DNA of 64,000 nucleotides, taken from positions 682,001-746,000 of the forward strand of contig NZ_JAAFZB010000095.1 of assembly GCF_010692725.1 (NCBI RefSeq). The letters are read 5' to 3'. The position numbers and the translations under genes were made by a program. The notes beneath the pieces are model-generated. The model did not search any database. It was not told the DNA's origin and saw only the letters and a list, made by a program, of their open reading frames with translations. The DNA is from Flavihumibacter soli. Lineage in GTDB: Bacteria > Bacteroidota > Bacteroidia > Sphingobacteriales > Sphingobacteriaceae. Positions 1-64,000 of the stretch are shown piece by piece (position 1 is the first letter of the stretch; each line of letters starts with the position of its first letter).

Positions 1-2247
1 GACGGCTCCTACATCCTGGAGAATATCAAACCGGGTAATTATCGTATTACAAGCAGCTTTATTGGCTACAAACAATTTTATTCAGGAGAGTTCACACTAA
101 CTGAATCTCCGGGCACTAAGGATATTCCTGTGAGCCTGGAAGAGATTGGGGTGAACCTGGAAGAGGTAGTGATTTCGGCCAAGAAGCCGCTCTATGAACA
201 GAAGGTAGACCGGATGGTGATCAATGTTCAGAGCAGCATTGTGGCCGTTGGCGGAACTGCGTTGGATGTACTGGAAAGATCTCCCGGGGTCATGGTTAAC
301 CGGCAAAATAACAGCCTATCAATAAGCGGTAAAGACGGCGTGGTCGTGATGATCAACGGAAAGATCAATTACATGCCGGTGTCGGCGATACTGCAGCTGC
401 TCGAGGGTACCAGCGCCGGAAACATTGAAAAGATCGAACTCATCACCACGCCGCCGGCAAAGTATGATGCCGAAGGGAATGCAGGCTTTATCAACATTGT
501 GATGGTGAACAATCCCGGCGCAGGAACGAACGGGTCATATTCCTTAAGCCTGGGTTACGGATTAGGGGAAACCTCGCTTGCAAGCATGAATTTCAATCAC
601 CGCAGTGCTAAAGTTAATTTTTATGGTGATTATTCGTTTTTAAGAACGCACCAGCCGCAGCGCCTCACTTCCTACCGGCAGGTAAACAATGTGGAAAATT
701 CCATAGAAAATTCCTCCGTCTCGGAGCGTGATCCGACAGTAAATGTTCATAACGGCCGGCTCGGAATGGATTACGAGATAAGTAAGAAAACCATACTTGG
801 TGCCCTGTTATCAGGCTACTACAGAAAATGGACGATGGATGCGGTTAATGAGGTCAGGATACTAAACAATGAGCACTTAGACACTACACTGACTATCGTC
901 AATGATGAACTCAACAGGTGGAAAAACTACGGGATCAACGTCAATGCGCAGCATACCTTCACCAATACGGGTGTATTAACAGCCAACCTCGATCATCTCT
1001 ACTATCACCAGACCAATCCTTCCGGTTACCTCAATTCTTACTACAACGGGTCAGGACTGTTCCTGTATGAGAATCAAACGAAAAGCGGCAAGGAAACCCC
1101 TATCAACATGTGGGTATCGAATGCTGATTATTCGCGGAAGCTGGGCAAGAAGATCGATCTCGAGATGGGTTTAAAGGCTGCTGTTTCCCGTTTTACAAAT
1201 GATGTGCGGGTAGATCGGCTCCTGCAAACCGACTGGGAAGTGGACGACGCTCTCACCGCGAAATATAATCTGAAGGAGCAGATAGGAGCGGCCTACTCCT
1301 CGGTCAGCTTCAATATAAATCCAAAGATCGACATGAAGCTGGGCCTGCGGTATGAGTACACGATATCCAATCTCGGCAGTGATCTTGAAAAGGATATAGT
1401 TGACCGCAGTTATGGTAACCTGTTCCCTACCTTTTTCATATCCCGGAAGATAAGCGAGCATAAGTCCCTGAATCTTTCATATAACAAACGGATCGCCCGG
1501 CCCACTTTTAACGACATGGCACCCTTTGTGATCTTTATTGACCCTAATACGTTCTTTGCAGGCAATGCAGCCCTGCAACCATCAATTTCCAATTCTTTAA
1601 GCACTTCCTACAGTTATAAAAACTATATATTTTCTCTCAGTTACAGCCATGATGATAATGCAATCGCCGGTTTCCAGTCGCACATCGATTCTACCATCAA
1701 CAGGGAGGTTCTGACATCGGAAAACCTTGATCATATCAAGAATCTTTCTTTAACGATGGTTCTTCCGGTCGATATTAGTTCCTGGTGGAATATTCAAAAC
1801 AACCTGCTCGGCAGGTGGCAGCAGGTAAACGGCTTTTATAACAGTGATAAGGTTCGGATAGATAAAACGACCTTCCAGATAGTATCCAGTCATAATTTCA
1901 AACTGCCCAAAGACTGGTCCATGGAACTGACCGGATTTTACCAGTCGGCCGATATGTTCGGCCTGGCAGTGATGAAGCCCTTCGCAATGGTGAATTTCGG
2001 GGTGCAGAAGAAAATCAGCAAGCAAAGGAATACCTTCAGTTTGAACATTGAGGACGTATTCAATAGCGGGGTTTTCAAGGCCTATTCCCTCATCCCCGAG
2101 CAGAATGTGAATACAAGGTTCGAAGGCAGGTTTGACCAGCGAACCGTTAAAGTGACCTTTTCGCACCAGTTCGGCAATGATAAACTTACAGGAGCACGGG
2201 AGCGCAAAACCGCTTCAGAAGAAGAGCGGCGCAGGGTTACGCAATAA
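1..2247 (+). CDS. Outer-membrane beta-barrel (TonB receptor-like) protein, 5' partial
   Basis: The reading frame is open from base 1, so the true start lies upstream. The first ~40 residues are the end of a carboxypeptidase-regulatory-like (CNA-B type) fold (GNYRITSSFIGYKQF). A plug-like segment follows (LDVLERSPGVMVN, GVVVMINGK, IEKIELITTPPAKYDAEG), then an aromatic-rich barrel of the OMP_b-brl_3 type. This family inserts in the outer membrane and resembles TonB receptors; the substrate is not predictable. The C-terminal ~20 residues are charged (RERKTASEEERRR), an odd tail after the expected last strand. A strong hairpin follows the stop. Confidence 0.85.
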   Translation, partial: DGSYILENIKPGNYRITSSFIGYKQFYSGEFTLTESPGTKDIPVSLEEIGVNLEEVVISAKKPLYEQKVDRMVINVQSSIVAVGGTALDVLERSPGVMVNRQNNSLSISGKDGVVVMINGKINYMPVSAILQLLEGTSAGNIEKIELITTPPAKYDAEGNAGFINIVMVNNPGAGTNGSYSLSLGYGLGETSLASMNFNHRSAKVNFYGDYSFLRTHQPQRLTSYRQVNNVENSIENSSVSERDPTVNVHNGRLGMDYEISKKTILGALLSGYYRKWTMDAVNEVRILNNEHLDTTLTIVNDELNRWKNYGINVNAQHTFTNTGVLTANLDHLYYHQTNPSGYLNSYYNGSGLFLYENQTKSGKETPINMWVSNADYSRKLGKKIDLEMGLKAAVSRFTNDVRVDRLLQTDWEVDDALTAKYNLKEQIGAAYSSVSFNINPKIDMKLGLRYEYTISNLGSDLEKDIVDRSYGNLFPTFFISRKISEHKSLNLSYNKRIARPTFNDMAPFVIFIDPNTFFAGNAALQPSISNSLSTSYSYKNYIFSLSYSHDDNAIAGFQSHIDSTINREVLTSENLDHIKNLSLTMVLPVDISSWWNIQNNLLGRWQQVNGFYNSDKVRIDKTTFQIVSSHNFKLPKDWSMELTGFYQSADMFGLAVMKPFAMVNFGVQKKISKQRNTFSLNIEDVFNSGVFKAYSLIPEQNVNTRFEGRFDQRTVKVTFSHQFGNDKLTGARERKTASEEERRRVTQ

Positions 2248-2280
2248 AAAAAACCGGTCAAGCAGTGCTTACCGGTTTTA
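2245..2280. terminator. Bidirectional terminator hairpin
   Basis: AAACCGGT (2251-2258) pairs with ACCGGTTT (2271-2278). An inner AAGC/GCTT stem closes a 3-nt loop. A run of A precedes it and a T-rich tail follows, so it can end both the barrel gene (+) and aspS (-), whose stop codons converge here. Confidence 0.8.
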
Positions 2281-2303
2281 GATATCTTAAACCTGGAGAT
2301 AGT

Positions 2304-4049
2304 TTAGTTTACCGTTTTGATCTTCAGTTCATCCAGTTGTTTCTGATCGATAACAGATGGCGAATCGATCATAACATCCCTTCCGGAGTTGTTTTTCGGG
2401 AAGGCTATCACGTCGCGGATAGAATCAAGGCCGGCGAAGATAGACACCAGGCGGTCGAAACCGAAGGCTATACCACCGTGCGGCGGCGCGCCGTACTCGA
2501 AAGCGTCCATCAGGAAACCGAACTGGTTCTGAGCTTCTACATCGCTGAATCCAAGATGCTTGAACATCAGGGCCTGTAAAGCACGGTCATGGATACGGAT
2601 AGAACCACCACCTATCTCGGTACCGTTGATCACCATATCATAAGCGTTGGCTCTTACTTCACCGGGCTTCGTGTCAAGCAGCGCAATATCTTCCGGCTTA
2701 GGAGATGTGAACGGATGATGCATCGCGTGATAGCGGCCTTTCTCTTCATCCCATTCCAGTAAAGGGAAATCGAGTACCCATAGAGGCGCAAAAGTATTCT
2801 TATCGCGTAAGCCCAGTCGGGTACCCATTTCGAGACGAAGCTCATTCAGTTGTTTCCGTACTTTCTCGGTTGTGCCTGCCAATACCAGTACCAAATCTCC
2901 TGGGGCAGTACTGAATGCAGCAGACCATTTCTGCAGCTCTGCTTCATTGTAAAACTTATCCACGGACGATTTCAATGTTCCGTCGGCATTATGACGCATA
3001 TAGATGAGTCCGGTGGCACCGATCTGCGGACGTTTGATGTAGTCTGTCAGTTCATCCAGCTGCTTGCGTGTATATTCGGCAGCGCCCTTCGCGTTGATTC
3101 CAACAACAAGTTCGGCGTTGTCGAAAACGGGAAAACCTAAGCCTTTCACGATGTCATTCAATTCGACAAACTTCATCTCAAAGCGGGTATCCGGCTTATC
3201 TGATCCGTACAGTCGCATTGCATCTGCGTAGTCCATTCTTGGTACTTCGGCAAGGTCTACCCCCTTTACATTCTTAAATAACTGGCGTATTAGCCCTTCG
3301 AAGACGTTCAGGATATCTTCCTGCTCGATGAATGCCATCTCGCAATCTATCTGTGTAAATTCAGGCTGCCTGTCTGCGCGAAGATCCTCATCCCGGAAAC
3401 ACTTCACTATCTGGAAATAACGGTCGAAGCCGGACACCATCAACAATTGCTTGAATGTCTGCGGCGATTGTGGCAATGCATAGAATTCGCCCGCGTTCAT
3501 ACGGCTTGGAACCACGAAATCGCGTGCGCCTTCGGGAGTTGATTTGATCAGCACCGGAGTTTCTACTTCAATAAAGTCCAGACCGTCGAGGTATTTACGG
3601 ATCTCCTGGGCCATTTTGTGGCGAAGTACCAGGTTATTGCGGACAGGATTACGACGAAGATCCAGGTAACGGTACTTCATACGAAGGTCGTCCCCGCCAT
3701 CGGTTTCGTCTTCTATCATGAAGGGTGGCAGCTTTGCCGAGTTCAGGATCTCCAGCGAGCCTACCTTGATCTCAATCTCACCGGTCGGGATCTTCAGGTT
3801 CTTGCTGGAACGCTCGATCACCTTGCCGGTCACTTTTATAACGAATTCTCGACCTAATTCGCGGGCCTGTGCTCTTAATGAAGCATTATCTTCAGAATCA
3901 AAGGTTAGTTGGGTAATGCCGTAACGGTCACGCATATCGACGAATGTCATACCACCCAGATCACGTGATTTTTGTACCCATCCGGAAAGAATGACTTCTT
4001 TCCCTAAATCGTTTATACTTAATTCCCCGCAGGTATGACTTCTGTGCAT
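2304..4049 (-). CDS. aspS: Aspartate--tRNA ligase
   Basis: Class II aminoacyl-tRNA synthetase that charges tRNA-Asp in the cytoplasm. The N-terminal OB-fold anticodon domain ([30 protein letters not shown]) covers roughly residues 1-105. The catalytic core carries motif 2 ([19 protein letters not shown]), a GAD-like insertion in the middle, and motif 3 near the C-terminus ([11 protein letters not shown]). At 581 residues it has the usual bacterial length. I place the start at the ATG at 4049 ([10 protein letters not shown]); a TTG nine codons upstream is in frame but adds residues not expected for the family. The promoter should lie in 4050-4190, divergent from the riboswitch unit. Confidence 0.97.
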
Positions 4050-4196
4050 TTCAGTATGAATTATAAATTCCTGCAAAAGTATGATTTTTGGCGATAATGC
4101 CTAAGCCCTGGCCGCGTGCAATCATGATGATCCACTCCTTATTTCTTTAATTTTTACTGCATTTAACGGGATGCAGTCGAAATCAAATATTCGTAC

Positions 4197-4204
4197 TACC
4201 TTTG
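4197..4204 (+). promoter_or_regulatory. Bacteroidota -7 element (TACCTTTG)
   Basis: TACCTTTG matches the TAnnTTTG -7 consensus of Bacteroidota sigma-ABfr. It sits 12 bases before the riboswitch core, the right place for transcription to start just ahead of the aptamer. No clear TTG -33 element is visible. Confidence 0.5.
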
Positions 4205-4215
4205 CGGTATCAATT

Positions 4216-4383
4216 AGGGGTGCCTTGTTTGCGATATCAAACACAAAAACGGGCTGAGAACATACCCATTGGGAGTTGTAAGTAATAAGTGGTAAGTACT
4301 AAGTTCTACGTATAACGCTTAGCTACATCACTGCAAGCCACAACTCTCATACACCTGATCCGGATAATGCCGGCGTAGGGAAA
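4216..4383 (+). promoter_or_regulatory. TPP (THI-box) riboswitch
   Basis: All conserved blocks of the thiamine pyrophosphate aptamer are present in order: AGGGGTGCC (4216-4224), GGGCTGAGA (4251-4259) with ATACCC (4262-4267), and ACCTGATC-CGGATAATGCCGGCGTAGGGAA (about 4353-4382). The variable P3 extension is unusually long (about 75 nt). It is closed by GAGTTGT (4273-4279) with ACAACTC (4340-4346) and filled with an AAGTAATAAGTGGTAAG-type dispersed repeat. No strong terminator separates it from the GTG start at 4452, so control may act on translation or on a weaker structure in 4384-4450. High TPP should switch the downstream genes off. Confidence 0.97.
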
Positions 4384-4451
4384 GGTAAAAGTTAAAATTA
4401 TCTGCATACAACCCCTCTTATGCAGGATGTTTAACTAATTATTTAAAAATA

Positions 4452-6815
4452 GTGAAAAACTTACTTACGATCACCTGCCTGGTAATGCTGTTACCTGCCA
4501 TCGCTGTTGCACAGTTCTCTGCAGGCGGAAAGATCACTGACAAAGACACGGGACTACCGCTTGCCGGGGCAACCGTTAATCTGAACAATTCCCTGGTCAG
4601 CGTTCAGACCAATGCGGGAGGAAACTTTAATTTCCAAAACCTGAAGCCGGGCGTGTACAGGTTCAAGGCATCGTTCCTGGGTTATAAATCCCTGGAGAAA
4701 ACCGTTCAGGTTAGCAAGGACGAAACTCTTAGCCTCCAGCTTGAGCAAACACATCTTCTGGCTGAAGAGGTTGTGGTTTATGCGACGCGGGCATCCGCTA
4801 ATTCGGCGAACACTTACCAGAATATCAGTAAAGAGGATATTGAAAAGAAGAACCTCGGTCAGGATCTGCCCTACCTTCTGAACCAGACTCCTTCGGCTGT
4901 GATCACTTCCGATGCCGGGGCAGGGATTGGGTATACAGGCATCCGTATCCGCGGGAGCGACCCTGCGCGGATCAATATGACCATTAATGGCATTCCCTAT
5001 AACGATTCCGAGAGCCAGGGAACCTTTCTGGTCAACTTGCCTGACCTTGCTTCGTCCATCAATAATATCCAGATCCAGCGGGGAGTGGGTACTTCAACAA
5101 ACGGCGCCGGTGCCTTTGGCGCAAGTATGAATATCCAGACGAACGGCCGCCGCGATTCCGCCTATGCTGAATTGAACAATACCTTTGGTTCTTTTAACAC
5201 ACTTAAAAATACGGTTAACCTGGGTACCGGTGTGATCAATAAGTTCAGCTTCGACGGCCGTCTTTCAAGGATCAATTCCGACGGCTATATCGACCGGGCA
5301 TCATCGCGATTAAAATCATATTTCCTCAGTGCTGCTTACTACGGCAAGAAGAGTCTCCTGCGGGCCAATGTGTTTTCGGGAACGGAGAAGACCTACCAGG
5401 CATGGAATGGTGTTCCGGAGAGCATGCTTGAAAGCAACCGGACCTATAATGGTTTTACCTATGACGACCAGACGGACAATTACACACAAGATCATTACCA
5501 GCTATTATACTCCCATTCCTTTTCTCCAAAGATCTCCGCCAATGCAGCCTTGCATTACACGAGAGGCCGCGGTTATTACGAGGAGTATAAGGAAGACGCT
5601 GGTTTGGCCGATTACGGAATAGAGAACGTTGTTATCGGCGGAGAAACGATTGAGTCATCAGATCTGATTCGCCGGCGCTGGCTGGATAATGATTTTTACG
5701 GAGCCACCTATTCCCTGATCTATACGCCGTCCCGTAATTTCAATGTTACCCTGGGCGGTGCCTATAACGAATACGACGGCGGTCATTTCGGTGAGGTTAT
5801 CTGGGCGCAGTACGCATCCAACAGCAGTATCCGGGAGCGCTACTATGACGGAACTGGTTTTAAGACTGACTTCAATATCTACGGAAAAGCTTCTTACGAG
5901 GCCGGAAAGGCAACCCTGTTTGCAGACCTGCAATACCGACGCCTTGGATATAGCATCGGCGGGACGGACAAAAACCGGAACCCCCTGGATGTCACTGACA
6001 AGCTGGATTTCTTCAATCCAAAGGTAGGCATCAGTTACCGCCTCGGTGAGCACAGCAATGTGTATGCTTCCTATGCGGTAGCAAACAAAGAGCCGAACCG
6101 GGATGATTATGTCAACGCATTGAACATTATCCCTCAATCAGAAAACCTGCAGAATATTGAAGCGGGATACCGTACCGCGTTCCAGAACTTCAGTGCCGGT
6201 TTGAACGGCTATGCGATGTTTTACAAAGATCAGCTGGTGCTGACAGGGAAGGTGAATGATGTTGGTGAATACATTCGTCAGAACGTACCGGAAAGTCACC
6301 GCTTAGGCCTTGAGTTGGACGGCAAATGGCAGATCAGCAATAAGTTCTACTGGTCGGCGGCAGCAGCTCTAAGCCGCAACAAGATCAGGAATTTTACCGA
6401 ATACATCGACGATTATGATAATGGCACACAGATCCAAAATGATTATACGGATACCGATATAGCTTTTTCTCCTGCATTCGTTGGTTCCAGCGAACTAGGA
6501 TTTAAGCCTGTTCCCAATACGGAGATCGCGCTGATTAGCAAATATGTGAGCAAACAGTATTTGGATAATACCTCCAATAACAGTCGTGCAATCGACCCCT
6601 TCTTTGTTAACGATCTTCGCTTAAGTTATATGACTGCTTTTAAGCCTGTTAAGAATATCGGATTAACGCTTCTGGTTAATAATGTTTTCGGGCAGCTATA
6701 TGAAACCAATGGCTACACATTCAGCTATGTTTACGAAGCGGTGCCAACAACCGAAAATTACTACTATCCGCAAGCTAAGCAGAACTTCCTGCTGTCGTTA
6801 GGTCTGAAGTTTTAA
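4452..6815 (+). CDS. TonB-dependent receptor under TPP riboswitch (probable thiamine/thiamine-phosphate receptor)
   Basis: A 787-residue outer-membrane receptor with signal peptide (residues 1-20, ending AVAQ). A carboxypeptidase-regulatory-like domain follows (about 25-100, GGKITDKDTGLPLAGATV), then a plug with DLPYLLNQTPSAV, GIRIRGSD and INNIQIQRGVGTSTNGAG, and a 22-strand-type barrel ending in FLLSLGLKF. It starts with GTG. Substrate is inferred from the TPP riboswitch directly upstream and the thiamine-related genes downstream. Riboswitch-controlled thiamine receptors of this kind are known in Bacteroidota (for example OMthi of Bacteroides). Barrel specificity itself cannot be read from the sequence. 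Confidence 0.88.
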   Translation: MKNLLTITCLVMLLPAIAVAQFSAGGKITDKDTGLPLAGATVNLNNSLVSVQTNAGGNFNFQNLKPGVYRFKASFLGYKSLEKTVQVSKDETLSLQLEQTHLLAEEVVVYATRASANSANTYQNISKEDIEKKNLGQDLPYLLNQTPSAVITSDAGAGIGYTGIRIRGSDPARINMTINGIPYNDSESQGTFLVNLPDLASSINNIQIQRGVGTSTNGAGAFGASMNIQTNGRRDSAYAELNNTFGSFNTLKNTVNLGTGVINKFSFDGRLSRINSDGYIDRASSRLKSYFLSAAYYGKKSLLRANVFSGTEKTYQAWNGVPESMLESNRTYNGFTYDDQTDNYTQDHYQLLYSHSFSPKISANAALHYTRGRGYYEEYKEDAGLADYGIENVVIGGETIESSDLIRRRWLDNDFYGATYSLIYTPSRNFNVTLGGAYNEYDGGHFGEVIWAQYASNSSIRERYYDGTGFKTDFNIYGKASYEAGKATLFADLQYRRLGYSIGGTDKNRNPLDVTDKLDFFNPKVGISYRLGEHSNVYASYAVANKEPNRDDYVNALNIIPQSENLQNIEAGYRTAFQNFSAGLNGYAMFYKDQLVLTGKVNDVGEYIRQNVPESHRLGLELDGKWQISNKFYWSAAAALSRNKIRNFTEYIDDYDNGTQIQNDYTDTDIAFSPAFVGSSELGFKPVPNTEIALISKYVSKQYLDNTSNNSRAIDPFFVNDLRLSYMTAFKPVKNIGLTLLVNNVFGQLYETNGYTFSYVYEAVPTTENYYYPQAKQNFLLSLGLKF

Positions 6816-6885
6816 TAACATAATTATCACATAATCTTAAATATTCATTACCGATATTAGCCCGATTTAAAATCAATATATAATA

Positions 6886-8520
6886 ATGAAGATCCGGAAT
6901 TTACTCATTGCTTTTTTAATCCCACTCAGTGTTTTTGCCCAAAAGAATAAACCTTCAGACCTGCCCCGTCCTAAATTGGTTGTCGGTATTATGGTTGACC
7001 AGATGCGATGGGATTATTTATATCGCTATTATAACAGGTATGAAAACGGGGGGTTTAAGAGAATGCTGAACGAAGGGTTTTCTGCTGAGAATACCCAGAT
7101 CGATTATGCAACCACGGTGACCGCAATAGGGCACACAACGGTATACACAGGCTCGGTACCTGCTTTTCATGGTATTGCAGGGAATGAGTTCATTAACCAG
7201 GCAACCGGACAGGTGATGTATTGCGCAGGCGACACTACCGTTCAGACGGTGGGCAGCACTTCGAAGGCTGGTCAGATGTCACCGCGGAATTTACTGACCA
7301 CTACTATTACAGATGAATTGAAGCTAGCGACAAACTTCCGTTCAAAGGTGATTGGAATCGCGTTGAAGGACCGCGGAGGTATTTTACCTGCCGGCCATTC
7401 CGCAAACGCCGCGTACTGGTTCGACGATGCGAGCGGTGGCTGGATCAGCTCAACGTATTACATGCAGGATTTGCCGGACTGGGTTAAAAAATTGAACGCG
7501 CGCAAACTTCCGGAGCATTACCTGAAACAGGATTGGAAAACGCTCTATCCCGAGAATACCTATCTTCAGAGCTCGGCTGATGACAATCGTTATGAAGGGA
7601 AGTTCTCCGGGACTACCATCAGCACCCTTCCGCTGAACACTTCCGAACTCATGAAAAAGAGCGTGAGTATTATCCGCAGCACACCCTATGGAAATTCGAT
7701 CACGCTTGATATGGCTAAAGCTGCCATTGATAACGAAAACCTGGGTGAGGGCGACGTGACAGACTTTCTAGCCCTGAGTTTCTCATCAACGGACTATATC
7801 GGCCATCAGATGGGACCAAACTCGATGGAAGTTGAAGATATTTATTTACGTCTTGACCGCGATATCGCCAACCTGCTTAGCTTCCTCGACAAGAAGCTCG
7901 GAAAAGGTAATTATACCACCTTTTTAACTGCGGATCATGGTGTAGCCCATAACCCGAACTTCCTTAATGATAATAAGATCCCTGCAGGCTTCTGGCCGAC
8001 CAGCCAGGTATTGAAAAGCCTGAACACGGAACTGGAAACAGCGTTCAAGGTTAAGAACCTTGTGCTCAGCTTCGGCGGCTATCAGGTAAGTTTAAATAAC
8101 AAGCTGATCGCTTCCGAGAAACTGAACGAAACAGAGATCCGTAAGGCGGCTGTTAATTTCCTGAAGACTCAGCCGGGAGTGGCTTTTGCGATTGATATCG
8201 ACCAAATTCAAACCGCGGCCATTCCGCAATTATTGAAGGAGAGGATCGTTAACGCTTATAACCGTGAACGGAGCGGCGTGATCCAGATCATTCTCAAGCC
8301 CGGATACTACAGTGGCTATAGCGCCACCGGAGCAACCCATGGTTCCTGGAATCCATACGACTCGCATATACCGCTTGTGTTCATGGGATGGGGAATTAAC
8401 CACGGTAAGTCTTACTCGCCTACCGGGATGACCGACATCGCTGCCACGCTTGCCGCTCTTCTTAGAATCCAGATGCCGAATGGCAGTATCGGTAAACCTA
8501 TAGGCGAAGCCATCAAGTAA
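6886..8520 (+). CDS. PafA-type alkaline phosphatase
   Basis: A 544-residue exported enzyme of the alkaline phosphatase superfamily; the signal peptide ends near VFAQ. Metal and catalytic motifs: GIMVDQMRWDY, the Thr nucleophile region TTVTAIGHTTVYTGSVPA, the K-x-R pair in ALKDRGGILPAGH that marks PafA phosphomonoesterases, STDYIGHQMGP, LTADHGV and GATHGSWNP. PafA enzymes remove phosphate from many monoesters in the periplasm. It lies 70 bp after the thiamine-type receptor, so a plausible role is dephosphorylating TMP/TPP brought in by that receptor before inner-membrane uptake; that role is inference. No inner-membrane thiamine transporter (PnuT, ThiT or ABC) is in this cluster. Confidence 0.88.
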   Translation: MKIRNLLIAFLIPLSVFAQKNKPSDLPRPKLVVGIMVDQMRWDYLYRYYNRYENGGFKRMLNEGFSAENTQIDYATTVTAIGHTTVYTGSVPAFHGIAGNEFINQATGQVMYCAGDTTVQTVGSTSKAGQMSPRNLLTTTITDELKLATNFRSKVIGIALKDRGGILPAGHSANAAYWFDDASGGWISSTYYMQDLPDWVKKLNARKLPEHYLKQDWKTLYPENTYLQSSADDNRYEGKFSGTTISTLPLNTSELMKKSVSIIRSTPYGNSITLDMAKAAIDNENLGEGDVTDFLALSFSSTDYIGHQMGPNSMEVEDIYLRLDRDIANLLSFLDKKLGKGNYTTFLTADHGVAHNPNFLNDNKIPAGFWPTSQVLKSLNTELETAFKVKNLVLSFGGYQVSLNNKLIASEKLNETEIRKAAVNFLKTQPGVAFAIDIDQIQTAAIPQLLKERIVNAYNRERSGVIQIILKPGYYSGYSATGATHGSWNPYDSHIPLVFMGWGINHGKSYSPTGMTDIAATLAALLRIQMPNGSIGKPIGEAIK

Positions 8521-8546
8521 TTTTCCCAATCAAAATAACGTCTGTT

Positions 8547-9182
8547 TTGAAAAAATATATATCCACATTCCACTATCTCACCCAGGACCTTCCGCACCGC
8601 AGCCACGCCGAGCAGGTACAGATGGCCTGTGAGGCTGGCGCAAACTGGATCCAGTACCGATGCCTGAGTAAACCGGATGCGGAGATGATACCCGAGATAC
8701 ACGAGGTTGCCGCTATTTGCGATGACTGGGGTGTTACACTTATTCTGACAGACCACTATCATCTTCTTGACCAGGTGGATGCGCAGGGCGTCCACCTGGA
8801 AGATATGAATGCCGATTTTGCTGCTGTACGCGCGATCATCACGGATGAGAAAACATTAGGTGCCTCCGCCAATTCATTTGCCGATATCCTGCGAATAGCT
8901 AATAGCGGGGTAGTGGATTATGCTGGCTGCGGTCCCTTTGCATTAACCCACACCAAGCCCAATGATTACCCTCTTCTGGGCTTGGCGGGCTACCGCGAGA
9001 TCACCGGGCAGATGAAACAAGCAGGCATAGACCTTCCATTGTTGGCTGTAGGCGGTATTCAGATCCCCGATGTGGAGGAGCTGATGAAGACCGGGGTATT
9101 TGGGATTGCAGTTTCAGCGGCGGTAAACCTGGCTGATGATCCACAAGATGCCTTCCGTCAGATCTACCGAAAGATTGTATAG
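8547..9182 (+). CDS. Thiamine phosphate synthase-like protein (ThiE/TenI fold)
   Basis: A 211-residue TIM-barrel protein read from a TTG start 26 bp after the phosphatase. ThiE landmarks in order: WIQYRCL, LILTDHYHLL, GVHLEDMN, GASANS, DYAGCGPFALTHTKPNDY, LLAVGGIQIPDVEELMKTGVFGIAVSAAV. ThiE joins HMP-PP and THZ-P to make TMP. Compared with the classic pattern it keeps the pyrophosphate-binding T-x-T-K block but shows RCL where R-x-K is usual and TD where ND is usual. It could be a divergent ThiE or a TenI-like relative. It is co-directional with the TPP riboswitch unit. Confidence 0.75.
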   Translation: MKKYISTFHYLTQDLPHRSHAEQVQMACEAGANWIQYRCLSKPDAEMIPEIHEVAAICDDWGVTLILTDHYHLLDQVDAQGVHLEDMNADFAAVRAIITDEKTLGASANSFADILRIANSGVVDYAGCGPFALTHTKPNDYPLLGLAGYREITGQMKQAGIDLPLLAVGGIQIPDVEELMKTGVFGIAVSAAVNLADDPQDAFRQIYRKIV

Positions 9183-9215
9183 CGCTTTCTAACAATCCTT
9201 CGTTATTTTTGCTGG

Positions 9216-9782
9216 ATGTCGTCTCACCACATTGTCCGTGAAAAACAGGAGCCGGGGCTCCTCATCATGAGTCTCGATGGCTTTCTTTCCGAGAACCTGG
9301 GTCAGCTGCTCGAATGGAGCCCGACGGTAATTGTAGCGGAGGACATGTATGAGCACACGGAATCCCTGGGTATTAAGATCGACGGCGTTATTACTTCAGA
9401 CGGTGAGTTTTCTGTTCAGGAAAGCACACGAATAATATCAGCTACTGCTAACCAGCTTGAAGATGCACTGAAATTCTTCGTTGGTGAGCAATTTTCGGCA
9501 GTCAACATTGTAACCAATGAATTCGCTTTGAAGGATTACGCGGTCTATGAAGCTGATATTAACCTCGTTATATTTATCTCAAACCATAAGATCTTTCCGA
9601 TTCACTCCGGATTCAGTAAGTGGCAGTCGGCGGGCGAGAAGATTGTACTCCTTCATGAAGTTCAGAATCTGCAAACTTCCGGATTGAATCACATCAGCGA
9701 GACGGTACTGGAAACCCAGAAAGACGGCTTCTATACCCTTACGTTTGATCAGCCCTTTCTATTCATCTCTGAGACGATCTAA
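9216..9782 (+). CDS. Degenerate thiamine pyrophosphokinase-like protein
   Basis: This 188-residue protein opens with SSHHIVREKQEP and LLGQLLEWSPTVIV, which I recognise as the N-terminus of Bacteroidota thiamine pyrophosphokinases; IFPIHSGFSKWQSAG also fits their second half. The residues that make the enzyme work appear lost: SDGEF stands where GDFD is expected, TANQLEDALKFF where a T-D-L-E-K-A block is expected, and no GxRxDH motif is found. TPK makes TPP from thiamine and ATP. This copy may be non-catalytic, perhaps a sensor or partner. A TATTTTTG element at 9204-9211 could give it its own start. The next gene begins 2 bp after its stop. Confidence 0.65.
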   Translation: MSSHHIVREKQEPGLLIMSLDGFLSENLGQLLEWSPTVIVAEDMYEHTESLGIKIDGVITSDGEFSVQESTRIISATANQLEDALKFFVGEQFSAVNIVTNEFALKDYAVYEADINLVIFISNHKIFPIHSGFSKWQSAGEKIVLLHEVQNLQTSGLNHISETVLETQKDGFYTLTFDQPFLFISETI

Positions 9783-9784
9783 TT

Positions 9785-10273
9785 ATGGTGATCCGTCAAG
9801 CATACTCTAACGATATTCCGGCAATCAGCCGGCTTGCACATGAAATCTGGTGGCCAACCTACTCCGGCGTGATATCTGACGAGCAGATATCTTTCATGCT
9901 GGAAAAGATGTATTCGGAGTCTGCTTTGAAAAGCCAGATGGAAGAAAATATTACTTTCCTGATTGTTGAAAGAGATGATCTGCCGGTAGCATTTGCTGGC
10001 TATTCATTCACTGAACCCGAGAATCATGTTTACAAAATCGAAAAGATTTACGTTCTCCCTTCAGAACAGGGACAGGGAACCGGGAAGAAGCTGATCATGA
10101 CGATCGCGGACATCGTCAGGGTACTGGGTGCCAAAACACTTGAGTTAAATGTGAACCGCGGGAATCCCGCTTTTTCTTTCTACCAGAAACTCGGTTTCGA
10201 GATCTACAAATTGGTCGATATCCCTTACCATCATTTTGTATTGAACGACTATATCATGCGTATCAGCTTATAG
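9785..10273 (+). CDS. GNAT family N-acetyltransferase
   Basis: A 162-residue acetyl-CoA-dependent acetyltransferase. The acetyl-CoA loop is IYVLPSEQGQGTGKKL, preceded by the typical N-terminal VIRQAYSNDIPAISRLAHEIW and followed by NVNRGNPAFSFYQKLGF. The C-terminal IPYHHFVLNDYIMRI resembles small GNATs of the RimI/diamine type. It begins 2 bp after the TPK-like gene and so is probably the last gene of the riboswitch unit. Substrate unknown. Confidence 0.85.
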   Translation: MVIRQAYSNDIPAISRLAHEIWWPTYSGVISDEQISFMLEKMYSESALKSQMEENITFLIVERDDLPVAFAGYSFTEPENHVYKIEKIYVLPSEQGQGTGKKLIMTIADIVRVLGAKTLELNVNRGNPAFSFYQKLGFEIYKLVDIPYHHFVLNDYIMRISL

Positions 10274-10277
10274 TAGT

Positions 10278-10466
10278 TCAGCCGAACTTGTTATAAACTC
10301 CGCTTGATTCATCCAGCCCGATATCGTCCTTTTGCTCTTCCAGCTCCTTATTCAAACAATGCTTTTCCAGGATCTCTTCGATCTTCTCAAAGGTGTCTAT
10401 GTCAAGCACCACCGCTATCTTATTGTTGTTTTCGTCCACAACAAATCTTTTACGAATGTTTATCAT
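10278..10466 (-). CDS. Small antitoxin-like protein (Phd/RelB-like), no toxin partner
   Basis: A 62-residue acidic protein: RKRFVVDENNNKIAVVLDI followed by an amphipathic helix (DTFEKIEEILEKHCLNKELEE) and an acidic tail. The pattern 'KRFVVDENGN-PIAVVLDI-T-FEKIEEIL' is typical of small type II antitoxins whose toxin gene normally follows. Here the downstream side is the convergent GNAT, 5 bp away, so no partner is present. It may be an orphan antitoxin or a free-standing regulator. Confidence 0.6.
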   Translation of the reverse strand: MINIRKRFVVDENNNKIAVVLDIDTFEKIEEILEKHCLNKELEEQKDDIGLDESSGVYNKFG

Positions 10467-10491
10467 GACTGCTTTTTAGATAATAAATATA

Positions 10492-10525
10492 CTAAAAGTC
10501 AGAGAGTGCGATCTCTGACTTTTAG
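10492..10525. terminator. Perfect 14-bp hairpin
   Basis: CTAAAAGTCAGAGA (10492-10505), loop GTGCGA, TCTCTGACTTTTAG (10512-10525). It lies upstream of the antitoxin-like gene and downstream of the M28 peptidase. It may be a terminator or a structured leader of the small gene. Confidence 0.6.
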
Positions 10526-10590
10526 GTGATACCTGATAGCTAACCAGCGCAGGCCAAAAAGCCGTAGGTGGCGAATCAATTTGATGAAAC

Positions 10591-10623
10591 GAAAAACGAG
10601 TTGCTCTTATCGGAGCAACTCGT
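10591..10623 (-). terminator. Terminator of the M28 peptidase gene
   Basis: On the minus strand an 11-bp stem (ACGAGTTGCTC / GAGCAACTCGT, loop of 6) is followed by a T run, 30 bp after the peptidase stop codon. This is a standard intrinsic terminator. Confidence 0.8.
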
Positions 10624-10651
10624 CTAATATCTCATATCTCAAATCTCAACT

Positions 10652-11944
10652 CTATTTCTCCAGCTTCGGTATCCGCTTCGGAGCTTCTTTTCCCGCAACA
10701 ATGCTTCTTGAACTTAAGGCGATCGCTTTAATAGTGGCTGTCACGTTCTGCATGTCCAGTGTTGAGAATTCATCACCAACAGTGTGGTAGAATTTATCTG
10801 TGTCTATCTGATCCGTTGAGATAGTATGTGCCGGAACGCCTAGAGCAGCTAAGGTAGCATTATCACTCCTGTAGAAGAGGTTTTGTTTAGGATAAGGGTC
10901 CGGGTGGAATGTAAACGCCGTACCTTCCAGGTTGCGCTGAAGGATCTGCCCGAAGTCCGATTTCTCATAACCGGTGATAAAAGCGGCGTTCCTGCCGAAC
11001 TTGGATTCTTTACCGATCATCTCGATATTGAACATTGCCACCACGTCATCCGGGTTTAACTGCTCGGAGAAGTGCTTGGAGCCAAAGCCGCCGATCTCTT
11101 CCGCGGTGAAGGCAACGAATATCAATGTGCGCTCGTTGTTGTTCAGCTTCTTGTAAAAACGCGCCAGGCTGATAACAGCGGTAACGCCTGATGCATCGTC
11201 GTCAGCTCCATTGGCAATGGTGTCTGCCTTTCCTTTTACGATTCCCAGATGATCATAGTGACCGCTGAAAACGACCAGCTCCTTTTCTTTTGATTTTCCG
11301 GGAATCATGCCCGCCACATTCGACAGCGGAAGTGTTTCAACAACATTAGTCAGATTCAGGGAAAATGTCTTCGCATCATCCGTACCCAAAAGGAACACCT
11401 TGGAGCTCCCTTCCTTCACTTCATTTACAATCTTACCACGTTTGCTGAACTCATAAAGTCTTTTAAAAGCATCCGCATGTGAAGCATCAACGAACACAAT
11501 CGCTGATTTATTAGCCCGGCTTATTGCGCGGTAACGGTCAAAGAAGGTCTCACCAGCCTTTACCTGTATTACTTCTACATCAGATTTTTCTGTCCAGTTC
11601 ACCGCGGCATTCTCCGTCACGGCCAGCACCTGGTTATCCGCGAGGGCCTTGCCATTAACCGATACATTGTAGGCACCCGGCCTGATCCGTGTCATTGTAA
11701 ACGATTGCCGGAAGTTGTCAGCCCCATTCAAGGGTTGAAGTCCAATGCTTTTAAACTCACCCTCGATAAAGCTGGCGGCCTTTTCGATGCCCGGCGTAAA
11801 GGTGCCGCGACCCTGCATATCGTCTGCTGAGAGCGTGCGAACGATTCTTTCAACACTGCTTTGTGTTACTGCGCGGTCGATGTTTTGCACTTTGCATGCC
11901 GACAACGCGAGCAGCGACAACAGTACAGTTCCTGTTCTTTTCAT
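10652..11944 (-). CDS. M28 family metallopeptidase, lipoprotein
   Basis: A 430-residue exported aminopeptidase-type protein. The signal ends in the lipobox LSAC (Cys17), so it is lipid-anchored. An N-terminal segment with a PA-like insertion is followed by the zinc peptidase core: SGHYDHLG, ANGADDDASGV, TAEEIGGFGSKHF, FNIEMIG, and the last ligand region TISTDQIDTDKFYHTVGDE. These contain the His/Asp/Glu ligands of the two-zinc site. It probably trims peptides in the periplasm or at the surface. It lies 48 bp downstream of the M61 peptidase gene in the same orientation, so the two may be one peptide-degrading unit. Confidence 0.9.
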   Translation of the reverse strand: MKRTGTVLLSLLALSACKVQNIDRAVTQSSVERIVRTLSADDMQGRGTFTPGIEKAASFIEGEFKSIGLQPLNGADNFRQSFTMTRIRPGAYNVSVNGKALADNQVLAVTENAAVNWTEKSDVEVIQVKAGETFFDRYRAISRANKSAIVFVDASHADAFKRLYEFSKRGKIVNEVKEGSSKVFLLGTDDAKTFSLNLTNVVETLPLSNVAGMIPGKSKEKELVVFSGHYDHLGIVKGKADTIANGADDDASGVTAVISLARFYKKLNNNERTLIFVAFTAEEIGGFGSKHFSEQLNPDDVVAMFNIEMIGKESKFGRNAAFITGYEKSDFGQILQRNLEGTAFTFHPDPYPKQNLFYRSDNATLAALGVPAHTISTDQIDTDKFYHTVGDEFSTLDMQNVTATIKAIALSSRSIVAGKEAPKRIPKLEK

Positions 11945-11992
11945 ATATGATCTGAGTATCTCAATTAATTGTAATTAGTATGAATATCTATG

Positions 11993-13822
11993 TTATTTGA
12001 TCTGACTGTCAAGCCATGCCGTTCTGAACTTTTCCGCTTCAGGCGTAAGAGTCTTACCGGTTTTTTCGACTGGAACAACTTCAAAGGAATTACTCTCCTG
12101 AAGTTTAACTTTCACCGTATTCACCTCGCCGCGATGCTCATAGGTTAGGTTTACTTCCTCTCCAGGTTTGTATTTTGCCAGCAGTGTATTGAGATCAGCG
12201 GGAGTCTTCAATTCGTCATCATTGATCTTGAGGAAGTAGTCGCCGTTGTCCATTCCTGCAAGGTAAGCAGCGGAACCCTTCAGGGTGTTCATGGACAGTC
12301 TGAGCTTTCCATTTGCCGGTGACAGGCGGATCATTCCCAGGGATGCTTTTTCAGGAGCTGCACGACGCAATACCAAACCTGCATTTGACAGCAGTTTTAC
12401 ATAATCGTTCTTGTCAATCCCGTTAACATAACGGCCAAAGAAATCGTTAGCGAAGCTTTTATTTGTCAGTTTGGCAAGAACGTTCTGAAGATCAGGGACC
12501 GTGTATGGGATCTCGGGTTTGCCATGAGTTTTCCATACTGCCTTCATGTAATCATCCAGGCTAAGCTTGAATTCTGAACGCAGGCGAAGGTCCAGCGCCA
12601 GTGCGATTGTAGCACCGTAATAATAGTAGGAAGTAAAGATGTTGATCTGGTTGGTCTGATCTACCGCCACTCCTGCATCAGCGAAGACCGCATAGCGACT
12701 CATTTGAGTAGCCGGATAGGTGTTGGCGCCCGGCATATTCAGTACGCCGTTTGCTAGCCCGGCAATCGTGTTGCAGTAGGAATTAAGATCGCGAAACCCC
12801 GCTCTTTTCAATATCAGTGAGCCGTAGTATTGTGTAAAGCCCTCAGCAAACCATAATTCGCTGCTCGTATTTGAATGCTCAAAGTTAAAAGGCTCCAGCG
12901 ATTTCGGCCGGATGCGCTCCACATTCCAGGCGTGGAAGAACTCGTGCGAAAACGTGCTTAGCAGATCCTCTTCGTTACCTTCCACCTTCTGCGAGCGTTC
13001 AACGATCACCGTGGAATTACGATGTTCCATACCGTCACCGCTGTTTTCAGGATTGACGTCCTGCAGAAAAGTATATACGCCATGATCAAATTTAGGAAGT
13101 TCGCCAAACACCATCTTCGACTCATCGACCATCCTCTTGACCATTTTACCAAAGTTGTCAACCACCGGCTGCGCATCGGGGCTATGCATCGACACGCTGA
13201 TCGTTTGCTTCGTCTTATCGGTATTAATATCCTCCCAGCTGTGCACTTTAAATGCTGAAAGCTCGGTAGGGCTATCCATCATATATTGATGATTCGCTGC
13301 GGTATAGGTATTCCCGCCTTTATGCTGAAGTTGGGTTGCTACCTTCCAGCCATATTTGTCCAGATCGTTGAATTTGATACTAACGGGACGGTTCTCCATT
13401 CCCTTTACCCACATAAAGGTGGCAGGCATATTCATGTGGGCATGGGTCTTGTCTATGCCAAGGTAGGTGCCGTCGACCCAGTTACCGAAAACGGTATAAG
13501 TGATACGGGCATTGCCGTTATGCTTTTCCACCTGGTAAACATCACCCTTCACCTGGCTGATCTGCAACTCCTGCCCGGAAGCATTGAAGGCTTTTACATT
13601 GTAAATGTTCTTTCCGAACTCATGGGTGGCATACCTGCCCGGAGATGAACGGCTCATACGAATGGTAAGCGGACCCGCAGGGATCTGCGTTATATCCAGG
13701 CTTACCTCAGCTTCGTGGTGAACGGCATTCGGGAAAGAGATTTCGTATTTAAGTTCCTGGCTAAAAGCCAGGCGGGTTGAAAATAACAGTAAAGTAGCAG
13801 CAACAAATTTCAGTCTGATCAT
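11993..13822 (-). CDS. M61 family metallopeptidase with PDZ domain
   Basis: A 609-residue secreted protein; the signal peptide ends near AFSQ. The zinc motif is HEFFHAWNVERIRP (HExxH), followed by the distal Glu in LWFAEGFTQYYGSLIL, as in glycyl-aminopeptidase-like M61 enzymes. The N-terminal half is an all-beta domain; the C-terminal part (about 500-580) is a PDZ domain (GSAAYLAGMDNGDYFLKIND). It acts outside the cytoplasm on small peptides. Its promoter lies between 13823 and 13889, just after DUF4407. Confidence 0.9.
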   Translation of the reverse strand: MIRLKFVAATLLLFSTRLAFSQELKYEISFPNAVHHEAEVSLDITQIPAGPLTIRMSRSSPGRYATHEFGKNIYNVKAFNASGQELQISQVKGDVYQVEKHNGNARITYTVFGNWVDGTYLGIDKTHAHMNMPATFMWVKGMENRPVSIKFNDLDKYGWKVATQLQHKGGNTYTAANHQYMMDSPTELSAFKVHSWEDINTDKTKQTISVSMHSPDAQPVVDNFGKMVKRMVDESKMVFGELPKFDHGVYTFLQDVNPENSGDGMEHRNSTVIVERSQKVEGNEEDLLSTFSHEFFHAWNVERIRPKSLEPFNFEHSNTSSELWFAEGFTQYYGSLILKRAGFRDLNSYCNTIAGLANGVLNMPGANTYPATQMSRYAVFADAGVAVDQTNQINIFTSYYYYGATIALALDLRLRSEFKLSLDDYMKAVWKTHGKPEIPYTVPDLQNVLAKLTNKSFANDFFGRYVNGIDKNDYVKLLSNAGLVLRRAAPEKASLGMIRLSPANGKLRLSMNTLKGSAAYLAGMDNGDYFLKINDDELKTPADLNTLLAKYKPGEEVNLTYEHRGEVNTVKVKLQESNSFEVVPVEKTGKTLTPEAEKFRTAWLDSQIK

Positions 13823-13889
13823 AGTTCTAATTAATCTCGCTGAAATTAAATCTTAATGCCGATAAAAAGAAATTATTAGCTGAATGTAA

Positions 13890-15011
13890 CTAGGCTTCTA
13901 CATTGTACTCCCGCAGTTCACGGATAGAAGAGCGCCGGATCAGTTCTTTTTGCTTCTCAACTTCCGTATCCACTTTGGTTTCCTGAATACCGTCTGTGAC
14001 GGCGATCTCATAATCTTTTCCTTTATAGGAGCCGTGCATAGCTGATTCTTCCACGTTTTGTAAAGCCACATCGTAAGGTCCCCTGTTACTCATCAGCTTG
14101 ACAAACACGGGAAGACACTCAAAGAGAATAAACAAGAAGCCGATAAAGGATATCGCAAGGTAATTGTCCAAGTCCCGCGTACCATCCTCTTTGAAGGTAA
14201 GCTGCCCCAGCGCCCAGTTCCTGTCGGCGAAACCGGCCACGTTAGACAGACTATCAAGCTGCCGGCCGCTGAACATACGCTGTTCAGAAATACCGTCAAG
14301 GTCTTTTCGCCGGTTGAAGAAGGTCTCCATATTGGTGATCTCGGCCCTGACCGTCTCCAGCCGCTGCTCTTTCTGCAGCACAAGCGATTCCTTTTGTTTT
14401 GCATAGGTACCGTAGCCCGTGATCCCGGAAGTCTGATTTGTCTTATCGCCGAATACCTCCTGGTTCAGGATAAAACGGCTTTGCTTAATGTCTGCCTGTA
14501 GTGAATCTCTTTCACGCTTCAACTCAGCTACCTTGCCAAGTTCGGCTCCGTATTTCAGATCAAAGGTCTTGTTTAACGTATCGATCTTCGAACGCTGCCC
14601 GTTCAGGTAACTGGTTTTCAGCTTCTGGCGAATCTCCTTATCAAAGATCTTCAGTTCGAGAGGTCTTGAAATGACCAGCCCGATCATAATTGCCAGCAAG
14701 ATCCTTGGTGTCGCCTGCATGATCTGCTGGTTGGTCGTACCCACCTTACTGATACTGGAAACGATGTACCTATCCATGTTGAAGATGGCAAGTCCCCAGA
14801 TCAGTCCAAAGAAAATGGCGAACCATACTGCTGCCGTGCTTCCCGAAAAAACAAAGTACATGGCGTAGCCGCCGGATAAGGCCGCGAACAAGGCGGTAAA
14901 AAATATGGTGGCTCCGATCCCCACATACTTATTGTGTTCTGTCGGAAAGTTCTTCAGCGTGCCTACGTGAGCACCCGAACAGAACCAGAAAAAATCAGTA
15001 ATCTTCTTCAT
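13890..15011 (-). CDS. DUF4407 membrane protein
   Basis: A 373-residue protein of the DUF4407 family. It begins with the family signature DFFWFCSGAHVGTLKNFPTEHNKYVGIG and has about four membrane segments: two near residues 30-90, one near 105-125 (ILLAIMIGLVISRP) and one near 280-300. Between the third and fourth lies a long charged coiled-coil stretch (about 130-250, VAELKRERDSLQADIK). The C-terminal ~60 residues are cytoplasmic and charged. Function is unknown. No obvious partner gene is adjacent. Confidence 0.85.
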   Translation of the reverse strand: MKKITDFFWFCSGAHVGTLKNFPTEHNKYVGIGATIFFTALFAALSGGYAMYFVFSGSTAAVWFAIFFGLIWGLAIFNMDRYIVSSISKVGTTNQQIMQATPRILLAIMIGLVISRPLELKIFDKEIRQKLKTSYLNGQRSKIDTLNKTFDLKYGAELGKVAELKRERDSLQADIKQSRFILNQEVFGDKTNQTSGITGYGTYAKQKESLVLQKEQRLETVRAEITNMETFFNRRKDLDGISEQRMFSGRQLDSLSNVAGFADRNWALGQLTFKEDGTRDLDNYLAISFIGFLFILFECLPVFVKLMSNRGPYDVALQNVEESAMHGSYKGKDYEIAVTDGIQETKVDTEVEKQKELIRRSSIRELREYNVEA

Positions 15012-15308
15012 TAATTATTATGCTTATTAAGCCGTGCAAATCCCTGTATAATATCATGCCAATAGGGGCTCAAAAGATTGATAACTGCAAGGTCCCAAAA
15101 ATATCCTGAAAACTTAAAATTCGGGTGAATATACGGCTTATCTGTCTCCTCGTTCCTAAAGGTTGACGGCTATTGTCAAGGCGTCAAAAATCGAAATAAA
15201 TCTTTAATAAAACGACCATCAGATCAACATGTTACATAGCAGCTACAAATATATTTCTGCCGGCGAATTACCATCCCATTCTCATAATTAAAAAATCCTC
15301 ATTCGGCG

Positions 15309-15343
15309 TTGCAAACTCTTATCCTTTAAAATCAATATATTTG
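15309..15343 (+). promoter_or_regulatory. Promoter of the rhodanese gene
   Basis: TTG at 15309-15311 and TATATTTG at 15336-15343 are spaced 24 bp apart, a good match to TTG...TAnnTTTG. The start codon follows at 15364. The rest of the 15012-15363 gap shows no gene; it is AT-rich and holds the divergent start for DUF4407. Confidence 0.55.
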
Positions 15344-15363
15344 ATAAATCATTCATTAATATC

Positions 15364-15681
15364 ATGAAAGAAGTTACTGTAGAAGAATTAAAGCAAAAGA
15401 TTGATAATAAAGAGGACTTTCAGCTGATCGATGTCAGGGAGTCCTTCGAATATGAGATGTCTAACATCAATGGTGAGAACATTCCTTTAGCCGGGATTCT
15501 GATCGAAGCTCAAAAGATCGCTAAGGACAAGCCTGTTATCATCCAGTGCCGCAGTGGTGCACGCAGTGCGGCAGCCCTCATGCAGCTGGAGCAAAATTTC
15601 GGCTATACCAATCTGTATAATCTGAAAGGCGGCATCCTGGCATGGGCTGCTGAGTACGAACCCGAAATGCAGGTCTACTAA
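15364..15681 (+). CDS. Rhodanese-like domain protein
   Basis: A single rhodanese domain of 105 residues: FQLIDVRESFEYEMSNI, the catalytic loop IIQCRSGARSAAAL with the active-site Cys, and the C-terminal LKGGILAWAAE. No signal peptide, so it is cytoplasmic. The family moves sulfane sulfur to acceptors such as cyanide or thioredoxin. The next gene starts 6 bp after the stop. Confidence 0.93.
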   Translation: MKEVTVEELKQKIDNKEDFQLIDVRESFEYEMSNINGENIPLAGILIEAQKIAKDKPVIIQCRSGARSAAALMQLEQNFGYTNLYNLKGGILAWAAEYEPEMQVY

Positions 15682-15687
15682 TCCAAA

Positions 15688-15879
15688 ATGATAAAGAAGG
15701 TCCTGGCCAATATTTTATTGAATATTGCCATTCTGACGCTCGGCTTTTCGATCGTCTGGTCGTTTAAAAATGAGTTCTACGCCTACGGCGTAATAGGTAT
15801 CTTCGCAATCGCGATGTGCATATACCTAAAGATTCGCCTGGTGAAAAGCGTTCGCGAACTCACCAAAAAACATAAATAG
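15688..15879 (+). CDS. Small two-helix membrane protein
   Basis: A 63-residue protein with two hydrophobic segments (ILLNIAILTLGFSIVW and YGVIGIFAIAMCIYLKI) and a basic C-terminus (RELTKKHK). It sits 6 bp after the rhodanese gene and ends 22 bp before a terminator, so it is probably co-transcribed with it. I do not recognise the family. Confidence 0.75.
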   Translation: MIKKVLANILLNIAILTLGFSIVWSFKNEFYAYGVIGIFAIAMCIYLKIRLVKSVRELTKKHK

Positions 15880-15901
15880 AACAATCTTCGTGCTCTATAC
15901 T

Positions 15902-15930
15902 ATCCCGGCAGCAGTCTGCCGGGATTTCTT
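15902..15930 (+). terminator. Intrinsic terminator
   Basis: ATCCCGGCAG and CTGCCGGGAT form a perfect 10-bp stem around CAGT, followed by TTCTTATCTTT. It closes the rhodanese/small membrane protein unit. Confidence 0.88.
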
Positions 15931-15956
15931 ATCTTTAAGGCTAAACCTTATAGCAT

Positions 15957-16862
15957 ATGTTCTTAATAATACTGGGAATCCTGATCCTTGTCGTTGGCAT
16001 TTTCGTGTCCCGCCAGCATGACCGGTCAGCACGCTTTGGCAACCTGATCCGTATCGCCGGTCTCGTTGTTATCATCATCGGGGCACTTACCTCCATGTTC
16101 AAGGTAATTGAAGCCGGAACCGTAGGTGTGAAAACAATCTTCGGAAAGGTCGATAACGATGTGCTTTACAGCGGTTTGAATGTCATCAACCCGATTGCCG
16201 AGATCACACCCTTCGATGTAAAGACACAAAACTATACCATGTCGGGAGCAACAGATGAGGGCAAGCCTTCAAGCGATGATGCTCTGCGGGTTCTGTCTGC
16301 CGACGGACTGGAAGTGGTTATCGACATGTCTGTGCTGTTCCGGGTTAAGGCGGCTTCTGCCCCGACGATATTCCGCGAGATCGGAACCGATTACCTGGAT
16401 AAAGTTGTAAGACCTATTTCCCGTACGGCCATCCGCGATAATGCGGTAGCCTATGATGCCGTCGCCTTGTTCTCGAGCAAGCGTGACGAGTTCCAGGCGA
16501 AGATCTTCAATACGATCAATAAGAGCTTCTCCGCCCGTGGCCTTGAACTTGAACAATTGCTTGTCAGAAATATCACCCTGCCTGCTTCGGTAAAGACAAC
16601 CATCGAGTCAAAGATCAACGCCGAGCAGGAAGCTCAGAAGATGACTTTCGTTCTTCAGAAAGAACGCCAGGAGGCCGAACGTAAGCGCGTGGAGGCTCAG
16701 GGGATCGCCGATTATCAGCGTATCCTTTCCACCGGCTTGAGCGATAAGCAGCTTCAGTACGAAAGTATTAAGGCCCAGAAGGAGATCGCCCTTTCTCCGA
16801 ATGCCAAAGTGATCATTATGGGGAATACGAAGGGAGCACCGATCATATTGGGTGGGAATTAA
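15957..16862 (+). CDS. Prohibitin / SPFH domain protein
   Basis: A 301-residue protein with two N-terminal hydrophobic stretches (ILGILILVVGIFV; IRIAGLVVIIIGALTSMF). An SPFH/band-7 domain follows (about 55-235, including GTVGVKTIFGKV, VIDMSVLFRV and ARGLELEQLLVRNITLP), then a coiled coil (EAQKMTFVLQKERQEAERKR). The C-terminal block includes PNAKVIIMGNTKG. SPFH proteins form membrane-bound ring scaffolds that influence proteases and membrane organisation. It is a stand-alone gene; the stop codon runs straight into a TTTGCTAATTTGC repeat. Confidence 0.92.
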   Translation: MFLIILGILILVVGIFVSRQHDRSARFGNLIRIAGLVVIIIGALTSMFKVIEAGTVGVKTIFGKVDNDVLYSGLNVINPIAEITPFDVKTQNYTMSGATDEGKPSSDDALRVLSADGLEVVIDMSVLFRVKAASAPTIFREIGTDYLDKVVRPISRTAIRDNAVAYDAVALFSSKRDEFQAKIFNTINKSFSARGLELEQLLVRNITLPASVKTTIESKINAEQEAQKMTFVLQKERQEAERKRVEAQGIADYQRILSTGLSDKQLQYESIKAQKEIALSPNAKVIIMGNTKGAPIILGGN

Positions 16863-17042
16863 TTTGCTAATTTGCTAATGTGATAATGTGATAATGTGTC
16901 AATGGGTTGTATGTTCAATTAACAGTCGATCCATAAGTCGATAGCTCTATGTGACCAAGCAACACAAAGGCTCATTCAAAACCACTAAGCACTACGAATC
17001 TTGATTTTTTCATTAGCAAATTAGCACATTGACTAATTGAAT
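16860..17042. repeat. TTTGCTAATTTGC-type word repeats between convergent genes
   Basis: The stop codon of the SPFH gene is immediately followed by TTTGCTAATTTGCTAATG and several GATAATG words (16863-16905). The opposite end (about 17010-17042) carries the inverse, CATTAGCAAATTAGCAC, running to the stop of the minus-strand gene. The two arms can pair and may act as a shared 3' structure. Confidence 0.75.
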
Positions 17043-17411
17043 CTACCGTTTCCTCAGACTAAGCACCTTAAAATAGATCGCGATAGTCACGGAGAACCCA
17101 AACGCTACGGCGGTCACGGTATCGATCAGGTTTGCACTGATGTTCCGGCCCGTGATCTTGTCTGCGTAATATTTGACGAATGAGTTCGGAAGGTCTGTCT
17201 CACCGAGCTGTTCCTTCACCTGCCACTGCCAGTCAGTGATCGGGCAGTAACCGATCCCATACCAAATTCCCAGGACCAGCCATGAAAACAGGGTAAGCAT
17301 CACGCAGATGAAATGCGCCTTCCGTGTACGCACCCAGATCCAGCCCAGCAGGTTGAACCCGATGATGGCGACATGCAGGAAGGTGAAAAACCAGTCGAGG
17401 AGGATGTACAT
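17043..17411 (-). CDS. DUF2784 membrane protein
   Basis: A 122-residue protein with three or four membrane helices. The family signature is DWFFTFLHVAIIGFNLLGWIW at the N-terminus and the loop GIGYCPITDWQWQVKEQLG, with a conserved Cys-Pro and W-x-W. The DUF2784 family has no known function. Its stop codon abuts the repeat to its left; REP-like hairpins lie behind its start. Confidence 0.85.
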   Translation of the reverse strand: MYILLDWFFTFLHVAIIGFNLLGWIWVRTRKAHFICVMLTLFSWLVLGIWYGIGYCPITDWQWQVKEQLGETDLPNSFVKYYADKITGRNISANLIDTVTAVAFGFSVTIAIYFKVLSLRKR

Positions 17412-17440
17412 ATCTTGGGTGATGTCACTACTATCTTTAG

Positions 17441-17544
17441 TAACTCCGGGCTTCAGCCCGGAGTTATAGCCCCTAATTGCAGGTGTGTTGGGCTGAAGCC
17501 CAGCCGCATCTATCTGTTAACAACCCCCGGCTGAAGCCGGGGGT
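17441..17544. repeat. REP/BIME-like cluster of three hairpins
   Basis: Three GC-rich palindromes share a TGAA/TTCA loop: TAACTCCGGGC-TTCA-GCCCGGAGTTA (17441-17466), TGGGC-TGAA-GCCCA (17489-17502) and ACCCCCGGC-TGAA-GCCGGGGGT (17523-17544). The first is inverted relative to the other two, as in bacterial interspersed mosaic elements. They occupy the gap between DUF2784 and the epimerase gene. No REP-associated transposase gene is in the window. Confidence 0.8.
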
Positions 17545-17553
17545 AACGGATAT

Positions 17554-18567
17554 CTATCCAGCCACCAATCCCAATCCCGCCTCATCACTCAAGACCCACT
17601 TACCGTCCCTGAAATCCGGATCCCGGAAGGGGTTGTTGGTCGTCAGGAAAGGACCATCGAGATCAGCCCAGTCGCAGAGAGGCGCTAAGGCAGCGCCGGC
17701 CAGCGTGCCGCAACTCGTTTCGCTCATGCAACCGATCAGTACCTTCATATTCAGTTCCTTCGCTCTCTGGATCATGCGGAAGCCTTCGGCCATGCCCGCA
17801 CTCTTCATCAGTTTCATGTTGATGCCATGGTATGCACCCTTCACATGGTCTACATCCGCGAAGCGCTGCACGGCTTCATCCGCAATGATCGGCACGGGGC
17901 TGCGTTCCGTTATCCAGGCATTGGAGTCCATATCTTCCTTTGGCATAGGCTGCTCAATCAGCAGGGCCCCCTGCTCTCCAAGCCAGCATGCCATATCCAA
18001 TCCCTGTTGCCTGTCCGTCCAGCCCTGGTTAGCATCAATGAACAGGGGCTTGTTCGTTACTGACCGGATCGTGTTGATCAGTTCCTTGTCGTTATCGCGG
18101 CCCAGCTTCACCTTGATGATATGGCAGTCGCCGGCATCCTGCAGCTTGCGGATGATCATATCCGGGCTGTCTATACCAAGGGTATAAGCTGTCTCCGGCA
18201 TCTTTGAAGGGTCAGAACCGAACATCCGGTAGCAGGGAATATTGTTGAGCTTTCCTGCCAGGTCATGCAGGGCAATGTCGATAGCCGCTTTAATATTGGG
18301 GTCCCCAGGCGACTTCTTATCGAGGTAAGCCATTACCTCCTCAAAATTAAAGGGGTATTTTAACCAGCCCAGGTCGACTGCAGCAAGAAAATTGGTCGCC
18401 GTTTCAATACTTTCCCCCATGTAGGGCACCATAGACGCTTCCCCGTAGCCCGTAAGACCTTCGTGCGAAATTTCCACGAGCATAATCGGGGTAGAGGTGC
18501 GCGAGAATCGGGCAATAGTGAAGGGATATTTTAACTCAAGTTCAAAGGATTTGTAACCAATCTTCAT
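17554..18567 (-). CDS. Dipeptide epimerase (L-Ala-D/L-Glu epimerase type), enolase superfamily
   Basis: A 337-residue enzyme of the muconate-lactonizing subgroup. It starts at the ATG at 18567 (MKIGYKSFELELKYPF). Motifs: KVKLGRDND with the catalytic Lys, FIDANQGW and IEQPM giving Asp and Glu metal ligands, IIADEAV with the third ligand, and GINMKLMKSAG with the second Lys. C-terminal CMSETSCG matches the specificity region of Ala-Glu epimerases, which recycle murein dipeptides by inverting the Glu carbon. It is cytoplasmic. An upstream in-frame ATG at 18648 would overlap the divergent promoter region and is not chosen. Confidence 0.88.
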   Translation of the reverse strand: MKIGYKSFELELKYPFTIARFSRTSTPIMLVEISHEGLTGYGEASMVPYMGESIETATNFLAAVDLGWLKYPFNFEEVMAYLDKKSPGDPNIKAAIDIALHDLAGKLNNIPCYRMFGSDPSKMPETAYTLGIDSPDMIIRKLQDAGDCHIIKVKLGRDNDKELINTIRSVTNKPLFIDANQGWTDRQQGLDMACWLGEQGALLIEQPMPKEDMDSNAWITERSPVPIIADEAVQRFADVDHVKGAYHGINMKLMKSAGMAEGFRMIQRAKELNMKVLIGCMSETSCGTLAGAALAPLCDWADLDGPFLTTNNPFRDPDFRDGKWVLSDEAGLGLVAG

Positions 18568-18662
18568 TCTTTTTCGTCTATAAGGGAAAATATGTACAAA
18601 TGTGCAAAATAGAATTCCCGCAGGTACATAACAGTTCAAATAATCCAAATAATTTTACAGTC

Positions 18663-19796
18663 ATGAAACCTCCCGTTCTATCCCGTGCCGTCCTGCTCTT
18701 CCTCGCAGTCTTCATTGTCAGCTGCAGCGCCGGCAAGCGTTCACTCGAAAAGGGGAACTACGACCAGGCTGTTTACAAAGCCGTTAACAGGCTGCAGAAG
18801 GATACCGACAACCGCAAGGCCCTGCGAACACTGGGTGAGGCTTACGGATATGCCACTGGCGATCATATGGATAACATCCGGGAGGCAAAACTATCTTCCG
18901 ATATATTACGCTGGGAACGGGTGATTGGTGAATACCAGGCCATGAACGCCCTAATCGACGAGATAAAAAGATGCCCTTCCTGCCGAACAGCCGTTCAGTT
19001 GCCCGAGAAGTATACCCGCGAGGTGGCTGAAGCGAAGGAGAATGCCGCGGCTATCCGTTACGCAAGAGGTCTTAAGCTGCTGGAAGAAAAGAACCGGCAG
19101 AGCGCCAAACAGGCTTACTACGATTTCGAGAAAGCTGAAGAGCTGTCGCCTGGCTATAAGGATGTGATTCAGAAGCTGGATGAGGCCTACTGGGCTGCGG
19201 TCATCAAAGTGGTGGTCGAACCAGTACAACTGGGACGCAGTATCTATCAATACAGTAATGAATATTTCCAGAATAAGATCTATGAGTACCTGGAAAATTA
19301 CGAGCAGCGCAGCTTTATTAAATTCTATACGCCAAGGGAGGCCCGCCGCCAGGATCTTATTCCCGATCAGGTGCTCAGCCTGAACTTCGACGACTTTGTT
19401 GTCGGCCAGACTTACGTGAAAGAAAAGGTGGAAGAGGTGAAACGCGATAGTGTAAAGGTGGGAACCGCAGAAGGCAAGGATGTGTACGGTACTGTGAAAG
19501 CGAAGGTCAGCATCTTCGAGAAGACTGTCAGCAGTGGCGGCTTGCTGAACGTAATGGTTACAGACTGGCATACAAAGAACACCATTACTCAGGAGAGAAT
19601 GGAGGGCACCTACGTATGGCAGACTACCTGGGGAAGCTATAAAGGTGACGAGCGGGCTTTAAGGAACGAGGATAAGTCGCTGATCAAAAGACGCGAAACC
19701 TTGCCACCCCCGCCGCAGGAACTGTTCATAGAATTCACTAAACCCCTTTATGCCCAGCTGACTGATAAGATAAGGCGGTTTTATTCGAAGTATTAA
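18663..19796 (+). CDS. Lipoprotein with tetratricopeptide-like N-terminal half
   Basis: A 377-residue lipoprotein (lipobox IVSC, Cys21). The start is the ATG at 18663, directly before a clean signal sequence. Residues about 25-180 are helical and charged with TPR-like spacing (RSLEKGNYDQAVYKAVNRL; FEKAEELSPGYKDV). The C-terminal half is a beta-rich domain (VLSLNFDDFVV ... GKDVYGTVKAKV ... GDERAL) that recurs in the lipoprotein at 20017-20682. Function unknown. It is divergent from the dipeptide epimerase gene. Confidence 0.8.
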   Translation: MKPPVLSRAVLLFLAVFIVSCSAGKRSLEKGNYDQAVYKAVNRLQKDTDNRKALRTLGEAYGYATGDHMDNIREAKLSSDILRWERVIGEYQAMNALIDEIKRCPSCRTAVQLPEKYTREVAEAKENAAAIRYARGLKLLEEKNRQSAKQAYYDFEKAEELSPGYKDVIQKLDEAYWAAVIKVVVEPVQLGRSIYQYSNEYFQNKIYEYLENYEQRSFIKFYTPREARRQDLIPDQVLSLNFDDFVVGQTYVKEKVEEVKRDSVKVGTAEGKDVYGTVKAKVSIFEKTVSSGGLLNVMVTDWHTKNTITQERMEGTYVWQTTWGSYKGDERALRNEDKSLIKRRETLPPPPQELFIEFTKPLYAQLTDKIRRFYSKY

Positions 19797-20014
19797 GTTA
19801 TAAGTGGTACGTAATAAGTTATAAGTGCGTATTTGAGAAGTTAAGACTGGGAGCGTTTATAAACCTTTAGAGCATGTAAGTGTCAAATATGTTATTTGCC
19901 CGGGATAGGTGAAAATTAAGTAATTCAAAAATTGATTACCTTAATAGAAATAAACAGGCAAAATCTCCGTCGACATAACCTGCCTTATAACGTATGACTT
20001 ATTACTTACAACTC
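19797..20014. repeat. ATAAGT/GTAATAAGT-type dispersed repeat
   Basis: The stop TAA of the preceding gene runs into GTTATAAGTGG and a repeated ATAAGTTATAAGT series (19797-19830). At 19997-20014 lies ACTTATTACTTACAACTC, the exact reverse complement of 18 bases inside the TPP riboswitch P3 arm (4273-4290). No gene is seen here. Confidence 0.7.
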
Positions 20015-20016
20015 TT

Positions 20017-20682
20017 ATGAGACTCTCCCTCCTCCTTCTCCTCCTCCTCACCCTTTCCGCCTGCGGAACTGCCGGTAAGAGTAGTAAGCGTGCTCCCAAA
20101 CGGGTTGTGCCTGTTGCTTTTAACATCAAAACCGAGAATAACTCAGAGCTGAATTTTGTCAATATGGATTATTACCGCCTGAAGATTCTCGATCAGCTGA
20201 AGGATTTTCAGAACGTGCAGCTTACCCTCGCGGAACCGGACGAGGAGCCAGAGGTCATCCTGAATTTGAATATTGACAATTTCGTTCTATGGCCGCGTGA
20301 TGAACGGGTAAGCCGACGCAGCTTAAGCCGGACGGTGCAGACCGGTACGGATGCCAATGGTAAACCCGTCTACCAGACTGTTCGGGCGACCGTTGACGTC
20401 GTCCAGGTTCAGCAGCGTTCCAATGCCCGTTTCGTAGTGGAAATGACAATAAAGGGAAGTCCCGGTAAGACCTATAAGCGGAGCTATTCCCCTAATTATA
20501 ACTACTCGACTGTTTATGCCGACAATATCCAGGGCGACTCGCGTGCGGTGGATCCTCAGCTATACTTTTCCCGCGGACCAGCCATCGACCCCGAAACGAT
20601 TGATTTCCTGTTCAGCCTTTCAAATGAGATGGTGCAGAATGTTTCCGTGCAGCTTCGGTCATATTACCGTAACGAACAGTAG
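20017..20682 (+). CDS. Lipoprotein sharing a domain with the 18663 lipoprotein
   Basis: A 221-residue lipoprotein (lipobox LSAC, Cys16). After a basic spacer (KSSKRAPKRV) comes a domain that lines up with the C-terminal half of the protein encoded at 18663-19796: ILNLNIDNFVL against VLSLNFDDFVV, GKPVYQTVRATV against GKDVYGTVKAKV, and GDSRAV against GDERAL. The two are tandem paralogues of one domain, one with and one without a TPR-like half. Function unknown; probably periplasmic and membrane-anchored. Confidence 0.75.
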   Translation: MRLSLLLLLLLTLSACGTAGKSSKRAPKRVVPVAFNIKTENNSELNFVNMDYYRLKILDQLKDFQNVQLTLAEPDEEPEVILNLNIDNFVLWPRDERVSRRSLSRTVQTGTDANGKPVYQTVRATVDVVQVQQRSNARFVVEMTIKGSPGKTYKRSYSPNYNYSTVYADNIQGDSRAVDPQLYFSRGPAIDPETIDFLFSLSNEMVQNVSVQLRSYYRNEQ

Positions 20683-20720
20683 AATAGTTCCGCTGGCATA
20701 GGTCTGAAATCATTTTTCGG

Positions 20721-20728
20721 TACATTTG
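20721..20728 (+). promoter_or_regulatory. -7 element TACATTTG
   Basis: TACATTTG matches TAnnTTTG and ends 5 bp before the ATG at 20734, implying a near-leaderless transcript of the following gene. Confidence 0.4.
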
Positions 20729-20733
20729 CCGCG

Positions 20734-21720
20734 ATGGATAATACAGTCTACAATCCTTTTACCAACCTGGATTTCAGGGGCAGCCGATGCTTCCTTACCG
20801 GTACCGAAGTACTTCCCGGCGAAGAGATCAATGTGTTCCCCGCATGGATCATGGAACAGTTCGCGCTAACCGACCGGCCGTTCAAACTGCTGGACGAAAG
20901 TATGGCCACTTACGGAGCCCTCAAGGTTCCCTGCTCCGCAGAGGCACGCAGCGCCATTGAAACTCTGGATGAAGAGATCAGCCAGGCCTTCACTTCCGGG
21001 TACGAAGCTGTCAGCGGTCTTCTTTCCCTGAAACTATTCCAGTGGATGGGCAAACTCGTTTACGGTATTATCTACAATGAGCTGCGGATAGGCATGCGCC
21101 AGCAGCAGGCTAGCGGCGAGCCCTTCCAGCTTTCTGAAGGGCTAAAATATAAGTTCGGCAATCTGCAGCTGATGCTGCAGTCGCTCACCCGGCCGATGGA
21201 ATTTGAAGAGCGCAGCCCCTGGACGATCAAAACATTTAGGGTTGAAAATACTCCCGGCGTTTTCAACTACCGCGATGAGATCAATACGCTTACCTTTTCC
21301 CTGGCAATGAACGACTTTGGCATCATTGCATGCCTGCAGGATAACGGCACGAATGCCATCTACAACCAGGAGATCCTCGATAAGATTACGGGTAAAGAGC
21401 TGAAGGCCATTCAATACGAAGAGCTGATCGCACGCTTCTACTATTCCAATTACCTGTTTAATCGTCTCCCGGAATACACGGTGCTGCCTACTCCCGGAAT
21501 GGTGTACATCGAAGCGATGCCATTGCGCGGAATGAGCAGCAAACCCTTATTCGACCACTGGCAGGCAAAACCTTACGGCCAGGTATTGGAGAACTTCTGG
21601 AAGCCCTGGGGATTTTCGCTGTTCGAGATCATTAAAGACCCGGAGAATCCCATGAGCTTCCTGCTTGATGCGGAGGGCAATTTCAACCCGGATGGAGATA
21701 GTAAAATCAAGGAATCTTAA
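20734..21720 (+). CDS. Conserved hypothetical protein
   Basis: A 328-residue soluble protein without signal peptide or clear membrane helix. The N-terminus (RCFLTGTEVLPGEEINVFPAW) has the shape of an HNH-type zinc-finger start (Cys..Cys..EH-x-FP-x-W) but lacks the second Cys and the His. The rest is helical and aromatic (FQWMGKLVYGIIYNELRIG) with several acidic stretches. I do not recognise the family beyond a conserved Bacteroidota hypothetical. The pentapeptide gene begins 18 bp after the stop. Confidence 0.7.
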   Translation: MDNTVYNPFTNLDFRGSRCFLTGTEVLPGEEINVFPAWIMEQFALTDRPFKLLDESMATYGALKVPCSAEARSAIETLDEEISQAFTSGYEAVSGLLSLKLFQWMGKLVYGIIYNELRIGMRQQQASGEPFQLSEGLKYKFGNLQLMLQSLTRPMEFEERSPWTIKTFRVENTPGVFNYRDEINTLTFSLAMNDFGIIACLQDNGTNAIYNQEILDKITGKELKAIQYEELIARFYYSNYLFNRLPEYTVLPTPGMVYIEAMPLRGMSSKPLFDHWQAKPYGQVLENFWKPWGFSLFEIIKDPENPMSFLLDAEGNFNPDGDSKIKES

Positions 21721-21738
21721 AAGCTTCAATAACACCGC

Positions 21739-22311
21739 ATGAGCAAAAATTATATCGAAGATCAAACATTCGACCGCCAGGACTTTTCGGAAAGTCCCCT
21801 CGAAAAAGGAGAATATGAGAACTGCAGCTTTACAAACTGTAATTTCTCCAATTCCGACCTCTCGAACATCATCTTTTCCGAGTGCCTGTTCAGCGATTGC
21901 AATCTGAGCCTGGCGCAGCTTAAAGGGACTGCCTTTCGCGATGTCCGGTTTAAGAATTGTAAACTGCTTGGGCTGCATTTTCAGAACTGCAACGAATTCC
22001 TGCTTGCCATGGATTTCGAGAACTGCATTCTTAACCTCGCTTCTTTCTATAAACTGAAGCTGAAAAAAACACGTTTCATTAATTCGAGCCTCCAGGAAGC
22101 CGACTTTTCGGAAGCGGACCTTAGCGGTTCCTCATTTGATAATTCCGACTTGGCCAAAGCGACCTTTGACAATACCATCCTCGAGAAGGCTGATCTACGT
22201 ACCGCATACAATTATTCCATCGACCCGGAACAGAACCGACTCAAGAAAGCCAGGTTCTCTATTCCCGCTGTCACCGGCCTGCTACACCGGTATGATATTA
22301 TGATCGATTAG
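21739..22311 (+). CDS. Pentapeptide repeat protein
   Basis: A 190-residue right-handed beta-helix made of A(D/N)Lxx units: CSFTNCNFSNSDLSNIIF, CLFSDCNLSLAQLKG, FKNCKLLGLHFQNC, then LQEADFSEADLSGSSFDNSD. A break near residue 95 (FLLAMDFENC) resembles the two-block layout of Qnr proteins, which mimic DNA and protect gyrase. Length is slightly under the usual ~215 residues of Qnr. It may be Qnr-like or another pentapeptide protein; quinolone protection is not shown by the sequence. Confidence 0.85.
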   Translation: MSKNYIEDQTFDRQDFSESPLEKGEYENCSFTNCNFSNSDLSNIIFSECLFSDCNLSLAQLKGTAFRDVRFKNCKLLGLHFQNCNEFLLAMDFENCILNLASFYKLKLKKTRFINSSLQEADFSEADLSGSSFDNSDLAKATFDNTILEKADLRTAYNYSIDPEQNRLKKARFSIPAVTGLLHRYDIMID

Positions 22312-22848
22312 GCGCTTTGACAATTTCACAGCATGTCTTATTTCTTTAAAGTTAAATTTAGGCGGCAAGGCTTGATCCGAAATGTCATGATTTTCCAGGG
22401 ATTTTGTATAGGTCTTGTTTAGGTCATCTAGTGGTTAGTCCGCTAAATTAGTGGACTAACCTTAACATGTGTACAAGAAGTTGGCTTGCTGTAGCAGGAA
22501 AAAGGTTTTTAATATGCCCGTCACAAATAAACATCCCTGCCAGAACCCAGGTTTATGAAACAAAAGATAGTCTGATTTTCTTTAAAAGAAATATTACGTA
22601 TTTTGTTTCGCCAGCGTTTTCTCGCCAAAGGCCTGCTATCTAATGCGCGACCACCTTCGGGGTCGGCGGGACGGATTAACATATTTCTACAAACCTTCGA
22701 TACCTTCGGCATCGGTACATAAAGGCATCTTTCCTAAACCAACATCTCCGGTCCCGACAACTGGAACCTGCCCTAGCTAAGGACTGTCAAATGAATTCCG
22801 CAAATCGAGGTTCCGCAGCATCTATTAGCAAATTGACAAATCAGCAAA
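22312..22848. other. Intergenic region with hairpins, no gene
   Basis: No convincing coding frame. A strong stem GGTTAGTCC / GGACTAACC (22433-22461) carries an inner CTAA/TTAG pairing and may be a terminator. Two look-alike hairpins with a CC-TTC-GG tip follow: CGACC-A-CCTTCGG-GGTCG (22648-22665) and CGAT-A-CCTTCGG-C-ATCG (22698-22714). The right end (about 22815-22848) is a TTTGCTAAT-type repeat reaching the stop of the next gene. Confidence 0.6.
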
Positions 22849-23562
22849 TTACCGAATTCCCCCCTTATATTTCCGGTACGATTCCCGGATATACAACTGC
22901 ATGTCATATGCCGACTTCGCCTTAACAAAGTCGTAGGAAGGTCGGTATCGCGAGAGGAATTCGTTGAGTTCCCCGCCGCGCAGGTCTGTGGCATTGCTGA
23001 CGACCATGACATTGAACTTCCGGTCGACAAACCGTTCCTGTTCTTCAATCAGAAGTTTTTGTTGAAAACGATATTCTTTGCTTTTCTTCCTTGTAAGCAC
23101 TGAATACAACCCACCCAGGTTGAGGGAGAGTAAAGTCGATTTGCTCCGGGGTGCATCGACCATAAATATATCTTTGACCCCCGGCGGCTTAAAATTAAAC
23201 TCTTTTTCAAACTCCGCCCGGTTAGCCAGGGAATCAGTGGGGTCACTTCGACGGGCTGATATGATGACATCTTTCAGGACGATGCTGCTTTTGTCCAGTT
23301 CTATTTTCAGGGGTCCGCTTATTACTTGGACTGACAGGCGAAACGACTTGTAATACTCTTTGTAAACAATAAGCGTATCCCCATGTGCGACCGTGATATT
23401 GAACTTTCCCTTCAAGCCGCTTGTTGTCGTGGCTGCCGGTGAGCGGATAATTGCGCCTGTAACCGGCTCCCCGGTCTGTTTATCGACAATTGTTCCGGAT
23501 AGCTGCTGCCCGTAAGCGCATACATTCAGGGCAAGCAGGAAGCATGCTAGCAGTAATTTCAT
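22849..23562 (-). CDS. Carboxypeptidase-regulatory-like domain protein, exported
   Basis: About 237 residues from the ATG at 23562 (MKLLLACFLLALNVCAYGQ, signal peptide). The CarboxypepD_reg-like domain spans roughly residues 20-105 (LSGTIVDKQTGEPVTGAIIRS ... LSVQVISGPLKIELD). The C-terminal half is charged and unassigned (DAPRSKSTLLSLNLGG, SKEYRFQQKLLIEEQERFVDR), a layout common in Bacteroidota proteins of this type without a TonB barrel. The upstream ATG at 23583 is possible. The stop codon abuts a repeat. Confidence 0.8.
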   Translation of the reverse strand: MKLLLACFLLALNVCAYGQQLSGTIVDKQTGEPVTGAIIRSPAATTTSGLKGKFNITVAHGDTLIVYKEYYKSFRLSVQVISGPLKIELDKSSIVLKDVIISARRSDPTDSLANRAEFEKEFNFKPPGVKDIFMVDAPRSKSTLLSLNLGGLYSVLTRKKSKEYRFQQKLLIEEQERFVDRKFNVMVVSNATDLRGGELNEFLSRYRPSYDFVKAKSAYDMQLYIRESYRKYKGGIR

Positions 23563-23639
23563 GGCCATCCGGATTAAACACAAAAATAAGACGTGGAAAA
23601 TTGTTAAGGCGTTGTTTAACAGTATTTAACAAGTCAATG

Positions 23640-23800
23640 TGGCAATTTGCTAATGAGATAATTTGCTAATGGAAGGTGGTGAAACTTTGACTGTCAGTGG
23701 CAATCGGCAAGGGAGAGAACGGAAGGATGAGACCGCTCGTACCTCAGGAGATGAGTATTAAAAGGCTGACACCCCATTAACAAATTAGCAAATTATCACA
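23640..23800. repeat. TTTGCTAAT-type word repeats
   Basis: AATTTGCTAATGAGATAATTTGCTAATG at the left end and AACAAATTAGCAAATTATCAC at the right end, the latter running to the stop codon of the minus-strand oxidoreductase. The middle (23675-23760) is not repetitive. Confidence 0.7.
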
Positions 23801-25231
23801 TTAACTAATTTGAAATACATCCTTAAGCGCCCTCTTTGCGGCATGATAGCCGCACATGCCATGAACGCCGCCGCCGGGAGGGGTGGACGAAGAGCAGATA
23901 TACAGGCCTTTTGCGGAAGTCCGGTAAGGTGACCAGCGTAATGCAGGGCGGGTGAAGAGCTGCCCTATGTCGATCGCGCCGCCGTTAATATCGCCGCCGA
24001 TATAGTTCGGGTTATAGCATTCCATATCGCGCGAATTCATCACATGCCGGGCAAGGATGCGATCTTTGAATCCCGGTGCGTAACGCTCTACCTGGCTTTC
24101 GATGGCTTCGGTCATGTCTGCATTCGAATTTTTCGGTACGTGGCAGTATGCCCAGACACTGTGCTTTCCTGCCGGCGCTCTCGAAGGGTCTGAAATACTG
24201 GGCTGCGCCAGCAGTACGAAGGGCTTTTCAGGATGCCGCCCCTGCCAGGTCTGCTGTTCGGAGTCGGCGATCTCTGCCATTGTACTCCCTAAATGTACCG
24301 TTCCGGCCTGCCGGCAACGGCTGTTCTTAAAAGGTATCGGCTCGTCGAGTGCCCAGTCCATTTTAAAGACCCCCATGCCGTAGCGGTAGCGCTCGAGCTG
24401 CCACTTGTAGATGGTAGAGAATTTATGTCCTGCGATCTTTAGCAACTGCTTTGGCGTGATGTCAAACAGCACGGCATGCGAGGAGGGCAGCTGGTTCATA
24501 GACGTGATCATGCGCCCGGTCTCAATTCTCCCGCCAAGGGCCGTAAAATAGCTGGCTAATGCATTCGCGATAGAAGCTGAGCCGCCTTTCGGTATCGGCC
24601 AGCCGTACTCGTGGCCGGAAGCCATCAGTACAAGCGCTATGGCAGAGGTGCCGATATATGTCAGGGGCAGCATGGAGTGCGCGGCCATGCCGGCAACCAA
24701 TGCGCGTGCACCGGTGGTTTGAAAGTTTCTTGCAAGGACAGTCGCCGGCAGGAGAGCCTTCATGCCGAATTTAGCCAGTGCAGCCGGGTTTTCAGGGATC
24801 CGGAGCGGGCCAAGAAGGTCATTCATCAGGCCAGGCCAGTCTTTCAGCAAGCGGGTAAAGAGTGTAGCGTAGGTCTGGTCATCTTTAGTCAGCCAGCGTG
24901 CGGTTTCATCAATGGATTTTGTAAGGAACGCGGCGCTGCCGTCGCGGAAAGGGTGCGCGGCGGCTACTGCTGGAAAAATATATTCCAGGCCATGCTTCTG
25001 GAGCGGCAGCTTACTAAAGAAAGGCGATCCGAAAGCCAGTGGATGTACCGCAGAGCAGATATCATGCGTAAAGCCCGGCAGGGTTAATTCCGCAGACCGC
25101 AGTCCGCCGCCAATGGTATCTTTACCCTCAATGATCAGGACGTTCAGTCCTTCCTGCTGCATGGCGATGGCCGCCGCCAGTCCGTTAGGACCGGAGCCTA
25201 CTACTACCGCGTCGAAGTCTCTCTTTCCCAT
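23801..25231 (-). CDS. FAD-dependent phytoene-desaturase-like oxidoreductase
   Basis: A 476-residue flavoprotein of the COG1233 type. N-terminal dinucleotide motif DAVVVGSGPNGLAAA followed by the acidic residue in VLIIEGKDTIGGGLRS. The C-terminal FAD block is YICSSSTPPGGGVHGMCGYHAA, the usual end of the family. Substrates range from carotenoids to retinoids. No carotenoid genes (crtB, crtI partner) are nearby, so the role is open. The repeat to its left ends at the stop codon. Confidence 0.88.
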   Translation of the reverse strand: MGKRDFDAVVVGSGPNGLAAAIAMQQEGLNVLIIEGKDTIGGGLRSAELTLPGFTHDICSAVHPLAFGSPFFSKLPLQKHGLEYIFPAVAAAHPFRDGSAAFLTKSIDETARWLTKDDQTYATLFTRLLKDWPGLMNDLLGPLRIPENPAALAKFGMKALLPATVLARNFQTTGARALVAGMAAHSMLPLTYIGTSAIALVLMASGHEYGWPIPKGGSASIANALASYFTALGGRIETGRMITSMNQLPSSHAVLFDITPKQLLKIAGHKFSTIYKWQLERYRYGMGVFKMDWALDEPIPFKNSRCRQAGTVHLGSTMAEIADSEQQTWQGRHPEKPFVLLAQPSISDPSRAPAGKHSVWAYCHVPKNSNADMTEAIESQVERYAPGFKDRILARHVMNSRDMECYNPNYIGGDINGGAIDIGQLFTRPALRWSPYRTSAKGLYICSSSTPPGGGVHGMCGYHAAKRALKDVFQIS

Positions 25232-25415
25232 TAGCTATCAGGTGTCAGCTTTCAGCTATCAGACATATCTCTACATCCTTCCACCTACCTTTCGGCTTTT
25301 TTTTTATAAGTTACGAACGAAGAATTATGAAACCGCTGGTTAAGTTATACACAATTTGTGCTTTCCTGTTAATAACCCCAGACATTATGATAGGGTCGTC
25401 TTTCAACATCAAGAA

Positions 25416-25952
25416 ATGGAACTTCAATCAAACCGATTAAGGATCAGGGAACTCGCTTTAACTGACCTGTTGGAGATACATCAACTTCATTCATTCCCTG
25501 AGACTGATGAATTTAATACACTGGGAATTCCTGCTAATATCGGGATTACAGAATCTTTGTTATCAGGATGGATCAGGCAACAAAATGTGAATCCGAGAAC
25601 GACTTACATTTTTTGCATTGAACTTTTAGAAACAAACAGATTCATTGGACTTGCTGCAATTACTTTAGGCAAACTGAACTATAAAATTGCTGAAGTCTGG
25701 TATAAAATTCATCCCGGTTGCTGGGGTAAAGGCTATGCAACCGAAGCGCTGAGTACGCTTATAGAATTTGGCTTCCGGGACCTGGGGCTCCATCGGATTG
25801 AAGCCGGCTGTGCAACAGGAAATATAGCATCCATTAAAGTGCTTGAGAAAGTGGGTATGTCAAGGGAAGGAAGCAAAAGAAAGATCTTACCGATCAGGGG
25901 AGAATGGGTGGATAATTACTTTTACTCCATTCTTGAGACTGAATTAGAATAA
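25416..25952 (+). CDS. GNAT family N-acetyltransferase (RimJ/RimL type)
   Basis: 178 residues from the ATG at 25416 (MELQSNRLRIRELALTDL). The RimJ-like order is clear: FIGLAAITLGKLNYKIAEVWY, acetyl-CoA loop PGCWGKGYATEALSTLI, FGFRDLGLHRIEAGC, and NIASIKVLEKVGMSREG. These enzymes acetylate protein N-termini or small molecules. It begins the AT-richer stretch of the window and stands alone. An upstream ATG at 25356 is less likely. Confidence 0.88.
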   Translation: MELQSNRLRIRELALTDLLEIHQLHSFPETDEFNTLGIPANIGITESLLSGWIRQQNVNPRTTYIFCIELLETNRFIGLAAITLGKLNYKIAEVWYKIHPGCWGKGYATEALSTLIEFGFRDLGLHRIEAGCATGNIASIKVLEKVGMSREGSKRKILPIRGEWVDNYFYSILETELE

Positions 25953-25975
25953 GCCTGCAAGCACTAATTTCATCG

Positions 25976-26197
25976 CTACGCAAAGGTTTTTCTATTACAA
26001 TTTCTCAATAACGGATTGTAATGACGTTTCTTTTCAGGATCATTTTCGGGCTCCTTTGCAGGGTTGCCGGAAGTGATTATATTTAAAATAGAAACACCGG
26101 CGAAAAATGGAAAACCTATCAGGTCATAGATTGAAGTAGATAGTGGAATTAATCCGGTGCAAAATGCCCTTACGATTAAGCCGACCAAAACAGACAC
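25976..26197 (-). CDS. Possible small membrane protein
   Basis: A 73-residue frame with hydrophobic stretches (LVGLIVRAFCTGLIPL and GFPFFAGVSILNII) and a charged tail (NPAKEPENDPEKKRHYN). It begins 15 bp from the divergent start of the next gene. No family is recognised and it could be chance. Confidence 0.35.
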   Translation of the reverse strand: MSVLVGLIVRAFCTGLIPLSTSIYDLIGFPFFAGVSILNIITSGNPAKEPENDPEKKRHYNPLLRNCNRKTFA

Positions 26198-26212
26198 GTA
26201 AAATCATCACAA

Positions 26213-26662
26213 ATGAGAAAATTGCTACTGCTTGTATTTGTTTCCCTTAGTCTTTCGGCTAACGCTCAATTGAACGGGGCTCCGGAATTTAAATTTAATC
26301 ATCTCGCAATATCTGTTAGTAACCTTCAAACATCAGCAGAGTTTTATAACCGAGTGCTCGGATTAGAAGAAATTGCAAACCGGGGTAAAGTTGAGGGTGT
26401 TCGCTGGTTTTCATTTGGTGATGGAAGAGAACTCCATTTAATATCAATTGTTAAAAAGGGCGTTACAACAAATAAAGCTGTCCATCTGGCTCTCACTTCC
26501 TCCAGTTTTGACTCGTTTGTTACTAAATTGCAAAGCCTGAAGATCCCTTATTCTGATTGGCCGGGAAATGTGAACAAAGTCAATGTCCGGGCAGATGGAA
26601 TTAAGCAAATTTTCTTCCAGGATCCTGATGGGTATTGGATTGAAGTCAATAGCGAAAATTAA
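26213..26662 (+). CDS. Exported VOC/glyoxalase-like protein
   Basis: 149 residues: a signal peptide (ending SANAQ, residue 19) precedes a single vicinal-oxygen-chelate domain. FNHLAISVSNLQTSAEFYNRVLG carries the first metal His, KAVHLALTS the next, and FFQDPDGYWIEVN the terminal Glu. Export is unusual for this family, which is mostly cytoplasmic. Substrate unknown. Confidence 0.85.
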   Translation: MRKLLLLVFVSLSLSANAQLNGAPEFKFNHLAISVSNLQTSAEFYNRVLGLEEIANRGKVEGVRWFSFGDGRELHLISIVKKGVTTNKAVHLALTSSSFDSFVTKLQSLKIPYSDWPGNVNKVNVRADGIKQIFFQDPDGYWIEVNSEN

Positions 26663-26802
26663 AGCACCCTCGTAATCCGGGTAATAGAAAAGGAATTGTA
26701 TAGCAGGTAGTGACGTTGATAAAGCGAGATTTAATGCTTCTGCTTTGCTTATATTTAAAGTAAGACAAAGTTTTATTTTTCAACCTCTATTAACCCAATA
26801 TT

Positions 26803-27219
26803 ATGTCAGCAGAAGAAAACAAGAAACTCGTTGAGCGATTGTTCAGCGAAGTTATCAGCGGGAAATCCCCGGACGCATTAGACCAGTTGATTTCACCCAA
26901 GTTTGCTCATCATGGTGTTCCTGGTGAGAAACCCGGCGTGGCAGGTTTTAAGGAAACGATAAAGGCTTTCCAGACGGCCTTCCCGGATCTTGAAGTGCAT
27001 GCGCAGCAAATAGTCGCGGAAGGAAACGAAGTTGCTACCCGCGGCTACCTGACAGGTACAAGCAAAGGCTCGTTTATGGGTATGCCGGCCACGGGTAAGC
27101 AAGTGCGGATTGATTACATCGATTGGTGGCGGTTTGAAGACGGAAAAGCTATTGAGAATTGGGTGCAGATGGACACCCCCGGGATGATGGCGCAACTTGG
27201 AGGGACACAGGCTGGTTAA
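26803..27219 (+). CDS. SnoaL-like / ester cyclase family protein
   Basis: 138 residues with the NTF2-like cone fold of SnoaL-type proteins: NKKLVERLFSEVIS at the start, FAHHGVPGEKPGVAGF, FPDLEVHAQQIVAEGNEVATR, and IDWWRFEDGKAIENWVQMD near the end. These carry the His and Asp residues typical of polyketide-cyclase relatives. Stand-alone gene with no pathway partner; cytoplasmic. The exact reaction cannot be named. Confidence 0.85.
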   Translation: MSAEENKKLVERLFSEVISGKSPDALDQLISPKFAHHGVPGEKPGVAGFKETIKAFQTAFPDLEVHAQQIVAEGNEVATRGYLTGTSKGSFMGMPATGKQVRIDYIDWWRFEDGKAIENWVQMDTPGMMAQLGGTQAG

Positions 27220-27255
27220 TTTTCAATCGCCTGATTTTAGCCCTTGTTTATAGCT

Positions 27256-27274
27256 AGGGATGACGTCCCTTTTC
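27256..27274 (+). terminator. Probable terminator
   Basis: AGGGA-TGACG-TCCCT followed by TTTTC, 36 bp after the SnoaL gene stop. Short stem. Confidence 0.45.
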
Positions 27275-27308
27275 AGTAGAATTTAACGAATATATATATG
27301 CTGAGGCT

Positions 27309-27426
27309 GTACTACCGGAATTACTACCGGTAGTACTCCACTTTTCGGGATGTAGCAAAGCCAGGTATCGCGCCTGCATGAAGTACATCGCTTCGCGATT
27401 CTACAATCACCTTGCGGCGATTGTAG
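27309..27426. repeat. Hairpin-rich noncoding element
   Basis: Three stems in a row: GTACTACCGG/CCGGTAGTAC (27309-27336), ATCGC-TTC-GCGAT (27387-27399) and CTACAATC/GATTGTAG (27401-27426). The tRNA-Pro-like fragment lies between the first and second. Resembles the hairpin pair at 22648-22714 in style. Confidence 0.55.
27346..27383 (+). pseudogene. tRNA-Pro 5'-half fragment
   Basis: CGGGATGTAGC, then AGCCAGGTATCGCGCC and GCATG, match the first ~37 bases of the tRNA-Pro at 28225 with only three or so differences. The match stops inside the anticodon arm: no 3' half of the anticodon stem, T arm or acceptor stem follows. It is a partial copy, not a working tRNA. Confidence 0.75.
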
Positions 27427-27462
27427 ATTAATAAACATTTTCGTTCAATTTCCCTTTTATGG

Positions 27463-27954
27463 TCAGTTCTTTTTAGATACCGCCTGAAATTGCCCATAGG
27501 TGGGAATTTGTTGCATAATGTGAGCTCTAATTTGGGTCAACAGGTAAACTTCGGCCTGGTAAAATTCAAAAGCAATCACCGCATTAGTAGCCGCTTTTAT
27601 TTTGTTATAGTATTCTTCCAGGCTCTTTTCCTGCCCGTACCGATTCGCAAAATACTTTGTCGCCAGAGAGTCGGCAATCGCAGGTGTCATATTCCCGTAT
27701 GACTGTGCCGTTTTTTCATATAATTTCATTCTCGCCTTTGCTGTAACAAGATTTTTTTGCTGGTAGTCATTATAAAGCTTCCAGAATGCGACGGAGTCCT
27801 TTCCACTTACCGGCACTAATTTGGCTATCGCTTCTTTTTTCTGCACACCCAATAAATTGACAATGGCCTCTGCCTCGGCATCAGAAGTCTGGGCAAAAGA
27901 AGTAGATGTAGTGCCCATGCAAAGCAAGACCACCAGGAGATTTTTAATTTTCAT
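27463..27954 (-). CDS. Exported hypothetical helical protein
   Basis: 163 residues with a signal peptide (MKIKNLLVVLLCMGTTSTSF, cleavage near FAQ). The mature part is mostly helical and charged (KLYNDYQQKNLVTAKARMKLYEKT; LEEYYNKIKAATNAVIAFEFYQAEVYLL), similar in feel to small periplasmic helical adaptors. I do not recognise a named family. It lies between the partial and the complete tRNA-Pro sequences. Confidence 0.7.
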   Translation of the reverse strand: MKIKNLLVVLLCMGTTSTSFAQTSDAEAEAIVNLLGVQKKEAIAKLVPVSGKDSVAFWKLYNDYQQKNLVTAKARMKLYEKTAQSYGNMTPAIADSLATKYFANRYGQEKSLEEYYNKIKAATNAVIAFEFYQAEVYLLTQIRAHIMQQIPTYGQFQAVSKKN

Positions 27955-28224
27955 GATATTTGTTTTAGATGATATATAAAAATCATAGCCAATTAACAGT
28001 TATTATACAATCTCCCCCCTCAATAAGTTTTTGCACATCTTCCTGTATCAAAATGTATTAACCAGTAGATTTAGATCCGTGGATTATTGCCAGGAATTGC
28101 AAAAACAATTGTAGTACAAGCCAGCCGCTAACATCATGTAACAATTCCTCCAAAATTATATATTTGTAGTACTAAGTGCTTTGAAGATGTAGTAGACATC
28201 GATTAAAGCCCTAATGGAACCTTT

Positions 28225-28298
28225 CGGGATGTAGCGTAGCCAGGTATCGCGCCAGCATGGGGTGCTGGAGGTCGTGGGTTCGAATCCCGCCATCCCGA
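28225..28298 (+). tRNA. tRNA-Pro (anticodon GGG)
   Basis: Complete cloverleaf: acceptor CGGGATG/CATCCCG, D arm from GCGTAGCCAGGTATCGC, anticodon stem CCAGC/GCTGG with loop ATGGGGT (anticodon GGG), T arm GTGGG-TTCGAAT-CCCGC, discriminator A. The C1-G72 pair is typical of bacterial tRNA-Pro. CCA is not encoded. A TATATTTG promoter element lies at 28159-28166. 28299-28498 holds no gene. Confidence 0.95.
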
Positions 28299-28498
28299 CT
28301 AAAGAACAAGGAAATAAATCTATAGTTGAAGGTTTTAATAACCGGAGGTTGTGGGTTTTGTCGCCTCCATGCAGCAATGTTTACTCCTTTGCTTATTCTG
28401 CCAGGCATTTGCTATATTACTACAAAATAGCACTTATAGTTGAAGGCTCAACCTTTAGCCACAATTTTAGAAACACAACTTAGCGGTCCGTTCTTCTT

Positions 28499-29023
28499 TC
28501 AGCCGTTATGTGTCAATTTATATATCGTGAAGTTCTCGTCAGCAGCACTATCCCTCTTAAAATTTAATTTCTCCAAAAGCCTTGTCGACCTTTGGTTTTC
28601 TGAGTGAGTATAAGCTTCTATTGAATGTAGTCCGACATGTTGAAATCCGAAAAGAATTACTTTTGAAGTTGCTTCTTGCATTATTCCTTTTCCCTGAAAC
28701 TGGGGTAATAATTCATATCCGATTTCTGCCTTCGAATGGTCGTCGGAAAAGTTAAATAAGCAGATCGTTCCAATTAGTTTGTCCGTATCGGTCAATGTAA
28801 TTGCCCAATAAATTGAATCGTTCCTCTGGATGTTTTCATTAATAGTCCTGATGAAATTCTTCGCGTCATCAATCGATCTGCTTGGCTTCCTGCCAAGATA
28901 TTTGTTTACGGTGTCGTTCGACCGCAAAGCGAATATTTCTTTATCATCAGTGTTTCTGAGTTGCTTCAATGTCAGCCTTCCTGTTCTTAAAACCGGAAAC
29001 GGTGTAAAATTTTTGCCAGTCAT
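28499..29023 (-). CDS. GNAT family N-acetyltransferase (RimJ/RimL type)
   Basis: 174 residues. FPVLRTGRLTLKQLRNTDDKEIFALR is the usual opening; YWAITLTDTDKLIGTICLFN and AEIGYELLPQFQGKGIMQEA carry the strand 4 / acetyl-CoA loop; HSENQRSTRLLEKLNF closes the fold. Stand-alone gene in an AT-rich neighbourhood. Substrate not predictable. Confidence 0.88.
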   Translation of the reverse strand: MTGKNFTPFPVLRTGRLTLKQLRNTDDKEIFALRSNDTVNKYLGRKPSRSIDDAKNFIRTINENIQRNDSIYWAITLTDTDKLIGTICLFNFSDDHSKAEIGYELLPQFQGKGIMQEATSKVILFGFQHVGLHSIEAYTHSENQRSTRLLEKLNFKRDSAADENFTIYKLTHNG

Positions 29024-29149
29024 TTGTTGTCTAAATAAATTACGCCCTCGTTCTCCATTAACTCACCCAACGACGCATTTGAAGTGCTTCAGAAGCATTG
29101 GAACAACGAAATCATTGAGTTAGAAGTTATTGTTCTAAGTAAGTAAATA

Positions 29150-29611
29150 TTACAATTTGATAAGTAGTTCTTTGTACCCTGATGTGGGGTCAAATATTCT
29201 GTCAAACTGGTATTCAGTAAGAATACCGATAACAATCTCTGCAGTCGTATAAACAACCGTGCCTTCTTTTAAATGGCCTCCTGTTGTTTGTCCTTTCTCA
29301 TCGCTGACCGAAATATGCAAATGCGAACCTGCTTCAGAAAGAGTCCCGGTGAGTGAGACGATCTCAAATTTACCTTTTAAAACATCAGCGTCTTTCTTGT
29401 CAGCATAACGGATCGTTGCTTGTTGCAGGCTTCCGCAGCAGGTAATCATGCATGCAGCTTTGATATAATGCTCTTTTACGAATCTATCGAGCATAACCTT
29501 TAGATCTTCACCCGGCCTTAACCGCATTGCAATCGCCATCATTTTGGAAGATACTTTAGTGGAATTTGTTTGGGCAGTCATCGTATTGATACGAATGTTT
29601 AATCGGGACAA
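29150..29611 (-). CDS. PPC/DUF296 domain protein
   Basis: About 143-153 residues; the start is either the ATG at 29611 or 29581. Single PPC (DUF296) domain: MAIAMRLRPGEDLKVML, AACMITCCGSLQQATIRYA, FEIVSLTGTLSEAGSHLHISVSD, GGHLKEGTVVYTTAEIVIG. The SH-x-H-x-S and GGH histidines form the conserved metal-like site seen in bacterial members. The plant relatives are AT-hook proteins; here there is no AT hook. Function unknown. Confidence 0.85.
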   Translation of the reverse strand: MSRLNIRINTMTAQTNSTKVSSKMMAIAMRLRPGEDLKVMLDRFVKEHYIKAACMITCCGSLQQATIRYADKKDADVLKGKFEIVSLTGTLSEAGSHLHISVSDEKGQTTGGHLKEGTVVYTTAEIVIGILTEYQFDRIFDPTSGYKELLIKL

Positions 29612-29706
29612 ATAATCGGGTTTGCGATGGCCGTCGATGTAGCTGCATGCTTCTCATAGCCTCATGTTGTCTCATTTTGCTTATAGCTTTTTTCGAGATT
29701 AAAAGA

Positions 29707-30459
29707 CTATGTTAATGGTAATGAAGTAAACCATTTCGCGAATGATTGCAGTCCTATATGAATTCGAAATATTCCTATTAAATAAGTAATGAAATATAAG
29801 CTAAGTATAAACGGAAATACCCATCTTCCCCTGTTCTGCTTTCTCTCTCTTATTATTAGTCCAGTAATCAATAAAAAAATAATTGAAGATGAAAATATGG
29901 TTGCGAAATAGAAAAAATAAGGAGAGGTCGCAAAACTTTTAATCACACCAAATAGATTAAGGACTAGTCTTGTCAATGCCGGTTCAAGAATTAGAATACC
30001 TGTTGCAATCATTGCCCTTGCATGAATATTAATATTATGCCGATATCTTATTGCGATGACATAAGCTATTAAAAACATTATAAACGGTCTGAATTGATTG
30101 AATAATGTAATGTCTAAATCTGGCTCATCAATAGGGGCGTGTCTTTGATGAACTATGAGGATGATTGAGACAAGCATCATCGGGAATAAAAAATAAGATA
30201 ACCTACCGTTAAATCTGTGAAGGCCAAATTTCTTTTTTCGGATTAATATGGGCTGAATGATAAGCATGCAAACCCAGAGTATCATCATAGCTGCATGGAA
30301 ATGAAAATAAAATGAAAAGTCTGCTGTTCCATTAAAAAACTTTGCAAAATAGGAAGGCCAGAAACCTAATATGACGAATACTAAAAGCCCAATGAAGTAA
30401 TAACCTGAAATGTCAAAGCGCAACTTATCAATGCTCTTTTTTATGTCTGTCGTTTTCAT
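29707..30459 (-). CDS. Polytopic membrane protein, seven helices
   Basis: 250 residues with about seven hydrophobic spans. Helix two carries FHFHAAMMILWVCMLIIQP and a later one NINIHARAMIATGILIL; the paired histidines on successive helices recall cytochrome b561/DUF2306-like membrane proteins. LIRKKKFGLHRFNGRLSYFLFP is a conserved loop. Codon use is markedly AT-rich, in line with the surrounding accessory stretch. Function not assigned. Confidence 0.7.
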   Translation of the reverse strand: MKTTDIKKSIDKLRFDISGYYFIGLLVFVILGFWPSYFAKFFNGTADFSFYFHFHAAMMILWVCMLIIQPILIRKKKFGLHRFNGRLSYFLFPMMLVSIILIVHQRHAPIDEPDLDITLFNQFRPFIMFLIAYVIAIRYRHNINIHARAMIATGILILEPALTRLVLNLFGVIKSFATSPYFFYFATIFSSSIIFLLITGLIIRERKQNRGRWVFPFILSLYFITYLIGIFRIHIGLQSFAKWFTSLPLT

Positions 30460-30878
30460 TTGGTTGTAAGCCGAATAAAAGTTTGAAAATTCTTTTTCCA
30501 GATAGAGAGCTCACATGGCGGAGTTACTTAGTGATATAGATAATCGGTGTGTCTAAATGCCTATAGCCAGGGGCAATTGAACGGATATATGCACTTGGAA
30601 TCCTGTTTATACTTTTAAGGTATAAATATATCTTAAAATTTCATTTGTTCTGATGAAGTTTCGACTATATAAACACATTCCCAACCTCGCCTTACACTCC
30701 TCTGGAGGCTCAAGAGGTAAGTCAAGTCTTGGTTATTTGTTTAATGTTTAGGATGCTGAAGTGCTATTTTTGAAAGGCTATTGTTCTTTTGAACGTTCAG
30801 TTCCGGATGGGGTTTCTTGTGTTTACCCGATAATGTTGACCGTTAACCTTTAAACCAAATAGCTACCCGGGAATGGCA
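30460..30878. other. Intergenic region, no supported gene
   Basis: AT-rich. A CCTCT...AGAGG stem inside CTTA...TAAG (about 30690-30720) is the only structure noted. A 32-codon frame at 30653-30751 is discussed under rejected items. Confidence 0.5.
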
Positions 30879-32828
30879 TCAAAAGTAGCCGAAGTTTGTG
30901 TAAAACACCGCCCCATTCGAGATACTTTTAATATAAGTCATATGCTCAGGACTGAGGTTGGGCACACCATAAAGATTGAAGACAACTCCCTTTTTCATCC
31001 TCGATATATCCGCCGGGATATCGCCTACGTAATTGCCGTTTAGAATCACACTGGAAATGCTTTTCAAAGGAATAATAGATTTCGGAAATGCTTTGAGTTG
31101 AGTATAAGCTAGATTTAATTTTACCAGGCCATCCAGTTCACCAAAAGATTCTGGCAGGTATTCAAGTTTGCTGTTGCTGAGGCTAATTTCTCCGAGCTTC
31201 TTTAGCTTTCCGAAGGTCGCGGGCAATGTCTTCAAGTTAGAACTTTCCGCGTTCAGATACACCAGCGACGAAAGGTCTCCAAAACTCTCCGGGAGCGATT
31301 CTGTTTTTCCTCCAAGATATAGATAGGCAAGTCTGCTCAGCTTGCCAAAACTATTTGGGAGCTTTGTAAAAGTTCCATGAAGTGTTAAGTCCTCAAGGCT
31401 GGAAAGATTCCCAAAGTCCTCTGGAATAGATCGTAAGTTAGTGCCAAGTTTGAGTATACGTAATGCGGTTAATTCTGAAAAAGAAGCTGGCAGTTCATAC
31501 AGCGTGCTTGCCGTAATATCCAATGTTTGCAATTGCTTTAAATCTCCAATTCTTGCAGGCAACGTAATTACGCGAGTCGCTGAGGGTATAAAATTAATGC
31601 GGACATATGTCAGGGATCTGCTTTCGGCGAAACGTTGAGGGATGACGGCGTTTCGACTCACCAGATTTATATGTTGCAAGTTTTTAAGATCCCCTATGTT
31701 TTCGGGAATTTCTGTGATATACGTGTTTAAATATCTCAGGTTAGTCAATTGGCCCAAAGTACCGTTAAAATTGATACTCCCAATACCTGTGACTGAAAAC
31801 GATTCAAGCGCTTTCAGTTTGCCGAAAGATGCGGGCAGTATAACTTCGCGGCTAACATCAGTGCTATACAATGGAGTTAACAGCAGAGTCCTAAGTTTAT
31901 TGAGATTGCCGAAATTATCAGGAAAAACAAGATCACTTCCAATCCGATCCATACTAAGATCTTCTAAATCGGTGTAATGATCACCAAACAGGTCTGGAAT
32001 TTGGTCCAGGCTTGATCCGCCTAAGATTAATTTTCGCAATTTTTTAAATGCTCGTAATGCGGGATATCGCTGTTGGTCTTTTAGTCTCCAGGCGATGCCC
32101 GAGCCCTGCAGATTTAACTCCAGAATATTGCCAAGCTTATCCTCTACTATTCTGGTGTCGCCCCTGCTCATTTGAAGCTCATATAGGGCGTCATCCTGTG
32201 TATAGTCCCCGGTTTTAATCAGCCTCTGAAATTTATATTCCCGGCCTGCATAAGTGTAAGTATATGTCGCTGTATAGGGGGTGTTGGCATATCCATGCAG
32301 CTCGATGCTTGGTTTATTTTCAGGTGCTTCAGCGTACCCGTCAAAGAATTTTGTAGTTATATAACCGTAAGCCTGGTCAACAGACCACCTGCCTTTGTAC
32401 TTCGAATCGACGGATAGCCTGAGGATGGTTTGATATATCGCCGGCGTCGTGTCTTTAATTTCAATATTTAGTGGTGCGATCTTCACGGTCGTCTTCACCA
32501 CGCTCGCCTTCCCCGCTGCGTCCCAACGAGTCCACTCCAACGTATATTCCTGGCCGGGAAGTCCTTTAAATCTGGTAAAGGGGTTGTTCCTATTCTCAAT
32601 GTAGACATAGTTATCGACCACCGTACCTTGCAAAATTTTCCATTCGCCGCGCTCTCCATTTTGCAAGGCCCTGGCATTCAAATTCACAGTAAATTCATCT
32701 GCTGAGGGTTCTGCTTCCTGTACATTTGGCTCATATTTATCTTGCAGGACACTAACAAATTCTTCTTTAGTACAAGCACTTATACCGAGGAGAATTGAAA
32801 AAAATACTAATCTTATGTAATTATACAT
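30879..32828 (-). CDS. Leucine-rich repeat lipoprotein
   Basis: 649 residues; signal with lipobox ISAC (Cys19). Residues about 40-220 hold two beta-sandwich-like segments, the first with GLPGQEYTLEWTRWDAAGK. From about 245 to 620 run some fifteen ~23-residue leucine-rich repeats of the plant/PIR type (LPESFGDLSSLVYLNAESSN, LPATFGKLKKLGEISLSNSK). Such surface LRR proteins bind proteins or glycans. It is the last gene of a four-lipoprotein operon, 12 bp after the preceding gene. Confidence 0.85.
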   Translation of the reverse strand: MYNYIRLVFFSILLGISACTKEEFVSVLQDKYEPNVQEAEPSADEFTVNLNARALQNGERGEWKILQGTVVDNYVYIENRNNPFTRFKGLPGQEYTLEWTRWDAAGKASVVKTTVKIAPLNIEIKDTTPAIYQTILRLSVDSKYKGRWSVDQAYGYITTKFFDGYAEAPENKPSIELHGYANTPYTATYTYTYAGREYKFQRLIKTGDYTQDDALYELQMSRGDTRIVEDKLGNILELNLQGSGIAWRLKDQQRYPALRAFKKLRKLILGGSSLDQIPDLFGDHYTDLEDLSMDRIGSDLVFPDNFGNLNKLRTLLLTPLYSTDVSREVILPASFGKLKALESFSVTGIGSINFNGTLGQLTNLRYLNTYITEIPENIGDLKNLQHINLVSRNAVIPQRFAESRSLTYVRINFIPSATRVITLPARIGDLKQLQTLDITASTLYELPASFSELTALRILKLGTNLRSIPEDFGNLSSLEDLTLHGTFTKLPNSFGKLSRLAYLYLGGKTESLPESFGDLSSLVYLNAESSNLKTLPATFGKLKKLGEISLSNSKLEYLPESFGELDGLVKLNLAYTQLKAFPKSIIPLKSISSVILNGNYVGDIPADISRMKKGVVFNLYGVPNLSPEHMTYIKSISNGAVFYTNFGYF

Positions 32829-32840
32829 TGATGAATGATT

Positions 32841-33215
32841 CTATCGATTTGACCTGAATGAAAACACGTCGGAATAAATTTCTTTGGAGGATTTAGCTTC
32901 CTTCACATAGATCTGGTAAAAGAAATCCTTGTCAGCATGTGCGGAGTCTAAAAAAATACCAAATCGATCGTTGCTTACCGGGTAGGCCCTGTGATAAATT
33001 AATCCGGTACCTTGATAGAACGAAGCCTTATCGGCGCCTATTCTCACACCTATCTCTTCATAAGGAAATGGCTGTAAAGTAAAAAGAAGCGCGAACACAT
33101 CTTCCTGATGTTTCACTTCAATATCTAATTGTGCATATGCGTCAACGCGAACTTCTATGACCTCCTTTTTACAGGATATAAACCCTAGCATCAATAGTGC
33201 TAAGAACAAATTCAT
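32841..33215 (-). CDS. Small FN3-like lipoprotein
   Basis: 124 residues from the ATG at 33215 (MNLFLALLMLGFISCKKE), 7 bp after the previous stop. Lipobox FISC. The mature part is one beta-sandwich: LDIEVKHQEDVFALLF, FPYEEIGVRIGADKASFYQG, FFYQIYVKEAKSSKEIY, SDVFSFRS. The Y-x-E-x-GV pattern matches the N-terminal domain of the neighbour at 33223-34785 (GYTETGVMF), so it looks like a stand-alone copy of that domain. Confidence 0.7.
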   Translation of the reverse strand: MNLFLALLMLGFISCKKEVIEVRVDAYAQLDIEVKHQEDVFALLFTLQPFPYEEIGVRIGADKASFYQGTGLIYHRAYPVSNDRFGIFLDSAHADKDFFYQIYVKEAKSSKEIYSDVFSFRSNR

Positions 33216-33222
33216 TAAATCG

Positions 33223-34785
33223 CTATTTCCCCTTGTTAATCGAAATCTCATAAATCGTTGCTTCGTTAAAAAATAGATCGGCATTCAGATGAAGGGTGTT
33301 GTTATAGGTGAAGAGTCCTCCGAAATACATGTTAGAAATGCCATTTTTTAAATATACGGGGGATAATTGTCCACTTGATGGATCAAATATTAAGAAATCG
33401 TGTAAAGAAGCTGCGATAAGAATCTTCTTATCGTGTTCAACAGCAAATTTTGGGGAAAAGCTTAATGGACTATGAACAGATCCGCCCCGATAAATTTCTT
33501 CCGGTTCAAAACTTTGATCATTTACTCTGTATACACCAAATGTCGAGCTCATTTCAAATCCCTGGTCGTACACCGGAACAAGTCCCAAAAGATACAACTC
33601 GTTATTAATAGAAATATAGCGGTAACTTTCTATTGGTTTGTCAGGCTTGGTAACTTCTTTAAACTGTTTGGTCGTTTTGTTATAACGGTAGAGGTAATTG
33701 ACAGGTGGCCTGGGTGTGCTGATTCCGAAATTATCAGCTATTCCGAAGGCGAGGAATAATTCGTCTTTGTGAATAAACAAATGACTGCTGGTAATCGCCT
33801 GATTTCCTGACGAATATACAGTGTTCTTAAGCGGAAATACATTCCAGGTATTTTCTCCGGGCAAGAATGAGCCTGCCTGTGGATAAACGAGATCATCAGA
33901 GCTTGCTTCGGAGGCCGAAAAGAAAATTTGGTCTTCAAACTGAATTCCGGCATGACCTTTTATAGCGCCTGGCATACTGCCGTTTCCAACCACGCTTAAA
34001 CGTTCTTCCGAATCATCCCATGTAAGCACTTGCCCACCCGAAAAATAATATAAGTGATTATTGAATACTGCAGCATCATAACCCCGCAAATTGGTCGGTT
34101 TGTAAGTAAGCCAGTATTGCTCTCCGGCAATCCTGAAGGGAACAGATTGCAAAAGAATTTCCTGGCCATTGTAAAGCCCCTGGAAGGCATAGTTTGCATT
34201 GGCGGGGTTGACGGTGCCCTTAACTACCATCTTGTATTTGCCACCGTTGAGTAAAACAGGGTAGTCGAGTTTTAGTGGAATATTATTCAGTCGAATATCC
34301 AGCTTGGATAGATTCAAATTATTTAAATTATCGCCTACCAGATCGGCTGTAAAGTTCCCATTTTCGTCGAAGTTTATTAAAGTATCTGTGACTTGAAGCG
34401 CATATTTTGCCAGTGTTCCAGATAATGTTTTTACAGTATAGTCCCTGACGTCAAAATTTGGAATATCGTTCTGCTTGTAGAACACTTTGAAAACATATTC
34501 CGTGTTCGATTCTAAACCCTGAAGTGACAATTTCAGTGTTCCCTCTCCCCGCACTGCTCTGACCTGAGTTGTTTCCAGAGGGTTAGCTTTCTTAAAAAAC
34601 ATTACTCCGGTTTCGGTATAGCCCAAATGCGAGAGTTCGTATGTAATGTCTACTCTGCTTGCGGTAACGAATTTGACATAAAGATTCTGGACGTTGATAG
34701 TGGAGTTCTCTAATCCGGTATTTTTTTTGCATGCCAATAACGCACAAATAAGCCCCACAAAACCGAAGTACCTAAATCTTCCCAT
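33223..34785 (-). CDS. Lipoprotein with FN3-like domain and kelch-like propeller
   Basis: 520 residues; lipobox LLAC (Cys19). An FN3-like domain occupies about residues 30-125 (GYTETGVMFFKK, LQGLESNTEYVFKVFYKQND). A second IPT/TIG-like sandwich (about 130-220) follows, then kelch-type blades (GYDAAVFNNHLYYFSGGQV, GHAGIQFEDQIFFSA, YLYRYNKTTKQFKEV) to the end. Probably surface or periplasmic, binding an unknown ligand. Its start overlaps the previous stop by 14 bp, showing translational coupling. Confidence 0.8.
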   Translation of the reverse strand: MGRFRYFGFVGLICALLACKKNTGLENSTINVQNLYVKFVTASRVDITYELSHLGYTETGVMFFKKANPLETTQVRAVRGEGTLKLSLQGLESNTEYVFKVFYKQNDIPNFDVRDYTVKTLSGTLAKYALQVTDTLINFDENGNFTADLVGDNLNNLNLSKLDIRLNNIPLKLDYPVLLNGGKYKMVVKGTVNPANANYAFQGLYNGQEILLQSVPFRIAGEQYWLTYKPTNLRGYDAAVFNNHLYYFSGGQVLTWDDSEERLSVVGNGSMPGAIKGHAGIQFEDQIFFSASEASSDDLVYPQAGSFLPGENTWNVFPLKNTVYSSGNQAITSSHLFIHKDELFLAFGIADNFGISTPRPPVNYLYRYNKTTKQFKEVTKPDKPIESYRYISINNELYLLGLVPVYDQGFEMSSTFGVYRVNDQSFEPEEIYRGGSVHSPLSFSPKFAVEHDKKILIAASLHDFLIFDPSSGQLSPVYLKNGISNMYFGGLFTYNNTLHLNADLFFNEATIYEISINKGK

Positions 34786-36208
34786 TTACATCTGTTTTGA
34801 TAAATACAAAATTCCGATTCTCGTAAGTGTAGGTTTGCATATAGTTTAAAAAGAGGTTATAAGATCCATCCGGATTTAGAGTGACTGCCCGGAAAATATG
34901 ATATGGAATCTCGGTATAGAAACGCTTGGACTTTACGTTCAGGTCTTTATCAAATACGAAGATACCACCATACGTCGTCAACCCGCTTCCATCGTATCGC
35001 CCGTAAACAACGACCTCATTTTTATCATTAAAAAATGGGCTCGGGGATGCTATTCCTTCAGAAATCGTGGTACTCTTAATTAAAGTGCCTTGATGGTTGA
35101 ATTTAGAGTAGTGCAGATTGTGGTAGTAGGAAGAGTACGAAAATAGATGAAAACTATCCTCCGCATCAACAAGAAAAGAGGCGGTACCGGCTTCGCCTTC
35201 AAATACATACTTTGCTAAGTATTCGCCTTGTGAGTTATACTTATGGATGGTGATACCTGTTTGCTGATCAAGGTCTCTGAAAATAGCAAATATATTTCTC
35301 TTAGAATCTAGTTTAATTCCTGAGATTTCCCCCCGTTGAGTACTATTGATCCGCTGCCATTGCACCGTTAAGTCCTGGGGATTAATTGAAAGCAGGCTGC
35401 CTCGTAGTGTGCCAATAATTAATTGCTGCGGAGAAACATAAAAAAGGGATTGTATATACGGTTCATTTATCTCCCGAAAATCCTTTTCCTGGAGAATCTC
35501 ACCGTCGGAGGTAGAAATTTTAAAAGCATAACCACCAAGGAATACGATACCTTCTTGTTCCGTCGAATGTAAAGCCAGGCAAATACCGGGCATACTCACA
35601 AGTTCATGGGCTAAGGTAGGCAACAGCCTGTACCACATTATATTCCCGTCCTTATCCGTACGAAAAACAATTACTTTAAAGCCCCCATTAGAAAAATAGG
35701 AAGGGTGCTGTAAATACCTCACGATTAGATGTCCCCCTCCCGAAAATCGTGTTAGGGCAGTAGGGCCGGCCATATCAGAATAGCTGTGTATCTTATACTC
35801 TCTACTAAGGATTGGGTTCGCGGCACTTCCAGCTGGGGGCAAGGTGTTTACCGTTAAAGACTGTTCGGTTTGCTTCCCTTCTCCGGTAGAGGCCACTATC
35901 CTGACGGAGTATTCCTGGCCGGGGCCGAGATTGATCAGGCTATAATTAGTTATGTTCAGCCCTTCAACGATTTTTTTATCGTTGACATAAATACCATAAG
36001 TAACTGTTTTAAAGTGGGTGTTGTATATTCTGTTCCACTGTAGTTCAACAAATTGGCTCCCTGCTGCCAGTACTTCCGCTTTCAGTTCTGACAATTGTTC
36101 AGTTTGTTCAACAAACCGGTCTTCATTTTTTGTGATTTTCTCTTTCTGACAACATAAATGCAAAAAAAATATCAGTGCAAAAAGGACACTGCGGATAGAC
36201 TTAAACAT
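34772..36208 (-). CDS. Lipoprotein with FN3 domain and beta-propeller
   Basis: 478 residues; signal with a C-C lipobox (LHLCC). One FN3 domain (about 40-125: FVELQWNRIYN, LINLGPGQEYSVRIVAST) is followed by a repetitive beta-propeller region of PQQ/NHL character (FYVSPQQLIIGTLRGSLLSI, GTASFLVDAEDSFHLFS, NPDGSYNLFLNYMQTY). First gene of the four-lipoprotein operon; the promoter must lie in 36209-36327. Function unknown. Confidence 0.78.
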   Translation of the reverse strand: MFKSIRSVLFALIFFLHLCCQKEKITKNEDRFVEQTEQLSELKAEVLAAGSQFVELQWNRIYNTHFKTVTYGIYVNDKKIVEGLNITNYSLINLGPGQEYSVRIVASTGEGKQTEQSLTVNTLPPAGSAANPILSREYKIHSYSDMAGPTALTRFSGGGHLIVRYLQHPSYFSNGGFKVIVFRTDKDGNIMWYRLLPTLAHELVSMPGICLALHSTEQEGIVFLGGYAFKISTSDGEILQEKDFREINEPYIQSLFYVSPQQLIIGTLRGSLLSINPQDLTVQWQRINSTQRGEISGIKLDSKRNIFAIFRDLDQQTGITIHKYNSQGEYLAKYVFEGEAGTASFLVDAEDSFHLFSYSSYYHNLHYSKFNHQGTLIKSTTISEGIASPSPFFNDKNEVVVYGRYDGSGLTTYGGIFVFDKDLNVKSKRFYTEIPYHIFRAVTLNPDGSYNLFLNYMQTYTYENRNFVFIKTDVNGKI

Positions 36209-36327
36209 AAATTAAAGGCACAGCACCAGCTGCAATAGGAATAAAAATTTTGCTTTAAATGTAAGAGGATTGTTTAGATATAGAGCTTTTTGTTAGAGGA
36301 AATTTTTTATCCTAGAGATGCTTTGCA

Positions 36328-36882
36328 TTACTTATTTGTAATCGGCAATACCATATACACATCGTCTAAATACTCGGCACCGATTTTTAAGGCTCGTTTC
36401 TCGAGACCATAAGAGCTGAACCCCAGGTTTTCGTATAATTGAATAGCTGGTTTGTTGCGGCTTGTAACCGTTAGTACGATCTGTTCTAAACTCTCCAGGT
36501 CAGATGATCGGCGGATCACCTCGGTCAGCAACAATCGTCCTATACCTTGGCCACGAACTTCCGGGCTTATGTACATCCCCCATACCCGGCCTTTATGTCT
36601 CAATTTTGCACCCTGTTCTCTGGCAAATCCTACAATTCCTATTAGCAATCCGTTTCTGAAATATCCCAGGATATAGTTTTCCGGCCCTGACCGCTGACGG
36701 ATCCAACTGATTATATCCCCGATTGGTTTAGCGACCTCATCTTCATAGGACGCAGAAAAAGAACCGGGCTCTTCGCGTAAAGCCCGTAACCGTATTTTCC
36801 AAAAATCGTTAACATCATGTTCTGATATTAAACGGATCTCTACAGAATCTACCTCATTCATTAAGTCATTACCCTGTTTCAT
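36328..36882 (-). CDS. GNAT family N-acetyltransferase
   Basis: About 184 residues from the ATG at 36882. VEIRLISEHDVNDFWKIRLRALREEP is the GNAT start typical of members whose substrate is unknown; the acetyl-CoA loop is ISPEVRGQGIGRLLLTEVI and the end NKPAIQLYENLGFSSYG. An ATG at 36942 is possible but adds a non-family leader. Separate from the lipoprotein operon by about 120 bp. Confidence 0.88.
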   Translation of the reverse strand: MKQGNDLMNEVDSVEIRLISEHDVNDFWKIRLRALREEPGSFSASYEDEVAKPIGDIISWIRQRSGPENYILGYFRNGLLIGIVGFAREQGAKLRHKGRVWGMYISPEVRGQGIGRLLLTEVIRRSSDLESLEQIVLTVTSRNKPAIQLYENLGFSSYGLEKRALKIGAEYLDDVYMVLPITNK

Positions 36883-37104
36883 AAATATTGCTTGCCTGGA
36901 TAACCTTTGTTTTCCAGGAATAGCAAAAGTAATCAGATACATGAGAAGATGGACTGGAATGGATAATTTGAACGAAGCTGTTTCCCCTATCTCCCCGGGC
37001 TCAAATCCGCGCTAACTAATTGAACTTCCGGATTTGATCTGAGAATATTGATGAGATAATTTCTAAGAAAAAACTTTAAATTTAAAATACCCTATCAACT
37101 TACT

Positions 37105-38589
37105 ATGAAAAGTAATTACTACTGTTCAATTAGGAAGGTATGTATAAGAGTTCTGAAAGTCGCTGACAGACTCAATTTTTCCTATTCAGCCCACATGGTC
37201 AGCATTGTCCGAAGAGCTTTATTCCGCATAAAGATCAAATTGTCTCCCACTCTAAACCCTCAGGGCCCGATAACCCGGGAAAACTTTATAAAGCAGTATC
37301 TCCGTCTGACAATTACGTACGTGATTTTCCTTACGCTGACGCTTGAGGTAACTGCGCAGGAACAGAAAAGTGATGCTGACACTACTCAGGTCGACTCTGT
37401 TTATGAAAACTGGGGATCAATAAGCCCTGGCAAAGGCTTTGAAGTTGCCAGGACCAAATTCGGAACACTAAATATCAGCGCCTATATGCTGGCAAGGTAT
37501 ATGAACCAATTGCCTGCAACCGATACCTTGTTTACCGATCACCTGGATAGACCGCGGACCATTGATCCGCGTCAGGATATTCTGTGGCACCGTGTGATGG
37601 TTTGGTTCCAGGGCTGGATATACTCTCAAAAACTTCGCTATACAGCAAACATATGGACTGTAAACGCGACTAACCAGGTGGCTGTAGCCGGCTTCATGAC
37701 CTATCATTTTCATAAGGCCTTCAAGCTTTCGGCGGGAATCAATGGTTTTCCCGGAACCCGGTCTTTATTAGGGTCACATCCCTTATGGCTGGGAACAGAC
37801 CGCGTAATGGCAGATGAATATTTTCGCCCGGGATTTACCAGCGGGATCTGGGCTGCGGGAGAATTATTTCCCGGATTTAATTACCAGGGTATGCTTGGTG
37901 ATAACCTCAGCGAATTGGGAATCTCCGCTGCCAAGCTGACGCGTAATTTAGGTTATGGGATCAACTTTTGGTATATGCCAACGACCCGCGAATTTGGCCC
38001 GCGCGGCTCGTATGGAGATTGGGAATACCACGAGAAGATCGCCACGCGGTTTGGCGGGGCGTTCACGCACCACCGGGAAAACCGATTCAGCAACCTTGAC
38101 CAGCGATCTCCGGATAACACCGCTATCCGGCTTTCTGATGCCACCTTATTTTTTGAAACGGGTGCCCTGGCGGACGGGGTAACAATCGAAGAAGCTGATT
38201 ACGACCTGCTGGCTTTTGATGCGGCGCTTAAATATAAAGGCATTTTCCTGCAAGCTGAATATTATATCCGGAAACTAAGTGATTTCGATGCCAATGGTGC
38301 ACTGCCAATGAGCGACCTGGAGGACACCGGGTTTTACGTCCAGGCTGCTGCTTACCTGATCCCGAAGAAGTTAGAATTGTATGGCGCGACATCACAGATT
38401 TATGGATCGTTCAATAATTCAAGTGAATATCTTGGTGGCATGAACTATTATCCCTTCGATACCCGGAATATGCGGATAAATGCACAGGTGATTAACGTAC
38501 ATGGTTCCCCTGTAAGCAGCGTGTTTGGTTATTATACAGGCGGTCAGAAAGGCACTACAGTGTCCGTTGCTGCCTCTATTTTCTTCTAA
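37105..38589 (+). CDS. Outer-membrane porin-like beta-barrel protein
   Basis: 494 residues ending in an aromatic barrel C-terminus (TVSVAASIFF). The mature region is strand-rich (LRYTANIWTVNATNQVAVAGFMTYHF, YDLLAFDAALKYKGIFLQAEYYIRKL) and resembles phosphate-selective porin O/P-like proteins. The predicted signal sequence (YLRLTITYVIFLTLTLEV, cleavage TAQ) begins only near residue 65, after a long basic leader (VRRALFRIKIK). The true start may therefore be internal; no ATG lies close before the signal, so a GTG/TTG or a long leader must be considered. Confidence 0.75.
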   Translation: MKSNYYCSIRKVCIRVLKVADRLNFSYSAHMVSIVRRALFRIKIKLSPTLNPQGPITRENFIKQYLRLTITYVIFLTLTLEVTAQEQKSDADTTQVDSVYENWGSISPGKGFEVARTKFGTLNISAYMLARYMNQLPATDTLFTDHLDRPRTIDPRQDILWHRVMVWFQGWIYSQKLRYTANIWTVNATNQVAVAGFMTYHFHKAFKLSAGINGFPGTRSLLGSHPLWLGTDRVMADEYFRPGFTSGIWAAGELFPGFNYQGMLGDNLSELGISAAKLTRNLGYGINFWYMPTTREFGPRGSYGDWEYHEKIATRFGGAFTHHRENRFSNLDQRSPDNTAIRLSDATLFFETGALADGVTIEEADYDLLAFDAALKYKGIFLQAEYYIRKLSDFDANGALPMSDLEDTGFYVQAAAYLIPKKLELYGATSQIYGSFNNSSEYLGGMNYYPFDTRNMRINAQVINVHGSPVSSVFGYYTGGQKGTTVSVAASIFF

Positions 38590-38592
38590 ACA

Positions 38593-39267
38593 TCATTTCT
38601 CTTTGACTCGTGTGAATATAATCTCAGTTCCTAACCTGAATTTTCCATTTTCTTCATTGAAATATTCCCACTTGTAATGGTCGTTATCCTGTAACACAAA
38701 TTGGAAATGCTCTTTGGTCTTTAATCCCGGAATCATTTCGACCTGAGAGTCAAATGTAATTATCCTTTTTGCCGGATCGTATATACCTTCAGTGACCGGA
38801 ATACCGCTGTTCAGGTGGTTGCCAATAGAAGTCCTTATAAACTTCCCTTTCACATTATCGTAACCTTCAATCTCGACCCCCTGAAATTTTACTTCTTTCA
38901 TTTTTCCGTCCTGTATGGGCATTTCCAATGTGCCTTCGGAGGTGACGTCCACTATGAAATAACGCCCGTTCGCAAATGGTTTTCTCACAATCGTACCGCT
39001 GAACTCAAGGGCTACGGTGCTGGTCACCGAATCTACCCAGTTAAAGTGCTTTCCTTTGAATGTCCATGTGCCTGCAATATCCGCAAGCAGCTGATGAAAT
39101 TTGCCGGGCCTGGAATAATCGATCATTTGCTTATAAGTATCTTCTCCGGCTGAATAGACCGATACGGTACTATCCTTTGTCTGCGAAAACGACGGATTTA
39201 TCATAGCAGAACTGATCATAATCAGAATAACCGATGAGAATGCTCCTAAAATAACATGGGAATTCAT
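38593..39267 (-). CDS. DUF1579 family exported protein
   Basis: About 224 residues from the ATG at 39267 (MNSHVILGAFSSVILIMISS, signal or anchor). Lipocalin-like DUF1579 features: HQLLADIAGTWTFKGKHFNW, GRYFIVDVTSEGTLEMP, QGVEIEGYDNVKGKFI, ITFDSQVEMIPGLK and the C-terminal YKWEYFNEENGK. The family has no settled function. It converges with the porin-like gene with 3 bp between stops. An ATG at 39318 would add a basic leader. Confidence 0.82.
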   Translation of the reverse strand: MNSHVILGAFSSVILIMISSAMINPSFSQTKDSTVSVYSAGEDTYKQMIDYSRPGKFHQLLADIAGTWTFKGKHFNWVDSVTSTVALEFSGTIVRKPFANGRYFIVDVTSEGTLEMPIQDGKMKEVKFQGVEIEGYDNVKGKFIRTSIGNHLNSGIPVTEGIYDPAKRIITFDSQVEMIPGLKTKEHFQFVLQDNDHYKWEYFNEENGKFRLGTEIIFTRVKEK

Positions 39268-39600
39268 TTTTTGGATCAATATGGCAAAGCATCTCCGGTT
39301 TGTTTTTTCAAATGACATAGCAATACTTGTTTAGGTAAAATGGGTGTATGCGTCTGATAAAGCTGTTAGAGTTCGCCTTGACAGATTAGATTACAATATT
39401 TTGGACGGGCTATTTAAAAATTATCACTTGGACATTACGCAGCTAATGGACGGGTACATTAATATCGCTATTAATTTCCATATAAATGATCCCGCTCATA
39501 TTTCGATGTGATGCATTTTTATTAGGCGCTTATGTTACAATGCAAACGTTAGTACTGAGTGCACTGTTAAGGAAGGACCTTAAAATATTTAACCCATCAC

Positions 39601-39646
39601 TTGATATTATATAAACTATTATTAGCTTTGTGACACAAAGTACTTT
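39601..39646 (+). promoter_or_regulatory. Promoter with CTTTG-N5-CAAAGTACTTT operator
   Basis: TTG (39601-39603) and TAGCTTTG (39623-39630) form a good sigma-ABfr promoter. The operator copy CTTTG-TGACA-CAAAGTACTTT (39626-39646) overlaps the -7 TTTG and ends 4 bp before the ATG at 39651. A second copy lies at 40609-40629. The embedded CTTTGTG-A-CACAAAG is a perfect inverted repeat. The likely binder is the winged-helix protein encoded at 40282. The 39268-39600 gap shows no gene. Confidence 0.7.
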
Positions 39647-39650
39647 CATA

Positions 39651-40274
39651 ATGAACCAGGAGCAAGACCAATTAGCAACTCTGCATGAGATCCGGAATAT
39701 CATGGACCGTTCTTCGCGCTTTATTTCGCTGAGCGGGCTATCCGGGATAGCAGCTGGAATCTCCGCCCTTATTGGCGCAGCTGTTGTCAAGTGGTACCTC
39801 GTAACGAATAACATCAATTATGGTGAGACGCTCGGTCGTGACCTAGCAAAGGAATCTGTCTGGTTTTTAATTTCGGTGGCGGGGCTGGTTCTTATACTTG
39901 CAATTTGTACGGCTACTTACTTCACCGCACGCAATGCAAAGAAGAGCGGGCACCGGGTATGGGACAGCAAGACGGAGCGGATGCTGATCAACCTGTTCAT
40001 ACCAGTAGCGGCAGGTGGTGTTTTCTGTGCCGCACTGATCTACCATGACCTGCTGTTTTTAGTAGCGCCTGTCATGCTTATTTTTTACGGTTGCGGCTTA
40101 TTAAATGCCAGTAAGTATACGCTGAGCGATATTCGTTACCTCGGGGTCTGTGAAATTGTACTAGGTCTGCTTGCAAGCTTTTTTGTTGGCTATGGTTTGT
40201 TAGCCTGGACGGTGGGCTTTGGAGCGCTGCACATTGTGTATGGTGCGTTGCTATACTATAAATACGAGCGCTAG
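39651..40274 (+). CDS. Membrane protein paired with winged-helix regulator
   Basis: 207 residues from the ATG at 39651. It begins with a cytoplasmic helix (LATLHEIRNIMDRSSRFISL) and has six hydrophobic spans (GIAAGISALIGAAVV, WFLISVAGLVLILAICTATYF and others). In Sphingobacteriaceae such proteins usually stand right before a small transcription factor, as here (gap 7 bp). Function unknown; it may sense a membrane signal for that regulator. An in-frame GTG at 39630 overlaps the operator and is rejected. Confidence 0.8.
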   Translation: MNQEQDQLATLHEIRNIMDRSSRFISLSGLSGIAAGISALIGAAVVKWYLVTNNINYGETLGRDLAKESVWFLISVAGLVLILAICTATYFTARNAKKSGHRVWDSKTERMLINLFIPVAAGGVFCAALIYHDLLFLVAPVMLIFYGCGLLNASKYTLSDIRYLGVCEIVLGLLASFFVGYGLLAWTVGFGALHIVYGALLYYKYER

Positions 40275-40281
40275 AAGATAA

Positions 40282-40590
40282 GTGAAAGATTACCTTGAAA
40301 ATATAAATAAAGCTTTCGAAAGCAGGGCACGACTTGGCATTATGTCGGTGCTGATGGTGGACGACCGGGTCGATTTCAGTACGCTGAAAGATACGCTGCA
40401 ATTGACAGACGGTAATTTGGCCAGTCACCTGCGCGCTCTGGAAGAAGCAGAATACCTGCGCGTAGAAAAGCAGTTTGTTGGCCGTAAACCGAACACCACC
40501 TATTGCGCGACTATTACAGGACGTGAAGCTTTTAAAAGCCATTTAGATGCACTGGAGCAGCTCATTTTAAATAACAGGAAAGAGAATTGA
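40282..40590 (+). CDS. Winged-helix transcriptional regulator
   Basis: 102 residues from a GTG start 7 bp after the membrane protein. Typical HTH_34-like wing: FESRARLGIMSVLMVDDRVD, recognition helix DGNLASHLRALEEAEYLRV, wing QFVGRKPNTTYCATIT, then a C-terminal dimer helix (HLDALEQLIL). It probably binds the CTTTG-N5-CAAAGTACTTT sites before its own operon and before the small membrane genes that follow. Confidence 0.9.
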   Translation: MKDYLENINKAFESRARLGIMSVLMVDDRVDFSTLKDTLQLTDGNLASHLRALEEAEYLRVEKQFVGRKPNTTYCATITGREAFKSHLDALEQLILNNRKEN

Positions 40591-40608
40591 TATTTTTTTA
40601 TACTTACA

Positions 40609-40629
40609 CTTTGTATTCCAAAGTACTTT
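40609..40629 (+). promoter_or_regulatory. Second CTTTG-N5-CAAAGTACTTT operator
   Basis: CTTTG-TATTC-CAAAGTACTTT, the same 16 defined positions as at 39626-39646 with a different 5-base spacer. It lies 33 bp before the ATG at 40662. A TTG is present at 40587-40589. This suggests that the regulator at 40282 also controls 40662-41702. Confidence 0.7.
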
Positions 40630-40661
40630 AATAATACATTTAAACTAAAACATCAAATGCT

Positions 40662-41000
40662 ATGACACATAGAAACGAATTACAGCAACAGTCGGTTCAT
40701 GCAGCTTCAGCTGGTAGGCGAATGCTGCAGGGCGCGGGGATCGCCCTAATTATAATTACGGCTTTTCTGCTTTCAGCAGGAGAAGCTAACCCCGCCTGGC
40801 CAACACTTTGGATAATTAAACCGCTGATCATTGTTCCGCTGGCCGGTGCCCTGGGTGGGCTGTTTTATTACAACATGGATCCTCTGCGGCACCAGGGCGG
40901 CTGGAGAACGGTACTGGCTATTGTACTGAGCGTGATGGTATACCTCGTTGTGCTTTGGCTTGGTGTTGTTCTGGGATTAAACGGTACAATGTGGGATTAA
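40662..41000 (+). CDS. Small three-helix membrane protein
   Basis: 112 residues with three hydrophobic spans (MLQGAGIALIIITAFLLSAG, LIIVPLAGALGGLFYYN, VLAIVLSVMVYLVVLWLGVVLG) separated by short polar loops, including NMDPLRHQGGWR. A conserved Sphingobacteriaceae hypothetical. First of three small membrane genes after the second operator; its product may belong with them in one complex. Function unknown. Confidence 0.78.
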   Translation: MTHRNELQQQSVHAASAGRRMLQGAGIALIIITAFLLSAGEANPAWPTLWIIKPLIIVPLAGALGGLFYYNMDPLRHQGGWRTVLAIVLSVMVYLVVLWLGVVLGLNGTMWD

Positions 41001-41050
41001 AAAATCTGATCGATCAGAATTGAAAATTTAATTATTTAAAAAAGATAAAC

Positions 41051-41362
41051 ATGAATGACAAAATAGAGTTGAATGACGGATCTACTGCCTTGAATATTAT
41101 CAGCTGGCTGTTTGGAATAGTTGCTTTTTTTATCGGCCTGGTCAATGCGTTTTGGGGGAACGACCCCGGTTTTGGGGTTTTTGTACTCCTGCTTTCCTTC
41201 ATCTATTTTCTCCCGGTAAATACGATTCTAAAGAAAATGACCGGTTTCACAATTCCCGGGATCCGAATTATTAGAGTTCTCCTGGGCATCTTTATTATCT
41301 GGGCAGCGATGGGTGTAGGTGAGTTATTCGATAAGATAGAAATGATGACGAATAGTCTGTAA
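41051..41362 (+). CDS. Small membrane protein
   Basis: 103 residues with three or four hydrophobic spans (ALNIISWLFGIVAFFIGLVN, FGVFVLLLSFIYFLPV, IIRVLLGIFIIWAAMGVGEL). It lies 50 bp after the previous gene and 49 bp before the next. No family is recognised. It is unrelated by eye to its neighbours. Confidence 0.7.
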   Translation: MNDKIELNDGSTALNIISWLFGIVAFFIGLVNAFWGNDPGFGVFVLLLSFIYFLPVNTILKKMTGFTIPGIRIIRVLLGIFIIWAAMGVGELFDKIEMMTNSL

Positions 41363-41411
41363 CACCTTAAAAACTAAACATATAAACAATTATTAACTAA
41401 AGCAGAATTTT

Positions 41412-41702
41412 ATGATTACGCAAAACAAAAGACTTATTGGCATTGTGCTCGGTGTAATGCTGATCCTACTCATTCCATTAATAGCGATGCAGTTCACAAA
41501 TGAAGTGGACTGGAAGCTATTCGATTTTGTGGTCATGGGCGTCCTGCTCCTGGGCACGGGTCTCCTATGTGAATTTGTTATGAGGAGGGTCAGGAACAAG
41601 GACTACCAGATCGGTCTCCTGGCAGTTATCCTGGTAGCGCTCTTTCTCATTTGGGCAGAACTGGCAGTCGGCGTCTTCGGGACACCGTTTGCCGGAAGTT
41701 AA
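41412..41702 (+). CDS. Small three-helix membrane protein
   Basis: 96 residues: LIGIVLGVMLILLIPLIAMQ, a conserved loop FTNEVDWKLFDFVVMG, a second helix (LLLGTGLLCEFVM), charged turn RRVRNKDYQ, and a third helix (LAVILVALFLIWAELAVGV). This short protein is common in Sphingobacteriaceae. Third member of the small membrane gene group. Confidence 0.8.
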   Translation: MITQNKRLIGIVLGVMLILLIPLIAMQFTNEVDWKLFDFVVMGVLLLGTGLLCEFVMRRVRNKDYQIGLLAVILVALFLIWAELAVGVFGTPFAGS

Positions 41703-41774
41703 ACTTAACAAACCTGGTAGATTACGTTATGCCATTCATAATCAGCCAGGCATTTTGTTGTTGTTCCAGGGGCT

Positions 41775-41803
41775 GGGTGTACTGATTTAGTGTTGGTACA
41801 CCC
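41775..41803. terminator. Hairpin between convergent genes
   Basis: GGGTGTAC (41775-41782) and GTACACCC (41796-41803) with a 13-nt loop, between the small membrane genes (+) and carbonic anhydrase (-). No T run, so termination is uncertain. Confidence 0.45.
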
Positions 41804-41856
41804 GCAATCCCCGGATATCAGGTCTGTGGTTCATTTCCCCCGGGTGTTGCCTTTCT

Positions 41857-42501
41857 TTATGCACCCGGATGCATCGTTCCAGGATAAAATGTGACGATAC
41901 CTGATGTAATGTCGTGGAGCCCTCCGATGATCCCGATCTCCTCCCTTTCAATCATCTCTTTTAAAATCGGACTGCGTTCCATTATTGATTGAACCGTTCT
42001 CCTGACATTAATAGCGGCTACCTTTTCGACAAATTCATTGTTGCCGGAATTCCGGTTTTCTAAAATGGTAAGTTCATCATCAACGGCAGGCCTGATCTTA
42101 GTCAGTAAGGCTGTCAGGTTTCCCATTTCTACATGATCGCATGCGCCTTTTACGGCTCCGCATTTTGTATGGCCCAATACCACGATGATCTTAGCTCCCG
42201 CTACTTTACAGCCGAATTCCATACTTCCCAGGATATCTTCATTGATAATGTTGCCGGCAATCCGGATACTGAAGATATCACCCAGTCCCTGGTCGAAGAT
42301 CAATTCAGCAGAAGTTCGGCTGTCAATACAGCTAAGGATTACCGCGAAGGGATGTTGTCCGTCCGAAGTCTCATTTGCCTGCGCCAAAAGATTCCTGTTA
42401 ATTTTCAGGTTGTTCACAAACCTTTTATTTCCATCCGTTAACAGATCTAAAGCTGTTATCGGGGTCAGGGCAGCCTGCATTTCTTTTGTCAGTGTTTTCA
42501 T
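41857..42501 (-). CDS. Beta-class carbonic anhydrase
   Basis: 214 residues, cytoplasmic. Zinc site: Cys and Asp-Arg pair in LSCIDSRTSAELIFDQ, then His and Cys in VVLGHTKCGAVKGAC, the full beta-CA ligand set. FSIRIAGNIINEDILGSMEFG and IGGLHDITSGIVTFYPG complete the fold. It interconverts CO2 and bicarbonate. Stand-alone gene. 42502-42760 holds no gene. Confidence 0.95.
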   Translation of the reverse strand: MKTLTKEMQAALTPITALDLLTDGNKRFVNNLKINRNLLAQANETSDGQHPFAVILSCIDSRTSAELIFDQGLGDIFSIRIAGNIINEDILGSMEFGCKVAGAKIIVVLGHTKCGAVKGACDHVEMGNLTALLTKIRPAVDDELTILENRNSGNNEFVEKVAAINVRRTVQSIMERSPILKEMIEREEIGIIGGLHDITSGIVTFYPGTMHPGA

Positions 42502-42760
42502 TTTGTGTGAATCATGATTGTTGGACGACCGGAATTCATTAAGTCAGGAATCTGCGTGATTTCTAAATCCGAAGCGAATTTATCAGTTTTCTTAACGACC
42601 CGGTCATTCTCCATAGTAATTCCGTCTTTATGATTCTGAAGGACGAAAAACTCAGGCCAGGAAAACTGTTAAGAGGAAATCACAAACTCACGATATCGGC
42701 ACTCCGGTCAGGAGTGATAAGCCCTTAATTTATTTTATTTTTATAGTTACTAAAGCCGCT

Positions 42761-43144
42761 ATGCCTATGAAGTCAAGAGCAGAAATGATCCGGAACTATA
42801 TAAATGCTTACAATAATTTCGACATTGACGGAATGGTCACAGACCTGGATGAAAATATAAAGTTTGTGAATGTTTCTGACGGGAATGTCGATATGACTCT
42901 GAAGGGTCTGAATGCATTCAGAGAACAGGCGGTGCAGGCAAAGAACCTCTTTTCAAAAAGAACCCAGGAGATCAAATCTATATTGCACAAAGAGGAAGAA
43001 ACGGAAATTCTGATAGACTACCATGGTGTCCTGGCGACAGATCTTCCTAACGGGCTTAAAAAGGGAACTGAGTTAAATCTTCAGGGCAGGTCCGTATTTA
43101 AGTTTTCGGTTGACAAGATCGTAGAATTAACAGATATCAGTTAA
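42761..43144 (+). CDS. SnoaL/NTF2-like family protein
   Basis: 127 residues (an internal ATG at 42767 is equally possible). NTF2-like fold: MIRNYINAYNNFDIDGMVTDLDENIKF, EQAVQAKNLFSKRTQEIKSI, VLATDLPNGLKKGTELNLQG, and RSVFKFSVDKIVELTDIS. The pattern fits SnoaL-type proteins of unknown substrate. The DoxX gene starts 18 bp after its stop, so the two are likely co-transcribed. Confidence 0.82.
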   Translation: MPMKSRAEMIRNYINAYNNFDIDGMVTDLDENIKFVNVSDGNVDMTLKGLNAFREQAVQAKNLFSKRTQEIKSILHKEEETEILIDYHGVLATDLPNGLKKGTELNLQGRSVFKFSVDKIVELTDIS

Positions 43145-43162
43145 GCTAAATTATCGAAGCAA

Positions 43163-43546
43163 ATGGGAACGAAAACAAAAAGAATAATAACGATCGTGGT
43201 AACAGTTATAGCTGTTCTAATGGTCTTGTTTAGTGGAATAATGAAGGTGGCGGGAGGTCAGGAAATTATAGATGCGTATTCAAAGTTGGGAGTTGGGAAA
43301 TACCTGACCTTACTGGCAGCGATGGAAATTTCCTTTGCGCTCATCTTCGCTTTTCCCAAAACGATGAAGATCGGTTTTATCTTATTGTGCTGTTACTTTG
43401 GAGGCGCTATCGCAACCGAGCTTTCCCATGGAGCGACACTCAACGCCATCACCCCTATGGTATTGATCTGGATCGCCGCGTTCCTGAGAGACAGGTCTAT
43501 TTTCCTGCCGGAGGCACCAGCGTCCGGGAAATTGAAATCCCGTTAG
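43163..43546 (+). CDS. DoxX-like membrane protein
   Basis: 127 residues with four hydrophobic spans; IITIVVTVIAVLMVLFSGIMKV, YLTLLAAMEISFALIFAFP and GFILLCCYFGGAIATELSHG are the DoxX signature, the last with the conserved Glu/His. DoxX-family proteins are small inner-membrane proteins linked to oxidative stress and quinone chemistry. It sits between the SnoaL-like gene and a quinone-oxidoreductase-like gene. Confidence 0.87.
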   Translation: MGTKTKRIITIVVTVIAVLMVLFSGIMKVAGGQEIIDAYSKLGVGKYLTLLAAMEISFALIFAFPKTMKIGFILLCCYFGGAIATELSHGATLNAITPMVLIWIAAFLRDRSIFLPEAPASGKLKSR

Positions 43547-43575
43547 GTGGCCACATTCCTTATAAAATACCTGGG

Positions 43576-44544
43576 ATGAAGGCAGCCGTACTTTACGAAC
43601 CCGGGGGACCGGAGAAATTCCGTCTTGAGGAAAGGCCGGTACCGGTACCCGGCGCTCACCAGGTACTGGTTAAGATAAAAGCATTTGGACTGAATCGCTC
43701 AGAACTGATGACCCGCAAGGGACTGTCACCAGGAGTGGAGTTTCCCCGGGTTCTCGGCATTGAATGTGTCGGCGAAGTGGAAAACGACCCTTCCGGAGAA
43801 TTTCGGCAGGGCCAGAAAGTAGCTGCTTTCATGGGTGGTATGGGCCGCGACTTCGACGGCAGCTACGCCGAATATGCGGTACTACCGAAGTCTCTGCTCT
43901 CTCCTTTCCAAAGTAACCTGAGCTGGCAGGAGCTTGGCGCTCTGCCGGAAATGTTCCAGACTGTCTTTGGTTCACTGCACCTTGCGTTAAAAATTCAGCC
44001 CAACCGAAGCCTGCTGATCCGGGGCGGTACATCCTCAATAGGTATGCTCGCTGCTCAACTAGCCAAGAAAAGTGGCCTGACAGTCATTGCGACAACAAGG
44101 AATTCAGGAAAAGCGGATCTGCTGTATGGAAATGGTGTCGATCACGTTCTGATCGATGATGGCGACATAGCCGCCGCGTTGAGAGTGATCCTGCCCGGGG
44201 GCGCGGACTACGTTCTTGAACTGGTTGGTACCGCCACGTTAAAAGATTCCCTGAAATGTGCTGCGCCAGGCGGAATAGTCTGCATGACCGGTATGCTTTC
44301 CGAGCAATGGTCCATTAGTGATTTCGCGCCTATGGATTATATCCCGGCAACGGTACAGCTCACAGTCTATGACAGTGGTCAGATCAGGGTAGATAATCAA
44401 AGCTTTCAGCAATTCATTAACGATGTCGAAGCGGGCGGGATCAGGCTTAATATCAGTCGCATATTTACGCTGGATGAAATTATCGCTGCTCACCACCTCA
44501 TGGATAGCAATGCGGCTGGGGGGAAGATAGTGGTGCTTAACTAG
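43576..44544 (+). CDS. Zinc-free alcohol dehydrogenase / quinone oxidoreductase (MDR family)
   Basis: 322 residues from the ATG at 43576 (MKAAVLYEPGGPEKFRLEER). Medium-chain reductase with the GroES-like half (VLVKIKAFGLNRSELMTRKG, VLGIECVGEVEND) and a Rossmann half (LLIRGGTSSIGMLAAQLAKK, VDYVLELVG). The structural and catalytic Cys residues of zinc enzymes are missing, as in quinone oxidoreductases. NADPH-dependent. It follows DoxX by 29 bp and may share its transcript. Its stop codon runs directly into an AGGTATCAG-type repeat. Confidence 0.9.
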   Translation: MKAAVLYEPGGPEKFRLEERPVPVPGAHQVLVKIKAFGLNRSELMTRKGLSPGVEFPRVLGIECVGEVENDPSGEFRQGQKVAAFMGGMGRDFDGSYAEYAVLPKSLLSPFQSNLSWQELGALPEMFQTVFGSLHLALKIQPNRSLLIRGGTSSIGMLAAQLAKKSGLTVIATTRNSGKADLLYGNGVDHVLIDDGDIAAALRVILPGGADYVLELVGTATLKDSLKCAAPGGIVCMTGMLSEQWSISDFAPMDYIPATVQLTVYDSGQIRVDNQSFQQFINDVEAGGIRLNISRIFTLDEIIAAHHLMDSNAAGGKIVVLN

Positions 44545-44869
44545 GTTTCAGGTATCAGCTTTCAGGTATCAGGTAGGGAGTTTCCGAGTCAAAGCTTCCA
44601 TTGTAAATTTAGCTATCCATGACATCTGTTTATTTGGAAAGTAGTGCTTCCCAGAACATCGTCTATTGGATAAAAGGAGGAGGAAAGCGAGAATAGTTCT
44701 CAATTTCGCCTCTCAACAAACCTTAATAATTAATAGGGCCGTTGCAAAGCATTGTTCTCCACCGGAGGATATAGACCGTGATGACGGATACTCGCTCTCA
44801 TTATTCGTTAACTGGAACAGGCTAAGACCTGATCGCTGACCTGATACCTGATACCTGACACCTGTAACC
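44545..44869. repeat. AGGTATCAG / TGATACC word repeats
   Basis: TTTCAGGTATCAGCTTTC-type words follow the stop of the oxidoreductase (44545-44580) and CTGATACCTGATACCTGAC-type words precede the stop of the sulfatase (44830-44869, opposite strand). In between (44581-44820) I see no gene. Confidence 0.75.
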
Positions 44870-46393
44870 TCAATACGTCTTATTAAACCGGTTATCGAAC
44901 CGTGTACCACCCTGGCTTTTTAACGGGATCTGGAGACCGCCGGTTTCCTTCAGCCAGTCAAACAATTCCTGTTTAAGCGCCAGTCCCGTCTTTTGGTAGC
45001 TGGTATCCCTGATCAGGTTGTTCATTTCATAGGGATCGTTCTGCAGATCATACAATTCATTGATATCCCAAATGCCATAATTAAAGATGTATTTAAAGCG
45101 GTCGGTACGAATGGCAAAAATTGTAGGCGTTTGGGGAAATGCCGCTTCCCAGTAATACTCATAGAAAACCCGGTTCCGCCAGGGTACGGCATTCCCTTTT
45201 AAGGGCTCGATGAATGAAGTTCCCTGCATCTGGGCTGGTTTCTTAATCCCTGCAAGCTCCAGGAAGGTCGGAGCCAGATCCACATTCATAATGGTTTCTT
45301 CAATTACCGATTTCGGCTTCACCAGTCCCGGCGCCCACACGAGTAATGGGACCCGCATAGATTCTTCATAGGCATGGCGCTTGTCAATGAGGCCGTGCTC
45401 GCCAAAGGAGAACCCATTATCGCCCATGTAAACTACCATTGTATTATCCTGGAGATTATTATCCTTTACCCATTGAATTACCCGCTCAACGCTTTCGTCA
45501 ACAGCCAGCAAAGTTTCGAGGTACTGGCGGTAGAAGCCATCAAATTGAATGGCGCCGTGATACATAAAATCCACGCCATGCCAGCTGTAACGCTGATTCC
45601 GCACCCATGCCGGAATATCCCTGTAATTGACCGGGGATGCCGGAATTGTCGCTTTTCCGAAAAATTTACTGCTATCGGTCGCGGTGAGATACATCGATGG
45701 TGGTGTTATCACCGGGATGTTCGCATACTTACCCTGATGTCGCTTTGCGGGTTGAAATTCGGAGTGTACCCCTTTATGCGAGAGGTACAGGAAGAAAGGT
45801 TTTTTCCTATCCTGCTTTTTCAACCAGTCCAGAGAGTAGTCAGTTAAAAGATCCGTAGTGTAGCTACCTTCCGGCTGTTTGATCCGTTTACCGTTAATAT
45901 TAAATGTAGGATTATAATAAACTCCCTGACCCTGGAAACTTACCCAGTAATCAAAGCCCCTTTGAGGCTGATCTCCTGTGTTGCCCATATGCCATTTTCC
46001 CAGAAAGGCGGTTTGATACCCCTGTTTCTGAAGGTACTTCGGGAAAAAGACAAGGTTGGCAGGTAATGGTGCCTCATTATCCACCACCGTGTGGGTATGA
46101 GCATACTGGCCGGTTAAAATGGACGCGCGGCTCGGCGAACATAAGGCCGTCGATACAAAAGCATTTTTCAAATGCGCACCCTCAGCTGCCATCCTGTCCA
46201 TTCCGGGCGTCTGCAAACCAGGTATCACTTTCATAAATCCCATGGCATCATACCGATGATCATCCGCCAGGATATAGATGATGTTCATCGGCTTCTTTGC
46301 TTTCTGCTGAGCGATAGCGTTCATCGTCGTTAAAACTAGCAGGGCAGAGAAAATGCTCTTTTTAATGAAAGGCCTAAGCACGACTTTTTTCAT
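44870..46393 (-). CDS. Sulfatase, exported
   Basis: 507 residues; signal peptide with cleavage near AIAQ (residue 28). NIIYILADDHRYDAM gives the metal Asp pair; the formylglycine motif is CSPSRASILTGQ (Cys type); HKGVHSEF and YMGDNGFSFGEHGLIDKR hold further ligands. The C-terminal part (FAIRTDRFKYIFNYG, LYDLQNDPYEMNNL) is the usual DUF4976-like end. It is of the N-acetylglucosamine-6-sulfatase / choline sulfatase type; the substrate is uncertain. An anaerobic or FGE-type maturase would be needed and is not in this window. No SusCD neighbours. Confidence 0.9.
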   Translation of the reverse strand: MKKVVLRPFIKKSIFSALLVLTTMNAIAQQKAKKPMNIIYILADDHRYDAMGFMKVIPGLQTPGMDRMAAEGAHLKNAFVSTALCSPSRASILTGQYAHTHTVVDNEAPLPANLVFFPKYLQKQGYQTAFLGKWHMGNTGDQPQRGFDYWVSFQGQGVYYNPTFNINGKRIKQPEGSYTTDLLTDYSLDWLKKQDRKKPFFLYLSHKGVHSEFQPAKRHQGKYANIPVITPPSMYLTATDSSKFFGKATIPASPVNYRDIPAWVRNQRYSWHGVDFMYHGAIQFDGFYRQYLETLLAVDESVERVIQWVKDNNLQDNTMVVYMGDNGFSFGEHGLIDKRHAYEESMRVPLLVWAPGLVKPKSVIEETIMNVDLAPTFLELAGIKKPAQMQGTSFIEPLKGNAVPWRNRVFYEYYWEAAFPQTPTIFAIRTDRFKYIFNYGIWDINELYDLQNDPYEMNNLIRDTSYQKTGLALKQELFDWLKETGGLQIPLKSQGGTRFDNRFNKTY

Positions 46394-46422
46394 GAAAATA
46401 AATTTATGATTGGGGATAAGCT

Positions 46423-48027
46423 TTAAGCACCTGATAGTTTTTCGCGAACTTTAAATTCTTCAAGGTCAATTAATGAGAGGTACTTCCGGATCAATTCCTC
46501 ATCGAACTCACCTTTGCGGTTCATTTCGTCAACCAGTCTACGCTGATGTTCAAGAAGTTCGAGGTTAACAGCCTGATGATTCTTAAATGGATTATTCTCC
46601 CTGTAAATGTCTTCAGTTCCCTGGCTATAGAAGTTTAAATCGGCCTTAAGGCTTGCATAGAAGCTTTTCAGATGTTCATTCGCTTCTAAATCTGTATGAT
46701 ATTTCTCTTCTATAAATTGAAGGGAGGACTCCAGTATCTTCTTCTGAATCAATATCTTCTGTTCGTGCTCCGGGATAGGTGAATCTGTGTCCTCCAGATT
46801 AAGTTTTCTGATCAGCCATGGCAGGGTTAATCCCTGCAAGACCAGTGTAACGAGAATGACTATGAATGTTATAAAAATGATCAGGTTTCGATAGGGGAAG
46901 GCCTGCCCTTCTCCCAGGACTAAAGGAATTGAAAGTGCCGCTGCTAAGGATACCACGCCCCGCATTCCTGCCCATCCGAAGATCAAAGGCATCTTCCACT
47001 GCAGGCGAGGATCCTCTACCTTGATAAAATGACTCATCAACCAGCTGATAGGAGATGCGCTCAGTGCGCAAAAGAGTCTGGTGAGGATCAACACCAAAGA
47101 GATTGCTAATCCATACCAGATTGCGGTGTTCAAGCTCACATCACCCAACTGACCCGTAATAGTTGGCAATGGAAGGCCGATCAGTATAAATACCAAACCG
47201 TTCAGTACAAAGCCCAGGACTGCCCATACATTAACACTCTGGATCCGGCTCTGATAGGTAAGCATTACCTGGCGCTTCCTCGATAGGAAAAGTCCGCCGC
47301 TCACTACTGCCAGTACCCCTGAGAAATGGAAATGCTCGGCGAAGTAATACATGCAATAGGGCGTGACCAGGGTCAGAACTATTTCTATACTTGTCGATGT
47401 GGGTAACCACCGGTAAATGGCGTAAAAAATAAGTCCCACCAGCAGGCCGGTAATTACACCCATAACAATGACTACGAAAAAGTTGCCTGCCGCCTGCTGG
47501 AAGTTGAACTGTCCGGTCACAACCGCTGCTAACGCAAACCTGAAGACGATCAGGGAGGAAGCGTCGTTCAGCAGACTTTCACCTTCAATTATGCTCAGAA
47601 GTCTTTTAGGCACTTTCACCTGCCGCATGATGGTCGTGGCGGAGATGGCATCCGGGGGCGATACGATGCCGCCCAATAGAAATCCGAGCGCCAGGGTAAA
47701 ACCCGGAATGAGCTGGTACGAAACAAAAGCAATTACACAGGAGGTAAGAATAACAATAGGGAAGGCGAAGCTGGCGATCACCCGCCTCCATCTCCAGAAC
47801 TCTTTCCATGAAACCTGCCAGGCTGCTTCAAATAAAAGTGGCGGGAGAAAGATGAAGAAAACAAGATCTGGGTCAATGGTAACATGAGAAAACACGGAGG
47901 TAAAACTGAGTGCCAGTCCGCCTAATACCAGTACGATCGGGTAAGCTATGCGCAGCTTATTCGCGATCATAACCAGAGCAACAATGATCAGAACGAGATA
48001 AACGTACTCGATAAAGATGTTCTGCAT
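46423..48027 (-). CDS. Na+/H+ antiporter, CPA1 family
   Basis: 534 residues from the ATG at 48027. About 12 membrane helices: FIEYVYLVLIIVALVMIANK, the FFIFLPPLLFEAAWQV motif typical of NhaP/Nhe proteins, PPDAISATTIMRQV with the SxxDP-like DA pair, GESLLNDASSLIVF with the acidic ion site, and WAGMRGVVSLAAAL. The last ~110 residues are a cytoplasmic helical tail. It exchanges sodium for protons to control pH. An in-frame ATG at 48078 is also possible. Confidence 0.93.
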   Translation of the reverse strand: MQNIFIEYVYLVLIIVALVMIANKLRIAYPIVLVLGGLALSFTSVFSHVTIDPDLVFFIFLPPLLFEAAWQVSWKEFWRWRRVIASFAFPIVILTSCVIAFVSYQLIPGFTLALGFLLGGIVSPPDAISATTIMRQVKVPKRLLSIIEGESLLNDASSLIVFRFALAAVVTGQFNFQQAAGNFFVVIVMGVITGLLVGLIFYAIYRWLPTSTSIEIVLTLVTPYCMYYFAEHFHFSGVLAVVSGGLFLSRKRQVMLTYQSRIQSVNVWAVLGFVLNGLVFILIGLPLPTITGQLGDVSLNTAIWYGLAISLVLILTRLFCALSASPISWLMSHFIKVEDPRLQWKMPLIFGWAGMRGVVSLAAALSIPLVLGEGQAFPYRNLIIFITFIVILVTLVLQGLTLPWLIRKLNLEDTDSPIPEHEQKILIQKKILESSLQFIEEKYHTDLEANEHLKSFYASLKADLNFYSQGTEDIYRENNPFKNHQAVNLELLEHQRRLVDEMNRKGEFDEELIRKYLSLIDLEEFKVREKLSGA

Positions 48028-48151
48028 GGACCGCCTTTTTATAAAGATAGTAAATGCTAATGTGAGCAGAAGGTTCATTGTTTGGCAAGTAGCGGGCTTG
48101 CCGTGGTCCGTACCCAGTCACTAGATGACCAGTGGGAATGGGCATGCATCG

Positions 48152-48547
48152 TTACCCCAGATATTCTTCGTCTGTTACTTTTTTCAGCCATTCGACCGCT
48201 TTGCCATCCAGCTGTTCCTGGATCGCGATGTGGGTCATCGCCGTAGTCGGCCCGGCACCGTGCCAGTGCTTCTCACCAGGCGGGAGCCAGATCACATCAC
48301 CCGGATAGATCTCTTCTACCGGCCCGCCTTCACGCTGTACCCGGCCGCAACCGGCGGTGACGATTAAGGTCTGTCCCAGCGGATGAGTGTGCCATGCGGT
48401 CCTCGCGCCAGGTTCGAAGGTGACGTTGTTTCCGGCAGCACGGGCCGGTTCGTTCGGCTGAAAGAGAGGGTCGATACGCACTGTACCGCTGAACCATTCG
48501 GCAGGTCCTTTGCCGGAAGGCTGTGAGCCGATTCGTTTGATTTCCAT
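48152..48547 (-). CDS. (R)-mandelonitrile-lyase-like cupin
   Basis: 131 residues from the ATG at 48547 ([14 protein letters not shown]). Single cupin barrel. The metal ligands at His53, His55, Gln59 ([11 protein letters not shown]) and His94 (PPGEKHWHG) coincide with those of the Granulicella tundricola cupin hydroxynitrile lyase as I recall it, and the same length and tail ([16 protein letters not shown]) support that family. Such enzymes have lyase activity in vitro; the natural substrate is not known. Cytoplasmic. An ATG at 48664 gives an unlikely leader. Confidence 0.85.
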
Positions 48548-48704
48548 ATTCGGTTCCTTGTCCTTATTTGGATAATAGAACCTGTGAGTTAAATCCGCGA
48601 GGTTCCTTCGTCCTGATCTATAACCAGATAACACCTCATTCTGTTCTGGTTTAACGCTGAACAAGTACTCTTATTTCCTTAGAAAATTTGAATAGGAAAC
48701 ACGA

Positions 48705-49205
48705 TTAAAGCCTTTTTTCATAACACAGGAATCGCAGGTTCGGCCGGAATCCCAGACTTATCTCTCCGGAATATTCATATCCCAGCTTAGGAAAGAGGGT
48801 CTTTGTTGCCTCGTTGTTGGTATTGGTGTCGATCCGTAAGATGCGGATACTTCGTTTGTTCGCTTCTTCTTCTGCCTGCATGAGGAGTGCTTTACCAATT
48901 CCCAGTCCCCGGTACTGTACACCAACGGCAAGGCGATGGGTGACAATGGCGGTTTCCGTAATATCCCAGCCGACCTCTGCATACTCTGCGTCCTGGTCGG
49001 TTGTGATCGCCGCGAAACCGGCAATTGCACCGGCCACTTCCGCCACCCATAACTGATTCATGGTAATATCGGAAGCAAAGACCTCCGCGTTCGGGTATTG
49101 CTTATCCCACTGGTAATTCCCGGCAGCTTGCATAGCGGGAACTATGGTAGTCAGCAGATACATGATCTTTGGAATATCTTCTGAAACAGCTAGGCGGATG
49201 ATCAT
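48705..49205 (-). CDS. GNAT family N-acetyltransferase
   Basis: 166 residues from the ATG at 49205 (MIIRLAVSEDIPKIMYLL). Long GNAT opening QAAGNYQWDKQYPNAEVF, LWVAEVAGAIAGFAAIT, acetyl-CoA loop VGVQYRGLGIGKALLMQAE, DTNTNNEATKTLFPKLGYEYSG. Divergent from the ArsR-type regulator at 49341 with 135 bp between start codons, an arrangement that suggests shared control. Substrate unknown. Confidence 0.86.
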   Translation of the reverse strand: MIIRLAVSEDIPKIMYLLTTIVPAMQAAGNYQWDKQYPNAEVFASDITMNQLWVAEVAGAIAGFAAITTDQDAEYAEVGWDITETAIVTHRLAVGVQYRGLGIGKALLMQAEEEANKRSIRILRIDTNTNNEATKTLFPKLGYEYSGEISLGFRPNLRFLCYEKRL

Positions 49206-49321
49206 GTTGAAGGATTGAAAGGCGAATTTAAGCAGGATATTCTGACGACCAAATAAAAACGGGCAAAGACCTGTTTCTTTACAGAAACTTAATACAGAGT
49301 TTTTGTAAGTGGCACCCGTTA

Positions 49322-49337
49322 ATCGTAATATTGCAAT
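49322..49337. promoter_or_regulatory. Imperfect palindrome before ArsR-type gene
   Basis: ATCGTAATATTGCAAT centred on AATATT, 3 bp before the ATG at 49341. It shares ATCGTAA with the perfect ArsR palindrome at 53013-53032, so it is a candidate autoregulatory site. Imperfect in three positions per half. Confidence 0.4.
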
Positions 49338-49340
49338 GTA

Positions 49341-49643
49341 ATGGGCACTACCAAAACAGATTTGTTTAATGCGGAACAAAACGACCTTGCTTCGATGCTG
49401 AAAGCCCTGGCTCATCCCGCAAGGATTGCCATACTTCAGCATCTGGCGAAAGCCGAGAGTTGTATCTGCGGCGACCTGGTGCAGGAACTCGGATTAGCCC
49501 AGCCTACCATCTCCCAGCATTTGAAGGAGTTGAAGACAGCCGGTTTTATTAAGGGAACGGTTGAAGGGGTAAGTGTCTGTTACTGCATCAACATCCCGGT
49601 ATGGGAACAATGTAAAACCGTGCTTGACCGGCTCTTGAGGTGA
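49341..49643 (+). CDS. ArsR/SmtB family transcriptional regulator
   Basis: 100 residues. Winged helix with LASMLKALAHPARIAILQHLAK, metal-site motif SCICGDLVQEL (the CxCG of the As/Sb-sensing type), recognition helix AQPTISQHLKELKTAGF and wing GTVEGVSVCYCIN with further Cys. A close paralogue lies at 52622-52954. It probably represses itself and the divergent GNAT at 48705 until a metalloid or thiol-reactive signal binds. Confidence 0.88.
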   Translation: MGTTKTDLFNAEQNDLASMLKALAHPARIAILQHLAKAESCICGDLVQELGLAQPTISQHLKELKTAGFIKGTVEGVSVCYCINIPVWEQCKTVLDRLLR

Positions 49644-49757
49644 GCGCGAAAGAAAGCTGCTGCTAATTACCGACTTTACAATTCCATGCCAGGCTAGACC
49701 TGACGGAGTTAAAAAGGCTAAGTCTAATATCTAAGGTCTGACATTTAATATCTCTTC

Positions 49758-50528
49758 ATGAAAATTGCACTTTTCTCTGACATTCACGCCAACCTTCCGG
49801 CACTCGAAGCTTTCTTTCAAAGCATGGAAAGCCACGCTCCAGATGTTGTGTATTGCCTTGGAGACCTGGTAGGTTATAATATCTGGCCGAATGAAGTGAT
49901 CGCAGAAATCCGGAAAAGAAGGATCCCGACGATTGCCGGTAATTACGATTACGGTGTTGGCCGAAGCAGCAATGATTGCGGGTGTGCTTATAGGACCTAT
50001 GAAGAAAAGGCAATGGGACAGGTGTCCATCTCCTACACTAACTCCGTGATTGGCGAAGAGGAAAGGACTTATCTCCGCAGCCTGCCTGCACATATCCGGG
50101 TGGAGTTTCAGTTAAATAACGATAAGCTGAACCTGCTGCTGGTTCACGGGAGTCCGCGAAAAGTGAATGAATACCTGTTCGAAGACCGGGATGAAAAAAG
50201 TATGCTGCGGATCATGGAGCAGGCAGATGCAGATATCATGTGTTTCGGGCATACCCATAAGCCTTATCACAGGATACTCCGTTCGAACGGAACTGAGAGC
50301 CCTCAATATCGTCATGCGGTAAATACAGGGTCTGTCGGCAAACCCAAAGACGGAGATAGCCGGGGCTGTTATGTGCTACTGCATATAGATGCTGAAAGCA
50401 GGACCTCGCTGAATGAAAGCATCCGGGTTGAGTTTATTCGTTTTGAATATGATATTGAAAAGGCCGCGCAAGCTGTAGAGAATAGCATATTGCCCGACGC
50501 GTATGCCAGCATGCTGCGCACAGCCTGA
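49758..50528 (+). CDS. Calcineurin-type metallophosphoesterase
   Basis: 256 residues, cytoplasmic. Classic two-metal motifs in order: IALFSDIHANLPALEAF, VYCLGDLVGYNIWPNEV, TIAGNYDYGVG (GN[HD] box with Tyr-Asp), LLVHGSPRK and CFGHTHKPYHR. A C-terminal region follows (IRVEFIRFEYDIEKAAQAV). These DR1281/YfcE-like enzymes cleave phosphodiesters or phosphomonoesters; the natural substrate is not clear. Followed 54 bp later by the universal stress protein gene. Confidence 0.9.
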   Translation: MKIALFSDIHANLPALEAFFQSMESHAPDVVYCLGDLVGYNIWPNEVIAEIRKRRIPTIAGNYDYGVGRSSNDCGCAYRTYEEKAMGQVSISYTNSVIGEEERTYLRSLPAHIRVEFQLNNDKLNLLLVHGSPRKVNEYLFEDRDEKSMLRIMEQADADIMCFGHTHKPYHRILRSNGTESPQYRHAVNTGSVGKPKDGDSRGCYVLLHIDAESRTSLNESIRVEFIRFEYDIEKAAQAVENSILPDAYASMLRTA

Positions 50529-50582
50529 GGAACGGGTCAGGTGATTGATCCGTATTTGATTTATCAGATAAAAGGATTCGAT

Positions 50583-51425
50583 ATGAAAACGATCTTATTT
50601 CCAACAGATTTTTCTGAGGCTTCAGAGAATGCTGCGCACTACCTGATGGGCCTGGCAGGCCAGGTAGATATAACGGAGATTACTTTACTTCATTCTTACG
50701 CAACGGAAGGCCCTTCTATCATTTATATGAGTGACTTTACGGAGCCTATTGTGATCCGGCAGGATGAGGTGAAGGCGGAGAGCGTAGTCAGGCTAAACGA
50801 CTTCCGGACGCGTTTGGCCGCTATGACCGCGGCGGACATCGGAATCAGTGAAATCTCCCTGGACAAAAGCCTGGATATGGCCATACCGGAGATCATCAGG
50901 GAGCAAAATATCGATCTGGTGGTCAGTGGTATTGAGCCCTACGGGAAAACAACCGACCAGTCGACTGGTACAAAGGCTATCAAGATTGCATTGGATCTGC
51001 AGGTGCCGGTTCTGATCATCCCGGCTGATGCCACTTATCAGCGTATCGAAACTCTCCTTTTAACCTGCGATTTGAAGAACGTTGCCCGGTCGGTTCCGAA
51101 GGATAAGCTGGCCAACCTGCTAACAGAGCTGGAAGCCCGCTTGATTGTTGTTAATATCGATTTCGAAAACAGGCACTATCGCCCCGATACCCTCATGGAG
51201 CAAACCGGGCTGCACCGTGCCCTGGATGCGACAGGCGCTGAATACTTTTTTATAGAACATAAAGACATTGTCCATGGCATCGTTGAGTTCGCCGAAGAGA
51301 AGAAAGTTCAAATGATCATCAGCATTCCGAAAGAGCATGGTGTGTTCGATCGCTTGTTTCATCCCGGTGTTACGAAGAAGCTGGCTTCAGTCAGCCCGTT
51401 GCCAATTATGCTGATACATAACTAA
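50583..51425 (+). CDS. Universal stress protein, tandem UspA domains
   Basis: 280 residues from the ATG at 50583. First domain MKTILFPTDFSEASENAAHYL ... DLVVSGIEPYGKTTDQSTGTKA, with the ATP-type G-2x-G region blurred; the second half (about 150-280: TLLLTCDLKNVARSVPKDKL, FDRLFHPGVTKKLASVSPLPIMLI) is a second Usp fold. Usp proteins respond to starvation and redox stress. It may be co-transcribed with the phosphoesterase. Its stop is followed at once by GGCGGGAAAGTGGAAGG-type repeats. Confidence 0.88.
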   Translation: MKTILFPTDFSEASENAAHYLMGLAGQVDITEITLLHSYATEGPSIIYMSDFTEPIVIRQDEVKAESVVRLNDFRTRLAAMTAADIGISEISLDKSLDMAIPEIIREQNIDLVVSGIEPYGKTTDQSTGTKAIKIALDLQVPVLIIPADATYQRIETLLLTCDLKNVARSVPKDKLANLLTELEARLIVVNIDFENRHYRPDTLMEQTGLHRALDATGAEYFFIEHKDIVHGIVEFAEEKKVQMIISIPKEHGVFDRLFHPGVTKKLASVSPLPIMLIHN

Positions 51426-51547
51426 GGCGGGAAAGTGGAAGGCGGGAAGGTGGAAGGCACAAAGGTGAAAGCTGAAACCAGGAGGTGATACCTGATACCT
51501 CATACCTGATACCTCATACCTGATACCTCATACCTCTCGCCTGATAC
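51426..51547. repeat. Mixed word repeats
   Basis: GGCGGGAA-GGTGGAAGG words (51426-51470) pass into a tandem series of ATACCTGATACCTCATACC (51487-51550). The series ends at the stop codon of the minus-strand GNAT. Period 8 or 16. No gene. Confidence 0.8.
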
Positions 51548-52042
51548 CTAATCCCGTCCAACTATATTACTTCGTCGTTCCAGCAGCACGGTATCCCGCC
51601 ACACGCCGTTCATTTGCCCGATGCGTTCCCGGTTGCCAATGATACGGAAACCGGCACCCTGGTGCAGCCTGATACTGGCGCTGTTTTCAGGAAAGATACC
51701 GGCCTGAAGGGTCCAGTAATTGTTTTTCTCACTTTCAGTTACCAGTTCTTCCAGCAGTCGTTTACCGATGCCTTTTCCCCGGGCTTTCCCGGCGATATAC
51801 ACGCTTACTTCCGCTACACCGGCATATACGCAGCGTCCCGAAACCGGCGTGAGCGCTGCCCAGCCAAGCAGTTCATCGTCTTCCGCCGCCACCAGCCTGC
51901 AGCTGGATATATGCGCATCATTCCATTCTTCCCAGGAGGGAGCCGTCGTTTGAAAGGTTGCGTTCCCGGTAGCAATGCCCTCCAGGTAGATCTGTTTTAC
52001 CGCTTGCCAGTGGCCGGGCTCCATTTTCGATACCTGTACCAT
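51548..52042 (-). CDS. GNAT acetyltransferase of the arsinothricin/phosphinothricin (ArsN/Pat) type
   Basis: 165 residues from the ATG at 52042 (MVQVSKMEPGHWQAVKQIYLEG). Pat-like features: GIATGNATFQTTAPSWEEWND, CRLVAAEDDELLGWAALTPV, GVAEVSVYIAGKARGKGIGKRLL, GIFPENSASIRLHQGAGFR. The family acetylates glufosinate-type amino acids, including arsinothricin (ArsN1). It is 4 bp downstream of the DUF6428 gene of an ArsR operon, which makes an arsenical substrate plausible. An ATG at 52024 is possible. Confidence 0.85.
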   Translation of the reverse strand: MVQVSKMEPGHWQAVKQIYLEGIATGNATFQTTAPSWEEWNDAHISSCRLVAAEDDELLGWAALTPVSGRCVYAGVAEVSVYIAGKARGKGIGKRLLEELVTESEKNNYWTLQAGIFPENSASIRLHQGAGFRIIGNRERIGQMNGVWRDTVLLERRSNIVGRD

Positions 52043-52046
52043 ATCC

Positions 52047-52610
52047 TTAGCAGCAGCCCGAACCCGGAACACATGCCTCCGCAGTCGCCAGGTTAATTAG
52101 TTCGACCTTTTGTTTTGCTGATCCGGCGGGTGCGCAGCACTCTTCACCGGTTGACGTTGTTCCGCAGCTGCCGCCACGTTCAATGGCCTTACACTGAACC
52201 GTGTCCGGGCGAAGGTCAACAACCAGGTCCTCTCCCTGGATGCTTATTGCTCCCGGAAACATCTGGCGGGTATCAAATTCAGAATTACCGAATTCGATTT
52301 TCACGGTGGCAAGCGGATTCAGCGGTAAAGACTTTTCAACCAGTTCGATGATTGATATAGCCTTGCGGGCTTTCATTGCTCTCTCCTGCTGCTTAACACC
52401 GGGTTCCCAAAGTTGCACAATGATCTCTGTCCATGAGTTCATTTTACCACCGCAGTCCACGGAAGTTATCGGCGCCTGTTTGATCTCCGTGATATGGTAG
52501 GACTGATCAACCCAGCTGTTTTCGTCGTACTGAAATTGCAGAACAAGGTCCTCATTTTGCATCAGGGTTTCTTTAAATGTTTGCCAGTTTAGTGCTTGTA
52601 CATTATTCAT
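52047..52610 (-). CDS. DUF6428 family protein with Cys-rich tail
   Basis: 187 residues from the ATG at 52610. Body: LQFQYDENSWVDQSYHITEI, APITSVDCGGKMNSWTEIIVQLWEP, VKIEFGNSEFDTRQMFPGAI. The C-terminal 45 residues hold most Cys residues (QCKAIERGGSCG, EECCAPAGSAKQ, ACVPGSGCC), suited to bind As(III) or another soft metal. DUF6428 genes usually stand in ars operons of Bacteroidota. It follows the ArsR gene by 11 bp. Mechanism unknown. Confidence 0.82.
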   Translation of the reverse strand: MNNVQALNWQTFKETLMQNEDLVLQFQYDENSWVDQSYHITEIKQAPITSVDCGGKMNSWTEIIVQLWEPGVKQQERAMKARKAISIIELVEKSLPLNPLATVKIEFGNSEFDTRQMFPGAISIQGEDLVVDLRPDTVQCKAIERGGSCGTTSTGEECCAPAGSAKQKVELINLATAEACVPGSGCC

Positions 52611-52621
52611 GATCATAAATT

Positions 52622-52954
52622 TTAATTACAACAATTAGGTTGGGTTAAGAGATCCTTAAACAGGAAATCGAGCTCTTTGGAGAATTCGGTTACCGTTTCA
52701 TGGTTGATACAATAACAGGATTTCAGGCCGTCGACCGTTCCCTGTATCAGTTTAGCCTGCAGCAACTCCTTCAAATGCTGGGATACCGTGGACTGTGCTA
52801 AAGGAAGTACCTCGACTATTTCCCCGCAAATGCAGGTATTCTTTTCAGCGAGGATCCGGAGGATGGCTATCCGAGCCGGATGGCCCAGCACTCTTGCCAG
52901 ATCAGCGATCTTCTGGTCGGCTTCCGAAAATTCCGCTTTTTTATTTTGTGCCAT
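52622..52954 (-). CDS. ArsR family metalloregulator
   Basis: 110 residues: KIADLARVLGHPARIAILRI, metal motif NTCICGEIVEVL, recognition helix AQSTVSQHLKELLQAKLI, and wing GTVDGLKSCYCINHETV, ending with a C-terminal pair of Cys (PNCCN). Paralogue of the protein at 49341. First gene of the ArsR-DUF6428-GNAT operon. Likely binds the palindrome at 53013-53032 and lets go on As(III)/Sb(III). No arsenate reductase, ACR3/ArsB pump or ArsA is in this window. Confidence 0.92.
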   Translation of the reverse strand: MAQNKKAEFSEADQKIADLARVLGHPARIAILRILAEKNTCICGEIVEVLPLAQSTVSQHLKELLQAKLIQGTVDGLKSCYCINHETVTEFSKELDFLFKDLLTQPNCCN

Positions 52955-53012
52955 TGTGCTATTTGAAGCTTTCGTATGAGCCTCTAATTGATTTTAGAGA
53001 TTCAGTAAATGC

Positions 53013-53032
53013 ATATCGTAAATATACGATAT
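53013..53032 (-). promoter_or_regulatory. ArsR operator, perfect 8-bp palindrome
   Basis: ATATCGTA-AATA-TACGATAT, 58 bp upstream of the ArsR gene start at 52954. The stretch 53040-53205 also holds a CGCAGAGGAGTTACGCAAGG-type phrase and its partner ATGCTCTGCG, which look like a dispersed repeat, and no gene. Confidence 0.65.
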
Positions 53033-53209
53033 AGTCATACAGAATTCCAAAACTCTTTTAGAAATTATTTTACGCCGGGACGTGATTGGTTCACACAAGG
53101 GCCGCAGAGGAGTTACGCAAGGCCCTAACGTATAATCGTTTAGCCCCTTTGTGCTAATCTTAATGCTCTGCGTGTAAAACGATATGTAATCAAATAATTA
53201 CATACTTTC

Positions 53210-53241
53210 CTAATGAATTAGTTGCACTCCTAATTCATTAG
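53210..53241 (+). promoter_or_regulatory. BlaI-type double-palindrome operator
   Basis: CTAATGAATTAG (53210-53221) and CTAATTCATTAG (53230-53241) form a perfect 12-bp inverted repeat with an 8-bp spacer, and each arm is itself nearly palindromic. It lies 29 bp before the BlaI-type gene. Two dimers could bind side by side. Confidence 0.65.
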
Positions 53242-53270
53242 TAGTACTTTCACTTAAAATTAATACTTAT

Positions 53271-53630
53271 ATGAAGCTGGCAAAAAGAGAAGAACAGATC
53301 ATGCAGGCATTCTGGGAACTGCAGAAAGCATTTATCCGTGACATAATACCTTTGCTTCCTGATCCAAAGCCGCATTATAACAGTGTGGCTACGATGGTTA
53401 AGATACTCGAAGAGAAGGGCTTTCTCGATAAGGAGACAGTCGGAAACATGCATTCCTATTTTCCAAAGGTATCAAGGGAGGACTACCAGAAACACGCGAT
53501 GAAAGATATCGTTAGTCAATATTTTGATAATTCCTATCCGCGGATGCTGGCCTTCTTTGCTAAGGAACAGAATCTTAGCGAAGCCGAGTTTTCCGAGATC
53601 CTTCAACTTATTAAATCGAAAAAATCATGA
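53271..53630 (+). CDS. BlaI/MecI/CopY family transcriptional repressor
   Basis: 119 residues. Winged helix: EEQIMQAFWELQKAFIRDIIPLL, PKPHYNSVATMVKILEEKGFLDK (recognition helix), wing KETVGNMHSYFPKVSREDYQ, then the dimer region (YFDNSYPRMLAFFAKEQNLS). In the classic system BlaI is cut when the membrane M56 protease is activated. It overlaps the next gene by 4 bp (ATGA). The 53210-53241 double palindrome is its likely operator. Confidence 0.93.
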   Translation: MKLAKREEQIMQAFWELQKAFIRDIIPLLPDPKPHYNSVATMVKILEEKGFLDKETVGNMHSYFPKVSREDYQKHAMKDIVSQYFDNSYPRMLAFFAKEQNLSEAEFSEILQLIKSKKS

Positions 53631-55864
53631 CGCCTTACATACTACATGTTGCGCTTATCCTGGCCGGATGTGTTGCGTTCTATAAGATCCTGCTTGTGAA
53701 CGAAACGTTTTTCAGATTGAACCGTTTCGTGCTGCTTGCCTGCCTGGCACTCTCTTTCAGCATGCCACTGATCCCGGTTCCGCAGCGTTTCTCCCTGCGG
53801 GAAGCCGAAAAAACGGCGGTATCTTCCGTAGTAAACAAACCTGCTAGCGTGGTCAAGGTACCGGTAATTAAACCTCAGGAACCTGTTTTACCCGCCGGAA
53901 AAGAATCCCCGGCCCAAAGTTCAGGTTTCGGCCTTAGCCAATTAATGACCGGCCTGATCTGGCTGTACTGGTCAGGAGTGGCAGCTTTCGGTATTAACTT
54001 CCTTGTGCAGATCATCACCTTATTGTACCGCTCTTATTCGCGCCCGGTGATCCGGGATGGTCGTTTTCGGATCGTGGAGTTATCCGGCGACGAAGCGCCC
54101 TGTTCATTTGGCAACAGCATCTTTATCAACCCGGAAAAATATGACTGGGATACTTATAACCAGATCCTTCTACATGAGAAGATCCATATCCGTGAAGGGC
54201 ACAGTTTCGACCTTCTGTTTGCAGAAATCGTCCTGATCTTTCAATGGTTTAACCCATTCGCCTGGATCTATCGCAAAGAACTGGAAAGCAATTTAGAATA
54301 CCTGACCGATCAGCAGCTGCTCGAACATTCGGATATCGACCAGGAGAGCTACCAGTTGAGCCTGCTGAAAGTTTCGGCACCTCATTTCCCCTTAAGCCTG
54401 ACAACCAATTACAACCAATCACTATTAAAAAAACGAGTAACCATGATGAATGCAAAAAAGTCAAACGTAAACACCACCTGGAAGTACCTTTTCCTGGTGC
54501 CTTTCCTGCTGGGTTTTGTATGCCTGCTTAATAAGCCGGTTTCCAGCAGTGCGGCCCTTGTTGAGATCAAGAAAAACAATGTAACACCTGTTGATATTGA
54601 AAAAGAAGGTGCCTGGTTTGCGACAATAAAAGGCGATAGCGTCTCAATCCAGTTTAAAACGGATGGTGATAAAAATTCGAACAACAGCAACGAGTTTGCG
54701 CTTAGCGAATTTAAGGACCTGCCACGTGATAAAAGCGGAACGTTCACGCTAACCCGCGATGCCGGCACCATTCAGTTTACCGGTAAGTTTGAAGGACAAC
54801 AGGGTATGGGTCGCTATAAATTCAGCCCTGATAAGAGCTTTGCATCCTATCTCGAAAAAGAAGGTATCCGTGGTACCGAAGATGAAGACATGATGGCCTA
54901 TTTTCTTGTTGGTGTGAGCCGTTCCTACATCGGGATGCTGAAATCCAACGGTTATACAAAGCTTGACAAGGATGAACTGATTCCCCTGGCTGCACTCGAC
55001 GTGGATGCGGCATTCATCAAATCCTTAAAGGATAATGGCTACAACCTGGAAGCTGAGGAGCTTATCCCTCTAAAAGCACTGGGAGTAGATGGTAACTATA
55101 TCCGCGAGATCAAAAAGGCGGGATATCCGAATATAACTCCTGACCAGCTGATCACTTTCAAAGCCCAGGGAATTACCGGTAAGTACATAGCTGATTATAA
55201 GGAGTTTTCGGCAGATGCATCCTCAGGCGAGCACGGTCCTTCAGTACCTTCAAAACCCGGTAAAGCGTCCCGCCCGGCTAAACCTGCAGATAGTGAGAAT
55301 TCAGCCGAAGACATGGTAGCTTTTAAAGCACTTGGTGTAGATGCCGACTATGTGAAATCTATGAAGAATGCTGGTTATGATAACTTGTCCAATTCCGACT
55401 TGGTCGCTATGAAGTCGCTGGGAGTTGATGCCGAATATATTGCCGGTGTAAAGGCAATGAAACTTGAAAATGTAACCGCCGATGAAATAATTGCCTTTAA
55501 AGCGCAAGATATCACGCCCGAGTTTGTTAAGCAGATCAGGGCGCTCGGCTATGATCAGCTCGACGCCGATGACGTGATCCCTCTGAAAGCGCTTGGAATT
55601 ACTCCCGAATATATCAAAAGCTTCAGGGAGGCTGGTTTCAAAGACATTCAACTGGAAGAAGTGGTTGCACTGAAGGCGCAGAATATCACCCCGGCCACGA
55701 TCCAGGAGTATAAAGCGCTCGGTTTCGAGAATGTTGAAATTGATGATGTAATAGGCGCAAAGGCAACCGGAACGACACCCGCATTTATCAGGAAGATGCG
55801 TGAAAAGGGACATAAGTTTTCGACGATTCAACGCTATATTACGCTGAAGACGGTTATAGATTAA
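53627..55864 (+). CDS. BlaR1-type M56 metallopeptidase with ten C-terminal repeats
   Basis: 745 residues. N-terminal membrane helices (LHVALILAGCVAFYKILLV; GLIWLYWSGVAAFGINFLVQ) frame the zinc site HEKIHIREGH near residue 182, then an Asn-Pro-x-x-W pattern (FNPFAWIYRKELE) as in M56. A fourth helix lies near 290. No penicillin-binding sensor domain follows. Instead residues about 420-740 carry ten ~29-residue repeats of the form FKALGVDADYVKSMKNAGY, split into blocks of four and six by a Ser/Pro/Lys linker. The repeats may sense an external ligand. It likely relays that signal to BlaI. Confidence 0.9.
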   Translation: MTPYILHVALILAGCVAFYKILLVNETFFRLNRFVLLACLALSFSMPLIPVPQRFSLREAEKTAVSSVVNKPASVVKVPVIKPQEPVLPAGKESPAQSSGFGLSQLMTGLIWLYWSGVAAFGINFLVQIITLLYRSYSRPVIRDGRFRIVELSGDEAPCSFGNSIFINPEKYDWDTYNQILLHEKIHIREGHSFDLLFAEIVLIFQWFNPFAWIYRKELESNLEYLTDQQLLEHSDIDQESYQLSLLKVSAPHFPLSLTTNYNQSLLKKRVTMMNAKKSNVNTTWKYLFLVPFLLGFVCLLNKPVSSSAALVEIKKNNVTPVDIEKEGAWFATIKGDSVSIQFKTDGDKNSNNSNEFALSEFKDLPRDKSGTFTLTRDAGTIQFTGKFEGQQGMGRYKFSPDKSFASYLEKEGIRGTEDEDMMAYFLVGVSRSYIGMLKSNGYTKLDKDELIPLAALDVDAAFIKSLKDNGYNLEAEELIPLKALGVDGNYIREIKKAGYPNITPDQLITFKAQGITGKYIADYKEFSADASSGEHGPSVPSKPGKASRPAKPADSENSAEDMVAFKALGVDADYVKSMKNAGYDNLSNSDLVAMKSLGVDAEYIAGVKAMKLENVTADEIIAFKAQDITPEFVKQIRALGYDQLDADDVIPLKALGITPEYIKSFREAGFKDIQLEEVVALKAQNITPATIQEYKALGFENVEIDDVIGAKATGTTPAFIRKMREKGHKFSTIQRYITLKTVID

Positions 55865-55897
55865 TCCTCAGGCAGCAAATCAGCAAATCTGAGTGTA

Positions 55898-55939
55898 AAA
55901 AAATGACCAGGACATAAAGCTATGTCCTGGTCATTTTTA
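55898..55939. terminator. Strong bidirectional terminator
   Basis: A perfect 17-bp stem (55900-55916 with 55921-55937) around AAGC, flanked by A and T runs. Serves the M56 gene (+) and the ABC permease gene (-), which converge here. Confidence 0.92.
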
Positions 55940-56710
55940 TTAGCCTTTAACCTTCCGGAACCTGAAATCTACGTAGCCAATTACCAGGAAAAGGCCTGTA
56001 TAAGCCAGGGAAGTCCAGAGAACCTCGGGTACCACCGCCGCGTATTTGGGAAATGACGAGAGCAAAGGAAACGCAAAGGGGTATTTGTCTGCATATCCGG
56101 GAGGCATTTCAAAGAATAAGAATCCGGCGATCAGCCAAAGCGTGAAGCCTATGGCAATCGGCAGGATAAAGTTCTTAATGCGTATACCGGCCCAGAACTG
56201 TATGGCTGAGATCGCCGCTACGGAGATATAGGTGTTAAACATCCCGCTTAAGTATTTCTGCCAGTCGACGCCGTGGTCGTAGAATTTAAATGCAGGGTGA
56301 ATGGTGTTCAGCACCACGCCGGATACTCCCATCAGCAGTGAATGCGCAATCAGGAAGACAATTATGAGCAGCTGCACGACCATGAATCTGGATAACCAGA
56401 TATTCCACATCGGCTGCGGCGAAGTCAGTACCTGCTTCCAGGTGTTATTACGGTATTCAATCTGGGGCAGCATCGTAGAGATCATTACGATGAACATGGG
56501 CAGAAAGACCATACTCAGGAGAGCTCTTGCCTGGCCGAAATAATAATTCCAGGGGTCAGCAGATACTGATTTCAGATCTTCACGCGAGTCTGAATCAAAG
56601 ATCATGATCATCAGGGTGGGTACAATGGCCGCGGCGATAATTGTTAAGATCCAGGTAGAGCTGCCTTTGATCTTGAGTAGTTCAGAGCGCAAGGATATTA
56701 GAAGGTTCAT
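55940..56710 (-). CDS. ABC transporter permease (ABC-2 type)
   Basis: 256 residues, six membrane helices. First helix SSTWILTIIAAAIVPTLMIMI after a short basic N-terminus; a large loop with DPWNYYFGQARALLSM; then FLPMFIVMISTMLPQIEYRN, which carries the conserved acidic residue of bacitracin/gliding-type permeases. It overlaps its ATPase by 4 bp. It forms an exporter with it; the cargo may be a lipid, peptide or antibiotic. Position next to BlaI/M56 and LytS/LytTR hints at stress-related export. Confidence 0.88.
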   Translation of the reverse strand: MNLLISLRSELLKIKGSSTWILTIIAAAIVPTLMIMIFDSDSREDLKSVSADPWNYYFGQARALLSMVFLPMFIVMISTMLPQIEYRNNTWKQVLTSPQPMWNIWLSRFMVVQLLIIVFLIAHSLLMGVSGVVLNTIHPAFKFYDHGVDWQKYLSGMFNTYISVAAISAIQFWAGIRIKNFILPIAIGFTLWLIAGFLFFEMPPGYADKYPFAFPLLSSFPKYAAVVPEVLWTSLAYTGLFLVIGYVDFRFRKVKG

Positions 56711-57621
56711 ATGTGTTTGTTGGTTAAATCGATAAATAATTGTTCCAGATCATTTTCTTTAGGGTGAAGCATGTACACATCCAGATCATGACTGTGCAGC
56801 CGGCGGTTAATATCTGCTACCTGGTGAATGCCATCGAATGACAGCGAAAGTGCTTCTTCAAGGCGTTCAGGCTGATATTCGTGTAGAATGTTCATAGCCG
56901 CCTCATTATCCGAGGTATGCAGTAGCAAGGTTGATTGCTTCTGCTGAAAATTATGAAGTTCCGTAAGTGCTCCCTGGAAAAGCATTTTCCCTTTAAAGAT
57001 GATGCCTACGTGGCTCACCATCTTTTCCACCTCCGAAAGGATATGGCTGGACATCAGGATAGTCATACCTTCTTCCCTGTTCAGCTTTTTAACCATCGCC
57101 CGCAGCTCGATAATTCCATTCGGGTCCAGACCGTTGGCCGGTTCATCCAGGATCAGTAGTTCCGGGTTTGGTAACAGCGCCAGGGCTATAGAAAGCCGCT
57201 GCTTCATTCCCAGCGAGAAGCTTTTGACTGCCTTTCTGCCGGTGTCTTCCAGCCCCGCTATTCGCAGTACTTCCGCAATACGGCTCTTTGAAGCTCCATA
57301 TACCGCACGGTAAACTTCCAGATTCTCTTTCGCGTTGAGGTGTCCATAGAGGGAAGGTATTTCGATCAATGATCCTATCCGTTTCAGAATGCCGGTGCGG
57401 TTTGATTGAAAATGCTGTCCGAAGATCTCAATACTGCCCTTCTGAATTTCAAGCAGCCCGAGCAGCAGGCGGAGGGTGGTGGTCTTGCCGGAACCGTTAG
57501 GACCGAGGAAGCCATAGATATTGCCTTTCTCCACCTTCAGGTTGATATCCTGCAGGGTTCTGAATTCTTTCGAATAGTTATAATCCAGGCCGCTTGTCCT
57601 GATCACTGAGTTATCGCTCAT
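56707..57621 (-). CDS. ABC transporter ATP-binding protein
   Basis: 304 residues. Walker A GFLGPNGSGKTT, Q-loop near IEIPSLYGHLNAKENL, signature SFSLGMKQRLSIALALL, Walker B PELLILDEPANGLDP, H-loop MSSHILSEVE. The C-terminal ~80 residues (HDLDVYMLHPKENDLEQLFIDL) form the extra domain of BcrA/antibiotic-type ATPases. It drives the permease encoded at 55940. Its promoter should lie in 57622-57884, which has no gene and is shared with the divergent kinase gene. Confidence 0.95.
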   Translation of the reverse strand: MSDNSVIRTSGLDYNYSKEFRTLQDINLKVEKGNIYGFLGPNGSGKTTTLRLLLGLLEIQKGSIEIFGQHFQSNRTGILKRIGSLIEIPSLYGHLNAKENLEVYRAVYGASKSRIAEVLRIAGLEDTGRKAVKSFSLGMKQRLSIALALLPNPELLILDEPANGLDPNGIIELRAMVKKLNREEGMTILMSSHILSEVEKMVSHVGIIFKGKMLFQGALTELHNFQQKQSTLLLHTSDNEAAMNILHEYQPERLEEALSLSFDGIHQVADINRRLHSHDLDVYMLHPKENDLEQLFIDLTNKHI

Positions 57622-57884
57622 ATTTTAGATTTTAATTTCGGGAGTCAAGAATAACCGCTTTCTCGCAGAGGCTGAACTGTTAGGGATTGAAAGCAGATTA
57701 TTCGTGACGAAACCGGTTTTTCCCAGGCAGAAGATATGATTTCGGCTGAAGGGCTCTCCCGATATATCCAGGTTTCTACGGATCATTTGAAAATCTGAAA
57801 TTTGTCACGCTTTTATAGCCTTTCATCACGGATCCTTCAATTTGACCGGGTCTTTAAGCTATCATTGTGCTGTTAAGAATCACG

Positions 57885-59396
57885 ATGAAGGAATTTATAA
57901 TTAAGCCCGGCCATTTAAGCCGGATCGAACTCTGGGCAGGAACAACGATCTATGTTTTTGCAGTATTTTTCCTGGTAACCACTACCAGCCCTGCGGAAGA
58001 GCGTCATTATTTTGATAAAGCGCACATTGCCTTCGACTTTTTCGACAATTATCTCTTTCCCCAGCTGGCGACTTACACCGCTGTTTACCTGACTTTCCTG
58101 CTATTAAATTTCCGGGTAGTTCCGGCCCTTGTAAGGAAAGAGAACATTCTGCTTAATACCTTCATTATTGCGGGCCTGCTTATGCTCCTTGGCCTTTGTT
58201 TAGGTATCGTGGGAACTTATTCAAGAGCATACCTGTTCGGCGTCTATCCCAAGGAGGATGACTTTAATGCGTACATATTCAACCTTAGTTATCGCGATGC
58301 CTTCTCGATCCTGTTCATGTTCGGCGTCTATTCTATGATCAAGTATAGCAGCGTCTACCTGCTTTCTAACTCTGAAGCTATCAGCAGCAAGTTCAGCATT
58401 ATCACCCGCGACGCACTGATCGCATTCATATTATGGATGATCAGCGTTTTCATTCTTTTACTGGGAGATCTGGATAGTGAACTGGTCATCTGCTGGGTAG
58501 TACTCATCCCATTTGCTATATTATTTTATTGTTACTCATGCTATAAGCTGCTTCCCGTGGCCTTTGGTAAGAAAAGACCATTCATGGCTTACCTGCTGAA
58601 ATCCCTGCTGTTAATGGCCCTGGCATTCATACCAATTGCAGCTATCATTCTCCTTTTTACTAACGATGAGGAAGTGGGCTTCGGCGGAAGCTTTTTCAAC
58701 GCTGCCTTTCAATTGCTGATCACTGCGCCAATGTCCTGGGTCTTATACAAGCGGAGGCTGCAGGGCAACCAGGAGATCAATGTTCTGCAGAAGGCACTCG
58801 GAAAATCGAACGCCAACCTGGACTTCCTCCGCTCGCAGATCAATCCGCACTTTCTCTTTAATGCTCTGAACACGATCTACGCGACAGCAATCAACGAGAA
58901 GGCTGAGCGTACCAGCGAAGCGGTAGAAAAGCTTGGTGAAATGATGCGCTTCATGCTTCATGAGAACGTACAGGACAAGATCTCGCTTGCCCGTGAAATT
59001 GAGTATCTAAACAACTATATCGGTTTGCAAAAGCTGCGCACGGAACATAACCCGGTTCTTACGATCGAAGCGCATATCGAACAAAACCTGGATCCCCATT
59101 ATATAGCTCCTATGCTGCTGATCCCATTCGTAGAAAATGCCTTTAAGCATGGCATCAGCTTCAGGGAAAATTCCCTGATCAGAATAGTCCTGGAAGTAAA
59201 GGATAAAACGCTGAATTTCGATGTTTACAACAGCAAGCATGAGAAGCCGGAACATGATCCGGAGAAGAACAAAAGTGGTATAGGACTCAACAATGTAAAG
59301 CAGCGCTTACAACTTCTTTACCCGGGCCGGCATGAGCTCACCATCCGCGAAACCGGAAAAGAATTTTTTATTCACCTGACTGTTCAGCTATCTTAG
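57885..59396 (+). CDS. LytS-type sensor histidine kinase
   Basis: 503 residues from the ATG at 57885 (a GTG at 57867 is possible). The N-terminal half has about seven membrane spans (ATTIYVFAVFFLVTTT; LNTFIIAGLLMLLGLCLGIVG; LIPFAILFYCYSCYKLLP). A His_kinase domain follows: LRSQINPHFLFNALNTIYATA with the phospho-His, and the ATPase part PMLLIPFVENAFKHGI and GIGLNNVKQRLQLLY. Its partner regulator begins 21 bp later. Signal unknown. Confidence 0.92.
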   Translation: MKEFIIKPGHLSRIELWAGTTIYVFAVFFLVTTTSPAEERHYFDKAHIAFDFFDNYLFPQLATYTAVYLTFLLLNFRVVPALVRKENILLNTFIIAGLLMLLGLCLGIVGTYSRAYLFGVYPKEDDFNAYIFNLSYRDAFSILFMFGVYSMIKYSSVYLLSNSEAISSKFSIITRDALIAFILWMISVFILLLGDLDSELVICWVVLIPFAILFYCYSCYKLLPVAFGKKRPFMAYLLKSLLLMALAFIPIAAIILLFTNDEEVGFGGSFFNAAFQLLITAPMSWVLYKRRLQGNQEINVLQKALGKSNANLDFLRSQINPHFLFNALNTIYATAINEKAERTSEAVEKLGEMMRFMLHENVQDKISLAREIEYLNNYIGLQKLRTEHNPVLTIEAHIEQNLDPHYIAPMLLIPFVENAFKHGISFRENSLIRIVLEVKDKTLNFDVYNSKHEKPEHDPEKNKSGIGLNNVKQRLQLLYPGRHELTIRETGKEFFIHLTVQLS

Positions 59397-59417
59397 CAAT
59401 CTACCCGGGAAGCAAAG

Positions 59418-60101
59418 ATGAAAGCTATTGCCATTGACGACGAGATGTTAGCGCTTGATATTGTCAGGTCGCACGCATCCAAAGTTCCTTTCTTACATCT
59501 GGATGCGGTATTCACCGATGCCTTTAAAGCGATGGAATACCTGCAGAAGGAAAGCGTCGACCTGATCTTTCTCGATATTAAGATGCCTGATATTTCCGGA
59601 ATCGATTTCTTTAACAGCCTGAGCAAAAAGCCGCTGGTCATATTTACTACCGCTTATGAGGATCATGCGCTTGCCGGCTTCGAACTGGATGCTGTTGACT
59701 ACTTACTGAAGCCTTTTTCATTATCCCGATTCCTGAAGGGCTGCAACAAAGCTTATGAACTGCATAAATTCAGGAATACCGCTGAGACGGACGATCATAT
59801 CTTTGTAAAGACCGGGCTGGAGCAGCAGAAGATCCTGTTTGATGAGATCTTATTTATAGAGGCCACCGGGAACTATGTCACATTCGCTCTTGAAGACGAT
59901 CGTAATCTCCTGTCGCGAAGTACCTTCATAGAAGCCATCAACCTGCTTCCTCAGGAGAAATTTGTCCGCGTTCATCGCTCATTCCTGGTAGCGACCGGTA
60001 AGATCGATAAGGCGGAAAGACACCAGGTGACCATCCGCAGGAATAAGATCCCGCTCGGGGAAGCCTACCGTCACAATCTGGATGCGGTGCTGAGGAAATA
60101 A
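59418..60101 (+). CDS. LytTR-type response regulator
   Basis: 227 residues. Receiver domain: AIDDEMLALDIVRSHA, phospho-acceptor Asp in DLIFLDIKMPDISGIDF, TTAYEDHALAGFELDAVDYLLKPF. LytTR DNA-binding domain from about residue 125: ILFDEILFIEATGNYVTFAL, EKFVRVHRSFLVATGKIDK. Works with the kinase just upstream. Its stop codon leads into AATTAGCAAATT-type repeats. Confidence 0.95.
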   Translation: MKAIAIDDEMLALDIVRSHASKVPFLHLDAVFTDAFKAMEYLQKESVDLIFLDIKMPDISGIDFFNSLSKKPLVIFTTAYEDHALAGFELDAVDYLLKPFSLSRFLKGCNKAYELHKFRNTAETDDHIFVKTGLEQQKILFDEILFIEATGNYVTFALEDDRNLLSRSTFIEAINLLPQEKFVRVHRSFLVATGKIDKAERHQVTIRRNKIPLGEAYRHNLDAVLRK

Positions 60102-60257
60102 ATTAGGCAATTAGCAAATTCGTCAATTAGTAAATTAGCAAATTGCGAATCCCTACTTGACCGGTAGCACGCCGTGGCAATCAGATAGCCCGTTAATAAA
60201 TAGATAGTCAAAGTGACAGCTGATCACAGATAGATAGCCCATTAGCAAATTGAACAC
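60102..60257. repeat. AATTAGCAAATT word repeats
   Basis: AATTAGGCAATTAGC at the left, AATTAGTAAATTAGCAAATTG around 60124-60147, and TAGATAGTCAAAG / ATTAGCAAATTGAAC near 60210-60257. Runs into the start region of the small lipoprotein gene. Confidence 0.75.
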
Positions 60258-60545
60258 ATGAAGAAATATTTCAAATTTTGTCTGATTGCCATTACCACAT
60301 TCATCCTGTGCTCATGCGCCGCAACAAAAACCTGGAAGGGAACTGTTCAGCGTGTTGAGAAAGGTAAGGACGGCCATACCGCTTATCTTGTTGATCAGAG
60401 CGGTGAAAAATTTGATGCCGTGCTATCCATCCCCAAAATGGAAACGAACTATCGCCTCTTAACAGTCGGCGAGAAAGTAAAACTGCAGGGAGATACCATT
60501 CACTTCGACAAGCGGGTAAGGGTGTTAGTGCGAAAGATCAAGTGA
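60258..60545 (+). CDS. Small lipoprotein
   Basis: 95 residues: signal with lipobox ILCSC (Cys18 or 20), then one beta-rich domain (TWKGTVQRVEKGKDGHTAYLV, EKFDAVLSIPKMETNY, GEKVKLQGDTIHFDKRVRVLV) with an OB-fold-like strand pattern. No named family recognised. It lies between two LytS/LytTR systems, flanked on both sides by word repeats, and could be a target of either. Confidence 0.72.
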   Translation: MKKYFKFCLIAITTFILCSCAATKTWKGTVQRVEKGKDGHTAYLVDQSGEKFDAVLSIPKMETNYRLLTVGEKVKLQGDTIHFDKRVRVLVRKIK

Positions 60546-60872
60546 TCAATTAGTCGATTTGTCGATTTGCAAATTTGTCAATTAGCAAATGAGCAAATTG
60601 AGGATCCCAACCTAATCTGTGTCAATCCGCGTAACGCGTAATAAGTGGTGGAGTAGAGCTTAGGGATAGGATGCCCGGTCAATTCAGGACACCTACCCTT
60701 AGCAAATTGTTAAATTAGCAAATTGACCAGCGAATCCCTGACCAATAACCATCCCACTCCCAGCGCCACATTCCTTCCTGACGAATTGTTAAAGCTAAAA
60801 ACCGGAGGGATAAACAAGCTGATACCTGATGCCTGTTACCTGTTAGCTCTCCGCTGATACCTAATTAGCAAA
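60546..60872. repeat. Dense word repeats
   Basis: TCAATTAGTCGATTTGTC-type words follow the stop of the lipoprotein gene (60546-60600); TTAGCAAATTGTTAAATTAGC sits near 60700-60725; CTGATACCTGATGCC-type words occupy 60818-60862; AATTAGCAAATTACC reaches the stop of the minus-strand regulator. No gene seen. Confidence 0.78.
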
Positions 60873-61565
60873 TTACCTTTTCAAAAACCCACTATAACTA
60901 TCCCCGACAGGCAGTTCCACTGCCGAACTTAGCTGAACTTTTTTGTTGAGCACGGAGCGGATCTTAGCCAGGGGAACAATGTAAGAGCGGTGGATCCGCT
61001 GAAACCTATTGGCGGGAAGCTTTTCGAGGATGCGCTTCAGCGGCATCAGGCTCATGAGCGGCTTGGTGCCGGTCAGATGAATTTTGATATAGTCCTGGAG
61101 ACTTTCGATGTACTCAATATCCGCGAGGTTGATCTTGACCAGCTTATACTCGGAATAGATAAAAATGCTTTCACCCTCTTCAGCCGGTCCGCGTTCGCGG
61201 AAGCGCTTATACTCTATGGCCTTATCAATCGCTTTGGCGAAGCGCTGGTATTCGAAGGGCTTAACCAGGTAATCGATCGCGTCAAGCTCGAACCCTTCCG
61301 CTGCGAAATTACGGTAGGCAGTCGTAAAGATGATCATCGGCTTTTCTTTAAGTGATCGCACCAGGTCAATACCACTGATGTCCGGCATATTGATGTCGAT
61401 GAGCAGCAGGTCAACAGGGTTTTTATTCAGAAATTCCGCCCCCGAGATAGCATCTTCAAAAGTACCAGCCAGTAGGATCTCCGGATTTCTGCTGCAGTAA
61501 TCGCGGATCAGTTCCAGTGCCAGGGGCTCATCATCTATGGCTATACATCGCAGGGGCATCATCAC
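60873..61565 (-). CDS. LytTR-type response regulator
   Basis: 230 residues: receiver domain (AIDDEPLALELIRDYC, DLLLIDINMPDISGIDL with the phospho-Asp, TTAYRNFAAEGFELDAIDYLV) and LytTR domain (VKINLADIEYIESLQDYI, PANRFQRIHRSYIVPLAKI). It overlaps its kinase gene by 4 bp. A paralogue of the regulator at 59418. Its stop codon TAA begins a TTTGCTAATTAGG repeat. Confidence 0.95.
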   Translation of the reverse strand: MMMPLRCIAIDDEPLALELIRDYCSRNPEILLAGTFEDAISGAEFLNKNPVDLLLIDINMPDISGIDLVRSLKEKPMIIFTTAYRNFAAEGFELDAIDYLVKPFEYQRFAKAIDKAIEYKRFRERGPAEEGESIFIYSEYKLVKINLADIEYIESLQDYIKIHLTGTKPLMSLMPLKRILEKLPANRFQRIHRSYIVPLAKIRSVLNKKVQLSSAVELPVGDSYSGFLKR

Positions 61566-62647
61566 ACGTTAATGGTCAGTTCTACCCTGTAAATGTCATT
61601 TGCCGTCGAAATGTTCAGGCGGTGCTTAGCGGGATAGATATATGCAAGCCGCTTGGTGGTATTCTCGATGCCCGTTCCGGTACTCTCACCCTCGGGTTCT
61701 TTTCGTAGGATGCGGTTCTCGCAGGTAAAGTTTATTACGGAATCTTCTGTATTCAGGGTAATGCTGATCGGCGACATTTCCTTTTTACTGATTCCGTATT
61801 TGAAGGAATTTTCAATGAAAGTCATCAGGATCAGGGGTGATATGACCTTTCCCTCGAGGTCACCCGACACTGTGAAATTCACCGGGGACGCCTCCCCCAG
61901 CCGGAGCTTCTGCAGGTCAATATAATCCGAGATACAGCTCACCTCTTCCCGCAGGGGTACAAAATTCTTTTCGGAATCCTCGGTGAGGTAACGCATGATA
62001 TGCGAGAGTTTCATGATACTTCCGGCTGTATGGTCGCTCCTGATCAGCGCGAGGGTGTATATGTTATTTAGAGTGTTAAAAAGGAAATGCGGATTGATCT
62101 GTGCTTTCAGGAAGGAAAGCTCGGCATTTGCACGTTCGGCCTCAGCCTGAAGCGCCCGTTTCTCCGTTTGCCGCCATAGCTGCATGGTCTTCAGTGTCAT
62201 GGCCATGGCCATCGCCAGGATGAACAGGAAGATGCTGACAATATCGATGCGCATTCCGCCGTTGGGCGGTCCCGGCGGACGCAATGGTACTCTCCCCTCC
62301 GCACGAAAAGGTCGTTCCCGCAGCGGCGGTCCCTGCTCCTGACCCGTGTTCCTATGCTCCCGCATTAGATGGTCGAAAGGCCTTGCGAGGTAAACCACGC
62401 TCAGCAAAAGCAGGGAACTGAGGATGAAAGCGAAGTATTTACCGCGAAGGTACAGCGCTGGGATCAAGTAAGCGAGGTTCAGGTAAAAGATCAGCATGAA
62501 TAGCCCGCAGAAGAACCAGTATGATGGTGACTGGACTATGTTCAGGGCAGCCTGAAAATCCCGTGCAATAAAAATAACGGGCAAACTCATGAATATAAGC
62601 CAGCCGATTAGGTGGCTGTAAAGTGTGTAGGGCTTATAACGGAACAT
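61562..62647 (-). CDS. LytS-type sensor histidine kinase
   Basis: 361 residues with four membrane helices in the first ~190 residues (LIGWLIFMSLPVIFIARDF; FFCGLFMLIFYLNLAYLIPA; YFAFILSSLLLLSVVYLA; IVSIFLFILAMAMAMTL). A proline-rich charged loop lies between helices three and four. The His_kinase core is FLKAQINPHFLFNTLNNIYTLA, the ATPase region PLILMTFIENSFKYGI and GTGIENTTKRLAYI. It pairs with the regulator at 60873. Signal unknown. Confidence 0.93.
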   Translation of the reverse strand: MFRYKPYTLYSHLIGWLIFMSLPVIFIARDFQAALNIVQSPSYWFFCGLFMLIFYLNLAYLIPALYLRGKYFAFILSSLLLLSVVYLARPFDHLMREHRNTGQEQGPPLRERPFRAEGRVPLRPPGPPNGGMRIDIVSIFLFILAMAMAMTLKTMQLWRQTEKRALQAEAERANAELSFLKAQINPHFLFNTLNNIYTLALIRSDHTAGSIMKLSHIMRYLTEDSEKNFVPLREEVSCISDYIDLQKLRLGEASPVNFTVSGDLEGKVISPLILMTFIENSFKYGISKKEMSPISITLNTEDSVINFTCENRILRKEPEGESTGTGIENTTKRLAYIYPAKHRLNISTANDIYRVELTINV

Positions 62648-62686
62648 TCTGCAGGATGCGGTTTTTTATAAGTTAATCCGGATCCA

Positions 62687-63394
62687 TTAAGATCCGCCGG
62701 TTCTTTTAACTAATTCTAAAAGTACAATTATTGCCTGATTGCTCAGGGCCTCCAGCTCCGCTTCCCGGATATCCCATAATTCCAGTGCGTCGCCGGCTTC
62801 GAGCAGCCGGCCTTCTATTTCAAATGCCCCGGCAATTACATATGCTAACAACACGGAGCGCTCATCCTGCAGCCGGAAAATCGTTTCCTCACGACCTGCG
62901 AAAGCTCCGATGTTAACGGAGAAAGGCAGCTTATCAAGAGCGGCAGTGATGTTTATTAGCGCATTCCGGTGAACCTCTAGATCGTAGTGAAACTTGCCGA
63001 TGCCCGGATTCAGCAACTCACTATCCTCGACCTCAAACCTCAAGTAATTGATCTCTTCATCCTGGTAACGATTTACAACCTTGAAATCCCTGCTCGCCTG
63101 CCCGGAGCGAATGAGCATCTCGCCAACATCGAGAGAGATCCGCTGATCATCGTTCTTGAATATGAGGTCGCCGGTGATGGGAATAAGGATCGTATGGGAG
63201 CATGCATGAGACTGGCAGGCGGTACTGCATGCTCCTGACAAGATCTCGTCGTTCAATATTTTCACAGCGCTCTCAGATCTCGCTTCCTGCAGACCCAACA
63301 GTCCGTCGCTAAAGGTGCTGTGAAACCGCAGCGATTTCGTTATGGAGAACTGCCGCTGTGCGGATAAATAGATCCTTCCGGGTGATGTAGTCAT
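62687..63394 (-). CDS. Pirin-like bicupin protein
   Basis: 235 residues: SAQRQFSITKSLRFHSTF, LKILNDEILSGACS-type opening and two cupin halves (LIPITGDLIFKNDDQRISL, DVGEMLIRSGQASRDF; then LLAYVIAGAFEIEGRLLEAG, DALELWDI). The usual pirin metal histidines (HPHRG block) are not seen, and a Cys/His cluster (CSTACQSHACSH) sits where they would lie. Pirin-family proteins include quercetinases; function here is uncertain. Confidence 0.78.
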   Translation of the reverse strand: MTTSPGRIYLSAQRQFSITKSLRFHSTFSDGLLGLQEARSESAVKILNDEILSGACSTACQSHACSHTILIPITGDLIFKNDDQRISLDVGEMLIRSGQASRDFKVVNRYQDEEINYLRFEVEDSELLNPGIGKFHYDLEVHRNALINITAALDKLPFSVNIGAFAGREETIFRLQDERSVLLAYVIAGAFEIEGRLLEAGDALELWDIREAELEALSNQAIIVLLELVKRTGGS

Positions 63395-63650
63395 AGGGGT
63401 GAAAGGGTTATGGGTTTAGGAAGTCAGTGTCAATGGATATTCTTACCTGTTAGCTGAAACCTGATACCTAATTGGGTTATAGGTTTAGGGTGGCGAAGCC
63501 CCTGCACATTTCGTTATCTGCGTGGGAGCGTCTCATCCCAATTTGCCGTTTAAAACGAAAGTGAAAACCAGAGGGATTGTCAAGCTGATACCTGACGGCT
63601 GATACCTGATAGCTCTTACCTGATACCTGATACCTAACACCTGATACCTC
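63395..63650. repeat. AGGTATCAG / TGATACC word repeats
   Basis: GCTGAAACCTGATACCTAATTGG (about 63450-63475) and a long series of CTGATACCTGATAGC, TGATACCTGATACC and CCTGATACCTCC (63575-63650) ending at the stop codon of the dioxygenase. 63476-63574 shows no gene. Confidence 0.8.
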
Positions 63651-64000
63651 CTACCCCGCCACATTGATCTTCATCGCCAGCTGGAAGCCGTCTGCTATAC
63701 TGCCTGACACGGTGGCTATCTCGGCACCGCTGCGGTCATCACGAAAGATCCCATCATTCGCATTAGAAGTATATCCCGACATGCCTTTGTCATAGCCGTT
63801 CACGATAGACACCGCGGAGCCTGAACCTTCCGGGAAGGCGATCTGCGTCACTTTCAGGGATTTGCCCGTAGAATCGTAAATGTGAACATGGATGTGCGTT
63901 GCACGGCCGCTATACCAGCCAGGGAAGATTGTCGTGAAGGTCACCAGGCCGTTTGCATCGGTTACCTGGCGTCCGCGAAGAAAATGAGCAGCCTGTAAGT
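63651..64000 (-). CDS. Intradiol ring-cleavage dioxygenase, 5' partial
   Basis: About 116 C-terminal residues; the frame stays open to the window edge (AAHFLRGRQVTDANGLVTF). Intradiol landmarks: FTTIFPGWYSGRATHIHVHIY with the Tyr and His pair of the Fe(III) site, then VTQIAFPEGSG. The family cleaves catechols between the hydroxyls. The C-terminal GFQLAMKINVAG is common in exported members of Bacteroidota. The N-terminus, signal and first Tyr ligand lie outside the window. Confidence 0.9.
   Translation of the reverse strand, partial: LQAAHFLRGRQVTDANGLVTFTTIFPGWYSGRATHIHVHIYDSTGKSLKVTQIAFPEGSGSAVSIVNGYDKGMSGYTSNANDGIFRDDRSGAEIATVSGSIADGFQLAMKINVAG

Follow-up and report, generated by a model that had tools for sequence, protein, structure and literature searches.

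What is a thiamine riboswitch doing in front of a phosphatase? A 64,000-nucleotide stretch of the Flavihumibacter soli genome, hereafter the window, carries a TPP aptamer followed by genes for a TonB-dependent receptor, an alkaline phosphatase, two proteins resembling thiamine enzymes and an acetyltransferase. We propose with moderate confidence that in the Sphingobacteriaceae these genes form an operon for acquiring thiamine under the control of a TPP riboswitch, working by the steps outlined below. The features of the locus are as follows.

4206..4398, + strand: TPP riboswitch aptamer (THI element), RF00059
4270..4349, + strand: extended P3 stem within the aptamer, from an RNA fold
4401..4426, + strand: 8-bp hairpin between aptamer and start codon, from an RNA fold of 4206-4452 (z -2.25)
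4452..6815, + strand: TonB-dependent outer-membrane receptor gene, GTG start
6886..8520, + strand: PafA-type alkaline phosphatase gene, signal-peptide-like start
8547..9182, + strand: ThiE-like gene with altered diphosphate/metal site, TTG start
9216..9782, + strand: TPK-like gene (TPK fold without TPK catalytic motifs; putative pseudo-TPK)
9785..10273, + strand: GNAT-family acetyltransferase gene
10492..10525, strand not assigned: 14-bp hairpin past the unit, terminator-like in the minus-strand scan (a consensus match only)

The five genes are separated by 70, 26, 33 and 2 bases in the order receptor, PafA, ThiE-like, TPK-like and GNAT, and are likely read as one transcript. A terminator scan found no plus-strand terminator-like site between them. 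The three plus-strand matches fall within the GNAT gene (two) and the aptamer (one), and the scan total of 5 is no excess over shuffled sequences (mean 6.5). The last protein carries the GNAT domain PF00583 (57.4 bits, Pfam cut-off 20.7). The first-pass annotation, made from the window alone, had described five close, co-directional genes behind one TPP aptamer, and the coordinates, gaps and RF00059 match bear this out.

A 401-base search aligned the aptamer with the full RF00059 model (1-105), with a score of 41.2 bits and an E-value of 7.7e-7. The score is below the Rfam gathering score of 54.3, which is a curated threshold rather than a biological trait, and a gathering scan of the window therefore returns no aptamer. 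The reading that the locus has no TPP aptamer was rejected, as the E-value scan recovers the full-length match. The conserved TPP core (CTGAGA; ACCTGAT..GGATAATGCC.GCGTAGGGA) and the model helices are present, and the element is the sole TPP match genome-wide (E 1.1e-5). The low score is probably due to the extended P3 stem. P3 segments are long in relatives too, with unlike arm sequences, in a comparison where a simple pattern mis-cut 4 of 25 segments. None of 10 related unit loci tested reaches the gathering score. Between aptamer and receptor gene, the 8-bp hairpin is a possible expression platform.

Recurrence among relatives, another expectation of the first-pass annotation, was examined at 80 family loci with a TPK-like gene, including the window and leaving out one truncated match in G043 (80 of 81). 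A receptor lies upstream on the same strand in 38 of the 80. A TPP motif occurs within 500 bases before the receptor in 37 of these, and the remaining locus has an RF00059 match at G041:C3:319090-319222. Since every one of the 38 receptors stands behind a TPP element, the gene order is not chance, and the expectation of recurrence was supported. The TPK-like gene is followed by GNAT in 61 of 80 loci and preceded by ThiE-like in 38 and by PafA in 31. Its link to thiamine is not universal, because 29 loci have no adjoining receptor, PafA or ThiE-like gene (22 with GNAT only, 7 with nothing). Searches of open-licence papers brought up no account of PafA under TPP control, nor of Sphingobacteriaceae that have lost TPK.

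The receptor carries PF00593 (73.6 bits), PF07715 (45.1 bits) and the Pfam domain CarbopepD_reg_2. Its substrate is presumably thiamine, because the TPP element precedes the gene. As far as they are described in PMC5613172, the OMthi-pnuT-tnr3 thiamine transport operons of gut Bacteroidetes are among the closest known parallels. Like the OMthi-PnuT-TPK operon of Bacteroides, the unit has a TPP element directly before a TonB-type receptor and a gene of TPK fold, and seven relatives share a PnuT-type gene in their unit. The window unit differs in adding PafA, ThiE-like and GNAT genes, in a genome without PnuT, and in a TPK-fold protein lacking catalytic motifs. The unit resembles these operons in gene content, and its two "thiamine enzymes" would be related to their namesakes by descent only.

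The phosphatase appears intact. It scores 772.3 bits against the NCBIfam equivalog alk_phos_PafA (NF042991; cut-off 650), contains the Pfam domain Phosphodiest and matches PDB 5tj3 (E 6e-186). Its T, N, K and R, which we take to be the catalytic residues, are the letters of 5tj3, at positions changed in 5too. In score and catalytic residues it is like the PafA of Flavobacteriia, but it sits in a TPP-riboswitch unit. The earlier claim of a TPP-controlled unit combining a TonB receptor with an intact-looking PafA is supported by this and by the RF00059 match. PafA adjoins unit genes in at least 39 of 89 PafA-bearing family genomes, across many genera and with gaps down to 4 bases. This count covers same-strand neighbours (one PnuC-family neighbour, in G051, is on the opposite strand) and used hand-picked lists of ThiE (48 rows, among the matches listed) and PnuT (20 rows). 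Of the 9 genomes sampled from the genus, 2 (G000 and G067) have PafA inside the unit, among the matches listed. A quickly built tree of 71 rows, including the window and 36 relatives' unit copies, has 12 changes into or out of the unit, 6 of them forced by starred branches. The first-pass annotation had named absence of the phosphatase from the same order in relatives as evidence against its own reading. This applies in part, as PafA shares the order in the genomes just counted and is missing from it in others, with repeated moves. PafA is the sole copy in 81 of the 89 genomes and may for this reason serve general phosphate release as well.

The TPK-like protein has no match in Pfam or NCBIfam. 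Its AF2 model has a mean pLDDT of 92.7, and a Foldseek search of the PDB placed entries named as thiamin pyrophosphokinases at 21 of its top 25 ranks; chains of the lp_1622 protein took the remaining four. The best match is 2omk (E 1.8e-12). A chance label was rejected on this fold search, although sequence searches gave nothing useful. Compared with thiamin pyrophosphokinase (2omk; PF04263/PF04265; TIGR01378), the protein shares the fold but has lost GDFD, TD, RADH and SSN, which we take to be the TPK catalytic motifs, and is shorter (188 against about 220 residues). GDFD and R[AT]DH are absent from all 80 family members and present in 20 of 23 outside orthologues. All 80 alignment rows carry a deletion of the RADHT segment, and the aligned SSN asparagine is replaced in at least 79. 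Two alignments were used, A1 with 36 of the 80 sequences and A2 with the window sequence plus 57 of the 80 genome-contig loci. An N-terminal tail and a GQLLEWSP segment are common to the TPK-like protein and canonical TPKs of other Bacteroidota families. A profile search with A1 found nothing in 20 genomes without a TPK-like match, a set that held no positive genome. Decay of the gene was rejected, as the median dN/dS of 0.08 (13 of 18 pairs, dS < 1.5) indicates purifying selection. We propose from these sequence comparisons that the protein is a selected pseudoenzyme.

The ThiE-like protein carries PF02581 (TMP-TENI, 135.6 bits) and is below both ThiE equivalog cut-offs (128.2 against 145.1; 174.6 against 227). 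Residues on the pyrimidine and thiazole-phosphate sides are retained, as in ThiE/TenI. In contrast, at ThiE K61, N92, D93 and D112, presumably the diphosphate/metal residues, the window protein reads L, T, D and N. Among 37 unit copies of relatives, 4 keep K61 and 1 keeps N92. The site is not wholly gone, because D112 persists in 16 of 37 and D93 in 15 of 37. Near-invariant C39, K42, T68 and E85 are new at the former diphosphate site in unit copies, with five rows of divergent genera set apart (33 + 5). Fourteen other family ThiE genes retain the diphosphate/metal site; this comparison set comprises 16 rows chosen by score or thiC linkage and leaves out weaker second PF02581 genes beside thiC. 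The position of ThiE H132, which we assume aligns with the TenI catalytic histidine, is Asn in the window, a weak sign because Asn also occurs in 6 of 6 thiC-linked copies. We read the protein as a remodelled paralogue that probably still binds a thiamine-type ligand. The view of the last two enzyme-like proteins as ThiE- and TPK-type enzymes handling the product was not supported, given the missing TPK motifs and the loss of much of the ThiE diphosphate/metal site.

The genome shows no ThiC, TPK (no PF04263 match), ThiK or PnuT, and no other PF02581 (ThiE) gene among the matches listed. ThiL is present (305 bits). Across 101 family genomes, no TPK or ThiK exceeds its cut-off, while ThiL does in 98, including 59 of the 62 without ThiC. 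The ThiK model gave weak matches in 7 genomes and a positive E. coli control. No thiamine kinase was found in 20 matches looked at among other TPP targets of the family. Either the step from thiamine to TMP has no recognised enzyme in the genome, or TMP is imported. As the first-pass annotation had noted, the gene content of the unit includes no inner-membrane thiamine transporter. PnuT transports free thiamine. The single PnuC-family gene of the genome was rejected as PnuT, as it scores as PnuC and adjoins a gene that reads, from its sequence, as a NadR-type P-loop kinase. A unit PnuT passes the same PnuC cut-off, and the rejection rests mainly on the neighbour.

We suggest that low cellular TPP would let the leader permit operon expression. 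Thiamine would pass the outer membrane through the TonB receptor, as its phosphate esters probably would too, and PafA in the periplasm would remove phosphate from the esters. As a general monoesterase, PafA would be expected to dephosphorylate TMP too; its action on TMP and TPP in this setting is what we infer. Thiamine (or TMP) would then cross the inner membrane via a carrier encoded outside the operon, and cytosolic ThiL would convert TMP to TPP. The TPK-like and ThiE-like proteins, also cytosolic, would not perform their namesake reactions. The model builds on sequence features, namely aptamer, gene order and recurrence, fold, motif losses and gene absences. More tentatively, the family as a whole might have dispensed with thiamin pyrophosphokinase as an enzyme and converted it to a pseudoenzyme under selection, often in a TPP-controlled operon beside a ThiE paralogue reshaped to serve a new reaction or ligand. 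TPP would then arise only via TMP and ThiL, from an unrecognised thiamine kinase or from external TMP/TPP made accessible by PafA.

PafA could instead be a general phosphatase merely sharing the operon, its position unrelated to thiamine esters. Its single copy in most genomes, its repeated moves and its separation from the unit in 7 of 9 genus genomes, among the matches listed, fit this view. We consider it rather unlikely, as co-directional, closely spaced unit neighbours recur in at least 39 of 89 genomes of many genera and TPP control of a sole general phosphatase would be odd. TMP could also be the imported form, with the receptor taking up TPP and TMP, PafA trimming TPP to TMP, a carrier importing TMP and ThiL finishing, so that TPK was no longer needed and its active site was lost. 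The near-universal ThiL, also in genomes without ThiC, and the absence of TPK and ThiK are as expected from such a route. It is nevertheless unlikely, since PafA should dephosphorylate TMP as well, the unit holds no known TMP carrier and the PnuT-type gene in the unit of seven relatives points to free thiamine.

The two enzyme-like proteins might retain activity in other ways. One of them could be the missing thiamine kinase or make TMP by a new reaction, and the new near-invariant ThiE-like residues and the lack of a known enzyme from thiamine to TMP would agree. This seems doubtful, as ThiL is kept in small, 99% complete genomes without the ThiE-like protein (G005, G030) or without both proteins (G010, G033), among the matches listed, and the TPK-like protein has only three family-specific conserved positions. 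Alternatively, the TPK-like protein could have kept TPK activity through a changed site, and the ThiE-like protein could be a working ThiE. The TPK fold, riboswitch context, strong selection, lack of another TPK in the family and retention of D112 by 16 of the 37 unit copies of ThiE speak for this, but the family-wide motif losses and deletion in the TPK-like protein and the loss of ThiE K61 and N92 make it very improbable. We retain the operon model, in which neither protein would catalyze its namesake reaction.

Thiamine auxotrophs are usually scored by TPK and ThiE homologues. Both names would mislead here, because residues that those reactions require are missing from the genes. Scans at the Rfam gathering cut-off likewise miss the regulon, because the tested unit aptamers score below it. 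The family includes culturable relatives in Daejeonella, Pedobacter and Mucilaginibacter, and Daejeonella oryzae carries the complete unit. How such bacteria convert vitamin B1 to its active form becomes a concrete missing-enzyme question, and the unit suggests riboswitch-controlled use of external thiamine phosphates.

The operon is most likely a thiamine-scavenging unit led by a TPP aptamer. The first-pass annotation placed its five genes correctly, all on the + strand and separated by gaps of 70, 26, 33 and 2 bases:

2304-4076, divergent, 590-aa ORF 5' of the unit, which we take to be aspartyl-tRNA synthetase
4206-4398, TPP aptamer (RF00059, full model, 41.2 bits, E 7.7e-7)
4270-4349, extended P3 stem of the aptamer (RNA fold)
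4452-6815, +, TonB receptor
6886-8520, +, PafA
8547-9182, +, ThiE-like
9216-9782, +, TPK-like
9785-10273, +, GNAT
10278-10466, -, RelB-like antitoxin ORF downstream, convergent with the unit (PF18506, 69.6 bits)
10652-11944, convergent, 430-aa ORF downstream of the unit

The aptamer is the sole TPP match in the F. soli genome. A default scan of the window recovers a tRNA alone and no TPP aptamer, because 41.2 bits fall below the RF00059 gathering score of 54.3. The low score is probably due to the extended P3 stem. P3 segments of 43-109 bases, unlike in sequence and with diverged arms, occur in 21 of 25 unit aptamers of relatives; segments were delimited by a simple pattern, which wrongly trimmed the remaining four to 2 bases. 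Ten related unit loci were also scanned and all fell short of the gathering score, so the unit aptamers go undetected when that threshold is applied. Among other TPP elements in relatives, one leads an apparent ThiM-ThiE-ThiD-TenA run (L330; the PF02581 member aside, genes were named by eye), and in small-genome relatives (L322, L323, L324; g11) the only TPP match precedes a lone ORF of 734-794 aa, judged TonB-receptor-like by eye. At L331 and L333, above-cut-off matches lie just past the ends of putative glycine dehydrogenase ORFs and point at them from downstream; a target gene is not evident.

Among 101 sampled Sphingobacteriaceae genomes, F. soli included, 81 carry a single copy of the TPK-like gene, and a profile search did not find it in the remaining 20 either. 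Neighborhoods were counted wherever the gene is complete (80 loci). Of these, 38 have a co-directional receptor upstream, preceded by a TPP motif in 37 and by an RF00059 match in the 38th. GNAT follows the TPK-like gene in 61 loci, and ThiE-like and PafA genes precede it in 38 and 31, respectively. TPP motif, receptor, PafA, ThiE-like and GNAT occur together with it in 11. The TPK-like gene is adjoined by GNAT alone in 22/80 loci and by no unit part in 7/80, which counts against a strict thiamine tie; in some such genomes the remaining unit is sited elsewhere (e.g., G036 and G062; loci L300, L301). At L125, L132 and L116, the TPK-like gene stands outside a thiamine unit, after an ORF resembling an M20-type amidohydrolase by eye and before GNAT.

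The window PafA scores 772.3 against an equivalog cut-off of 650. Where PDB 5too departs from 5tj3 (T, N, K, R), it carries the 5tj3 letters, presumably the catalytic residues. PafA is found in 89/101 genomes (one copy in 81, two in 8), and in 39 of these it is co-directional with and within 8 kb of a unit-type gene. Within the genus, two of nine sampled genomes (G000, G067) have PafA near a unit-type gene, six have a TPK-like gene with PafA elsewhere, and G056 lacks the TPK-like gene. A quickly built PafA tree (71 rows) requires the unit label to change 12 times, 6 of them forced by starred branches, against a shuffled mean of 24.0. PafA is a favored but optional unit member, and a role confined to thiamine is less certain for that reason.

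Sequence-library searches with the TPK-like protein gave nothing useful. Its predicted structure (mean pLDDT 92.7, from 58 aligned sequences) retrieves named thiamin pyrophosphokinases at 21 of the first 25 ranks of a PDB fold search, with lp_1622 chains at the other four; the best match is 2omk (E 1.8e-12, TM 0.76 by query). The closest named relative is a Pedobacter sp. MAG at 77% identity in this protein, and Daejeonella species (61-65%) are also among the nearest. GDFD, TD, RADH and SSN are motifs with roles known from TPK structures. Orthologues fetched outside the family keep GDFD, TD and RADH in 20/23, SSN in 19/23 and SN in 20/23, and one motif-keeping example (L148) matches PF04263 at 96 bits and the TPK equivalog at 122. 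GDFD and R[AT]DH occur in 0/80 family proteins; the RADHT segment is deleted in 80/80 alignment rows and the SSN asparagine is replaced in at least 79/80, while L108 retains GDID. L160, L164 and L168, which belong to a different family within the class, have lost the motifs as well; the loss thus either extends beyond Sphingobacteriaceae or predates it. Purifying selection acts on the gene (median dN/dS 0.08; 13 of 18 computed pairs, dS <1.5), and an MSSHH start and a GQLLEWSP segment are nearly unchanged throughout, in the motif-keeping orthologues too. Since only three conserved positions are specific to the family proteins, the sequences favor a role in binding or as a scaffold over the gain of a new active site.

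The ThiE-like protein matches PF02581 (135.6 bits) and stays below two ThiE cut-offs (128.2 vs 145.1; 174.6 vs 227). In what we take to be B. subtilis ThiE numbering and site roles, with columns from alignment to a PDB chain, it retains Q57, R59, D93, H107, S130, T156, T158 and K159 and changes K61 to L, N92 to T and D112 to N. Unit copies of relatives keep K61 in 4/37 and N92 in 1/37, all from two divergent genera; D93 (15/37) and D112 (16/37) are thus variable rather than gone. All four are kept throughout the non-unit ThiE comparison (16 rows, 14 genes). Among 33 main-type unit copies, window included, C39 (32), K42 (32), T68 (33) and E85 (33) have newly become near-invariant at or near the altered site, which together with the loss of K61 and N92 makes the site look rebuilt. 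The position presumably aligned with the TenI histidine is Asn, weak evidence because thiC-linked copies share it. The ThiE-like protein and the pseudo-TPK may be ligand-binding or regulatory partners; alternatively, the ThiE-like protein might be a new enzyme.

Among described systems, the Bacteroides OMthi-pnuT-tnr3 arrangement comes closest (PMC5613172, in whose main text a term search does not find the word phosphatase). The TPP-TonB front is common to both, but the window lacks PnuT and a catalytic TPK, making it a variant of that kind. Our search of open-licence papers found no description of such a unit. In seven relatives' loci (L068, L074, L075, L083, L085, L087, L091) the receptor is followed by a PnuT-type gene and an ORF of about 365-393 aa; such an ORF also follows the PnuT-type gene in TPP units L340 and L341, giving a range of 362-393 aa over all nine. 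Both such ORFs searched match the acyl-CoA dehydrogenase C-terminal domain, and the nearest PDB entries to one are flavin monooxygenases such as Rv3094c. The two thus resemble flavin monooxygenases of the acyl-CoA dehydrogenase fold, and the ORF is possibly a thiamine-related oxygenase.

We suggest that the receptor would take up a thiamine-type substrate across the outer membrane, PafA would dephosphorylate it in the periplasm, a carrier not assigned to any unit gene would provide inner-membrane entry, and ThiL would act at the pathway end. The front half of the earlier picture, a TPP-led receptor with PafA, is supported, and its back half was too simple for the ThiE-like and TPK-like proteins. 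The F. soli genome contains ThiL (305.4 bits) and PF02581 in this unit only; ThiC, TPK and ThiK were not found, and its single PnuC-family gene adjoins an ORF reading as a NadR-type P-loop kinase. Across the family, ThiC is present in 39/101 genomes, TPK and ThiK exceed their cut-offs in 0/101, and ThiL exceeds its own in 98/101, including 59 of 62 without ThiC. The small genomes G005 and G030, rated 99% complete, lack ThiC and PF02581 genes, with no TPK or ThiK over cut-off, and have ThiL and a TPP-TonB-PafA-TPK-like-GNAT unit. G010 and G033 keep ThiL and a 734-aa ORF, a TonB receptor by reading, behind a TPP element; PafA, TPK-like and PF02581 genes were not found there. The apparent lack of a thiamine kinase could also arise if the enzyme is too divergent for the models used. 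The near-universal ThiL, present also where ThiC, PF02581 and above-cut-off TPK and ThiK are absent, makes TMP look like the obligate last intermediate before TPP, with a thiamine kinase not yet recognised or imported TMP as its candidate sources.
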